Source: an uncultured Oscillospiraceae bacterium (lineage in GTDB: Bacteria > Bacillota > Clostridia > Oscillospirales > Oscillospiraceae). From it: a stretch of DNA of 39,347 nt. Position 1 is the first letter of the stretch, and each line of letters opens with the position of its first letter. Of the stretch, positions 1 to 39,347 are shown one piece after another. The DNA lies in assembly GCA_944385435.1 (NCBI GenBank), contig CALWXG010000020.1, forward strand, positions 1 to 39,347, given 5' to 3'. A program made the translations under genes and the position numbers. The notes below the pieces were generated by a model. That model worked only from the letters and a program-made list of their open reading frames with translations. It was not told the origin of the DNA and did not search any database.

Positions 1-133
1 CTTCCTGAAGCTCTTCGATATGAGCAGGAGATCCTATGTCAGGAATATCCCATCCCACAGATTTTGTGATTGAGCCTAAAAATTTATGCCATGCTAAAGG
101 GGCAGATTTCCAGTTGCTGTATTCTTTCTTCAT
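1..133 (-). CDS. Unrecognised protein, N-terminal 44 codons only (cut by window edge)
   Basis: An ATG at 131-133 is preceded by GGGAGA with about 7 nt spacing, and the frame stays open to the window edge. The visible protein starts MKKEYSNWKSAPLAWHKF and is rich in Trp and Lys. There is no signal peptide and I recognise no family. Base composition is visibly AT-richer than the neighbouring genes, which may mean recent transfer. The strong ribosome site is the main support. It could be the start of a longer gene or a short orphan. Confidence 0.5.
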   Translation of the reverse strand, partial: MKKEYSNWKSAPLAWHKFLGSITKSVGWDIPDIGSPAHIEELQE

Positions 134-230
134 GTTTCTATCTCCCATAAACGACAGATATGATGCAGGACAGAAATTTGCTGCTGACAAATAGTTGCTC
201 TATGGTGAAGAAAACTGTATAGGAGAAGAG

Positions 231-257
231 GCCGTTGCAAAATGATTAAGCAACGGC
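231..257 (-). terminator. Hairpin after the epimerase gene, possible terminator
   Basis: The arms GCCGTTGC (231-238) and GCAACGGC (250-257) form a perfect 8-bp stem with an 11-nt loop. It lies 30 bp past the stop of the leftward epimerase gene. The tract after it on the minus strand is pyrimidine-rich but not a clean T-run. On the plus strand CCCTTTT follows. Confidence 0.4.
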
Positions 258-287
258 CCCTTTTCGAGATGTGAACAAACAAGCGCC

Positions 288-1490
288 TCAGCGCCCCAGG
301 ATCTCCCCGATCATGGTGTCCACCCAGATTAGGCAGCGGGGCAGGTGGAAGGGGCCCTTGAAGGTAGAGCCCTTGGTGGACGGCATAGTGGGCAGGCCGT
401 CCCGGCGCAGGTAGCCGTACCACTCGCCGTACTCAGGATCGGCGAAGTGGGCTTTGCAGTAGTCCAGGGTCTTGTAGAACCAGTCCAGATATTTCTCGTC
501 TCCGGTGTCCCGGTAGAGCATCATGGAGGCGATGAGGATCTCGTTGTGGGGCCACCACAGCTTCATGTCGTGCTCGTAGGCCTCGGGGGGCTTGCCCAGG
601 CAGTCGATGAAGTACAGCAGCCCGCCGTACTCGTGGTCCCAGCCGGCCTCAATGGCCCAGTCGAAGATCTGGGCGGCCTTGGGGATCAGACCGGTGTCGC
701 CGGAGCGCTTGGCGTAGTCCAGCAGGAACCAGGAGCCCTCAATGTCGTGTCCGGGGTTGACGGTGCGGCCCTCGGTGTAGTACAGCCGGGGGGTGCCGTC
801 CACATCCACGTTCTCCAGCACGCACTTCAACTCGGGCTTGACGTGGTAGGTGAAGATCTCGTCCACGCACTGCCTGGAGCGCAGCTCATACTCCTCCTTG
901 TGCTCCGGGTCCACCCGCTGGAGTACGCCGATGACGTTGAGGATGATCATGGGAAGGCCGAAAGCCCGGCCGGAACGGGTCTCGGGAATGGTCTTGGGGC
1001 CCAGGCCGGTGGGGTCCTTGCCGCCGTGGCTCAGGTCCCAGTAGATGTTGTAGGCTTTCCGGGCCCGCTCCAGGCAGGCCTTGTCCCCGGTGACGCCGTA
1101 GTACTCGGCGTTGGCCAGGGCGTAGAACGCCTCAGAGTAGTAGTATCGGCGCTGGCGCAGGGGCTTGCCCTCGGCGGTGACGGTGAAGTACATCCGGTCG
1201 CCGCAGGCGCGGTTGATGCAGTACTTCTCCATGAAGTCCAGACAGCTCTTGGAGGCGTCCAGCCACTCCTGCCGCACGCCGTAGGTGTGGCACAGGAAGG
1301 CGAAGATCCAGCCGCAGCGGCCCTGCATCCAGACACTCTTATCGGTGGAGTAGATCTCACCCTTCCGGTCCAGACAGGTGTAGACGCCGCCGTGTTCGCG
1401 GTCCATACCGTGCTCCAGCCAGAAGTTGACGGACTTTTCCAGTTCGCTGCGTACCCAGTCGCGGGCCGCAACCATTTTTTCCTTATCCAT
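288..1490 (-). CDS. N-acylglucosamine 2-epimerase (GlcNAc/ManNAc interconversion)
   Basis: This is a 400-residue member of the AGE/renin-binding-protein family, an (alpha/alpha)6 barrel that interconverts GlcNAc and ManNAc. The length and motif order match the family closely: FWLEHGMDREHGG near the N-terminus, the NPGHDIEGSWFLL segment, HDMKLWWPHNE and DPEYGEWYGYL towards the C-terminus. The conserved His residues in NPGH and WWPHNE are those expected in the active site. ATG 1488-1490 is chosen because GAGGGTGA lies just upstream, although the frame is open further upstream. The gene faces away from a ROK kinase and nagA across a 302-bp promoter region, which fits ManNAc or sialic-acid salvage. 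The substrate assignment follows from family and context. A cellobiose- or mannose-type epimerase is less likely. Confidence 0.88.
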   Translation of the reverse strand: MDKEKMVAARDWVRSELEKSVNFWLEHGMDREHGGVYTCLDRKGEIYSTDKSVWMQGRCGWIFAFLCHTYGVRQEWLDASKSCLDFMEKYCINRACGDRMYFTVTAEGKPLRQRRYYYSEAFYALANAEYYGVTGDKACLERARKAYNIYWDLSHGGKDPTGLGPKTIPETRSGRAFGLPMIILNVIGVLQRVDPEHKEEYELRSRQCVDEIFTYHVKPELKCVLENVDVDGTPRLYYTEGRTVNPGHDIEGSWFLLDYAKRSGDTGLIPKAAQIFDWAIEAGWDHEYGGLLYFIDCLGKPPEAYEHDMKLWWPHNEILIASMMLYRDTGDEKYLDWFYKTLDYCKAHFADPEYGEWYGYLRRDGLPTMPSTKGSTFKGPFHLPRCLIWVDTMIGEILGR

Positions 1491-1610
1491 TGATTCTATC
1501 ACCCTCATCTTAAAAGTAGTAGTTTTTAGAGCCCCTCTCCAAGGGCTGGCCTGGCGCAAGAGGTGATTGAAGGGTTTGACAGCTGCTGAAAGAGAGGATT
1601 CAGCATGGTC

Positions 1611-1639
1611 ATTGTATCATTCCCGGAAGTGATTTTCAA
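1611..1639 (-). promoter_or_regulatory. Sigma-A type promoter for the epimerase gene
   Basis: On the minus strand TTGAAA (1634-1639) is followed after 17 bp by TACAAT (1611-1616). It points into the epimerase gene, about 120 bp upstream of its ATG. Confidence 0.65.
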
Positions 1640-1718
1640 TGCGTCAGCGAGAAAAAAGAAAAGAAAGGAAGCCGGAGGGCTGAGGAGGGAAAAAGCCGGG
1701 AAATTTCCACAAAACCAG

Positions 1719-1747
1719 ATGACAGTTTCGGAACAGTGTGGTAAAAT
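1719..1747 (+). promoter_or_regulatory. Promoter for the ROK kinase - nagA operon
   Basis: ATGACA (1719-1724), a 17-bp spacer and TAAAAT (1742-1747) line up, with an extended -10 TG at 1739-1740. The kinase ATG is 46 bp downstream, with GAGGAGG at about 1777-1783. This promoter and the epimerase promoter are back to back about 80 bp apart, so a shared regulator could control both. I see no clear operator. Confidence 0.65.
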
Positions 1748-1792
1748 AGCTGTGAAAATCCGGCAACAGATTTTACGAGGAGGACTGCAGTT

Positions 1793-3175
1793 ATGAACAA
1801 GTTGGGTATTGAGGCCGCCATCCGCAATGTTCCCGAATTGGACCCGGGGTTTTTCCCGGTGCTTCGGTTTAACCGGGCATTCCTGGAGGGCGCGCAAAAG
1901 CCTGTCTCCATCGCGGTGGAGCGGGACCGGGGCCAGGTTGCGGTGTGCAACACCCGCATCTATGGCACGCAGGAAATGTATGAGGCCGACTGCTATTACA
2001 TGGACCGGCTGGTGAAGTCCCTGCTGTGGATGAAGGGCGGCTGGAAGGTCTATGTGGCCGGCGACGAGAAGGTGGGGCAGTACCTGAAGGAGACCTTCAG
2101 CCTCACCGGAGCCCGGGCTTTTGACGCGGATTTCATGGCCGGCGTGTATGAAAAGCCCTTTGAGGTGGTAATCTGTGACCAGGTGCCGGCGGAACACGAC
2201 GTGTCTCAGGCCATCGGCCGGCATATGGACGGCTGCCGCATCGGTTTTGACGCGGGCGGGTCTGACCGGAAGGTGTCCGCCGTGGTGGACGGAGAGACCG
2301 TCTTCTCCGAGGAAGTGGTCTGGTTCCCCAAAATCACTGCCGATCCCCAGTATCACTATGACGGAATTGTCTCTGCCCTGAAGTCCGCTGCCGAGCATAT
2401 GCCCCGGGTGGACGGCGTAGGCGTCAGTTCCGCCGGCGTGTATATCAATGACCGCACCATGGTGGCTTCCCTGTTCCTGAAGGTGCCCAAAGACGAGTTC
2501 GACGCGAAGGTGAAGGATATCTATATCCGCGCCATCAAGGACACCTTCGGCGACGTGCCCTTTGCCGTGTGCAATGACGGCGACGTGTCCGCTCTGGCCG
2601 GCGCCATGAGCCTGGAGGACAACAGCGTGCTGGGTATCGCCATGGGCACCAGTGAGGCTGTGGGCTACGTGGACGAGAAGGGCAACATCACCGGCTGGCT
2701 CAATGAGCTGGCGTTCATGCCGGTGGACGTGAACGGAGAGGCCATGGAGGACGAGTGGTCCGGCGACATCGGCTGCGGGGTGAAGTACTTCTCCCAGGAC
2801 GGCGTCATCAAGCTGGCGCCCCGGGCGGGCATCGAGCTGGATGAGTCCCTGTCCCCGGCGGAGAAGCTGAAGGTGGTCCAGAAGCTCATGGAGGAGGATG
2901 ACGACCGGGCGGCCGCCGTCTACCGCTCCATCGGCGTCTACCTGGGCCACACCCTGGCGTACTACTTCGACCTGTACGGCTGCCGCCATGTGCTGCTGCT
3001 GGGCCGTGTGATGAGCGGCAAGGGCGGAGATATCATCCTGGATACCTGCAAGCAGGTGCTGGCAGACGAGTACCCCGAGCTGAACGGCAAGATCAAGCCT
3101 GAGCTGCCCGACGAGAAGTTCCGCCGGGTAGGTCAGTCCATGGCTGCGGCCAGCCTGCCTGAGATCAAGAAGTAA
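1793..3175 (+). CDS. ROK-family sugar kinase (predicted GlcNAc/ManNAc kinase)
   Basis: This is a 460-residue ASKHA/ROK-type kinase, longer than the usual 300 residues because about 145 residues precede the first phosphate motif. GFDAGGSDRK (Asp153) is the phosphate-1 motif, GVGVSSAG follows, VCNDGDVSAL carries the probable catalytic Asp262, and GIAMGTSEAVG is the glycine-rich segment. The zinc-binding Cys cluster of classical ROK glucokinases is absent. A strong GAGGAGG site sets the start. nagA follows after 38 bp in the same direction, and a GlcNAc 2-epimerase diverges upstream. This suggests the kinase makes GlcNAc-6-P for NagA, as RokA does in the Bacteroides NanE-type sialic-acid route. 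The exact substrate is inferred. Confidence 0.82.
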   Translation: MNKLGIEAAIRNVPELDPGFFPVLRFNRAFLEGAQKPVSIAVERDRGQVAVCNTRIYGTQEMYEADCYYMDRLVKSLLWMKGGWKVYVAGDEKVGQYLKETFSLTGARAFDADFMAGVYEKPFEVVICDQVPAEHDVSQAIGRHMDGCRIGFDAGGSDRKVSAVVDGETVFSEEVVWFPKITADPQYHYDGIVSALKSAAEHMPRVDGVGVSSAGVYINDRTMVASLFLKVPKDEFDAKVKDIYIRAIKDTFGDVPFAVCNDGDVSALAGAMSLEDNSVLGIAMGTSEAVGYVDEKGNITGWLNELAFMPVDVNGEAMEDEWSGDIGCGVKYFSQDGVIKLAPRAGIELDESLSPAEKLKVVQKLMEEDDDRAAAVYRSIGVYLGHTLAYYFDLYGCRHVLLLGRVMSGKGGDIILDTCKQVLADEYPELNGKIKPELPDEKFRRVGQSMAAASLPEIKK

Positions 3176-3213
3176 TTGCTGCAACGGAACCGGGAAAGGA
3201 AGATTGAAACGTC

Positions 3214-4317
3214 ATGCTCATCAAAAACGCGAAGATTTTGGTAGGGAAATCCTTCCTGGAAGGGGATATCCGCTTCGGTAAGACCATTGAGGCGGTGGGC
3301 AAGCTGGAAGGGGAGGCCGATCTGGACGCCCAGGGCTGCTATGTGGCTCCCGGATTTGTGGATGTCCACACCCATGGCGCCATGGGAGAGGATTTCTCTG
3401 ACGGCAAACCGGAGGGCATTCAGCCCATGGCCGACTATTATGCCGCCCACGGCGTGACCTCCTATCTGGCCACCACCATGACCCTGAAGGAAGAGGTGCT
3501 TACCCCTGCCATGCACGCCATCCGGGACTTCCGGCGTACCCACGGAGCCAAGTGCGCCGGAGTGCATCTGGAGGGTCCGTTCCTCAGCTTTGCCAAGCGG
3601 GGGGCCCAGGCAGCGGAGAACCTCCACCTGCCGGATACCGCCCTCTTTGACCGGCTCAACGAGGCCAGCGGCGGCCAGGTGAAACTGGTCACCGTGGCCT
3701 GTGAAGAGGAGGGGGCCATGGATTTCATCGGCTACGTCTCCCGGAAGGCCACCGTCTCCCTGGGCCACACCTCCTGCAACTACGACCAGGCCATGGAGGC
3801 CTTTGCCCGGGGCGCCAGCCACGCCACCCATCTGTTCAACGGCATGGAGGGGCTGCACCACCGCAAACCGGGTATCATCGCCGCCACCATGGACGCCGGG
3901 GCCAGTGTGGAGCTCATCTGCGACGGCCTGCACATCCACCCCGCTGTCATCCGCCTGGTGCACAAGCTCTATGGGGACAAGCTGAATCTGATCTCCGACT
4001 CGCTGCGCTGCGCCGGCATGCCCGATGGCCAGTATGAGCTGGGCGGCCAGCCCATTGAGGTGAAAAACCACAAGGCCACCCTGCTGGGGACCGATACCCT
4101 GGCCGGGTCCTCCATCTCCCTGCTGGATGCGGTGCGCAATGTGGTGGCCTTCGGCCTGCCTCTGGCGGACGCCCTGTATGCCGCCTCCACCGCTCCCGCC
4201 CAGGCCGTGGGCCTGACGGACGTGGGCGTGATCCGCACCGGGGCCGCAGCCGACCTGGTGGTTCTGGATGAGGCTCTGGAACTGAAGGCCGTCTACGTGG
4301 ACGGAGAGAAGCAGTAA
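3214..4317 (+). CDS. nagA: N-acetylglucosamine-6-phosphate deacetylase
   Basis: This 367-residue amidohydrolase converts GlcNAc-6-P to GlcN-6-P plus acetate in the cytoplasm. The metal and active-site motifs are in the family order: DVHTHG (His52, His54), GVHLEGPF (Glu120), LGHTSCNY (His185), ATHLFNGMEGLHHR (His206) and the catalytic Asp262 in LISDSLR. The length is close to the E. coli enzyme (382). It is the second gene of an operon with a ROK kinase and ends at a strong bidirectional terminator. No nagB deaminase is in the window. Confidence 0.95.
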   Translation: MLIKNAKILVGKSFLEGDIRFGKTIEAVGKLEGEADLDAQGCYVAPGFVDVHTHGAMGEDFSDGKPEGIQPMADYYAAHGVTSYLATTMTLKEEVLTPAMHAIRDFRRTHGAKCAGVHLEGPFLSFAKRGAQAAENLHLPDTALFDRLNEASGGQVKLVTVACEEEGAMDFIGYVSRKATVSLGHTSCNYDQAMEAFARGASHATHLFNGMEGLHHRKPGIIAATMDAGASVELICDGLHIHPAVIRLVHKLYGDKLNLISDSLRCAGMPDGQYELGGQPIEVKNHKATLLGTDTLAGSSISLLDAVRNVVAFGLPLADALYAASTAPAQAVGLTDVGVIRTGAAADLVVLDEALELKAVYVDGEKQ

Positions 4318-4350
4318 CCCTGCGAAAAAGGCCTGAACGCTGTCAGACAA

Positions 4351-4391
4351 AAAACTGCCCCCGGCTCATCCATGAGCCGGGGGCAGTTTTT
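4351..4391. terminator. Bidirectional intrinsic terminator
   Basis: A near-perfect 19-bp inverted repeat (arms 4351-4369 and 4372-4390) starts with AAAA and ends with TTTTT. It therefore works in both directions, for nagA from the left and the ATP-grasp gene from the right. Confidence 0.9.
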
Positions 4392-5428
4392 CAGGCATGC
4401 GGTTTTTCCAGCTTCTTCTCCTGCTCCTCGATGGCCCGGAACCGGGGCATGATGCCGATCTTGTCCGGGGTGTGTACCGGCAGCTGATAGATGTCGTGGC
4501 CGGGGAACTGGTTGCCCTCCACCAGACAGGGCCCATCCGGGGTGAAGCACACGTCCCAGCCCACATACCCCACCTCCGGGATGACCTGGGCGGCCTGTTC
4601 CACCAGAGTCCGGGCCTTGTCCCAATCGGGAAAGCGGAACCCCTTGATGGGGGTGCCGGTGGCGGGGTGGTTTTCGTACAGGTTTTTCTGCTTGTCCAGA
4701 GCCCGGTCGATGACCGTGCCTGTCTCCGGATCCATGGGGGCCACCATGCCGCCGCTGTTGAAGTTGTCCACAAATTTGCCGTTGCCAATGCGGAACATGG
4801 CGGTGACCAGGTACACCCGTCCGCTCTTTCCCCGGATGGTCACCATGCGCACGGTGTTGATGGAGCCGGGGTAAATGGCGGCCACCGCCGGATGCTGGAC
4901 GATGACCTCCTCCAGCTCCAGCAAGGGTGCCCGCTCTTTCAGATGGTTGTAGAGGTCGTCCAGGCTGGGAAAGTCGGAGGTGTGCAGTTTTTCAATCCCC
5001 CAGCCGCAGCTGCCCTGGGAGGGCTTGGCCATGAAGGTGTCGTGCCGGGAGAGGAAGGCGAGGACATCCTCCCGGTTCTCTCCGGTGACAGGGACCCAGT
5101 CCCTGTGGAGAAATGGCGCGAACCGGGTGTTGAATTTGATCTTGTCCCCCAGATCTGCCATATGGTCCTTGGCGTTGTATTTTGCCACCAGGGCGTTGTT
5201 CCGCCCCCGGGTGAGATAGGTGTCCCGCTGCTGTGCCGTGAGGTTGTACATCTCAAACAGGTCGTAATCCATATAGCCCGCGCCATACTTCACCGCGCAG
5301 TCCTTCATATCCCGGAAAATGGCCAGCCGCCCGGTTCCGGTTTTCTTGTGAATGGAGTTGATCTTGTCCAGCATGGCCTTGTAGTTCATGTTCAGCGCCC
5401 GCTGGACCAGATAGTTCAGTTTTCCCAT
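4391..5428 (-). CDS. Sugar-transfer-associated type ATP-grasp protein
   Basis: A 345-residue protein of the ATP-grasp group that is often annotated alpha-L-glutamate ligase-related or sugar-transfer-associated ATP-grasp. Visible signatures are MAKPSQGSCGWGIEKL (the lysine and glycine-rich ATP-binding segment), NTVRMVTIRGKSG, FNSGGMVAPMDPETG and the C-terminal metal/ATP site WDVCFTPDGPCLVEGNQFPGHD. The family is thought to ligate amino or sugar-linked acids, often for surface polymers, but the substrate is unknown. ATG 5426-5428 follows AGGAGG with 7-nt spacing. It stands alone between a terminator and its own promoter, so context gives no pathway. Confidence 0.75.
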   Translation of the reverse strand: MGKLNYLVQRALNMNYKAMLDKINSIHKKTGTGRLAIFRDMKDCAVKYGAGYMDYDLFEMYNLTAQQRDTYLTRGRNNALVAKYNAKDHMADLGDKIKFNTRFAPFLHRDWVPVTGENREDVLAFLSRHDTFMAKPSQGSCGWGIEKLHTSDFPSLDDLYNHLKERAPLLELEEVIVQHPAVAAIYPGSINTVRMVTIRGKSGRVYLVTAMFRIGNGKFVDNFNSGGMVAPMDPETGTVIDRALDKQKNLYENHPATGTPIKGFRFPDWDKARTLVEQAAQVIPEVGYVGWDVCFTPDGPCLVEGNQFPGHDIYQLPVHTPDKIGIMPRFRAIEEQEKKLEKPHA

Positions 5429-5469
5429 ACTTCGGCCTCCTGCCTTCCGATACCGGAAGAATTGTATCC

Positions 5470-5498
5470 GTTATAACACACTTCCAGTCAAAAGGCAA
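5470..5498 (-). promoter_or_regulatory. Candidate promoter for the ATP-grasp gene
   Basis: On the minus strand TTGCCT (5493-5498), 17 bp and TATAAC (5470-5475) align. An alternative is TTGACT (5486-5491) with TACAAT (5461-5466) at 19 bp. One of the two probably drives the gene. Confidence 0.45.
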
Positions 5499-5512
5499 TG
5501 CCGCAGGCCTGC

Positions 5513-5541
5513 TTGACAAGAGAAGCCTTGAATTGTATACT
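5513..5541 (+). promoter_or_regulatory. bioY promoter, consensus-like
   Basis: TTGACA (5513-5518), 17 bp and TATACT (5536-5541) form a near-consensus sigma-A promoter. The -10 box lies inside the left half of the BirA-type operator. Confidence 0.85.
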
Positions 5542-5565
5542 CTAAAAATAAAATGAGTTTACAAT
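5532..5565 (+). promoter_or_regulatory. BirA-type biotin operator
   Basis: The half-sites ATTGTATACTC (5532-5542) and GAGTTTACAAT (5555-5565) are inverted repeats matching at 10 of 11 positions. The core TTGTATAC-N16-GTTTACAA fits the Firmicute BirA operator layout. The left half overlaps the -10 box and the right half ends 12 bp before the bioY ATG, so binding of biotinyl-AMP-loaded BirA would block transcription. Confidence 0.8.
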
Positions 5566-5577
5566 AGGGGGATCACG

Positions 5578-6132
5578 ATGGGACAGACGCGGGCAGAGGC
5601 AAACAGGGTATACCGGCTGGCGGTGTGCGGCGTGATGACGGCAGTGCTGTGTGTGTTGGCTCCGGTGGCCATTCCCGCAGGGCCGGTACCGGTGACACTG
5701 GCAACCCTGGCGGTGTATCTGATGGCTGTGCTGCTGGGCTGGAAATGGGGGACGGCCGGCTGCCTGGCCTATCTGGCGGCGGGACTGGCCGGGATGCCGG
5801 TATTCTCCGGGTACAGGGCGGGAGGCGGTATGCTGCTGGGGCCCACAGGCGGGTATCTTGTGGGGTATCTGGCCATTACGCTGACGGCCGGCTGGGCGGC
5901 GCAGCGCAGCCAGCGGCGGGGGCCCCTCCTGCTGGGAATGCTGACGGGCACCGCCCTGTGCTATGCTCTGGGCACCGCATGGTACTGCCTTCAGAGCGGG
6001 ACTGCTCTGATCCCTGCACTGTGGGCGTGTGTGCTTCCGTTTGTGCCCTTCGATCTGGTGAAGATGGCGGCGGTGCTGACTCTGGGGCCGGTGCTTCGCC
6101 GCAGGCTGCGTCAGGCGGGACTGCTGGCATGA
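5578..6132 (+). CDS. bioY: Biotin transporter, ECF S component BioY
   Basis: This 184-residue, very hydrophobic protein has about six membrane segments. It is the substrate-binding subunit of an energy-coupling-factor biotin importer. The motif LLGPTGGYLVGYL (about residues 83-95) is diagnostic for BioY. A GGGGGAT ribosome site precedes the ATG. No EcfA or EcfT genes are nearby, so this group II S component would share an ECF module encoded elsewhere. The BirA-type operator directly upstream supports both identity and regulation by biotin. Confidence 0.93.
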   Translation: MGQTRAEANRVYRLAVCGVMTAVLCVLAPVAIPAGPVPVTLATLAVYLMAVLLGWKWGTAGCLAYLAAGLAGMPVFSGYRAGGGMLLGPTGGYLVGYLAITLTAGWAAQRSQRRGPLLLGMLTGTALCYALGTAWYCLQSGTALIPALWACVLPFVPFDLVKMAAVLTLGPVLRRRLRQAGLLA

Positions 6133-6148
6133 GGCGGAGAGAAAAACT

Positions 6149-6169
6149 GCCGCCCGGCGGGATTTTTTT
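6149..6169 (+). terminator. Weak candidate terminator after bioY
   Basis: A GC-rich self-complementary stretch (about 6149-6161) is followed by a run of seven T (6163-6169). The hairpin loop would be very tight, so terminator strength is doubtful. Confidence 0.3.
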
Positions 6170-6366
6170 GCGCTCCACCGCTGAAAGTTGTGAAACCTTT
6201 TACTTTACAAATAGAAAGAACATGATATCGTATATATCAAGCAGTACATAGCGCGGAGGCGGCAACAGGGGACCCGTCATTGTCAAAGGGGTATTGTTTG
6301 CCAATACGCTGTTTTGGTTCGGCGCTTCTCATCCGTCGGAAACATAAAGTCATAGGGGATGTCATC

Positions 6367-6795
6367 ATGAAAAAAGTATTGGGGTTCGGCATACCCATTT
6401 TGATCGTCATTGTAGTATGCACGGTTTTCGTAACCAGTTTCGCAGCCAGACGCGCGGAGAGAGACGATTACTTCAAACGGACAGACGCGGTTTTCAGGGA
6501 TAATTTTTCTATCCTGTGCAACAATTTGAACCAAGCAGAATCAGAAGCAGTCAATCAGGAAAATGAAAAGCGCGCGTTTTTGTGTTTTTCCATATTCAGT
6601 CTGACCTCTTTTTCAGGGAATGCAGATATGAACCAGCTTGTGCTCACCCTTTGTCAGTTGAGTGAAGAAAAGCAGCTGTATGACGTGTTGGATCGGGAAA
6701 CCATAGCTGATCTGAACAGATTATGTGTGGATATTCAGAATGACGCGTTAATTGAACAAATTGTTGCAAGTATCAGGGAGACGAACTGTCAGTGA
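6367..6795 (+). CDS. Unrecognised small membrane-anchored protein
   Basis: This is a 142-residue protein. An N-terminal hydrophobic segment (about residues 4-24, KVLGFGIPILIVIVVCTVF) is followed by a polar, mostly helical domain containing paired Asn/Gln/Glu-rich stretches. The segment looks like a signal anchor rather than a cleaved signal, since no lipobox or AxA site is clear. ATG 6367-6369 was chosen because GGGGAT lies 6 nt upstream; the open frame extends further up without a ribosome site. It is AT-richer than the surroundings. I do not recognise the family. It is isolated between bioY and a convergent gene. Confidence 0.6.
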   Translation: MKKVLGFGIPILIVIVVCTVFVTSFAARRAERDDYFKRTDAVFRDNFSILCNNLNQAESEAVNQENEKRAFLCFSIFSLTSFSGNADMNQLVLTLCQLSEEKQLYDVLDRETIADLNRLCVDIQNDALIEQIVASIRETNCQ

Positions 6796-6825
6796 GCCAA
6801 CAAAGCGCACGGCTCGCCGGATTTG

Positions 6826-6861
6826 CAAAGCCGCCCGGCGTTTGCGTGCCGGGTGGCTTTG
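6826..6861. terminator. GC-rich hairpin between convergent genes
   Basis: CAAAGCC-x-CCCGGC pairs with GCCGGG-x-GGCTTTG across a 7-nt loop, giving about 13 bp with one mismatch. It lies exactly between the converging stops at 6795 and 6869. Neither side has a long T-run, so it is a terminator by position and stem strength. Confidence 0.5.
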
Positions 6862-6868
6862 TCATGTC

Positions 6869-7738
6869 TTACAGGGAGCGGAACAGGGAGAAGAGCCAGT
6901 GCAGGGGCAGAAAGCCGATGAGGAAGCTGGCCAGATTGGCGCATACTCCGTACCCGGCCCGCCTGCCCATGGAGTGTTCCCTGAGGCAGGACAGGTAGAC
7001 CGCGGTTTCCACAACCAGGATGATGAGTTCCGGCAGAGTCATCAGCATGAGGTAGTAGGCGAATTGGCCTTGGGCCGAGGACACAATCTGGTTGGAGCAG
7101 AACAGGTGCAGGCCCAGTTGGGTGACCACATTGGTCAGCAGGAAGATCAGCCAGGTGCGCTTTTGCCGGAAGCCGAAGGCCAGCAGGACCAGCCCCTCAA
7201 TGATCAGGGTGGGAACCAGGGTGGAAGAGAGTTGGATCAGATAGTACAGGGCAGCCGGGGTGCGTTCGGTCAGGGTGTTGGTGCTCCAGTCGTACACCAG
7301 CACGGTGTGGAACCGGTTGCGGGTGTAGGGCTGCTCCACGGCCTGAGCTCCCTGGGATGTGGCCACTGCCAGCCGGAAGGTGTCCGGCAGTCCATGATAG
7401 CTGTACACATACTGGCCGGAGGCGTTGGGAGTCAGGTCGCCGAATATGGGGATGCCGCCGGTGCCCGTGAGCAGGGCCAGCTGCCAGCCGTCTCCCTCCA
7501 GGGTGCGCAGGGATGCGATGAGCTGCGGGTCATAGCCTGTCTCGTCCATGGGAAAGAGATTCTGCCCACTGGCCTCATGGAGCAGATCCACATAGCATGC
7601 CCCTTCCGGGGCGTTGACCACTGTGACGGTGAGGTCGGGTTTGGGACCCATGTCCGCATGGGCGGGCAGGACAAGACAGATCAGACACAGTATGACGAGA
7701 GCCAAAATGCGTGCGGGTCTGGAACGATTTCCTTGCAT
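6869..7738 (-). CDS. Membrane protein with N-terminal exported domain (unknown function)
   Basis: A 289-residue protein with a signal peptide (about residues 8-27, ending near AHA-DMGPKPD), then an exported, probably beta-rich region up to about residue 150, then four or five membrane segments in the C-terminal half (for example LIIEGLVLLAFGF and LPELIILVVETAVYL). The MGPKP start of the mature region recurs, as far as I recall, in uncharacterised Clostridia membrane proteins. ATG 7736-7738 has a near-perfect AAGGAGG 6 nt upstream. It is the last of three leftward envelope genes that may share the promoter at 9049-9077. No function can be assigned. Confidence 0.72.
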   Translation of the reverse strand: MQGNRSRPARILALVILCLICLVLPAHADMGPKPDLTVTVVNAPEGACYVDLLHEASGQNLFPMDETGYDPQLIASLRTLEGDGWQLALLTGTGGIPIFGDLTPNASGQYVYSYHGLPDTFRLAVATSQGAQAVEQPYTRNRFHTVLVYDWSTNTLTERTPAALYYLIQLSSTLVPTLIIEGLVLLAFGFRQKRTWLIFLLTNVVTQLGLHLFCSNQIVSSAQGQFAYYLMLMTLPELIILVVETAVYLSCLREHSMGRRAGYGVCANLASFLIGFLPLHWLFSLFRSL

Positions 7739-7851
7739 GATGTCCTCCTTTTCAGCGTGTATCTCCTCCAAAGGGCAAATTTGCAAGCTGCCCCAGGATC
7801 AGCATACCAGAAGATGCCGGAAAAGTCGATGACAGGAGGATGACAAAAAGA

Positions 7852-8298
7852 TTACAATGGGGGAACATCCCGGGGGGAATCGCCGGTGTCCATGCGCCGG
7901 AAGACCAGAATGGCCCTGGCGCTGGGGGTGACAGAGAAGGAGACAAGGGCATAGCCCTCCCCCTCCATCTGGTTGGCGGCCTGAGCCACCCGCTCCGACA
8001 GCGCCTGGGCCTGGGGAGTGTAGGGAATGGACAGGGTGCGGTACGGGGGTATGCCGCCGGGGCCGGTTCCGGCGGGCGGCTGCCTGTGCGGTTCCGGCGG
8101 GCCGGATTCCTCCTCCCAGGGGGTGAGCACGCCGGAGCGCCGCTCCGCCGCAGCCTGATAGCCGGTGATCAGGGCCGCGGCCACGGCCACGGGGATCAAA
8201 ATGGCAAACAGGATTTTCGTGTGCAGCAGGCCGTCCAGGAGCAGTCCGGCCAGGCTGGAGAGCAGGACCAGGAAGAAGGAACCTGCGCCGCGGGACAT
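7852..8298 (-). CDS. Hypothetical membrane protein with C-terminal soluble domain
   Basis: A 148-residue protein with two close hydrophobic segments at about residues 6-24 and 28-46. A Pro/Gly/Glu-rich linker (about 52-82) and a soluble domain of about 60 residues ending in VSFSVTPSARAILVFRR follow. GGAGAT sits 6 nt before the ATG. It lies 58 bp after a lipoprotein gene and 113 bp before another membrane protein, all leftward, suggesting one envelope-related transcript. I recognise no family. Confidence 0.65.
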   Translation of the reverse strand: MSRGAGSFFLVLLSSLAGLLLDGLLHTKILFAILIPVAVAAALITGYQAAAERRSGVLTPWEEESGPPEPHRQPPAGTGPGGIPPYRTLSIPYTPQAQALSERVAQAANQMEGEGYALVSFSVTPSARAILVFRRMDTGDSPRDVPPL

Positions 8299-8356
8299 AC
8301 GATCATCTCCATTCTGAATTGTACGGCGGGGGAGGCTGCGGCCTGGAATGGTCCGG

Positions 8357-8980
8357 TCAGGTTAAGGCGGTGTCGCTGAAGGTGAGGGTGACGGCCTGGA
8401 CCAGGTCGATGCCGCCCAGGCTGGCGGGGGCGAAGTAGTCGCCCACCGTGAGTGCCTCAATGGAACTGCCGAAGTCATAGGCCAGCAGGGCCACCGGAAT
8501 TTCCTCGCCCAGCTTGATCTCCTGAAAGTCGGTCAGAAAGACCCGGGCGCTGGAGGTGAACCGCTGGGCGGAGGAGGAGGGATCGGTCTGATAGGCGATG
8601 CGCCCCAGGCAGTTGAAGTACAGGTTCATGGAGCAGTCCGGGGACAGGCGCAGGGCAAAAGTGCCGTTCAGAGGACCGGAGGCGCTGCCGGGACCATTGG
8701 AGATGTCGCCCGCGTCGGTCTGCACCCAGTCCAGTTCCTCGTCCAGCTGGTAGACCTTCAGCTGGATGCTGACGGTCTCCTCCGGGGCGCGGAAGGCGAA
8801 CACTTTGGCGGAGTTCTCCAGACCGAGGGCCTGCAGCAGATAGCTCTCCTCCTCGGACAGGTCGTAGGGGGCGATGCCAGTCTCGTCCGGGAGTTTGGGA
8901 AGCTCAGCAGCCTTGGGTGCGCAGGCACACAGGCACAGGAGCAGCACGAGAGGCAGAAGAGCCTGTTTGATCCGTTTCAT
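8357..8980 (-). CDS. Hypothetical lipoprotein
   Basis: A 207-residue exported protein. The signal sequence MKRIKQALLPLVLLLCLCAC ends in a lipobox-like LCAC with Cys20 as the predicted lipidated residue, so it should be anchored to the outer face of the membrane. The mature part is acidic and looks globular and beta-rich, with no repeats and no family I recognise. GGAGG lies 6 nt before the ATG, and a strong promoter sits about 70 bp upstream. It is the first gene of the three-gene leftward group. Confidence 0.75.
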   Translation of the reverse strand: MKRIKQALLPLVLLLCLCACAPKAAELPKLPDETGIAPYDLSEEESYLLQALGLENSAKVFAFRAPEETVSIQLKVYQLDEELDWVQTDAGDISNGPGSASGPLNGTFALRLSPDCSMNLYFNCLGRIAYQTDPSSSAQRFTSSARVFLTDFQEIKLGEEIPVALLAYDFGSSIEALTVGDYFAPASLGGIDLVQAVTLTFSDTALT

Positions 8981-9048
8981 GGAAAACCTCCGATCCCTTT
9001 TCGCGGGCGGCGGGCCGCTGCCGGAAAAGCGGGTATTTTGACAAAACC

Positions 9049-9077
9049 AGTGTAACAGACGGTGAAAAAAATGTCAA
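9049..9077 (-). promoter_or_regulatory. Promoter for the lipoprotein / membrane protein group
   Basis: On the minus strand TTGACA (9072-9077), 17 bp with a T-rich spacer and TACACT (9049-9054) align, with an extended -10 TG. The rest of 9078-9200 shows no gene. Confidence 0.75.
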
Positions 9078-9200
9078 TTTTCCGCTCCTTTTTTCGGAGA
9101 GAAAGAGGGGGGAAACGGGAGGTCCGAAACAGGGGAAACGGGAATCCGCCCTGCGGAAAAGCGCAGAGCGGTTGTTTGCGTCCGCCGGAACTGCCCGCAG

Positions 9201-9233
9201 AAAAACTCACCCGCCCCAACCGGGGCGGGTGAG
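9201..9233 (-). terminator. Terminator of the EF-G-like gene
   Basis: A perfect 12-bp stem (9206-9217 with 9222-9233, 4-nt loop) is followed on the minus strand by TTTTT. It lies 11 bp past the stop. Confidence 0.9.
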
Positions 9234-9244
9234 CGATGGATGTC

Positions 9245-11317
9245 TTATTCTTCCTGCATGGCCTTGGCGGCGGCGATGGCCTTCTCCTGGGCGGCAGGGG
9301 GGCAGTCCTCGTAACGGACAAAGTGGAAGGTGAAGGAACCGCGGGACTGGGTCATGGCCCGCAGGTCAATGGCGTAAGAGGACATCTCAGCCATGGGCAC
9401 CTCGGCGGTGATCACCTGGCCTCCGCCGGACACGGGATCCATACCCATGACGCGGCCCCGGCGCTTGTTCAGATCGCCGATGACGTCGCCCATGTAGTTG
9501 TCGGGCACGGTGACCTTCAGCTCACCCACCGGCTCCAGCAGCACGGGGTTGGCCTCGGGCAGAGCGGCCTTGTAGGCCAGCTGGGCGGCGGTCTTGAAGG
9601 CGATTTCGGAGGAGTCAACGGGGTGATAGGATCCATCGTACAGCACGGCCTTCAGGTTGACCACCGGATAGCCGGCCAGGACGCCGTGGACGCAGGCCTC
9701 CTTGATGCCCTTTTCCACCGCGGGGAAGAAGTTCTTGGGTACGGAGCCGCCGAAGACCTCCTCGGCGAAGACGGGCTCTTCGCTCTCGGGGTTGGGCTCG
9801 AAGCGGATCCACACGTCGCCGAACTGGCCGGAGCCGCCGGTCTGCTTCTTGTGCCGGCCCTGCTTGGACACGGTCTTGCGGATCTTTTCACGGTAGGGCA
9901 CCCGGGGCTCGGACAGCTCCACATCCACGCCGAAGCGGTTCTTCAGCTTGGACACCAGCACGTCCATCTGGATGTCGCCGGCGGCGGTGACCACCATCTG
10001 GTGAGTCTCGGCGTTGTTCACCACGGTGAAGGTGGGATCCTCCTCGTTCAGCTTGGCCAGACCGGCGGCCACCTTGTCGTCCTGACCCCGGGTCTTGGGG
10101 GCGATGGCCTTGGAATAGTTGGGCTCGGCGAAGGGGATGGGGTCGATCTTCATGAACTTGCGGGGGTCGCACAGGGTGTCCCCGGTCTTTACCCGGTCCA
10201 TTTTGCCGATGGCGCCGATGTCGCCGCACAGCAGCTCCTTCACCTCGGTGCCCTTCTTGCCCTTCATCACATACAGACGGCCCAGTTTTTCATTCTGGCC
10301 GGTGGTGGAGTCCACCAGGGTCATGTCGGGGGTGAGCCGGTCGGAGAGGACCTTGACAAAGGAGAATTTGCCGTACTGATCGGCCATGGTCTTGAAGACG
10401 AAGGCGGCGGGGACGGCGCCCTGGGAGACGATGAACTCCGCCGGTTCGCCCTCCCGGTCGGTGCCGGAGTAGGGGATGCCCTCCAGGGGGTTGGGCAGCA
10501 GGTCGATGATGATGTCCAGCAGCAGGGGAGTGCCCAGGCCGGTGAAGGAGGAGCCGCACACCACGGGGATCATGGAGCAGTCCCGCACGCCGGCCCGCAG
10601 GCCCTGCATCACCTCGGCGTAGGTGAACTCTTCGCCGGAGAAGTACTTGTCCATGAATTCCTCGCTGGTCTCTGCCACGGACTCCATGAGCTTGTCGTAG
10701 ATCTCGTTGATCACGTCCACCTTGTCCTCGGGGACGGGGATCTCCGTCTGCCCGTCGGCGGTGGGCTGGAAGGCGCGCTTGTGGAGCACGTCCACGATGC
10801 CGGTGACCTTCTTGTCCTCATCCCAGATGGGGACCATCAGGGGGGCGATGTTTTTGCCGAAGTACTCCCGCAGGGTGTCAAAGGCGGAGTTGAAGTCCAC
10901 GTTGTCCTCGTCCATCTTGGAGATGTAGACGATGCGGGGCAGGTTGCGCTCATTGAGCAGCTTCCAGGCCCGCTCCGTGCCCACGGACAGGCCGCCCTTG
11001 GCTGCGCACACCAGCACGCCGGCGTCAGCCACGCTCAGGCACTCGGCCACCTCGCCGGCAAAGTCGAAGTTGCCCGGGGTGTCCAGCACGTTGATTTTGC
11101 ATCCCTTATATTCCACAGGGGCGACAGCGGCGGAAATGGAGATCTGACGTTTGATCTCCTCCGGATCGAAGTCGCACACGGTATTGCCTTCAGAGGGTTT
11201 GCCCAGGCGGTCCAGGGCGCCGGTCATGCGCAGCATGCTCTCAACCAAGGTGGTTTTGCCGTTGCCGCCGTGGCCCAGCAGGCAGATATTACGGATACTG
11301 TGGGGAGAATAGCTCAT
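9245..11317 (-). CDS. Elongation factor G-like translational GTPase (FusA paralogue)
   Basis: A 690-residue protein with the full EF-G domain layout: G domain, domain II, then domains III-V ending in RGSFTFHFVRYEDCPP. The G1 loop is GHGGNGKTT rather than GHVDAGKTT, G3 is DTPGNFDF, and G4 is SKMD rather than NKxD. These changes mark the divergent EF-G-like subgroup rather than the main fusA, which normally lies in the str operon. AAGGAG sits too close to the upstream GTG (11329) but 11 nt before ATG 11315-11317, so the ATG is chosen. It is monocistronic with its own promoter and terminator. Whether it acts in translocation, recycling or stress is not known from sequence. Confidence 0.9.
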   Translation of the reverse strand: MSYSPHSIRNICLLGHGGNGKTTLVESMLRMTGALDRLGKPSEGNTVCDFDPEEIKRQISISAAVAPVEYKGCKINVLDTPGNFDFAGEVAECLSVADAGVLVCAAKGGLSVGTERAWKLLNERNLPRIVYISKMDEDNVDFNSAFDTLREYFGKNIAPLMVPIWDEDKKVTGIVDVLHKRAFQPTADGQTEIPVPEDKVDVINEIYDKLMESVAETSEEFMDKYFSGEEFTYAEVMQGLRAGVRDCSMIPVVCGSSFTGLGTPLLLDIIIDLLPNPLEGIPYSGTDREGEPAEFIVSQGAVPAAFVFKTMADQYGKFSFVKVLSDRLTPDMTLVDSTTGQNEKLGRLYVMKGKKGTEVKELLCGDIGAIGKMDRVKTGDTLCDPRKFMKIDPIPFAEPNYSKAIAPKTRGQDDKVAAGLAKLNEEDPTFTVVNNAETHQMVVTAAGDIQMDVLVSKLKNRFGVDVELSEPRVPYREKIRKTVSKQGRHKKQTGGSGQFGDVWIRFEPNPESEEPVFAEEVFGGSVPKNFFPAVEKGIKEACVHGVLAGYPVVNLKAVLYDGSYHPVDSSEIAFKTAAQLAYKAALPEANPVLLEPVGELKVTVPDNYMGDVIGDLNKRRGRVMGMDPVSGGGQVITAEVPMAEMSSYAIDLRAMTQSRGSFTFHFVRYEDCPPAAQEKAIAAAKAMQEE

Positions 11318-11396
11318 AGTTGTTTCCACTCCTTACGATTTACGGTAGGCTCTCCGTGGGACTTCGGGCGTCCTGGCAAAAGAACCACTGTCAGCA

Positions 11397-11425
11397 ATTA
11401 TACAATAAAAACTGAAGGTTGGCAA
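11397..11425 (-). promoter_or_regulatory. Promoter for the EF-G-like gene
   Basis: On the minus strand TTGCCA (11420-11425), 17 bp and a perfect TATAAT (11397-11402) align, about 80 bp upstream of the start. Confidence 0.8.
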
Positions 11426-11461
11426 CGGCTATTTGACGATTTTGACCAATTAATTTTTCCG

Positions 11462-11501
11462 GAAACGAAACGCCCGCCACAGACGGAACTCCGTGGCGGG
11501 C
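11462..11501 (-). terminator. Terminator after the anti-sigma gene
   Basis: GCCCGCCAC (11472-11480) pairs perfectly with GTGGCGGGC (11493-11501). On the minus strand the stem is followed by a T-rich tract, GTTTCGTTT. It is placed 48 bp past the stop at 11549. Confidence 0.75.
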
Positions 11502-11548
11502 GCAGGGGATTCAAATGAGGAAACCTGGGGGATGGGGCGCGGAAAAGA

Positions 11549-12217
11549 TCACGGTTCCGCGGGGACGAGCACACAGTCCCCGGAAAAGGTCTCATCGCCC
11601 TCCACCGTATAGGCAATGCCCTGTTCTTCCAGCAGTTCCAGGAAGGCGCGGGCCGCTTCTCCGGACAGCCGGGCATATTCCGGGGAACCGGTGCCCACAA
11701 TGTCCTGCCAGCCCTCGGGCAGCCTTGTATAGACGATCCGGGTATCGGTGGTTGCCTCCAGCGGGCTGGTGCTCTCCGGGGATTCGGATTCCTGGCTGCG
11801 GGAGCCGGCATAGACGCCGGGATCCGGAGCACGATCCGCACCGTTGGGCAGAGAGGCCATGTTGGGGCGGGCGCCTTCGGGCATTGCACCGTTGGAGCCC
11901 CAGGGCTGGATCACGCCCAGGGCCACCACCAGAGCGGCGCAGGCGGCCAGGGCGCCCCACCTGCGCAGGTGAACCAGCATGCCTTTGGCCTTGGGCTGCT
12001 GCCGGGCGGGCAGATGGTCCAGGATGCGCTGGTGCAGCCCCTCCGGGAACGGGGGGTCCAGGGAGCGAAGGACCGAGGACTGCTGGGTCAGCTCGCGGTA
12101 CAGGGCTGCGCAGTCGGGGCAGATATTCAAATGGGCGGACAGTTCCTCCTGCTGGGCAGGGGAGAGGGGGCCGTCCAGTGCCTGGCTCATCAACTCCAGA
12201 CAGCGGTCACAGTCCAT
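11549..12217 (-). CDS. Zinc-finger anti-sigma factor (membrane-anchored)
   Basis: A 222-residue protein. Residues 1-45 form a zf-HC2/ZAS domain with HLNICPDC (His29, Cys33, Cys36) and additional Cys3 and Cys6. A membrane segment spans about residues 88-104 (GALAACAALVVALGVIQ), and a 115-residue outer domain follows. ZAS proteins hold an ECF sigma factor inactive until a signal triggers proteolysis or a redox change. It lies 93 bp downstream of the cognate ECF sigma gene, with GGGAGG before the ATG. The outer domain is not recognised, so the inducing signal is unknown. Confidence 0.87.
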   Translation of the reverse strand: MDCDRCLELMSQALDGPLSPAQQEELSAHLNICPDCAALYRELTQQSSVLRSLDPPFPEGLHQRILDHLPARQQPKAKGMLVHLRRWGALAACAALVVALGVIQPWGSNGAMPEGARPNMASLPNGADRAPDPGVYAGSRSQESESPESTSPLEATTDTRIVYTRLPEGWQDIVGTGSPEYARLSGEAARAFLELLEEQGIAYTVEGDETFSGDCVLVPAEP

Positions 12218-12310
12218 GGCTGCCGCCTCCCTTCTTGGTGAGTTTCTATGGGGATAGACGCAGGAAATTCGAAAAAGTTCCGGGCGGAGGAAAAATTTTC
12301 GACGGTGGGT

Positions 12311-12865
12311 TCAGAGCGCCTCCCGCAGCAGTTTGGCCAGGGCCAGACGCGCCCGGGCCACCCGGGATTTGACGGTTCCCGCTGGCAGGCCCAGGACCTG
12401 TCCGATCTCCTCATAGGAGGCGCCGTTGAGTTCCCGGAGCACCAACACTTGCCGGTGTTCTTCAGACAACCGGGAGAGTCCTTTGGTGATGGCCCGCCGG
12501 AGCTCTTTTTGTTCCAGCACCCGGTCCGGGGCGGCGGTGGAGTCGGTGAGCTGACTGTCCCAGCATCGATCCTCGTCGTCCAGGGACAGGTCTCCCCGCC
12601 GCTTCTTTTCTTTTCGGAGAAAGTCGATGGCGGCATTTCCGGTCAGCCGGTACAGCCAGGTGGACAGGGAACTGTCCCCCTGGAAAGCGGGAAGCCCCCG
12701 CCAGGCCTTGAAAAAGACCTCCTGAGTGACATCGGCGGCATCCTCCGGATGGCCCAGCAGGCCCAGGGCCTGACGGTAAACCTGTTTTTCGTAGCGCTCC
12801 ACCAGCTGGCCGAACGCGGTCTGATCCCCGCACTTCGCCAGCTGGATCAGGGTTTCTTCTTCCAT
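12311..12865 (-). CDS. ECF-type RNA polymerase sigma factor
   Basis: A 184-residue group IV sigma factor. Region 2 covers about residues 22-92 (YEKQVYRQALGLL, then DVTQEVFFKAW for -10 recognition, then STWLYRLTGNAAIDFLRK). Region 4 is at about 130-182 (LSEEHRQVLVLRELNG, then the helix-turn-helix YEEIGQVLGLPAGTVKSRVARAR). Regions 1 and 3 are absent, as usual for ECF factors. AAGGAGGTG sits 5-6 nt before the ATG. It is between dus and the anti-sigma gene in the same direction. I saw no second promoter of obvious ECF type before it, so autoregulation is not shown. Confidence 0.93.
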   Translation of the reverse strand: MEEETLIQLAKCGDQTAFGQLVERYEKQVYRQALGLLGHPEDAADVTQEVFFKAWRGLPAFQGDSSLSTWLYRLTGNAAIDFLRKEKKRRGDLSLDDEDRCWDSQLTDSTAAPDRVLEQKELRRAITKGLSRLSEEHRQVLVLRELNGASYEEIGQVLGLPAGTVKSRVARARLALAKLLREAL

Positions 12866-12931
12866 GAGGACACCTCCTTTGGCCGTTTGGAAGGGACACC
12901 TTCGAAGGGAGTGTTGCAGATGCGGGGTTTT

Positions 12932-13903
12932 TCAGCACAGATCCCGCCGGATGCCCCGGGTGACCTGGTAGAAGTCCTGGGCTGTCTCTATTTTGCAGAT
13001 CTGTTCTTTCCAATAGGAGGCGTAGGGGACACCCTTGAGGTACCAGGCGTAGTGCTTGCGCATCTCCAGACAGGCAATTTTCTCCCCCTTCTGCGCCAGG
13101 GCCAGCTCAAATTGCCGCACGGCCACGTCGCAGCGCTGGGACAGGGGAGGCAGGGGAGGAACCTCCCGGCCCTCCACTGCGGCGGCGCACTGCTGCAGCA
13201 GCCAGGGGTTACCGAATACGCCGCGGCCCACCATGACCATGTCCGCCCCGGTATAGCGCAGGATCCGGGCGGCATCTTTCCCCTCAAACACATCGCCGTT
13301 GGCGATGACGGGGATGGAGACGGCCTGCTTCACGTCCCGGATATAGTCCCAGTTGGCGGCGCCGGAGTACATCTGGGTCCGGGTGCGGCCGTGGACGGCG
13401 ACCGCGGCCACGCCGGCGTCCTCCATGCGGCGGGCGAAGTCCACACAGTTGATGGAGCCCTTGTCCCAGCCCAGCCGGAACTTCACCGTGACGGGAACTC
13501 CCGCCGCGCCGCGCAGGACAGCCCGGATGACGCGCACTGCGTGATCCGGGTCCCGCATCAGCGCCGACCCGTCTCCGCAGTTTACCACCTTGGGGACGGG
13601 ACAGCCCATATTCACATCAAGAACATCGGCTCCGGATTTCTCCAGAGCCAAAGCGGCGCCCCGCTCCATGCAGTCCTCGTCGGAGCCGAAGATCTGCACC
13701 GCGGCAGGGTGCTCATCCGGGCCCAGCTGGAGCAGGGTGGGGGTCTTTTTATCACCGTAGCACAGCGCCTTGGCGCTGACCATTTCCGATACAGTATAGC
13801 ATCCGGACAGTTCCCGGCACACCGTGCGGAAGGCCAGGTCAGTGACGCCGGCCATGGGGGCCAGAACAATCCGGGAGGGGATTTCCACAGTTCCGATTTT
13901 CAC
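12932..13903 (-). CDS. dus: tRNA-dihydrouridine synthase (Dus family)
   Basis: A 323-residue FMN enzyme that reduces uridine to dihydrouridine in tRNA D-loops. The TIM-barrel start VLAPMAGVTDLAFR, the catalytic Cys101 in DVNMGCPVPK, VKFRLGW, VAVHGRTRTQMYSG and the FMN-phosphate motif VIANGDV / MVGRGVFGNPWL are all present. The start is GTG 13901-13903 behind AAGGAG with 7-nt spacing. It is probably the DusB subgroup usual in Firmicutes, but the subgroup is not proven. It leads a leftward operon with the ECF sigma and anti-sigma genes (66 and 93 bp gaps). Confidence 0.93.
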   Translation of the reverse strand: MKIGTVEIPSRIVLAPMAGVTDLAFRTVCRELSGCYTVSEMVSAKALCYGDKKTPTLLQLGPDEHPAAVQIFGSDEDCMERGAALALEKSGADVLDVNMGCPVPKVVNCGDGSALMRDPDHAVRVIRAVLRGAAGVPVTVKFRLGWDKGSINCVDFARRMEDAGVAAVAVHGRTRTQMYSGAANWDYIRDVKQAVSIPVIANGDVFEGKDAARILRYTGADMVMVGRGVFGNPWLLQQCAAAVEGREVPPLPPLSQRCDVAVRQFELALAQKGEKIACLEMRKHYAWYLKGVPYASYWKEQICKIETAQDFYQVTRGIRRDLC

Positions 13904-13971
13904 AAGATAACTCCTTACCCGCTGGGGCAGGCGGGGGGAAATACCCTTTGCCCGCAGCGCTGACTGTCCGT

Positions 13972-14000
13972 ATCATACCATATTTCCCTGCCGGGGGCAA
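13972..14000 (-). promoter_or_regulatory. Promoter for dus - ECF sigma - anti-sigma
   Basis: On the minus strand TTGCCC (13995-14000), 17 bp and TATGAT (13972-13977) align, with an extended -10 TG. A TATAAT at 14036-14041 on the plus strand, facing spoIIE, has no matching -35 at normal spacing, as might be expected for an activator-dependent gene. Confidence 0.6.
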
Positions 14001-14074
14001 GACAGGTTCCGACGGGCTTTTCCGGAGGAAAGAATTATAATGGCGCAAAACGGACCAATGCGGAGGGAACTTTC

Positions 14075-16393
14075 ATGACTGCAAAGGAAAAGGCGCGGAG
14101 GGAACGCAAGGACAGGCCTCCTCGAAAATTATCCATTCCACTGGCTGCCCGGCTGTCCGATTGTGCGGTGCGGTTTTTGCTGGGGGCGGTGCTGTCCGGC
14201 GCGGAGATTCAGGGCGGACATGCCATGTTCGGGCTGGCCATGGTAGGGGTGTGCCGGCCCGGGACGGAGGGGCTGGCGGCCCTGTTTGGCGCGGCGCTGG
14301 GCTATCTGTCGTTCCGGGGGTTTGTGAACGGGCTGCGGTACATCGCGGCGGCCATGATGGTGTATGCCGTGGCCCTTGCGCTGGGAGAATTTCAGATCTG
14401 TCACAGGCGTTGGTTCATGCCCCTGGTATCTGCGGCGCTGAACGGCCTGGTGGGATTTGTCTATCAGTCTGCGGCGGGGTGGGACTGGCCCTCCATGGCG
14501 GGGTTCGCCGTGGAGGTGGCTCTGACGGCAGGCGCGGTGTATTTTTACCGCCTGGCCTTTGAGCTGTGGGAGGTCCATCCCCCCAGGGGAGGAGTGTCCA
14601 CCCAGCAGATGATGGGGGCGCTGGTGCTGGGCGCCACCCTGCTGATGACGCTGGCCCGGGTGACCGTGATGGACCGGTATTCCGTGGGCCGGGTGCTGTG
14701 TGTTTCGGCGGTGCTCATCGCTGGATGGAAAGGAGGCGCCGGCATCGGCGCCGCCGCTGGGGTGGCGGCGGGCCTGGCCATGGACCTGACCGGCGGGACG
14801 CCGCCCTATCTCACCGTGACCTATGCGCTGCCGGGACTGGTAACCGGCATTTTTTCCGGACAGAACCGGCTGCTGTGCGCCCTGGCCTATGTGATGGCCG
14901 GGGGTGTTGCGGCCCTGTGGACCTGGAGTGAGCCCCTGGGGCCGGTTCGGATTTATGAGATTCTGGCGGGCAGCGCGCTGTTTCTGCTGATTCCGGAGCG
15001 CCTGCTGCGCCGGCTGTCCATGCTGGCCAAGCAGGAGGAGCCGGAGGGAGAGGAGGACCGGGGCAGGCAACTGGCGGTGCGCCATCTGCGGCAGACGGCC
15101 ACCGCGTTCCGGGCGGTATCCGGCGGACTGCAGGGTGCCTTTCAGGACCGGAATGCCAATGACGGGGATGCGGTCAGACTCTTTGACCGCGCGGCGGAGC
15201 GGGTGTGCTCCAAATGCAGGCACCGGGAGCGCTGCTGGCAGCAGGAGTACCAGAGTACCCGCACGGCCCTGTCCGATGCCCTGGGGCCCATGCTGGACCG
15301 GGGCGAGGGGCTGCGGGAGGACTTCCCGTCCTATTTTTCCAGCCGGTGCATACAGTTTGACGCGTTTTTGGGGCAGGCCAATCAGGAGCTGACCGCCCTG
15401 CTCCACCGCCGGCGGTACGACAGCCGGGTACGGGAGAGCCGGGCGGCGGTATGCGCCCAATACGGGCAGCTGGCCCAAGTGCTGGACCAGGCGGCCATGG
15501 AGGCGGCGCGGGAGCCTGCGGTGGATCTGCGCCGGCAGCGGCTGGTGAAGCAGCGCCTGGCGGCCCTGGGCCTGGAGGGCCGGTGTACGGTATATGAGGA
15601 TGAGTTCGGTCATCTGCGGCTGGAGGCGGAGGGAACCGGAGTGGAGCGGCTCACCCAGCCGGGGGAAGTGAGCCGACTGTCCGCTCTGCTGGGCTGCCCG
15701 CTGCGGGCGGAGGAGACCGGAGAGCGGGGGCGGGCCTGTCTGAGCCAGCGGGAGCCGTTGTCTGCGGTGGCGGGAGTGGCCGCCGCGGACCGGGAGGGAC
15801 AGGCGGTGAGCGGGGACACCGGAGCCTGGTTCAAGGATGAGCGGGGCCGACTTCATGTGATTTTATGTGACGGGATGGGCAGCGGGGCAGGCGCCCGGGG
15901 AGACAGCGACTGCGCTCTGCGGCTGCTGGAGAAATTCCTCCGGGCGGGATTGCCACCGGAAGCTGCCCTGAAGACGGTGGGAGAGGCCCTGGCCCTGCGG
16001 GGCGAGGAGCAAGGGGGATTTACCACAGTGGACCTGCTTCGGGTAGACCTCTACAGCGGAAAGAGCGACGTCTATAAATTGGGCGCCGCGCCCACCTATC
16101 TGCGCCGGGCGGGCAGTGTGGAGCGGCTGGAGGGAAATTCCATGCCTGCGGGGATTGACAGCGGAGAGCCGGATGTGTTTCCCCTCACCCTGGATGCCGG
16201 GGACTGCGTGGCCCTGGTGAGTGACGGGGTGACCACGGGAAGGGAGGACGGCTGGCTGCGGCAAATGCTGGAGGAGTTTGACGGCCTGTCTCCCCAGGAT
16301 CTGGCCGGGCGCATTCTGAAGGAAAGTGAAAACCGGACGGGGACAGGGGACGACCGGACGGTGATGGTGCTGAAGCTGGATGTGAGAAAATAA
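14075..16393 (+). CDS. spoIIE: Stage II sporulation protein E (SpoIIE serine phosphatase)
   Basis: A 772-residue protein with a long N-terminal multi-pass membrane region (about residues 28-320) and a central regulatory part with a Cys cluster (VCSKCRHRERCWQ). The C-terminal PP2C-type phosphatase covers about residues 570-772. Metal-site motifs are visible: ILCDGMGSGAGA (Asp about 599), the LVSDGVTTG segment and TGDDRTVMVLKL near the end. In Bacillus, SpoIIE dephosphorylates SpoIIAA to activate sigma-F in the forespore and takes part in asymmetric septation. GGAGGG precedes the ATG. Its presence implies an endospore former. Confidence 0.95.
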   Translation: MTAKEKARRERKDRPPRKLSIPLAARLSDCAVRFLLGAVLSGAEIQGGHAMFGLAMVGVCRPGTEGLAALFGAALGYLSFRGFVNGLRYIAAAMMVYAVALALGEFQICHRRWFMPLVSAALNGLVGFVYQSAAGWDWPSMAGFAVEVALTAGAVYFYRLAFELWEVHPPRGGVSTQQMMGALVLGATLLMTLARVTVMDRYSVGRVLCVSAVLIAGWKGGAGIGAAAGVAAGLAMDLTGGTPPYLTVTYALPGLVTGIFSGQNRLLCALAYVMAGGVAALWTWSEPLGPVRIYEILAGSALFLLIPERLLRRLSMLAKQEEPEGEEDRGRQLAVRHLRQTATAFRAVSGGLQGAFQDRNANDGDAVRLFDRAAERVCSKCRHRERCWQQEYQSTRTALSDALGPMLDRGEGLREDFPSYFSSRCIQFDAFLGQANQELTALLHRRRYDSRVRESRAAVCAQYGQLAQVLDQAAMEAAREPAVDLRRQRLVKQRLAALGLEGRCTVYEDEFGHLRLEAEGTGVERLTQPGEVSRLSALLGCPLRAEETGERGRACLSQREPLSAVAGVAAADREGQAVSGDTGAWFKDERGRLHVILCDGMGSGAGARGDSDCALRLLEKFLRAGLPPEAALKTVGEALALRGEEQGGFTTVDLLRVDLYSGKSDVYKLGAAPTYLRRAGSVERLEGNSMPAGIDSGEPDVFPLTLDAGDCVALVSDGVTTGREDGWLRQMLEEFDGLSPQDLAGRILKESENRTGTGDDRTVMVLKLDVRK

Positions 16394-16438
16394 GAAACAC
16401 CCCGTTGGAGCCAGGTGTGTGCTCCGACGGGGTGTTTC
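16394..16438. terminator. Terminator between spoIIE and the SDR gene
   Basis: An 18-bp stem with one mismatch (16394-16411 with 16421-16438, 9-nt loop) lies between convergent genes. The minus-strand side is followed by the T-rich TTATTTTCTC; the plus side has no T-run. Confidence 0.75.
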
Positions 16439-16462
16439 TGCCCGAATTGCCGGGGCAGAGGT

Positions 16463-17116
16463 TCAGTCTTTCCAGATAAATTTGCGGGAGATGGACTCTC
16501 CGCCGTCCACCACAATGTTCTGCCCGGTGCAGAAGGTGTTGGTGACCGTCAGGAAATAAGCCCACTGGGCGATTTCCTCCGGAGTGGCCCACCGGCGCAG
16601 AGGGGTTTCCTCCATGATCTGCGCCCACAGGTCCTCGTCCTCTATGACGCACTGATTCAGCGGGGTGAGAACGCCTCCGGGATCCAGGCTGTTGCAGGTG
16701 GCACCGAAGGGGGCCACCCGCATGGCCACATTCTTGGTATAGGCCAGCACCCCGCCCTTGCTGGCGCAGTATTCCGGGAATTCCGAGCCTGTGTGGCCGC
16801 TGGCCGAGCCGATGTTCAGGACAGCGCGGATGTGCTCCTGAACGCCGTAGGTCTCCGTGATGCGGATCAGCGCCTTCAGGTTGATGTCGATGTCGTCCTC
16901 GTTCTGGGTGCCTGCGCTGTTGATGAGGATCTCAATTCCAGGCAGCTCAGGGAACTGGCTCTGATTGCGGATGTCCAGCTGATAGTGGGTATAGCTGCTG
17001 TGAACCAGCCCCGTCGGCTGGCGGTCCATTCCAATGACCCGGTGTCCCTTCTGCAGGAAAAGCAGGGCAATCGCCTTGCCGATGCCCTGAGATGAGCCTG
17101 TGATCAGTACTGTCAT
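16463..17116 (-). CDS. Short-chain dehydrogenase/reductase
   Basis: A 217-residue classical SDR with the cofactor motif TGSSQGIG (residues 6-13), the NSAG motif, the catalytic Ser in NIGSASG, the YCASK catalytic Tyr-x-x-x-Lys, and a C-terminal GQNIVVDGG. The slightly short length fits compact SDRs that act on small metabolites, including pterin-type reductases, but the substrate cannot be read from sequence. It starts 3 bp after the stop of the VUT transporter gene, with AGGAGG inside the end of that gene, so the two are translationally close and cotranscribed. The pairing with a queuosine-precursor transporter is unusual. Confidence 0.88.
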   Translation of the reverse strand: MTVLITGSSQGIGKAIALLFLQKGHRVIGMDRQPTGLVHSSYTHYQLDIRNQSQFPELPGIEILINSAGTQNEDDIDINLKALIRITETYGVQEHIRAVLNIGSASGHTGSEFPEYCASKGGVLAYTKNVAMRVAPFGATCNSLDPGGVLTPLNQCVIEDEDLWAQIMEETPLRRWATPEEIAQWAYFLTVTNTFCTGQNIVVDGGESISRKFIWKD

Positions 17117-17119
17117 GCC

Positions 17120-17896
17120 TCAGACCTCCTGGCTGATATAGTCGAGATATTCCTGCCCGATGCGGTGTTTTTCCCACCTTTGGACCGTCCGGTATCCGAA
17201 GGGAGAGAAGACGATTTCCATAATCAGTTCCGCCACGGCCCCGGTGAGGGCACAGGTGACGCACTGCACTACGGTCCAGTGGAAGCCGTCCCAGAAGATG
17301 GGGGCGAAGCCCACGAAGACAATCAGGGAGAAAATAAGGTTGTCCAGAAACTGGCCGATAAAGGTGGAGATATAAGTCCGGGCTGCATAGGCCAGCTTCC
17401 CGTCTGGATTGCGGCGGAAGGTCCTGCCGATGGCCCAGTTCAGCACATTGTTGATGACGGCAGAGGCCAGAAACGCGGCAGTGCTGCCAAAGAGGATAAA
17501 CCAGGTTCCGCCCAGAATCCCGTTCAGCGCGGTGTAATCACTGGCGTTGGAGGGGATGATGCTGGCAATGTAAAAGATGAGACAGGTGAGCAGGTTGATG
17601 GCGGAGGCCAGCACCGCAATTTTGCTGGATGCCTTGGGGCCGAAACGCTTGGTGATGGTGTCCATGCACAGGAAAGACAGCCACGAGATCAGAATCCCGC
17701 CGTCCAGCGCGATCCAGTCTGTCTGAACCAGGGTTTTGTTGGCCAGCAGATTCATGCAGATCACGCTGACCACGAACAGGGAGACCACGGTTGCCGGGAT
17801 GCATCGAAGCAGGATGGCGGTCTCATTCCACTCCCTTTTCAGCCAGCTGCTGAGGGGGTGAGGGGCGGGAACGGATTGAGGGGCTGTGCGATTCAT
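17120..17896 (-). CDS. VUT/YhhQ-type transporter, probable queuosine precursor uptake
   Basis: A 258-residue integral membrane protein with about six to seven segments. Family-type stretches include NLLANKTLV, LDGGILISWLSFLCMDTITKRFGPKAS, FLASAVINNVLNWAIG and YISTFIGQFLDNLIFSLIVF. VUT proteins import queuosine precursors such as preQ0, preQ1 or queuine. GGAGG precedes ATG 17894-17896 by 7 nt. The 175-nt leader carries a candidate preQ1-I aptamer followed by mutually exclusive hairpins, which agrees with the predicted substrate. A downstream SDR gene shares the transcript. Confidence 0.85.
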   Translation of the reverse strand: MNRTAPQSVPAPHPLSSWLKREWNETAILLRCIPATVVSLFVVSVICMNLLANKTLVQTDWIALDGGILISWLSFLCMDTITKRFGPKASSKIAVLASAINLLTCLIFYIASIIPSNASDYTALNGILGGTWFILFGSTAAFLASAVINNVLNWAIGRTFRRNPDGKLAYAARTYISTFIGQFLDNLIFSLIVFVGFAPIFWDGFHWTVVQCVTCALTGAVAELIMEIVFSPFGYRTVQRWEKHRIGQEYLDYISQEV

Positions 17897-17919
17897 AGGG
17901 ATTCCTCCGAAAGAAAAGT

Positions 17920-17940
17920 GGTTTTACAAAACGCAAAACC
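17920..17940 (-). promoter_or_regulatory. Second leader hairpin, near-copy of the leader terminator
   Basis: GGTTTT and AAAACC close a 9-nt loop just upstream of the VUT ribosome site. Its loop shares TTTGCGTTTTG with the terminator 40 nt upstream, so the two hairpins look like diverged tandem copies. Confidence 0.5.
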
Positions 17941-17946
17941 GCCTTC

Positions 17947-17982
17947 AAAAAAGAAAGCGGCCATGCAAAACGCAAAGCCGCT
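17947..17982 (-). terminator. Leader terminator (attenuator) of the VUT-SDR operon
   Basis: On the minus strand AGCGGC (17977-17982) pairs with GCCGCT (17956-17961) and is followed by TTCTTTTTT (17947-17955). It lies in the 5' leader, not after a gene, which suggests conditional termination. Confidence 0.6.
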
Positions 17983-18005
17983 ATCATCCGAGCCCTATGA
18001 ATAGC
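17980..18005 (-). promoter_or_regulatory. Candidate anti-terminator hairpin
   Basis: On the minus strand GCTATTCAT (17997-18005) can pair with ATGATAGC (17980-17987) with one bulged T. The 3' arm shares AGC with the 5' arm of the terminator, so the two structures exclude each other. Confidence 0.5.
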
Positions 18006-18012
18006 AGTCCTG

Positions 18013-18050
18013 GTTTTGTTTTACGACAGGATGGTACAAACGAACTGTCG
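18013..18050 (-). ncRNA. Candidate preQ1-I riboswitch aptamer
   Basis: On the minus strand CGACAG (18045-18050) and CTGTCG (18024-18029) form P1. The 15-nt loop starts UUC, as in the Bacillus preQ1-I aptamer, and ends in C just before the P1 3' arm, where that aptamer has its ligand-recognising C. An A-rich tail (UAAAACAAAAC) follows, and loop GUUU (18038-18041) can pair with tail AAAC (18013-18016) as the pseudoknot. The downstream transporter fits the ligand. This is by-eye matching to the remembered consensus, so the loop length differs and certainty is moderate. Confidence 0.5.
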
Positions 18051-18077
18051 GTGTCCAAATAACTGGACAGCAGATGC

Positions 18078-18106
18078 ATTATACACAAGATAGCCGGAAA
18101 CTGCAA
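18078..18106 (-). promoter_or_regulatory. Promoter of the VUT-SDR operon
   Basis: On the minus strand TTGCAG (18101-18106), 17 bp and a perfect TATAAT (18078-18083) align, giving a leader of about 175 nt before the VUT ATG. The stretch 18107-18355 shows no gene or other clear signal. Confidence 0.75.
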
Positions 18107-18355
18107 CCCTGATGCACGAATTTTCCTTCCGCTCAAACAGGGACGGCATGGGCGCTGCCGGTTTGACGGGGCAGGGACTGCCGATCCGACGGCTTTGCGA
18201 AGGACCGGGAGACCTTGCAGAACAGGACTGAAAAACAAGAGGCTTTGGGGAGAGAGGGGCGGCCATCCGGGTCAAAACCGGAAGAAAACCTGCGCGGCAC
18301 GGGCATTGCGGTTGGGATCTCCGGCGGGAGAATGCAGCAGTTTGCCGTTTCCCTG

Positions 18356-19732
18356 TTACCCCCAGGCCCGGGCCAGAGCGGCGGCGGCCCCGTCCAGCTC
18401 CTGCTGGCTCAGCCCGGCGTATCCCAGCACCACCGTGGAAGGGCGGGGAGCCGCGGCGTGACAGTACCGGCTCAGCGCAGACAGGCGCACCGAGACCTGC
18501 TGCGCCCGCTCCACCAGTTCTGCCTCGGAAAACCGGGGCAGGGTGAGCAGAAAGTGCAGCCCAGCCTCCTGGCCGGAGATGGACACCCCGGGGATAGCGC
18601 TCAGGGCCCGGGTGAACAGAGCGCACTTGCGGCGGTAGAGACTGCCCATGCGCCGCAGATGCCGTCCGTACAGGCCCTGGACCAGGAACCGGCGCAGGGC
18701 CTCCTGCTCAAAGCGGGAGACGGTGCAGGCAGTGTGGGAAAAGACCTGCTGATACCGTACCAGCAGCGCGGGGGGCAGAATCATGTAAGCCACCCGGATG
18801 GAGGGGGCGATGGAGCGGGAGAAAGTGCCCAGGTATACCACCCGGCCCTCCCGGTCCAGGCCTTGCATGGCGGGAATGGGACGGGAGGCGTAGCGGAATT
18901 CACTGTCGTAGTCATCCTCGATGAGGTAGCGGTCCGGCCTGCCATAGGCCCAGTGGAGCAGCCGGGTGCGCCGGCCCGCCGGCATGGTCACCCCGGAGGG
19001 AAACTGGTGGGAGGGGGTGACATAGGCCAGGGCTGCGCCGCTGGCGGCCAGGGCCTCCGGGTCCATTCCCCGGCTGTCGATGGGGATGGGAAGGACGGTT
19101 TTGCCGTTGCGGGCAGCCACGGCATACCCCACCGGATAGCCCGGATCTTCCAGGGCCATGGCCGTGTGTTCCGGCAGCATCTGCAGCAGGGTGGACAGCA
19201 GATACTCCACCCCAGCCCCCACCACCACCTGCTCCGGGGAGCAGTGGACCCCCCGGTACTGGCCCAGCAGGTCCGCCAGAGCCGCCCGGAAGGGCAGATC
19301 CCCCTGGGGGTCCCCCCGCTGCAACAGGTCCGGGTTTTCATACACCGCCTCCTTGGTGATCCGGGCCCAGGAGGAGAAGGGAAACAGGGAGGTGTCCACC
19401 GCTGAGGTGGAGCAGTCGTACCTCCATTGGGCCGGAGCCGGGGCAGGTTTGGGCACATCAATGGCGGGTTTGGGCGTGAGAGGCAGCAGATCGGCCACCA
19501 CATAGCCGCTGCGGGGCCGGGAGATGAGATAGCCCTCCGCGGTGAGCAGGGAATAGGCGGTGTCCACCGTACTCATGCTCACCCCCAGCAGAGCGCACAG
19601 CTGGCGCTTGGAGGGCATTTTCCCCCCGGGGGCGGGGCGGCCCTGGCGGATCTCCTCCACCAGATGGCGGTAGAGCTGCTGATACAGGGGTTCTCCCGGG
19701 TGAAATACGGGCAGGGTGATGGATTGTTCCAC
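18356..19732 (-). CDS. MocR/PdxR-like regulator (GntR wHTH + aminotransferase fold), PLP lysine replaced
   Basis: A 458-residue protein. Residues about 12-80 are a GntR-type winged helix (PLYQQLYRHLVEEIRQG, KMPSKRQLCALLGVSMSTVDTAYSLL). Residues about 115-455 have the fold type I aminotransferase layout (IEDDYDSEFRY, then GTFSRSIAPSIRVAYMILPP). In MocR proteins the PLP-binding lysine lies in the motif GTFSK; here codon 306 is CGC (Arg), so no Schiff base with PLP could form. GTG 19730-19732 is the start, with GGAGGG upstream. It diverges from an ECF S component across about 125 bp containing repeat elements. It probably controls that transporter, with a ligand that may not be covalent PLP. Confidence 0.88.
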   Translation of the reverse strand: MEQSITLPVFHPGEPLYQQLYRHLVEEIRQGRPAPGGKMPSKRQLCALLGVSMSTVDTAYSLLTAEGYLISRPRSGYVVADLLPLTPKPAIDVPKPAPAPAQWRYDCSTSAVDTSLFPFSSWARITKEAVYENPDLLQRGDPQGDLPFRAALADLLGQYRGVHCSPEQVVVGAGVEYLLSTLLQMLPEHTAMALEDPGYPVGYAVAARNGKTVLPIPIDSRGMDPEALAASGAALAYVTPSHQFPSGVTMPAGRRTRLLHWAYGRPDRYLIEDDYDSEFRYASRPIPAMQGLDREGRVVYLGTFSRSIAPSIRVAYMILPPALLVRYQQVFSHTACTVSRFEQEALRRFLVQGLYGRHLRRMGSLYRRKCALFTRALSAIPGVSISGQEAGLHFLLTLPRFSEAELVERAQQVSVRLSALSRYCHAAAPRPSTVVLGYAGLSQQELDGAAAALARAWG

Positions 19733-19749
19733 GGGGCGATCCCTCCAAT

Positions 19750-19797
19750 CTGACCATATAAAAAAGATAAAAACTGATCATTTCTATCATATCAGTT
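19750..19797. promoter_or_regulatory. Candidate MocR operator region
   Basis: CTGACCAT (19750-19757) and CTGATCAT (19774-19781) are direct repeats 24 bp apart, and AACTGAT (19772-19778) with ATCAGTT (19791-19797) is a perfect inverted pair. MocR proteins commonly bind spaced direct repeats. A TATAAT at 19803-19808 on the plus strand lacks a good -35, as expected for an activated promoter. Confidence 0.5.
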
Positions 19798-19859
19798 GCG
19801 AGTATAATAACAGGTAACTTCAAAGCCGTCAAGGGACGGCAGGGAAGGGAGTGTCCTTG

Positions 19860-20438
19860 ATGAATCAGACAAAACATCACAGCCAGGTGCTGAAATTGTG
19901 TATGGCCGCGGTTATGGCCGCCTTGGTGCTGGTGGCCTCCGACCTCCAGATCCAAATTCCCTCCATCCTGGGAATGAACCGGTTCCACCTTGGCAACAGC
20001 ATGTGCGCTCTGGCCGGCATTCTGCTGGGTCCCTGGTGGGGCGGCCTTGCCTCGGGCATCGGCTCGGCTCTGTTTGACCTGAGCAACCCGGCCTATGTGG
20101 CCTCTGCGCCCATTACCTTTCTTACAAAGGGGATCTACGGTCTGGTGGCAGGCGCCATGTTTGTGCATGTGTTCCGCCGGAAGAGCAACTATGGATCTGA
20201 AGTTGCCTCCACGGCCGCGGCTGCAGTGACCTACATCGTACTGTATCTTGGTAAGAAGTTCTTTTTGGACGGACTGCTGGTGGCCGGGCTGAACACCACC
20301 ACAGCCTGGGCCGCAGTGGTGGAGGCGGCCCCCTCCTCGGTGTTCAACGGTGTGGTGGCAGTGGTGATCGCACCGATTCTGGGTGTGGCCGTCCAGAAGG
20401 CGCTGAAGGCGGCGCACCTGGAGCGGGTTCTGGCCTGA
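19860..20438 (+). CDS. ECF transporter S component, possibly for vitamin B6
   Basis: A 192-residue membrane protein with about six segments. It contains the S-component hallmark of an Ala-rich first helix (VLKLCMAAVMAALVLVASDL), then GMNRFHLGNSMCALAGILLGPWWGGLASGIGSALFDL. It should bind a vitamin and dock onto a shared ECF module. GGGAG sits 8 nt before ATG 19860-19862; an in-frame GTG at 19851 is too close to it. The divergent MocR/PdxR-like regulator suggests pyridoxine-type substrate (PdxU-like), but this is context inference, and thiamin or another cofactor cannot be excluded. It ends at a strong terminator. Confidence 0.82.
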   Translation: MNQTKHHSQVLKLCMAAVMAALVLVASDLQIQIPSILGMNRFHLGNSMCALAGILLGPWWGGLASGIGSALFDLSNPAYVASAPITFLTKGIYGLVAGAMFVHVFRRKSNYGSEVASTAAAAVTYIVLYLGKKFFLDGLLVAGLNTTTAWAAVVEAAPSSVFNGVVAVVIAPILGVAVQKALKAAHLERVLA

Positions 20439-20475
20439 GACCGTGGAGTCTGGCCGGAAAAGACGCAAGAAGAGG

Positions 20476-20529
20476 AAAACAGTGCATCAGTCCGGGAAGC
20501 GTATCCTGGGAACCGATGCACTGTTTTTT
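20476..20529 (+). terminator. Terminator of the S component gene
   Basis: Complementary arms 20476-20488 and 20515-20527, with a 26-nt loop that can itself fold in part, run into a stretch of six T. Confidence 0.8.
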
Positions 20530-20562
20530 GCTCTTGATTCCTCATGTTCATTCCTGCAAATG

Positions 20563-20613
20563 AAAAGAAAAAGTGCCTGAAAGTGCTGAGTTTCCAACAC
20601 TTTCAGGCACTTT
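20563..20613 (-). terminator. Long perfect hairpin, minus-strand terminator
   Basis: A 16-bp perfect stem (20570-20585 with 20598-20613) is followed on the minus strand by TTCTTTTC. It may be a second stop for transcription coming from tRNA-Arg. Confidence 0.65.
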
Positions 20614-20661
20614 CGTTGGTACGAATGGCGATACAGAATCTGCGGTTTCCGCCAAAGGAAC

Positions 20662-20696
20662 CCAAATCGAAGCCCAGCGCAGCGGGTTCGATTTGG
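20662..20696. repeat. Palindromic intergenic element
   Basis: CCAAATCGAA (20662-20671) pairs perfectly with TTCGATTTGG (20687-20696) across a 15-nt GC-rich loop. No gene is visible in 20614-20727; this stretch lies between two hairpins downstream of tRNA-Arg and could be transcribed with it. Confidence 0.5.
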
Positions 20697-20727
20697 AGAG
20701 GAGCAGCAGCGGCATGAGCGCGCTCTG

Positions 20728-20772
20728 ACTTATAAAATAAGTCGGAGCAAGCGATATAAAGCTTGCTCCGAC
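20728..20772 (-). terminator. tRNA-Arg terminator
   Basis: A perfect 12-bp stem (20741-20752 with 20761-20772, 8-nt loop) is followed on the minus strand by TTATTTTATAA, directly after the tRNA 3' end. Confidence 0.75.
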
Positions 20773-20774
20773 GA

Positions 20775-20851
20775 TGGTACGCCCGAAGGGACTCGAACCC
20801 CCAACATTCAGAACCGGAATCTGACGCTCTATCCAATTGAACTACGGGCGC
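20775..20851 (-). tRNA. tRNA-Arg (anticodon CCG)
   Basis: 77 nt with a fully paired acceptor stem GCGCCCG/CGGGCGT, a D-arm with GG, a TCAGA/TCTGA anticodon stem and the loop TTCCGGT giving anticodon CCG. The T-loop is GTTCGAGTC, the discriminator is A, and the CCA is encoded at 20775-20777. Confidence 0.96.
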
Positions 20852-20875
20852 ATAGGACTTTCCGAACGCTAGAGT

Positions 20876-20904
20876 AGTATAGCAGAAAATGATGCAGTTG
20901 TAAA
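20876..20904 (-). promoter_or_regulatory. tRNA-Arg promoter
   Basis: On the minus strand TTTACA (20899-20904), 17 bp and TATACT (20876-20881) align, with an extended -10 TG. Transcription would start about 18 nt before the tRNA. Confidence 0.85.
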
Positions 20905-20983
20905 GAACGAATTTGAAAAAATTTTGCGCAGGGGGCAGAAGGCAAAATTTTAAGAAAAATTCATGGCCTATTGATGGGATTTG

Positions 20984-20992
20984 TGATAGAAT
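20984..20992 (+). promoter_or_regulatory. Extended -10 candidate for the lipoprotein-TCS operon
   Basis: TG-A-TAGAAT (20984-20992) is an extended -10 without a recognisable -35. It is about 70 bp before the GTG start at 21063. Confidence 0.35.
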
Positions 20993-21062
20993 AACCTGGA
21001 ACGCTCTGACGAACTGAGAAACGGGGCGCAGGAACAAGATGTCCGGGAAAGGAGAGGTCGGC

Positions 21063-22472
21063 GTGAAAAAGAAAAACCTGCGGGGATTCTGGATCCTGCT
21101 GCTGGCGGGATTGCTGGCGGCGGTATGTACCGGCTGCCTCTTCCAGCCTGCGGAGAATCTGTTTGAGCTGCCGGCCCTTCCGGAGAGCTATACCGGCCTG
21201 CAGACCACCATCGAGGAGACAATGGATGAACTGGGCGCGGAATATGCGACCATCAACTACGGCAGCAACACCTCCACGATTCAGCTGCTGGATATGGACA
21301 ACGATGGTGCACAGGAGACCGCGGTGGTGTTTTTGCGGGTTACTGCCGCCGAAGAACGGCCGCTGCGGGTATGCCTGTTCCGCCGGGGCAGCGACGGTTC
21401 CTACATGAAGACACATGAGATCTCCGGCGATGGAACCTCGATCAACTCTGTGGCCTACGAGGATCTGACGGGAGACGGTGTGGAGGAGCTGATCGTCAGC
21501 TGGCAGATGAGCGCCAGGGTATACATCCTGACGGCTTATATGATCACATCCACCGGTACGGTGGAACTGATGAACACCACATACAATGCCAGTTACCTGG
21601 TGAATGATCTGGACGGAACTCCGGAAAACGGAAAGGAAATTCTGGTGCTGCAGCAGAACAGCACCGGAGAGGTGGGCGGAAACCGGGCGGAGTATTACAG
21701 CTACCAGGACGGTGTGATGGCAATGGCCTACACAGCGCCCCTGTCCGATAACATTGTGGACGGAATCAGTGCCCGCACCGGGGTGCTGGCGGACGGTGTC
21801 CCCTGTGTGTATGTGACGGCGCAGGCAGATGCCGGGGAACTGACGGATATCCTGACGGTGCAGCAGAATGGAATGCACAATATCACACGGGACGAGAGCA
21901 GCGGAATCAGCGCGTCCACCCTCCGGGCCTATGCCGATGTGCAGGCGACGGATATCAACAGCGATGGGATTCTGGAGATCCCCATGCCCGTGGAAATCCC
22001 GGATCTGGAGCAGCAGCTTACGGCACAGAATTCGGCGGCGGTTTCCGCCCCGGTGTCGGCTTATTATGTCATTCTGTGGAGACAGTTTGACAGCCAGGGG
22101 AATGCGGCGGTGAGCTGCATCACCTACCATTCCGTCACGGATGGCTGGTATCTGATGCTGCCGGACAGCTGGCTGGGCAACATTGCCGTGAAGCGGGACG
22201 ACAGCCGCAGCAGCCGTGGGGAGCGCTCGGTTGTGTTCTACTACTGGCCGGAAGCGGAGTCAAGTTCGCCCACGGCGTTCCTGACCATTTATACACTGAG
22301 CGGAAACAACCGGGAGAACTGGGCCAACAAACCGGGCAGGTTTGTGCTGCACGACGATGGAACGACCATCTATGCCGCGACGCTGAATGGCGACATCTGG
22401 GACTGCGGAGTGGATCAGGAGCAGCTGCCCCAGCGCTTCCGCCTGATCACGGTATCCTGGTCCGGTGTCTGA
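21063..22472 (+). CDS. Lipoprotein with VCBS/FG-GAP-like repeats, upstream of a two-component system
   Basis: A 469-residue exported protein. After KKK a hydrophobic stretch (about residues 8-24) ends in VCTGC, a lipobox-like site. The mature region has recurring Asp-rich motifs, LLDMDNDGAQETAVVF, YEDLTGDGVEELIVSW and ATDINSDGILEIPMP, resembling FG-GAP/VCBS blades with calcium loops. This suggests a beta-propeller-like outer-surface protein. The GTG start at 21063 is set by AAGGAG 8 nt upstream. It lies 18 bp before a response regulator and histidine kinase, so it may be their accessory sensor or an operon partner. No specific function is known to me. Confidence 0.75.
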   Translation: MKKKNLRGFWILLLAGLLAAVCTGCLFQPAENLFELPALPESYTGLQTTIEETMDELGAEYATINYGSNTSTIQLLDMDNDGAQETAVVFLRVTAAEERPLRVCLFRRGSDGSYMKTHEISGDGTSINSVAYEDLTGDGVEELIVSWQMSARVYILTAYMITSTGTVELMNTTYNASYLVNDLDGTPENGKEILVLQQNSTGEVGGNRAEYYSYQDGVMAMAYTAPLSDNIVDGISARTGVLADGVPCVYVTAQADAGELTDILTVQQNGMHNITRDESSGISASTLRAYADVQATDINSDGILEIPMPVEIPDLEQQLTAQNSAAVSAPVSAYYVILWRQFDSQGNAAVSCITYHSVTDGWYLMLPDSWLGNIAVKRDDSRSSRGERSVVFYYWPEAESSSPTAFLTIYTLSGNNRENWANKPGRFVLHDDGTTIYAATLNGDIWDCGVDQEQLPQRFRLITVSWSGV

Positions 22473-22490
22473 ACAAAAGGAGTGTTTGCC

Positions 22491-23180
22491 ATGAGAAAGG
22501 TTTTGGTGTTGGAAGATGAGCCGAATATCCGCAGTTTTGTGGTGATCAACCTGAAACGGGCGGGATATGAGACCATAGAGGCCGGCGACGGGGAAGAGGC
22601 CCTGGAGCAGATCCGGAAGAACCCGGATACCAAGGTGGTGCTGCTGGATATCATGCTCCCCGGTGAGATTGACGGGTTTGAGGTGTGCCGGCGGATCCGG
22701 GCGGGCAACAGCCAGATCGGCATTATCATGCTGACGGCCCGCACCCAGGAGATGGATAAGGTCACCGGCCTGATGACCGGTGCGGACGACTATGTGACCA
22801 AGCCGTTTTCCCCTGCGGAGCTCACCGCCCGGGTGGATGCCCTGTACCGGCGGGCCGGCGGGGAGAATGTGAGGGACAGCGACGAGATCAGCCAGCCGCC
22901 CTTCCTGCTCAATACCCGCAACCGGACCCTGGAGAAAAACGGTCAGCGGATCAAACTGACCCAGGTGGAATACTCCATTGTCAAGCTGTTTATGGACAAT
23001 CCGGGGAAGGCGCTTTCCCGGGAGGAAATCCTGGACGCGGTGTGGGGCAAGGACTACATCGGAGAGCTGAAGATTGTGGATGTCAACATCCGGCGTCTGC
23101 GCATCAAACTGGAAGATGATCCCCAGAACCCGTCCTATATCACCACGGTGTGGGGGTACGGTTATAAGTGGGGCTTCTGA
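22491..23180 (+). CDS. OmpR/PhoB-family response regulator
   Basis: A 229-residue protein with a receiver domain at residues 1-120 (acidic Glu8/Asp9, phospho-acceptor Asp53 in VVLLDIMLPG, Thr82 and Lys104 in VTKPFSP). A winged-helix DNA-binding domain follows at about 135-229 (LTQVEYSIVKLFMDNPGKALSREEIL, VDVNIRRLRIKLEDD, ITTVWGYGYKW). AAGGAG lies 9 nt before ATG 22491. The histidine kinase follows, with its reading frame entering just past this stop. The target genes are unknown. Confidence 0.95.
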   Translation: MRKVLVLEDEPNIRSFVVINLKRAGYETIEAGDGEEALEQIRKNPDTKVVLLDIMLPGEIDGFEVCRRIRAGNSQIGIIMLTARTQEMDKVTGLMTGADDYVTKPFSPAELTARVDALYRRAGGENVRDSDEISQPPFLLNTRNRTLEKNGQRIKLTQVEYSIVKLFMDNPGKALSREEILDAVWGKDYIGELKIVDVNIRRLRIKLEDDPQNPSYITTVWGYGYKWGF

Positions 23181-23257
23181 GCGGTCCGGAGACAGGGCGC
23201 TGGAGGCCGGGAACCGCGGGTTCCGTGGCGGATGGCGCAGCAGGGGAGGTGAAGCTG

Positions 23258-24778
23258 GTGTCGGAAGAGGAAAAGAAGCGGCGTCGGGCCGCGCTGGGAC
23301 GCAGAAAAAAGAAAGAACCGATCCGAAAGGAAAAGGGTAAGGCAGCCAGCGAGAAACCGGAATCAAAAAAGAGAAAGCACCGTACCGGTGTGATCCGCCG
23401 GCGCTGGCTGCTCAACTCCGTTCTGACCACGTTCTGTATTGTTGCGGTGGCGGTGTCTGCCCTCACTCTGGCCATCTCCAATTACTATACGGCCACCATG
23501 CGCACGTCCCTGGAGAGCCGGGCACAGACGGCGGCCGGCATGTTCCAGAATTATACCGAGAGTACCTATCTGTATTCGGCCAGACAGTTTATCAACCAGT
23601 TTGATGAGAAAACCGATATAGAGGTGCAGTTTCTCAGCGCCACAGGCTGGGTGCGGATGACCTCTCTGATGGATATTTCCGGCGGCTATCCCGGCACGCC
23701 GGACGTGACGGGAGCCATTGCCAACCGGAGGATGGAGTCCTGGGACGGAACCGATCCCTCCACAGAGGATCACATCATGGCCGTCTCCTCGCCGATTATC
23801 TACAACGGCACGCTGGTGGGCGTGGTGCGGTTTGTGACCTCTCTGAGGCTGCTGGACGCACAGATGATCAAGGTGGTGCTGCTGCTTGCGGCAATCGGGC
23901 TGCTGATTGTGGCGCTGATGGCTATCTATACCATCTATTTCAGCCGCTCTGTGCTGGACCCCATCTCCAGGGTGACGGAGACCACCAAGCGGATTGCCAC
24001 GGGCAGCTACGGCGTGCAGCTGGAGAAGCGTTCGGACGATGAGATCGGCGAACTGGTGGATGCCATCAACGACATGTCCATGAAAATTGACCAGGCGGAA
24101 AAAACCCAGTCGGAATTCATCTCCTCCGTCTCCCATGAGCTGCGCACCCCGCTGACCGCCATCAACGGCTGGGCGGAGACGCTGTACAACGGCGAAGTGC
24201 GGGACGCGGAAGATGTGAAGAAGGGAATGGGCATTATCGTCTCCGAGGCCCGGCGCCTGACCAATATGGTGGAGGAGCTGCTGGAATTCTCCCGGATTGA
24301 AACCGGGCGGTTCAATCTCTCGGTGGAGCCCATGGATATCAAGGCGGAACTGGAGGACGCGGTCTATACCTACCGGGAGTTTTTCCGGCGCAAGGGGCTG
24401 GAACTGCGCTATGACGAGTGCGAGGAGGAGTTCCCCCCCATCAGCGGCGACCCGGAGCGGCTGCGCCAGGTGTTCTGCAACCTGCTGGACAATGCGGACA
24501 AACATGGCGGCTCCGGCGGCCGGGTGGATGTGTCCATCCGGGAGGAAGAGGACGACGCGGTGATCCGGATCCGGGACTATGGACCCGGGGTGCCGGAGGA
24601 AGAACTGCCGTTCATCAAATACAAATTCTACAAGGGCTCTTCCAAGGCCAGAGGGTCCGGGATCGGACTGGCGGTCTGTGAAGAGATCATGCAGGCCCAC
24701 AACGGGACACTGGAGATCGGCAACGCAGAGGGCGGCGGCTGTATTGCCACGCTGCGTCTGCCCATTCACGGGGACTGA
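23258..24778 (+). CDS. Sensor histidine kinase
   Basis: A 506-residue membrane kinase. A very basic N-terminal tail is followed by membrane segment 1 (about residues 48-72), an extracellular sensor of about 130 residues, segment 2 (about 205-228, VVLLLAAIGLLIVALMAIYTIYF), HAMP, HisKA with phospho-acceptor His293 in SVSHELRTPLTAI, and an HATPase with LLDNADKHG, RIRDYGPGVPEE and SGIGLAV. GTG 23258 is chosen because GGGGAGGTG is correctly spaced; the frame is open back to 23168. It pairs with the response regulator upstream. The sensor domain is not recognised. Confidence 0.93.
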   Translation: MSEEEKKRRRAALGRRKKKEPIRKEKGKAASEKPESKKRKHRTGVIRRRWLLNSVLTTFCIVAVAVSALTLAISNYYTATMRTSLESRAQTAAGMFQNYTESTYLYSARQFINQFDEKTDIEVQFLSATGWVRMTSLMDISGGYPGTPDVTGAIANRRMESWDGTDPSTEDHIMAVSSPIIYNGTLVGVVRFVTSLRLLDAQMIKVVLLLAAIGLLIVALMAIYTIYFSRSVLDPISRVTETTKRIATGSYGVQLEKRSDDEIGELVDAINDMSMKIDQAEKTQSEFISSVSHELRTPLTAINGWAETLYNGEVRDAEDVKKGMGIIVSEARRLTNMVEELLEFSRIETGRFNLSVEPMDIKAELEDAVYTYREFFRRKGLELRYDECEEEFPPISGDPERLRQVFCNLLDNADKHGGSGGRVDVSIREEEDDAVIRIRDYGPGVPEEELPFIKYKFYKGSSKARGSGIGLAVCEEIMQAHNGTLEIGNAEGGGCIATLRLPIHGD

Positions 24779-24807
24779 AGAGAATGAAACAAAAGTTCTA
24801 AAACGGG

Positions 24808-24836
24808 TTGCAATTTGCGGCCCGGGCTGTTAAGAT
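24808..24836 (+). promoter_or_regulatory. Promoter for DUF1385 - prmC - recA
   Basis: TTGCAA (24808-24813), 17 bp and TAAGAT (24831-24836) align, with an extended -10 TG. The start codon is 32 bp downstream. Confidence 0.65.
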
Positions 24837-24867
24837 AGATTTGATCGTAAAAAAAGGAGAAAACTAC

Positions 24868-25842
24868 ATGGCAAAACAGGATCCGCAGAGCTGTCAGACG
24901 CCCTTCAAGACAACCTGCGGCGGACAGGCCCTGATTGAGGGTATTATGATGCAGGGGCCGGAAAAACGGGCTGTTGTGGTGCGCAAGCCGGACGGCTCGC
25001 TGGACATCACCACCACGCCGGTAAAAAAGCGTACAGGGCTGGCGAAACTTCCCTTTATCCGGGGTGTGTTTGTCTTCTGCGGCTCCATGGTGAACGGGGT
25101 GCGGGCGCTGATGCACTCTGCGGAGGTGTCGGACGACGGGACCGGGGAGGCGGAGGAGCTGACCGGACTGGACAAATGGATTGCAGAGCACTTCCCGGAG
25201 GACAAGGCGATGTCGCTGATTGTCACCATTGCGGCGGTGCTGGGCATTGCGTTTTCCATTGGGCTGTTTATTCTGCTGCCCACCGCGGTGACCGGCCTGA
25301 TCGGACTGTTCTGGAAGGGGATGCCCCTGTGGTTCCGGGCGGTGCTGGAGGGCATTCTGAAGGTGGCGATCTTCATGATTTACCTGTTTCTGTGCTCCCG
25401 CCTGAAGGAGATTCACCGGGTGTTCGAGTACCATGGGGCGGAGCACAAGAGCATCTACTGCTATGAGAACGGTCTGGAGCTGACAGTGGAAAATGTGCGC
25501 AAGCAGCCCCGGCATCACCCCCGGTGCGGCACCAGCTTTTTGTTTGTGGTGATTGTGGTATCGATTTTCCTGTCCATTGTGATTTTCACCCCGCTGCAGA
25601 TTGAAAACACTTGGCTGCGGATGCTGCTGCATCTGGTTCTGCTGCCCATCATTGTGGGGGTGACGTACGAGTTCAACCGCTATGTGGGCGGCCATGACGG
25701 CCCCGTCTCCCGCTTTTTGCGGGCGCCGGGCATGTGGATGCAGAATTTTACCACCTTTGAGCCCGATGACTCCATGATCGAGGTGGGAATTCAGGCCTTG
25801 AAGCTGGTTCTGCCGGAGGAGAAGGGCGCGGACAAATGGTAA
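24868..25842 (+). CDS. DUF1385 membrane protein
   Basis: A 324-residue protein of the DUF1385 family, found widely in Firmicutes and usually next to prmC. It opens with CGGQALIEGIMMQGPEKRAVVVRKPDG and has a membrane region at about 110-180. The conserved YHGAEHKSIYCYE and KQPRHHPRCGTSF segments carry His and Cys residues that could bind metal, and two or three further membrane segments follow. The biochemical role is unknown. AAGGAG is 8 nt before the ATG. prmC follows after 52 bp, so the usual pairing is kept here, although the prfA that often accompanies it is absent. Confidence 0.88.
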   Translation: MAKQDPQSCQTPFKTTCGGQALIEGIMMQGPEKRAVVVRKPDGSLDITTTPVKKRTGLAKLPFIRGVFVFCGSMVNGVRALMHSAEVSDDGTGEAEELTGLDKWIAEHFPEDKAMSLIVTIAAVLGIAFSIGLFILLPTAVTGLIGLFWKGMPLWFRAVLEGILKVAIFMIYLFLCSRLKEIHRVFEYHGAEHKSIYCYENGLELTVENVRKQPRHHPRCGTSFLFVVIVVSIFLSIVIFTPLQIENTWLRMLLHLVLLPIIVGVTYEFNRYVGGHDGPVSRFLRAPGMWMQNFTTFEPDDSMIEVGIQALKLVLPEEKGADKW

Positions 25843-25894
25843 CTGTGCGGCGATAGCGGGAAAGTTCTGAGAGAGACAGGAGTGGAGCGGGAAT

Positions 25895-26785
25895 ATGGCT
25901 GCCACCTACAACAACTTATATCTGGATGCCCGCCGTGCCCTGAAACGGGCCGGAGTGGAGGCGGCCCCGCTGGAGGCGCGGGAGCTGCTGGCCTTTGCCG
26001 GAGGCAAGAGCCGGCAGGAATTGTTCCGGGACATGCCCCTTTACGCCCCGGACGGAGTGGAGCACCGCTTCCGGGAGCTGCTGGACCGCCGCCTGGCGGG
26101 GGAACCGGTGGCCTATATCATCGGCGAGTGGGAATTTTACGGCCTGAGCCTGAATATTTGCCGGGATGTGCTCATCCCCAGAGCCGATACGGAGACGCTG
26201 GCGGAGCGGGGGATTTTGTTTGTGCGCGGCCTGAAGCGGCAGGCCCGGGTGCTGGATCTGTGTGCCGGCAGCGGCTGTGTCGGTCTGGCGGTGGCGGACA
26301 ACTGCCCGGACTGCTATGTGGTGCTGGCCGACTGGTCTGAGGATGCCCTGCGCATCTGCCGGCAGAATATCCAGCGGTGCGGTCTGGGCAGCCGGGTGAG
26401 TGCGGCCCGGGCGGATGCCCTGGCGGTGCCGCCGGTGCTGCTGCGGGACTTTGACCTGATCCTGTGCAATCCGCCCTATATTCCCACAGGAGATCTGGCC
26501 GGGCTGGACCCCTCGGTGCGGGAATATGAGCCGCTCAGTGCCCTGGACGGGGGAGAGGACGGGCTGATGTTTTACCGTGCGGTGTGCGACCGGTGGAAGG
26601 CGGCCCTGAACGAGGGCGGGAAACTGGCCTTTGAAGTGGGGTGGAATCAGGCGCCGGATGTGGAATATATTCTGATGCGGCAGGGATTTCAGGACATCCG
26701 GACCTTTCAGGACGCCGGTGGAAACTGGCGGGTGGTGGAAGGCGTCCGCCCTGTGGAGCAGCCGGCGGATGAGGATGGGATCTGA
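25895..26785 (+). CDS. prmC: Peptide chain release factor N5-glutamine methyltransferase
   Basis: A 296-residue SAM-dependent enzyme that methylates the GGQ glutamine of release factors. A helical N-terminal domain (about 1-80) is followed by a Rossmann domain with the SAM loop [16 protein letters not shown] and the substrate motif NPPYIP (Asn192). AGGAG with a further GAGCGGGA lies before ATG 25895. It sits between the DUF1385 gene and recA in one direction, and the short gap to recA contains only a hairpin. Confidence 0.93.
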
Positions 26786-26796
26786 GAATAAATCAG

Positions 26797-26814
26797 GCCG
26801 GCAAGACTGCCGGC
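26797..26814 (+). other. Hairpin between prmC and recA
   Basis: GCCGGCA pairs with TGCCGGC across a 4-nt loop, ending 18 nt before the recA start. There is no T-run, so it is more likely an mRNA processing or translation element than a terminator. Confidence 0.5.
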
Positions 26815-26832
26815 GGGGAAAGGATGAACAAG

Positions 26833-27936
26833 ATGGCAGAGAAAAAACGTGCGGTGATGGAATCTCCCGCTCCCGCTTCGGATAAAAAACAGGCACTGGA
26901 GACCGCCATTGCCCAGATTGAGCGGGAATTCGGCAAGGGCTCCATCATGCGCCTGGGCGAGAACACCCACATCATGGTGGAGGCGGTCCCCACAGGTTCC
27001 CTGTCCCTGGATATCGCGCTGGGAATCGGCGGCGTGCCCAAGGGGCGCATCATTGAGATCTACGGCCCTGAGTCCTCCGGCAAGACCACCCTGGCCCTGC
27101 ACATTCTGGCGGAGGCCCAGAAGCGGGGAGGCGAGGTGGCCTTCATCGACGCAGAGCACGCCCTGGATCCCACCTATGCCCGGGCGCTGGGGGTGGACAT
27201 CGACTCCATGCTGATTGCCCAGCCGGACACCGGCGAGCAGGGCCTGGAGATCTGCGAGGCCCTGGTGCGCTCCGGCGCCATCGACGTGGTGGTGGTGGAC
27301 TCTGTGGCCGCCCTCACGCCCCGGGCGGAGATCGAGGGGGACATGGGAGACTCCCACGTGGGCCTGCTGGCCCGGCTGATGAGCCAGGCGCTGCGCAAAC
27401 TGGCCGGCTCCATCTCCAAAACCAACTGCATTGTGATCTTCATCAACCAGCTGCGGGAAAAAGTGGGCGTGGTCTATGGGAATCCCGAGGTCACCACCGG
27501 CGGCCGGGCGCTGAAGTTCTATGCCTCCGTGCGCATTGAAGTGCGCCGCATCGAGGCCATCAAAAGCGGCTCTGAGGTGGTGGGCAACCGCACCCGGGCC
27601 AAGATTGTGAAAAACAAAGTGGCGCCCCCCTTCCGGGAAGCGGAGTTTGAGATCATGTACGGTGAGGGCATCTCCAAACTGGGCGAGCTGGTGGATCTGG
27701 GTGTCCGGCTGGACATCATTCAGAAGTCCGGCTCCTGGTTCTCCATGGGCGAGACCCGGCTGGGCCAGGGCAAGGACTCGGTGAAGAGATACCTCCAGGA
27801 GAATCCGGAGGTGGCGGAACAGATTGAAGCGGAGATCCGCGCCAACTCTTTCAAGCTGATGAGCCGGCAGGCCCAGATCGCGGCCAAGGCCGCAGGCCGG
27901 GCGGTGGATGTGTCCGCCGACGACTTTGAGGGCTGA
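26833..27936 (+). CDS. recA: Recombinase RecA
   Basis: A 367-residue RecA, the DNA strand-exchange ATPase and SOS coprotease. Walker [10 protein letters not shown] starts at about residue 78, Walker B is [12 protein letters not shown], and loop L2 [25 protein letters not shown] and the C-terminal domain are intact. ATG 26833 is preferred because AAAGG lies 9 nt upstream; the in-frame ATG at 26824 is too close to it. No promoter or LexA-type box is visible in the 47 bp after prmC, so it is probably read from the upstream promoter. A hairpin cluster separates it from recX. Confidence 0.98.
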
Positions 27937-27937
27937 C

Positions 27938-28117
27938 GCCTCGCCGGAAAAGGCAGAGCCTTTTCCGGCGAAGAGGGTCGCAGCCCGTTTCGTCGCACTC
28001 GCCGCCAAAGGCGCGGCTCGCACGCTCACGGGCTGAGAAGTATTTTTCGCCACGCGCATGTCGCGGCGAAAAATGAATCGAAATTTTTCGCGCCTGCGGG
28101 CGCGAACTCTGCGAGGC
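27938..28117. repeat. Multi-hairpin palindromic element between recA and recX
   Basis: Four consecutive inverted repeats are packed in 180 bp: 27942-27954 with 27958-27970 (13 bp), 27981-27988 with 28028-28035 (8 bp, nested inner pairs), 28042-28051 with 28065-28074 (10 bp), and 28087-28094 with 28097-28104 (8 bp). GCCTCGC (27938-27944) and GCGAGGC (28111-28117) could close the whole as an alternative outer stem. No coding frame fits. It may be a mobile palindrome or a structured RNA that tunes recX expression. Confidence 0.75.
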
Positions 28118-28160
28118 TTCATGCCTGCGGGGCGCTGAAAACGACGGGGGAGGGGCCGGG

Positions 28161-28850
28161 ATGAAGATCGAAAAACTGGAACCCTCCCAGCACAGACAGG
28201 GCCGGTGGCTGGTGTGGCTGGAGGATGGGTCCCTGGTGCGGGTGGGAGAGGGAGACGTGGTGTCCCTGGGCCTTTACACCGGCAAGGAGCTGTCCGAACC
28301 GGAGGGGGCGGCGCTGGCCGCCGCCGCCCGGCAGGGTGAGCTGAACCGGCGGGCGCTGAACCTGCTCTCCCAGCGGCCCATGTCCCGGAAAGAGCTGGTG
28401 GACAAGCTGTCCGCCCCGTCCCGACGCCGGAGAACGCCGGCGCAGGAGGATGCTCTGTCTCCCGATCGGGAGGAACTGGAGCGGGAGCGGGAACAGCGGA
28501 CAGAGGGCGCGCTGCGCGCTGCGGACCGCATGGAACAGCTGGGCCTGCTCAACGACGGGGAATATGCCGGAATGCTGGTCCGCCACTACGCAGCCAAAGG
28601 CTATGGACCCCGGAAACTGCGGGACGAGCTGTACCGCCGGGGAGTGCCCCGGCAGTTCTGGGAGGAGGCCCTGGAGCAGTGCCCCGCCCAGGAGGGCCAG
28701 CTGGATGAGCTGGTGCGACGGCGCATGCGGGGGGCTGAGCCGACCCGGGAAACTCTGAAGAAAACATCGGACTACCTGGCCCGCCGGGGATTCTCCTGGG
28801 AGGAGATCTCCGTGGCGCTGGAGCGATATCAGGAACTGTGGGAAGGATAG
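28161..28850 (+). CDS. recX: Regulatory protein RecX
   Basis: A 229-residue helical protein that binds RecA filaments and limits RecA activity. Three-helix repeats are visible: ALNLLSQRPMSRKELVDKL, LGLLNDGEYAGMLVRHYAAKGYGPRKLRDELYRRGV and the C-terminal TSDYLARRGFSWEEISVALERY. About 30 charged residues (about 90-115) form an insert between repeats one and two. GGGGGAGGGG lies upstream of ATG 28161. The gap to recA is 224 bp and filled by hairpins, which may separate the levels of RecA and RecX. Confidence 0.92.
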   Translation: MKIEKLEPSQHRQGRWLVWLEDGSLVRVGEGDVVSLGLYTGKELSEPEGAALAAAARQGELNRRALNLLSQRPMSRKELVDKLSAPSRRRRTPAQEDALSPDREELEREREQRTEGALRAADRMEQLGLLNDGEYAGMLVRHYAAKGYGPRKLRDELYRRGVPRQFWEEALEQCPAQEGQLDELVRRRMRGAEPTRETLKKTSDYLARRGFSWEEISVALERYQELWEG

Positions 28851-28881
28851 ACGTGGGCAGCCGCAGGGAAAGGAGAACACC

Positions 28882-29457
28882 ATGGAGACAAGACAGGCTT
28901 TGCTGACCCGGCGCAGTGTGCGCAAATATAAGAGTGACCCCATTCCGGAGACGGATCTGGTGGAGATCCTGGAGGCGGCCAGCTGTGCTCCCTCCGCCAT
29001 CAACCTCCAGCACTGGTACTTTGCGGCGGTGACCAGCCCGGAGGAGATGGCCGCGCTGCGGGAGATCATGGGCCGGGTGACGGAGAAGTTCCACCCGGTG
29101 CTCACCGACCGCTTTGCCAGGCACCCGGAGACGGTGAAACAGACCGAGTCCTTCCTCACCAGTCTGGGGGGCGCGCCGGTGTGCGTGCTGGCCTTCTTTC
29201 TGAAGGAGAGCTACCCGGATCGGGACGGGGCCATGCAGTCAGTGTCTGCCGCCATTGAGAATCTGCTGCTGGCGGCCTGGGACAAGGGGATCGGCTCCTG
29301 CTGGATGTCCGCCCCCCAGCGCATGGGGTTCGGAGAAGAGCTCCGGGCCCGGTTTGCCCCGGATAAGGGTGAGTTTGTGGCCGCCATCACCCTGGGCTAC
29401 CCCGGTCAGGAGCCCAAAATGCCGCCCCGCCGGGAGGGCCGCTGGGCCATTCTGTGA
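28882..29457 (+). CDS. Nitroreductase-family flavoprotein
   Basis: A 191-residue FMN-dependent nitroreductase-like enzyme. Family marks are RRSVRKYKSDPIPETDLVEILEAASCAPSAINLQHWYF at the N-terminus, AIENLLLAAWDKGIGSCWM and the C-terminal ITLGYPGQEPKMPPRR with FMN-contacting Arg residues. The physiological substrate is not predictable; quinones and nitro compounds are typical. AAAGGAG precedes the ATG. It sits between recX and rimO in a rightward series. Confidence 0.9.
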   Translation: METRQALLTRRSVRKYKSDPIPETDLVEILEAASCAPSAINLQHWYFAAVTSPEEMAALREIMGRVTEKFHPVLTDRFARHPETVKQTESFLTSLGGAPVCVLAFFLKESYPDRDGAMQSVSAAIENLLLAAWDKGIGSCWMSAPQRMGFGEELRARFAPDKGEFVAAITLGYPGQEPKMPPRREGRWAIL

Positions 29458-29463
29458 GGAATC

Positions 29464-29489
29464 CGGGACGGGATGAAGCCCCTGTCCCG
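29464..29489 (+). other. Intergenic hairpin before rimO
   Basis: CGGGACGGG and CCCxGTCCCG form a stem of about 9 bp with one bulge between the nitroreductase stop and the rimO ribosome site. No T-run follows. Confidence 0.4.
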
Positions 29490-29529
29490 CGGGGGAATTT
29501 GGAATAAACAAGGAAATTGGAGCGATCTT

Positions 29530-30855
29530 ATGTCATATCAAGTAGCGTTTGTCTCCCTGGGCTGCGCCAAGAACCTGGTGAATACCGAGCAGATGATGGC
29601 CCTGTGCCGGGACGCGGGCTTCGCCGTCACCGCCGACCCGGAGGGGGCGGACGTGGCGGTGCTCAACACCTGCGGCTTCATCGACTCGGCCAAAAGTGAG
29701 GCCATTGACCACATCCTGGAGCTGGCGGAGCTGAAGAGCCGGGGCAAGCTGAAGAAGCTGCTGTTGACCGGCTGTCTCTCCCAGCGCTATCCCGACGACA
29801 TCCGCACCGAACTGCCTGAGGTGGACGGGATGCTGGGCACCGGAAGCTACACCGATGTGGTCACCGCCGTCAACCAGCTCATGGCCGGGGGACGGCCGGA
29901 ATATTTCGGGGACATCCACCACACCTACGAGGATGGGGCCCGGATGGTGACCACCCCTCCCTATACCGCCTATCTGAAGATCGCCGAGGGGTGCAGCAAC
30001 GGCTGCGCCTTCTGCGTCATCCCCAGGCTGCGGGGCCGGTACCGCAGCCGGTCCATGGCCGCCCTGCTGGCCGAGGCGGAGGGTCTGGCCCGGCGGGGGG
30101 TGAAGGAGCTCATCGTCATCGCCCAGGACATCACCCGGTATGGCTGGGATCTGAAGGACGGCGCCAGTCTGGCAAAGCTGCTCACCCAGCTGTGCAAGCT
30201 GCCCTTCCACTGGGTCCGGCTGCATTACCTCTACCCCGAGGCGGTGACCGACGAGCTCATCCAGGTCATTGCCCGGGAAAAGAAAATCGTCCACTACCTG
30301 GACATCCCCATCCAGCACGCCAACGACGGCATTTTGAAGGCCATGCGCCGGCGCAGCACAAAGGCGGAAATCATCGCCCTGTTTGAAAAGCTGCGCGCCG
30401 CCATGCCCGACGTGGTGATCCGAACCTCCCTCATCTGCGGCCTGCCGGGAGAGGGGGAGGCGGAGTTTGAAGAGCTGTGCGAATTTTTGCGGGAGCAGAA
30501 GCTCCAGCGGGCGGGGGTGTTCCAGTTCTCCCCGGAGGAGGGCACCCTGGCGGCAGCCATGAAAGACCAGGTGGACCCGGGGACCGCCGCCCGGCGGGTG
30601 GAGCTGGTGGTGGACCTCCAGTCCCGGATCATGGACGAGTACAACGAGAGCCGCCTGGGTTCCTGCGTGGAGGTGCTGTGCGAGGGCTTTGACCAGAGCG
30701 AGGGCTGCTATGTGGGCCGCACCTATGCCGACTCGGTGGACATTGACGGCCGGGTGCTGTTCACCGCCGCCGGCCTGATCCCCGCCGGGGAATTCGTGTG
30801 GGTGCGCCTCACCGGCGTGTCCGACGGCGACCTCACCGGGGAAATTGAGGAGTGA
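29530..30855 (+). CDS. rimO: Ribosomal protein S12 methylthiotransferase RimO
   Basis: A 441-residue radical-SAM enzyme that methylthiolates an Asp of ribosomal protein S12. The N-terminal cluster Cys12, Cys48 and Cys82 (SLGCAKN, LNTCGFI, TGCLSQRY), the radical SAM cluster Cys155/159/162 in CSNGCAFC, and a C-terminal TRAM-type domain are all present. ATG 29530 follows TTGGAG with 8-nt spacing; an upstream in-frame start at 29473 has no ribosome site. It overlaps tightly with the next gene (2 bp gap). The rimO-pgsA order is common in Firmicutes, with one extra gene between them here. Confidence 0.96.
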   Translation: MSYQVAFVSLGCAKNLVNTEQMMALCRDAGFAVTADPEGADVAVLNTCGFIDSAKSEAIDHILELAELKSRGKLKKLLLTGCLSQRYPDDIRTELPEVDGMLGTGSYTDVVTAVNQLMAGGRPEYFGDIHHTYEDGARMVTTPPYTAYLKIAEGCSNGCAFCVIPRLRGRYRSRSMAALLAEAEGLARRGVKELIVIAQDITRYGWDLKDGASLAKLLTQLCKLPFHWVRLHYLYPEAVTDELIQVIAREKKIVHYLDIPIQHANDGILKAMRRRSTKAEIIALFEKLRAAMPDVVIRTSLICGLPGEGEAEFEELCEFLREQKLQRAGVFQFSPEEGTLAAAMKDQVDPGTAARRVELVVDLQSRIMDEYNESRLGSCVEVLCEGFDQSEGCYVGRTYADSVDIDGRVLFTAAGLIPAGEFVWVRLTGVSDGDLTGEIEE

Positions 30856-30857
30856 CC

Positions 30858-31430
30858 ATGAGACCTGAGATCCTCTACCACGCCTCCCCCACAACGGGGC
30901 TGAGAGAACTGCAACCCAGCGTCACCCGATATTTCGGCAAGCCGGAGCAGGTCTGCCTGACCTCCTGCCTGCCCATGGCCCTGATGTATGGTGTGAAGCA
31001 CTTTGAGTATCCCTACGGCTACACCCGGGAGGGCCGGATCTGCTACGAGGAGTACTTCCCCGGCGCCCTCCGGGAGGTCTACGGCGGGAAGTCCGCCAGC
31101 CTGTACCGCTGCCTGTGGCGGGAGGATATGGAGACCACCGCCATCCCCAATGAGTACGTCACCCCCAGCCCGGTGCCGGTGCTGGAGGAACTCCCCATCC
31201 CCGACGTGTACGCGGCCCTGCTGGAGCAGGAGCGGCTGGGGGCGCTGAAAATCGTGCGCTATCAGGATATGACCGACAAGCGCCGGGCCTGGGTGCAGGA
31301 GGCGGAGGCCCAGACCATTCTGGAGAAAGATCTGCTCCACGTCCGCCAGGACGATCCCTTTGCCCGCTACCTGCGGGAGCACTACCCGGACAGCTGGGCC
31401 CTGGCCCAGGCGCGGGAGAAGGAGAGATAG
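30858..31430 (+). CDS. Uncharacterised protein in the rimO-pgsA operon
   Basis: A 190-residue soluble protein with GAGGAG 6 nt before the ATG. It opens RPEILYHASPTTGLRELQPS, which resembles the start of ADP-ribosyltransferase-like folds (a Tyr-His-x-Ser strand), and has a conserved-looking YPYGYTREGRICYEEYFPGALREVYGGKSASLY middle. The C-terminus is helical and charged. The ART-like suggestion is weak pattern matching only and no catalytic Glu can be assigned. It is 2 bp after rimO and 4 bp before pgsA, so it is surely translated with them. Confidence 0.7.
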   Translation: MRPEILYHASPTTGLRELQPSVTRYFGKPEQVCLTSCLPMALMYGVKHFEYPYGYTREGRICYEEYFPGALREVYGGKSASLYRCLWREDMETTAIPNEYVTPSPVPVLEELPIPDVYAALLEQERLGALKIVRYQDMTDKRRAWVQEAEAQTILEKDLLHVRQDDPFARYLREHYPDSWALAQAREKER

Positions 31431-31434
31431 GACA

Positions 31435-31959
31435 ATGAACACGGCAAACAAACTCACCATGCTCCGGGTGGCCCTCATCCCGGTGTACCTCATCGTGCTG
31501 TACTGGGGCTTTGCCGGCGCCGCCTATGTGGCCCTGGCCATCTTCATCGTGGCCAGCCTCACCGATTTTGTGGACGGCTACATCGCCCGGCACTACAACC
31601 AGGTCACCGACTTCGGCAAGTTCATGGACCCCCTGGCGGACAAGATCCTGGTGCTGTCCTCCATGCTGTGGTTCTGCCAGGTGGGGCGGCTGCCCGCCTG
31701 GGCGGTGGCCATCGTGGTGGCCCGGGAGTTTGCCGTGTCCGGCCTGCGGCTGGTGGCGGTGGACAACGGCCGGGTCATCGCCGCCGGCTGGTCGGGCAAG
31801 GTGAAGACCTTCTCCACCATGGTGTGCCTGTGCCTGATGCACCTGCCCATCCCCGGCTGGCTGGACTGGGTGTGCGTGGCCGTCATCGCCGTCACCACCC
31901 TGTACTCCGGCGTGGAGTACTTTGTGAAAAACAAGGACGTTTTGAATTGGAGTAAGTGA
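31435..31959 (+). CDS. pgsA: CDP-diacylglycerol-glycerol-3-phosphate 3-phosphatidyltransferase
   Basis: A 174-residue membrane enzyme that makes phosphatidylglycerol phosphate. The CDP-alcohol phosphotransferase signature D-x2-D-G-x2-A-R-x8-G-x3-D-x3-D is complete, starting at Asp44 (DFVDGYIAR, then GKFMDPLADK). About five membrane segments are visible. ATG 31435 follows AAGGAG. It is followed by a hexapeptide acyltransferase gene with a 1-bp gap, within the rimO operon. Confidence 0.95.
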   Translation: MNTANKLTMLRVALIPVYLIVLYWGFAGAAYVALAIFIVASLTDFVDGYIARHYNQVTDFGKFMDPLADKILVLSSMLWFCQVGRLPAWAVAIVVAREFAVSGLRLVAVDNGRVIAAGWSGKVKTFSTMVCLCLMHLPIPGWLDWVCVAVIAVTTLYSGVEYFVKNKDVLNWSK

Positions 31960-31960
31960 T

Positions 31961-32584
31961 ATGCTGGACTTTACCAAAACCTTAACGGCGGACGGGCCGC
32001 TGATCCACCCCACCTGCATCGTGAAGAACTGCACCTTCGGCCCCTATGTGGAGCTGGGGGACCACTGCCTGGCGGAGGAGACGCAGTTCGGGGCCTACAC
32101 CTATCTGTTCGGCTTCAACGACGTGATCTTTGCCACCCTGGGCAAGTTCAACTCCATCGCCACCGGCGTGCGCATCAACCCGGTGAACCACCCCATCCAT
32201 GACCGGGTGGCGGCCCACCACCTCACCTACCGCGCCGCCCATTACGGCCTGGGGGAGGACGACGCCGGCCTCATCCAGTGGCGGCGGGAGCGCCGGGTGG
32301 TGACGGGCAACGACGTGTGGCTGGGCCACAACTCCATCCTCATGGGGGGCGTCACCCTGGGGGACGGGGCGGTGGTGGCCGCCGGGGCGGTGGTCACCCA
32401 CGACGTGGCTCCCTATGAGATCGTGGGGGGCGTGCCCGCCCGGCACATCGGCTGGCGGTACGACGGGGACACCATCGCCGCCCTGCTGCGCATCCGCTGG
32501 TGGGACTGGAGCCATGAGCAGCTCCGGGAGCGGCTGAAAGACTTCAACGATGTACCGGCGTTTATCCGAACATACGATGTCTGA
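31961..32584 (+). CDS. Hexapeptide-repeat acyltransferase (Phn-associated transferase type)
   Basis: A 207-residue left-handed beta-helix transferase. It opens with imperfect hexapeptide repeats (LIHPTCIVKNCTFGPYVELGDHC) and has the xenobiotic-acetyltransferase His in RINPVNHP (His77), a long loop with FxxWRRERRVV-like sequence, and further repeats GNDVWLGHNSILMGGVTLGDGAVVAAGAVV. It resembles the hexapeptide protein found in phosphonate operons (TIGR03308-like) more than CatB resistance enzymes. No phn genes are present, so the substrate is open. It is the last gene of the operon, ahead of a terminator. Confidence 0.85.
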   Translation: MLDFTKTLTADGPLIHPTCIVKNCTFGPYVELGDHCLAEETQFGAYTYLFGFNDVIFATLGKFNSIATGVRINPVNHPIHDRVAAHHLTYRAAHYGLGEDDAGLIQWRRERRVVTGNDVWLGHNSILMGGVTLGDGAVVAAGAVVTHDVAPYEIVGGVPARHIGWRYDGDTIAALLRIRWWDWSHEQLRERLKDFNDVPAFIRTYDV

Positions 32585-32587
32585 TCT

Positions 32588-32620
32588 GAGGGGCCCGCAG
32601 AGCGTACGGGCTCCTCTTTT
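32588..32620 (+). terminator. Terminator of the recX-rimO-pgsA operon
   Basis: GAGG-GCCCG and CGGGC-CCTC form a stem with mismatched centre bases and a 9-nt loop, followed by TTTT, right after the stop at 32584. Confidence 0.75.
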
Positions 32621-32672
32621 CTGCCCAAGAGGCGGGGCGTGCCTGCCGGAAATATGGGAAAAAGATGTTTTC

Positions 32673-32701
32673 TTGACGGATCGTGAGAGAAAGATTAAGA
32701 T
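32673..32701 (+). promoter_or_regulatory. Promoter for the RecQ-like helicase
   Basis: TTGACG (32673-32678), 17 bp and TAAGAT (32696-32701) align about 97 bp before the chosen start. Confidence 0.65.
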
Positions 32702-32730
32702 AGAAGAGAGCCGTTTGTGAATGGATTGGC

Positions 32731-32768
32731 GCCCCGGAATGCCCGCTGAACGCCGGGAATTCCGGGGC
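32731..32768 (+). promoter_or_regulatory. Leader hairpin before the RecQ-like helicase
   Basis: GCCCCGGAAT (32731-32740) pairs perfectly with ATTCCGGGGC (32759-32768), with inner CCCG/CGGG pairs possible. It lies in the predicted 5' leader and ends about 30 nt before the start, so it could modulate translation. Confidence 0.45.
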
Positions 32769-32797
32769 TTGGAAAGAGAAAGAGAGTGACTGGTGCG

Positions 32798-35700
32798 ATG
32801 ACGATGGACGAGCTGTTCCGTCAGCAGGTGGAGGCGCGGGTTCAGGAGCAGTCCGGCCCCGCCCTGATTGTGTGGAAGGGATTTGGCCCGGACCAGATCC
32901 GGTATCTGATAGGGCATCCCAACAGCCTGCTGCGGGGGAACCTGTTGGAGGGGGATTGCCTGAACTGGGGTGAGCTGGAGGCACAGAGGCGAGCCATGCT
33001 GGCGGCGCTGATGGCCTGTCAGGGGCCGATGGTGGCATTTTATGAGGAACTGCTGGTGTTGCAGGACAGTGTGAATGATCTTGCGGGGATTCTCAATCTG
33101 CCCATTGTGGTGGTGGAGAACAACGCCCTGGCCCCATGGACGCCGTCTCTGCTCTCAGAGGATCGCCTGTCCGGCCTGGCCCGGTATCTCCAGGCGGACA
33201 AGAACAGCGAGGATCCGGAAATCAGCCGGCTCTCCACGTATTACAGCGAAGTCAGGGCGCTGGAGGACGGGCGGGCGCTGGTGGCGCCCAGAAGCCTGTA
33301 TGGTGAGCCGGGAATCGTCTTCCGGCCCTTCTGGGAAGAGGCGGAAGCGGAACATGGGGAGGACCGGCCGGAGGACTGCCGGGAAATTGTGCTGGGATCC
33401 CAGCGGGACTGGGCCTGCCGCCTGGATTTGCTGAGCGCTCCGGTACAGCCGGTCCTGCTGCTCAAGCGGGGCAATGCCCCGCTGACAGACAGCGGGAAGG
33501 CGCTGGCGGGCGCGCTGAAAACGCTGGGGGTGGACTGCTGGCTGGAGGATCTGGAGGACTATGAGGAACCCTTCGAGTATGACGACCGGCAGTTTGTCCC
33601 GCTCCTGAGGACCTACTGGGGAGAGCAGGCACAGTTCCGGCCGCTGCTGTTCTACCGGGATCCGGATCGGGGCAAGGAGCTTCAGACCATCTCCCAGGGC
33701 AGCCTGATCGCGGAGATTGCGGACCAGTGTGAGCGGGCGGCGGACGGGGAGGACTACCATGATATCTTCATCACGGCCCCCACCGGGGCGGGGAAATCCG
33801 TCCTGTTTCAGCTTCCCGCCCTGTACCTGCACCAGCGGTATGGCCTGGTGACCATCATTATCTCGCCCCTGATCGCGCTGATGAACGATCAGGTGGAGCA
33901 GCTCACGGCACAGCGGGGGATCCACTGCGCGGCGTGCATCAACTCCTCCCTGTCCATGGACGAGCGCATGGCGCTGATCCGGCAGATTCACGCAGGGGAG
34001 AAATCCCTGATCTATCTGGCACCCGAACTTCTGCTGTCCATGGATCTCAACGCGTTTCTGGGCGGGCGGAAAGTTGGCCTGATGGTGATCGACGAGGCCC
34101 ACACGGTGACCAGCTGGGGCAGGGATTTCCGGTCTGACTACTGGTTTTTGGGGGATTTCCTGGCCAGGACACGGCGGCAGGAGACGCAGTTCCCGGTGCT
34201 CTGCCTGACGGCCACTGCGGTGTACTCCGGACCGGATGATGTGGTCAACGACACCATAGCCGAGCTGGGACTGAACGCGCCCATCGTGCATCTGGGGAAT
34301 GTCCGCCGGGACAACATTGAGTTTGATATCCGCCTGCATGGCGACGAGAAACTGACGGATACCGCGGAACATGTGAAGATGGACCTGGTGCTGCGGGAGA
34401 TGCGGGCGCTGGTGGACCGGGGGGAGAAAACCCTGGCCTATTTTCCCTATCGCAGCCAGGTGGAGACGGCCTACCAGGCCCTGAGCCAGGAGGAGCACCT
34501 GAAAATCCGGCGGTATCACGGCCAACTCAACACCAACGAGCGGCACCTCACGGAGCGGGATTACCGGAATGGACAGGTGCTGGGCCTGTTCTGCACCAAG
34601 GCCTTCGGAATGGGAGTGGACGTGAGTGACATCCGGCATGTGATTCATTTTGCACCCACCGGAACACTGGCGGACTACGTTCAGGAGATTGGCCGTGCGG
34701 CCCGGGAACCGTCGATTCAGGGTACGGCTCACATTGACTTTTACCAGAACGACATGCGGTATGTCCGCTCCCTCAACGGGATCTCGGAGATGCGTCAGTA
34801 TCAGCTGCGGGAGATGATGAAGAAGCTGTGGGAGATCTACGGGAAAAAGCAGCGCCGCAACCTGCTGCTCTCCTCGGAGACCTTTGAATACCTGTTCCCG
34901 GAGAAGGAAGTGGAGAACCGCACGAAAAACGGGCTGCTGCTGTTGGCAAAGGACCTGCGGTACAAATATGGCGGAATTCCTGTCCTGATTGTGCGGCCCC
35001 GGGCCATGCTGTCCAAAAATTATGTAAATATTCCGGATGAGATCCGGGATACGGTGCTGCGCAGGCTGGGGCCCTATGCCAGGGAAGTGGCCGGCCATGA
35101 ACGGCGGGTGGTTGAAAGTATGGGGGAGCGGGGAACCGCCACCGTCATACAGAGCACTGGAAGCACGTTTCTGCTGGATATGGAGGGGATCTGGGAAAAC
35201 CTGTATTCCGATATGCCCTTCGGCATGTTCAAGAAGCAATTCTTTGAGGTGCCGCCGGATCCCAAACATCCCGGCGTCCGGATTTCTCCCCGGGTGCGGA
35301 TTGAACTGAGGTATAAGCGGGATTATGAACAGGTGGAGCAGGAACTGGAGCGTGTGATGGACGCAGTGATCACCGTGTTCGAGCACCACAAGCGGGGGGA
35401 AGTAAAGCAGTTTACCCAGCGGGATTTTGAGGAGGAGCTCCAGGAACAACTGGGGGAGAAAGTGGTTGCCCATGATAAAATTTCACTGCTGCTGGATATC
35501 TTTACTGCCCGCGTGGAAACCAACAGCGCCTTTACGCCGGCGCGCAGTCAGATCAGTGTGCTGCAGAGGCGTAAGCAGGCGGGGCGTGAGGAACCGGGCT
35601 ATCTGGTTATGGGAAGCAACTATCTCAGGACGAAAAGTGCCCTGCAGCGGATGCTGAATTCCTGCAGGCCCCAGAAGGAACTCACCTATGAGGCCTACCG

Positions 35701-36037
35701 CCCCATTCTGAAAGACCGGCCCATTGACGGCATGCCGCTGTTCAAGCTGCTGGAACTGCTGGATCTGGCCAGCTACGAGATCCGGGGAGGAGAGAAGGCA
35801 CAGGTGTTTGTCCGCATCAACGATCCCGGGAAAATCCGGGCTTTGGCCGCCAATGGGACATATCGAAATGTGATTCTTCAGGAGATCCATCGCCGTCACA
35901 AGGCCAGCGAGACGCTGCTTCAGGCGTTCTTCACCACGGAACTGTCCCAACAGGACCGGTGGGAACTGATTGAGGAGTATTTCCTTGGCCACGAGGCGGT
36001 GGTATCCGCGCGGCTGGGCCTGCCGGAAGAGGGCTGA
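32798..36037 (+). CDS. Large RecQ-like superfamily 2 DNA helicase with unassigned N- and C-terminal regions
   Basis: A 1079-residue protein. The helicase core (about residues 310-680) has Walker A APTGAGKS (Lys333), SPLIALMNDQVEQL, motif II DEAH (Asp432) followed by the RecQ-like TSWGRDFR, TATA (motif III), and motif VI as QEIGRAAREP instead of GRAGRDG. The first 300 residues and the last 400 match nothing I know. The four-Cys zinc subdomain and HRDC domain of housekeeping RecQ are not visible. The start is uncertain: ATG 32798 is chosen, with ATG 32804 and GTG 32786 as alternatives and no strong ribosome site. It has its own promoter and borders a tRNA-Trp integration site, so a defence or mobile-element role is possible but unproven. 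Confidence 0.85.
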   Translation: MTMDELFRQQVEARVQEQSGPALIVWKGFGPDQIRYLIGHPNSLLRGNLLEGDCLNWGELEAQRRAMLAALMACQGPMVAFYEELLVLQDSVNDLAGILNLPIVVVENNALAPWTPSLLSEDRLSGLARYLQADKNSEDPEISRLSTYYSEVRALEDGRALVAPRSLYGEPGIVFRPFWEEAEAEHGEDRPEDCREIVLGSQRDWACRLDLLSAPVQPVLLLKRGNAPLTDSGKALAGALKTLGVDCWLEDLEDYEEPFEYDDRQFVPLLRTYWGEQAQFRPLLFYRDPDRGKELQTISQGSLIAEIADQCERAADGEDYHDIFITAPTGAGKSVLFQLPALYLHQRYGLVTIIISPLIALMNDQVEQLTAQRGIHCAACINSSLSMDERMALIRQIHAGEKSLIYLAPELLLSMDLNAFLGGRKVGLMVIDEAHTVTSWGRDFRSDYWFLGDFLARTRRQETQFPVLCLTATAVYSGPDDVVNDTIAELGLNAPIVHLGNVRRDNIEFDIRLHGDEKLTDTAEHVKMDLVLREMRALVDRGEKTLAYFPYRSQVETAYQALSQEEHLKIRRYHGQLNTNERHLTERDYRNGQVLGLFCTKAFGMGVDVSDIRHVIHFAPTGTLADYVQEIGRAAREPSIQGTAHIDFYQNDMRYVRSLNGISEMRQYQLREMMKKLWEIYGKKQRRNLLLSSETFEYLFPEKEVENRTKNGLLLLAKDLRYKYGGIPVLIVRPRAMLSKNYVNIPDEIRDTVLRRLGPYAREVAGHERRVVESMGERGTATVIQSTGSTFLLDMEGIWENLYSDMPFGMFKKQFFEVPPDPKHPGVRISPRVRIELRYKRDYEQVEQELERVMDAVITVFEHHKRGEVKQFTQRDFEEELQEQLGEKVVAHDKISLLLDIFTARVETNSAFTPARSQISVLQRRKQAGREEPGYLVMGSNYLRTKSALQRMLNSCRPQKELTYEAYRPILKDRPIDGMPLFKLLELLDLASYEIRGGEKAQVFVRINDPGKIRALAANGTYRNVILQEIHRRHKASETLLQAFFTTELSQQDRWELIEEYFLGHEAVVSARLGLPEEG

Positions 36038-36071
36038 GACAGCGCTTCTGATACAAGGCAGGATAAAAAAG

Positions 36072-36113
36072 ACAACCGGGGCGCCGCGAATGCAGAAGCG
36101 GCGCCCCGGTTGT
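36072..36113 (-). terminator. Strong hairpin terminator, minus strand
   Basis: A perfect 16-bp stem (36072-36087 with 36098-36113) is followed by TTTTTT on the minus strand. It would stop leftward transcripts from the tRNA-Trp element before they run into the helicase gene, and it is only 34 bp past the helicase stop. Confidence 0.85.
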
Positions 36114-36200
36114 GGCTGGACCTGGAATCTGGTCCACGGTGGTTTGGAATGTGGCAGTATCCTGGGCGGTTTGACAGACAGCTCCCCATACGGTGTGAAA

Positions 36201-36297
36201 CCGCCGAAAAAGCTCCCAAAGCCCCGAAACTCGGAGCTTTGGGAGCTTTTTATGGCAGGGACAGAAGGAATCGGACCTTCAGCACACGGTTTTGGAG
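36201..36297. repeat. att-like direct repeat, distal copy (97 bp)
   Basis: This segment matches 38436-38532 at 95 of 97 positions in direct orientation. It contains a full copy of the tRNA terminator hairpin (36207-36251) plus the 3' half of tRNA-Trp. Identity stops exactly at the 5' edge of the anticodon loop, the usual crossover limit of tRNA-targeting tyrosine integrases. Confidence 0.92.
36253..36297 (-). pseudogene. tRNA-Trp 3'-half fragment
   Basis: 45 nt run from the encoded CCA end through the T-arm to the anticodon loop CTCCAAA. Two changes relative to the intact tRNA-Trp (one in the acceptor strand, one in the T-loop: GGTCC for GGTTC) show it is not under tRNA selection. The 5' half is absent. 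Confidence 0.92.
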
Positions 36298-36381
36298 GGG
36301 ATGTGGGAAAATCGCCGGGCCCCAGGACAGTCCGGCCGTTGTAAGCAGTTGCGGGATTCAAGCGGTCCGCCCCACGGCGGG

Positions 36382-36401
36382 GTGATGCTTTTTTGATGCT
36401 G
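36382..36401 (+). repeat. Left arm-type repeat pair (TGATGCT x2, 11 bp apart)
   Basis: TGATGCT occurs at 36383-36389 and 36394-36400, one helical turn apart, 86 bp inside the left direct repeat. The same pair with the same spacing is near the right end, which suggests integrase arm-binding sites. Confidence 0.5.
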
Positions 36402-36430
36402 TGGGCCGTCTTGGGATAGGCTCTTATACG

Positions 36431-36673
36431 CTATGAGGCAAAGGACGGCCGCACCTCGGACAGCGGAGTGCCCAGACGCAGCGCCCGGTCCCGCTCATAG
36501 GTGACCCGGGTCACTTCCTCAATGAACTGCCGCTCCTTGAGGGACGCGCTGGCCCAGCGCACGTCATACTTCTGACACAGCTGAAAAAAGATATCATAGA
36601 AGCGCTCCTCCTCCGGGTCCTTCCGGCAGTACCACTCCGCGTCGGACACCGGTCGCTTTCCTTTGTTTTCCAC
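36431..36673 (-). CDS. Small hypothetical protein of the tRNA-Trp element
   Basis: An 80-residue, strongly charged, predicted all-helical protein (DPEEERFYDIFFQLCQKYDVRW, then KERQFIEEVTRVTYERDRALRLG). GTG 36671-36673 is chosen because AAGGGGG lies 8 nt upstream; another GTG at 36682 would overlap that site. It begins 21 nt after the stop of the GNAT-like gene, so they form an operon. I do not recognise the family. The size and charge resemble small mobile-element proteins, and no function can be given. Confidence 0.6.
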   Translation of the reverse strand: MENKGKRPVSDAEWYCRKDPEEERFYDIFFQLCQKYDVRWASASLKERQFIEEVTRVTYERDRALRLGTPLSEVRPSFAS

Positions 36674-36694
36674 TGTGTGCACCCCCTTCGTACA

Positions 36695-37207
36695 TTAAAC
36701 CAGATAGGTGAAAAAGATCCGTTTGGCCGCTTCGTCCGCGATCAGATACCGGGGCGCGGACGAGGAAAAAACAGGCAGCCGAATCGCGCCGAACTCCCTC
36801 TCATAATGCCTGGCCAGCTGTGTTGTCTTTGCCTCCAGAACCACGTCCCCGGCAAAGCCGTTGTCAATGGAGAGCTTGATCCCGTAGGCGATCATCAGCC
36901 GACCGATACCGGTGTACCGCGGAGCGCCTCCGTCCAGCGTCGGGTTCGATTCCGGCTGGGCCTCCATGTACACAATGTGGACAACCAAGGCGTGTTTCAG
37001 AAGCTCATAAGCGGCCAGCGCGACCAGCTCATCTCCGACCTTAGCCGCATATCGCTGAAAATTCTCGTCGGACAAATACTCACTGGTCCAGGATGTTTGC
37101 CATGTCGGCTCTTGGCTGGTCAGCCGCGCATCATCCTGTGTCATAGGCTCGATCCTCACAGGGACTTGCCGACCTTCCCGGTCCAATACAAATGGTTGGA
37201 ACCGCAT
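36695..37207 (-). CDS. GNAT-like N-acetyltransferase
   Basis: A 170-residue protein whose C-terminal half has the GNAT pattern: a beta strand and acetyl-CoA-binding turn TGIGRLMIAYGIKLSIDNGF, then DVVLEAKTTQLARHYEREFGAI, where the His-Tyr-x-x-x-(F/G) segment is typical of GNAT motif B. The pyrophosphate loop (Q/R-x-x-G-x-G/A) is only partly kept as RYTGIGRL. ATG 37205-37207 has AGGTGAGG just upstream and lies about 12 nt from the predicted transcription start. It is the first gene of the element's leftward operon. The substrate is unknown; it could be a small molecule or a toxin-type tRNA target. Confidence 0.65.
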   Translation of the reverse strand: MRFQPFVLDREGRQVPVRIEPMTQDDARLTSQEPTWQTSWTSEYLSDENFQRYAAKVGDELVALAAYELLKHALVVHIVYMEAQPESNPTLDGGAPRYTGIGRLMIAYGIKLSIDNGFAGDVVLEAKTTQLARHYEREFGAIRLPVFSSSAPRYLIADEAAKRIFFTYLV

Positions 37208-37225
37208 GCGCCTCACCTCACCGTC

Positions 37226-37254
37226 AGTATACCATGGCGGCACATCTTTTACAA
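37226..37254 (-). promoter_or_regulatory. Promoter of the element's GNAT operon
   Basis: On the minus strand TTGTAA (37249-37254), 17 bp and TATACT (37226-37231) align, with an extended -10 TG. It leaves a leader of only about 12 nt. Confidence 0.75.
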
Positions 37255-37323
37255 CAAGGTCCTTCCAAAATTCGTTCTTTCATCCTCAACGGCCGCATCT
37301 CCCCGCAAGGCAGACAATGCCTG

Positions 37324-37452
37324 CGCCGCCAAAGGCGCGGGTTTTGCCCACCTTCGGGTGGGGCAAGCAGAGCGTTTGGCTTGCCGCAAGCGGCCGCCAA
37401 ACGCTTTTTTGCGGGCAAAAGCCCGCGCCCACTTTGCCGGCCGGAGGCCGGA
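37324..37452. repeat. Hairpin cluster inside the tRNA-Trp element
   Basis: Consecutive inverted repeats include TTGCC..ACC with GGT..GGCAA (about 37343-37366), a 10-bp stem 37371-37380 with 37396-37405 followed by six T, GCGGGC with GCCCGC (37411-37426), and CCGGCC with GGCCGG (about 37437-37452). A 17-mer at 37324-37340 is identical to 28000-28016 in the recA-recX element. The remaining stretch, 37453-38019, has no convincing gene; frames that stay open there have atypical composition and no ribosome sites. Confidence 0.65.
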
Positions 37453-38019
37453 GTACAGAGAGAAAAAATGGGGTTCGGCTCCGGCAGCAAACCGCCGCTG
37501 CGTATCAACTCCTGCCATGCAATACAAAGAAAAAGGGATTTTTTTCCTGGGATTGAACCTCCAGCGCACTTCTCGCCTTGTTTGTCCCTGTGAGCCGCTG
37601 TGTGCCCTCCTTCGGGGAGAGACAGAGTCCCTGCCCCTCCCGGCGGTTCGGGCCGGATTTGGGCCGGTGTTCCGCCGCTGCGGAGGAGTGCCTATTTGGG
37701 GCATCCGCCGCCCCCTGGCCTGTTTTCGGAGGACGAAAAGTATAGCAGGATAAAGGCCGTGGTCGCCGGTGGCGCCTCCGGCCGGTCACTTCGCCCCGCA
37801 GTGCGGGTCGTTACGGGGTTTTGCGGTGTATCAAAAGTGGGGTCAAAATCCGGGCCGTGGCTCCACTTCTGCAGTCACTATCCCCAAACGCCTACTGTCG
37901 CAACAAAAAAACAGGTGTCATCCCCGGTTCAGGCTCGGCTTTATTGGCAGAAAAGAGAAACCAGCCTGTTCTTCCTGCAGCGCCGTCGGCACCGTGTTTT
38001 CCTCGAAAATTGCGGGGCA

Positions 38020-38271
38020 ATGAAACAATGGAAAGACCCTCTCATAGCAAGACATGATATGCCGAATCAAAGAGATCCCTCTCCTCGAGTTTACATCGCT
38101 GTTGACAAAGACTGTTGCCGGCGGGGGTCATCCCAGAAAAAGTGTGAATTGTTTGATAATTCTGCGCCGTGCCCCTGGATATTCTTCTCCTTCTCTGAGA
38201 TCACCGAGCTCTACTATGTGAAGAAGGACACCGGCCGACTGGCCGGGATCACCACCGGATTCGAGCTGTAA
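38020..38271 (+). pseudogene. ORF remnant, C-terminal end of an unknown protein
   Basis: From ATG 38020 the frame gives 83 residues ending LYYVKKDTGRLAGITTGFEL. The last 40 residues look truly protein-like in composition and codon use, whereas the upstream part of the frame looks like non-coding sequence and no ribosome site is visible. I read it as the decayed 3' end of a gene carried by the tRNA-Trp element. It could also be a short real gene. The family is not recognised. Confidence 0.35.
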
Positions 38272-38283
38272 CTCACACAAAAA

Positions 38284-38324
38284 AGCTCTCCCCGAGCCGG
38301 CAAAACACCGGCTCGGGGAGAGCT
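38284..38324 (-). terminator. Strong hairpin terminator, minus strand
   Basis: A perfect 17-bp stem (38284-38300 with 38308-38324) is followed by TTTTTT on the minus strand. It lies just inside the right end of the element and would stop read-through from the tRNA operon. Confidence 0.85.
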
Positions 38325-38326
38325 CG

Positions 38327-38346
38327 TTGATGCTGAAATGATGCTG
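38327..38346 (+). repeat. Right arm-type repeat pair (TGATGCTG x2, 11 bp apart)
   Basis: TGATGCTG starts at 38328 and 38339, 90 bp inside the right direct repeat, mirroring the left pair in sequence and spacing. A further inverted copy (AATGATGCT on the minus strand) is at 38394-38402. Confidence 0.5.
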
Positions 38347-38435
38347 TACCAGACGGAAACAAGGGAACCAGAACGGACCGGATGCTGCGTTTGGAGCATC
38401 ATTCTGGCATCACCCGCGGTCTGGCTGAACCTATC

Positions 38436-38532
38436 CCGCCGAAAAAGCTCCCAAAGCCCCGAAACTCGGAGCTTTGGGAGCTTTTTATGGCAGGGGCAGA
38501 AGGAATCGAACCTTCAGCACACGGTTTTGGAG
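38436..38532. repeat. att-like direct repeat, tRNA-proximal copy (97 bp)
   Basis: This copy forms the 3' half of the intact tRNA-Trp together with its terminator (38442-38486), so it is the copy that keeps the tRNA functional. It matches 36201-36297 at 95 of 97 positions. Confidence 0.92.
38442..38486 (-). terminator. Terminator of the tRNA-Glu-Glu-Trp operon
   Basis: A near-perfect stem AAAAAGCTCCCAAAGC / GCTTTGGGAGCTTTTT with an inner CCGA/TCGG lies immediately after the tRNA-Trp CCA. T-runs on both sides make it bidirectional. Confidence 0.88.
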
Positions 38533-38563
38533 ACCGTTGCTCTTCCAATTGAGCTATACCCCC
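38488..38563 (-). tRNA. tRNA-Trp (anticodon CCA)
   Basis: 76 nt with acceptor stem GGGGGTA/TGCCCCT (G-U pairs at 1-72 and 6-67), anticodon loop CTCCAAA, T-loop GTTCGATTC, discriminator G and encoded CCA. The G1-U72 pair is a little unusual. This tRNA is the integration target of the adjoining element. Confidence 0.96.
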
Positions 38564-38566
38564 GTG

Positions 38567-38642
38567 TGGTGATGCCTGTGGGACTCGAACCCATATTTTC
38601 AGCTTGAGAGGCTGACGTCCTGACCAATTAGACGAAGGCACC
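38567..38642 (-). tRNA. tRNA-Glu (anticodon CTC)
   Basis: 76 nt with acceptor stem GGTGCCT/AGGCATC (one G-U pair), anticodon stem TCAGC/GCTGA, loop CTCTCAA, T-loop GTTCGAGTC and encoded CCA. Three nucleotides separate it from tRNA-Trp. Confidence 0.95.
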
Positions 38643-38645
38643 GGA

Positions 38646-38721
38646 TGGAGATCCGCACCGGATTTGAACCGGTATTACAACCTTGAAAGGGTTGCGTCCT
38701 GACCAGTTAGACGAGCGGACC
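38646..38721 (-). tRNA. tRNA-Glu (anticodon TTC)
   Basis: 76 nt with acceptor stem GGTCCGC/GCGGATC, anticodon stem CAACC/GGTTG, loop CTTTCAA, T-loop GTTCAAATC and encoded CCA. It is the first tRNA of the three-tRNA cluster. I see no promoter directly upstream, so it may be read with the preceding regulator gene. Confidence 0.95.
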
Positions 38722-38725
38722 GCAG

Positions 38726-38743
38726 GCAGGGAAGGTTCCCTGC
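38726..38743 (-). other. Hairpin between the XRE gene and the tRNA cluster
   Basis: GCAGGGAA and TTCCCTGC pair perfectly across a 2-nt loop (so a tight loop of 4-6 nt in practice), directly after the XRE stop. No T-run follows; it may be a processing site ahead of the tRNAs. Confidence 0.4.
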
Positions 38744-38980
38744 TCAGGAAAAGGGCTGTTTGGTGATGATAATATCATCCATGCGGACATGGAGAAGGGA
38801 CGCAAGTGCCAGCAGATTATCCACGGTGGGAAGGGCGGTCCCATTCTGCCACTTATAGATGGCCTGGGGGGAATTGAACCCGAACGCCAGCTGAAGATCA
38901 TGGACAGAAAGGCCCGCGGCCTTCCGCAGATTGCAGATGTTGGCACCCGTCTGCACCAGGTCGATGACCGGAAAAACCAT
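38744..38980 (-). CDS. XRE-family helix-turn-helix regulator
   Basis: A 78-residue protein with one helix-turn-helix domain: ICNLRKAAGLSVHDLQLAFGFNSPQAIYKWQNGTALPTVDNLLALASLLHV, followed by a short DDIIITK tail. The recognition helix is around SPQAIYKWQNG. ATG 38978-38980 has AGGAG about 10 nt upstream; an in-frame TTG at 38989 is too close to that site. It is a minimal Cro/CI-like protein, and a TTTGTGAT inverted repeat upstream is a candidate self-operator. Its position just before the tRNA cluster is unusual. Confidence 0.85.
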   Translation of the reverse strand: MVFPVIDLVQTGANICNLRKAAGLSVHDLQLAFGFNSPQAIYKWQNGTALPTVDNLLALASLLHVRMDDIIITKQPFS

Positions 38981-39004
38981 ATCGATCAAACTCCTATCTG
39001 AATG

Positions 39005-39029
39005 TTTGTGATGCGGTTCAAATCACAAA
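39005..39029. promoter_or_regulatory. Inverted repeat, candidate XRE operator
   Basis: TTTGTGAT (39005-39012) and ATCACAAA (39022-39029) are perfect inverted repeats 9 bp apart, lying 25 bp upstream of the regulator start and just after the terminator of the previous gene. Confidence 0.35.
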
Positions 39030-39059
39030 AAAACCGCTTGCCCCATACAGGACAAGCGG
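39026..39059 (-). terminator. Terminator of the 48-residue small gene
   Basis: CCGCTTG and CAAGCGG (39034-39040 with 39053-39059) form a stem followed on the minus strand by seven T. Confidence 0.85.
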
Positions 39060-39091
39060 CAAAGCATTCAGATGAAGTTTCCAGAATCGAA

Positions 39092-39238
39092 TTAGCTTGG
39101 AATGATTTGGAAACAAGCGTGAATTCTTTCATCCTGCCTATCCTGACATGGGCGCAGTTCAACCAGGCCATGTTCTTCGCGCTGGGAACAAGCCTGCCAT
39201 TTGCCCATATTGATAGAAGCAGAAATGATAGCATTCAT
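39092..39238 (-). CDS. Small hypothetical protein, 48 residues
   Basis: ATG 39236-39238 follows AAAGGAGACTCCGC, an excellent ribosome site. The frame encodes MNAIISASINMGKWQACSQREEH and ends at TAA 39092-39094, 33 bp before a strong terminator. Two Cys lie in the middle and one near the C-terminus, and there is no membrane segment. The combination of ribosome site, frame and terminator supports a real small gene. Other frames over the same stretch lack ribosome sites. Function unknown. Confidence 0.6.
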   Translation of the reverse strand: MNAIISASINMGKWQACSQREEHGLVELRPCQDRQDERIHACFQIIPS

Positions 39239-39302
39239 GCGGAGTCTCCTTTCTAATCGTCGTTTTTTTCGGCTCTTCGTGTGTGATAGTGGAAGGAAAA
39301 TA

Positions 39303-39334
39303 GCCGCAACTCCAGTATTTATGCCGATTGCGGC
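39303..39334. other. Hairpin at the right window edge
   Basis: GCCGCAA (39303-39309) pairs with TTGCGGC (39328-39334). On the minus strand TATTTTCC follows, so it may terminate a gene that lies beyond the window. No gene start is visible in 39239-39347. Confidence 0.4.
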
Positions 39335-39347
39335 CGTTTCAATTTTC

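Follow-up and report, generated by a model that had tools for sequence, protein, structure and literature searches.

A 39,347-nucleotide stretch of DNA from an uncultured Oscillospiraceae bacterium with relatives among gut members of the family (hereafter the window) contains a tRNA-Trp gene whose 3′ half is repeated some 2 kb away, which raises the question of how the enclosed segment arrived and whether it can still move. The direct repeats, 97 bp long at 36201-36297 and 38436-38532, are 95/97 identical (98%) and start 2,235 bp apart. They mismatch at 36261/38496 and 36274/38509, and their identity ends sharply on both sides. The right edge of the repeat corresponds to tRNA position 32, in the anticodon loop; the repeat spans the CCA and a strong hairpin followed by a T run, the hairpin in each copy having 21-nt arms with 95% complementarity. 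The locus is organized around three features:

38488-38563, minus strand: complete tRNA-Trp (cca), called by ARAGORN and scored at 67.2 bits by the Rfam tRNA model.
38436-38532, no strand assigned: tRNA-side attachment site, a repeat copy with the tRNA 3′ half and terminator; similar sequence occurs at relatives' sites.
36201-36297, no strand assigned: distal attachment site, a displaced tRNA-Trp 3′ fragment with terminator and two substitutions.

An initial annotation had described the two repeats and their tRNA-Trp content; they are real and correctly located, and thanks to the 3′ half in the right copy the tRNA-Trp gene stays complete. When the window's own genome was searched at the DNA level, the 97-bp repeat was listed at these two positions only, with a single tRNA-Trp locus. 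The remaining matches to the repeat are hairpins on the reverse strand, another element hairpin and one 78% match to another tRNA. In an Rfam search of 36000-39347 the gathering score was reached by three tRNAs only; weaker matches, such as sau-19 at both terminators, were taken as chance. Measured from the crossover end of the repeat, the two substitutions are at distances of 24 and 37 bp.

The origin of the segment is indicated by a short stretch of coding sequence near its tRNA end and by the DNA that adjoins it:

38188-38268, plus strand: integrase remnant, the last 27 codons, forming the right side of the proposed deletion junction (tblastn, 85-89% identity, E down to 3e-11).
38126-38185, plus strand: similar to relatives' DNA upstream of a DUF6809-like ORF and the integrase, and forming the left side of the proposed junction.

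The first of these corresponds to the C-terminal 27 residues of a tyrosine integrase of 404 aa (PF00589), with 85-89% identity in 9 of 9 integrases compared. Relatives carry this enzyme beside the same kind of tRNA-Trp site, and in close relatives its gene mostly ends about 80-125 bp before a paired arm-like motif described below, locus L167 being an exception at 1.7 kb. The second matches DNA just upstream of the DUF6809-like ORF (sub-cutoff PF20648 matches) in several relatives, where this ORF precedes the integrase. With 27-28 integrase residues covered, a complete integrase is absent from the element, and no functional integrase or transfer gene lies inside it. The earlier statement that there is no integrase inside therefore holds for an intact gene and fails for the 27 C-terminal codons. 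An open frame at 37600-38271 on the plus strand was considered as a gene; it has no Pfam match and crosses the junction, and is therefore treated as non-coding.

An intact counterpart was found at locus L171, where a unit at 6347-10025 (3,679 bp) has the same ends and order, a DUF6809-like ORF and a full integrase: core, arm pair, small minus-strand ORF, GNAT-like minus-strand ORF, conserved module, 107-aa ORF, integrase, arm pair, terminator and core. Besides the integrase it contains no relaxase-sized ORF. Window positions 38185 and 38187 align to L171 positions 8136 and 9615, and the 2,235-bp window element corresponds to the L171 layout without L171 8137-9614, about 1,478 bp. The aligned pieces are 61-91% identical, and the deletion is read from this counterpart rather than from a sister strain. 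On this comparative evidence we regard the segment, with a probability of about 0.87, as what an internal deletion has left of a small tyrosine-integrase element whose insertion site is the tRNA-Trp anticodon loop. One deletion would have removed the start region and all of the DUF6809-like ORF together with integrase codons 1-376 or so, leaving both attachment sites, the arm sites, a candidate oriT and the cargo. The initial annotation had headlined an integrase-less, satellite-like element and kept an internal deletion of a larger element as its conservative alternative. The remnant and the intact counterpart weaken the former and back the latter.

The ends of the element carry further marks of site-specific integration:

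36298-36311, no strand assigned: element end just after the core (GGGATGTGGGAAAA), like relatives' ends by eye.
36383-36399, plus strand: TGATGC-N5-TGATGC pair, a probable arm site for the integrase; it follows the start of the 45-nt core (36253) by 130 bp, a distance shared with most relatives' sites.
38328-38344, plus strand: second TGATGC-N5-TGATGC pair, also a probable arm site; the core start (38488) follows 160 bp later, compared with 161-162 bp in close relatives.
38396-38412, minus strand: inverted paired motif, likewise a probable arm site; its distance to the core start is 92 bp, and 94 bp in relatives showing it.

All three pairs lie inside the element, with none elsewhere in the 39-kb window, and 0 of 300 order-2 Markov shuffles contained any such pair. 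Close relatives, in which one hexamer may read TGGTGC, have pairs about 162 bp before and 130 bp after the core start, and a subset of them has the inverted pair at 94 bp before it; more distant relatives are often without pairs by the strict pattern. The pairs are probably arm sites of a tyrosine integrase, and the recombination sites of the window element look intact. The previously proposed insertion by a tyrosine integrase into tRNA-Trp is supported by the cognate integrase family, by the arm-like sites and by relatives' tRNA-Trp genes that have no second copy.

The tRNA-Trp region was matched in 23 of the 42 genus genomes (own included). At 13 loci (L008-L020) there is one tRNA-Trp, with tRNA-Asp and tRNA-Thr just downstream and no second copy listed; weaker matches of 69-78% in those genomes were taken for other tRNAs. 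Their cluster, Asn-Met-Trp-Asp-Thr, represents a different tRNA-Trp gene from that of the window. Fourteen genus loci in which tRNA-Trp sits in its tRNA cluster were thus compared: 13 are free of a second copy, and the remaining one, in genome G025, has an array of integrase-bearing units. Whole or partial matches to the attachment region number 4 in G025 (functional tRNA included), 13 in G027, 6 in G028 and 6 in G032, and the 45-nt core is present in 16 of 20 stretches from these four genomes, often several in a row.

Genomes G080 and G193 share the window's locus type, with Glu, Trp, then after 4 bp tRNA-Gln and then tRNA-Tyr, and come nearest to an empty site. No empty site with the same flanks was found among the 42 genus genomes or among 300 family genomes (own included in both), 24 of the latter matching the right flank. 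Left-flank synteny was discarded as a guide to the empty site: the RecQ-like helicase has no tRNA beside it in four relatives' loci. The window has no Gln-Tyr pair after its tRNA-Trp, and a search of the assembly found only another tRNA-Gln. The tRNA side looks ancestral and the distal flank changed; since the distal flank is without the expected tRNA-Gln and tRNA-Tyr, more than one insertion and one deletion happened here. The loci examined, which include no close relative with the same flanks, revealed neither relatives that carry both repeats without the element nor a simple duplication present throughout the genus, the two observations named earlier as evidence against an integrative origin. 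That the tRNA 3′ end was duplicated locally, with no site-specific integration involved, is highly improbable. Such a duplication would agree with the 95/97 identity of the copies, and the comparisons included no single-copy sister strain, but the arm motifs, the element-end sequence and the integrase remnant, on which we discarded it, contradict it, as do matching units in relatives and the 14 genus loci just described, whether single-copy or carrying the array.

The parental element belongs to a family. Its integrase matched 65 loci in named genomes, two of them negligibly (L221, 22% identical; L222, 17 residues). By title, the genomes are mostly MAGs of Oscillospiraceae and other Clostridia, and some are apparently isolates (Acutalibacter, Neglectibacter, D16-76). 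In 27 chosen contigs or loci we counted 18 units with both cores: 14 have a full-length integrase match, two a partial one (the window and L185) and two none (both in L195), and the conserved module is present in 13. The L195 units, of 1,063 and 1,062 bp and 88% identical, are flanked by cores and keep the module, and one abuts tRNA-Trp. The longest ORFs wholly inside them are 105 and 107 aa, and neither an integrase nor an evident gene lies within. Tandem arrays of units are found in relatives, the integrase of a few units being decayed or missing, and broken integrase copies occur in L185 (between two cores), L045, L186, L214, L215 and L220, among others. At L176 an 82% identical integrase stands beside a tRNA-Trp-Met-Asn cluster and adjoins a NikA-like gene (PF21983, E 1.8e-19) and a relaxase gene (PF03432, E 2.7e-37); from this gene content, some family members look like integrative mobilizable elements. 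A search of viral contigs with two short peptide patterns gave 103 matching stretches, none confirmed as a relative of this integrase. In a profile search the integrase does match integrase families of PHROGs (best E 5.5e-42), which may hold for tyrosine recombinases in general. In titles and abstract beginnings, covering few subscription journals, we recognised no title on this tRNA-Trp family or on a MobL oriT in Oscillospiraceae.

The window's assembly, 94% complete in 134 contigs, so that a helper integrase may be unassembled, yielded no intact copy of the cognate integrase; other tyrosine recombinases matched by it in this genome are 26-27% identical over most of their length or a part. 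The window element would be copied with the chromosome and would be incapable of excising itself. Movement would be possible only through the integrase of a related element, supplied in trans or, once a relative has inserted next to the element, acting in cis as on the CIME route.

Between the cargo and the integrase remnant lies the module shared with other family members:

37587-37900, no strand assigned: conserved module, candidate oriT, with a GCAGGATAAAG box at 37745-37755 and inverted repeats within 37756-37823.

Window positions 37587-37958 are similar to DNA in several family genomes, and a 42-row alignment contains a GCAGGATAAAG-type box and then two inverted repeats. RNAalifold keeps the second inverted repeat only, with 7 pairs, 4 of which have changes on both sides. 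For the first, the mean longest perfect stem over the 42 rows is 5.90 vs 4.12 in composition shuffles; the window copy has a longest stem of 5 (p 0.455). Folded as DNA, the window stretch gives z -2.06, with 8 of 200 shuffles as good. A small ORF begins 32-46 bp downstream of the module in 9 of the 40 rows examined, and in L241 such an ORF overlaps it. We read these small ORFs as ribbon-helix-helix proteins; three that were tested had no meaningful Pfam match. Large downstream ORFs match MobL (PF18555) in all four cases tested (L223, L235, L238 and L241). As a check, four contigs (L244-L247) from 10 MobL matches were examined, none of the four having entered the profile; the module lies upstream in 4/4, in the same orientation.

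A model search for the module scored 150 of 2,004 first-look candidates; in the window's genome it listed two copies, that of the element and C118:955-1043. Copies were found in five of six genomes searched, with none in G018. The C118 copy is followed after 1.35 kb by an open MobL frame of 492 aa; other ORFs separate the two, and the first of these begins 41 bp past the copy. The frame is the one MobL gene detected in the genome, and it has the same module upstream. From its sequence association with MobL we consider the module a candidate oriT; the hairpin results speak against this, as does its presence before recombinases with no relaxase ORF between. Reversed, the box (TATCCTGC) may resemble the nick sites of other relaxases. 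In pLS20, according to portions of PMC5313138 and PMC5675868, oriT lies upstream of ribbon-helix-helix auxiliary genes and the MOBL relaxase gene, with the nick beside an inverted repeat on the template strand. The layout of our module resembles this arrangement, whereas the published pLS20 nick sequence differs from the box found here.

The remaining content of the element is two cargo ORFs:

36431-36682, minus strand: 83-aa cargo ORF, with no family match in Pfam, PHROGs or PADLOC.
36695-37243, minus strand: 182-aa cargo ORF, probable GNAT acetyltransferase; the window copy has no match in Pfam, PHROGs or PADLOC.

The annotated small operon consists of these two minus-strand ORFs. Homologues of the 83-aa ORF are 72-74% identical in two family genomes and 22% identical in the L171 counterpart. 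The L171 homologue of the 182-aa ORF is 42% identical over 153 aa and matches PF00583 below the curated cut-off. Neither Pfam (to E 1) nor PHROGs (to E 0.01) gave a match for the cargo ORFs, among which no phage packaging or capsid-interference gene was recognised, so the element is not classed as a phage satellite. PADLOC returned nothing for the two ORFs and their two counterparts.

Two further readings concern what became of the deletion derivative. It may be a still-mobile satellite in which selection for hitch-hiking maintains the attachment sites, arm sites and oriT, while relatives provide the integrase and a MobL relaxase carries out the transfer. The module and the three arm pairs appear intact, the genome has one MobL match with the same module upstream, and L195 holds two core-flanked, integrase-less units of 1.06 kb that keep the module. 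However, no cognate integrase was detected in the assembly, the genome has no second copy of the element and the distal repeat has two substitutions; the remnant, still 85-89% identical, points to a deletion of recent date and away from a long past as a satellite. We therefore think this claim unlikely. About as unlikely is a reading in which the window element and the L195 units would be minimal satellites made of tRNA-Trp attachment sites, arm motifs and a MobL-type oriT, with or without cargo. A relative's integrase would excise them and a resident MobL would transfer them, making them MITE-like hitch-hikers of IMEs. The opposite fate, a dead fossil whose attachment sites no longer work and which is now simply chromosomal, is likewise compatible with a deletion. 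It is somewhat easier to entertain, though still doubtful: the missing integrase, the two substitutions in the distal copy and the rearranged distal flank speak for it, whereas the arm motifs are intact at all three places, both cargo ORFs are open and the substitutions fall 24 and 37 bp from the crossover end.

Under the preferred reading, a deletion derivative, the element can be compared with known systems. In the parts of PMC5704250 and PMC7563491 consulted here, CIMEs are ICE or IME derivatives that are without recombination and transfer genes and keep their att sites; the classical CIMEs of Streptococcus salivarius measure 1.2-13 kb and its micro-CIMEs, which are gene-free, 130-220 bp. 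Like these, the window element appears to keep attL and attR while having lost recombination and transfer genes, and has few cargo genes. It differs in its target, the tRNA-Trp anticodon loop in an Oscillospiraceae relative, and in standing alone, whereas that study could detect CIMEs in tandem only. The repeats, the arm motifs and ends resembling relatives' sites suggest attL and attR of one integrative element family, and the 27-codon remnant with its L171 counterpart points to deletion from an integrase-bearing element. As for a parental ICE or IME, L171 is without a relaxase; L176 has one, with its far end outside the fetched sequence. Tandem arrays in relatives are compatible with accretion of CIMEs with an incoming ICE or IME. 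The element thus fits the sequence-testable features of a CIME except for the parent's relaxase, and would be best filed as one, the parent's nature left aside; it has no complete integrase, as an autonomous IME or mobile genomic island would.

Related cases exist elsewhere. In Dehalococcoides, a portion of PMC3146451 describes 15 ssrA islands that have no integration module and lie between repeats of the RNA gene's 3′ end, next to islands equipped with one; serine recombinases and ssrA are involved there, and a tyrosine integrase and tRNA-Trp in the window element. iOriT-type integrative mobilizable elements, as presented in part of PMC11389934, similarly have an oriT without a relaxase gene, a likeness that would extend to our candidate oriT; in the window element the integrase is also gone. 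Movement that needs another element's integrase is a situation already known from other bacteria.

The window element is ordinary in kind; of greater interest are two by-products of the analysis, the array-forming family and the candidate oriT. An unexplained repeat pair becomes a defined deletion derivative with an identifiable missing enzyme, which makes its movement in trans or in cis testable. Attention is also drawn to tRNA-Trp elements that form a family and are stacked in arrays in Oscillospiraceae and other Clostridia, and to a candidate MobL oriT, which would make relaxase-less mobilizable DNA easier to spot in these little-studied bacteria.

The stretch with inverted repeats that lies within the tRNA-Trp element is present in two detected copies in the genome of the window, at 37587-37900 of the window and at 955-1043 of a second contig, L244. 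This conserved module is located upstream of MobL relaxase genes and also of several tyrosine recombinases, and we regard it as a candidate oriT. On L244, the interval from this module to the MobL gene includes two ORFs (1653-2328), which by eye resemble a nucleotidyltransferase and its HEPN-like partner.

The module is also retained in two 1.06-kb units of locus L195 (1194-2256 and 6915-7976; 88% mutual identity), each with tRNA-Trp cores at its boundaries and neither containing an integrase or an evident gene. One unit directly adjoins a tRNA-Trp gene. At two other loci, L037 (2501-7369) and L172 (4670-7355), the half of the att site that carries the arm motifs and terminator is found apart from the tRNA core, with about 4.5 kb between them in L037, or the core is disrupted after that half, as if these sites had been hit by further insertions.

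On the distal side, the repeat of the element is adjoined by a RecQ-like helicase of 1,083 amino acids (window 32786-36037), which is flanked on its other side by recA, recX and a MiaB-like gene. The best homologues of this helicase in the genus (51-58%) had no adjoining tRNA in the loci scanned. Elsewhere in the window, the 96 bp at 37340-37435 match one place in another genome of the family (L061) with 92% identity, and are perhaps a dispersed repeat. The stretch at 39267-39344, close to the right end, is 99% identical to G000:C22:37302-37380 and may be a repeat at which contig assembly stopped.

A single genome, G027, contains 13 matches to the tRNA-Trp att region, distributed over contigs C13, C34, C7, C10 and others (L044-L051, L127-L129). 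Several of these sit at contig ends, which suggests that G027 carries tandem arrays fragmented by assembly.
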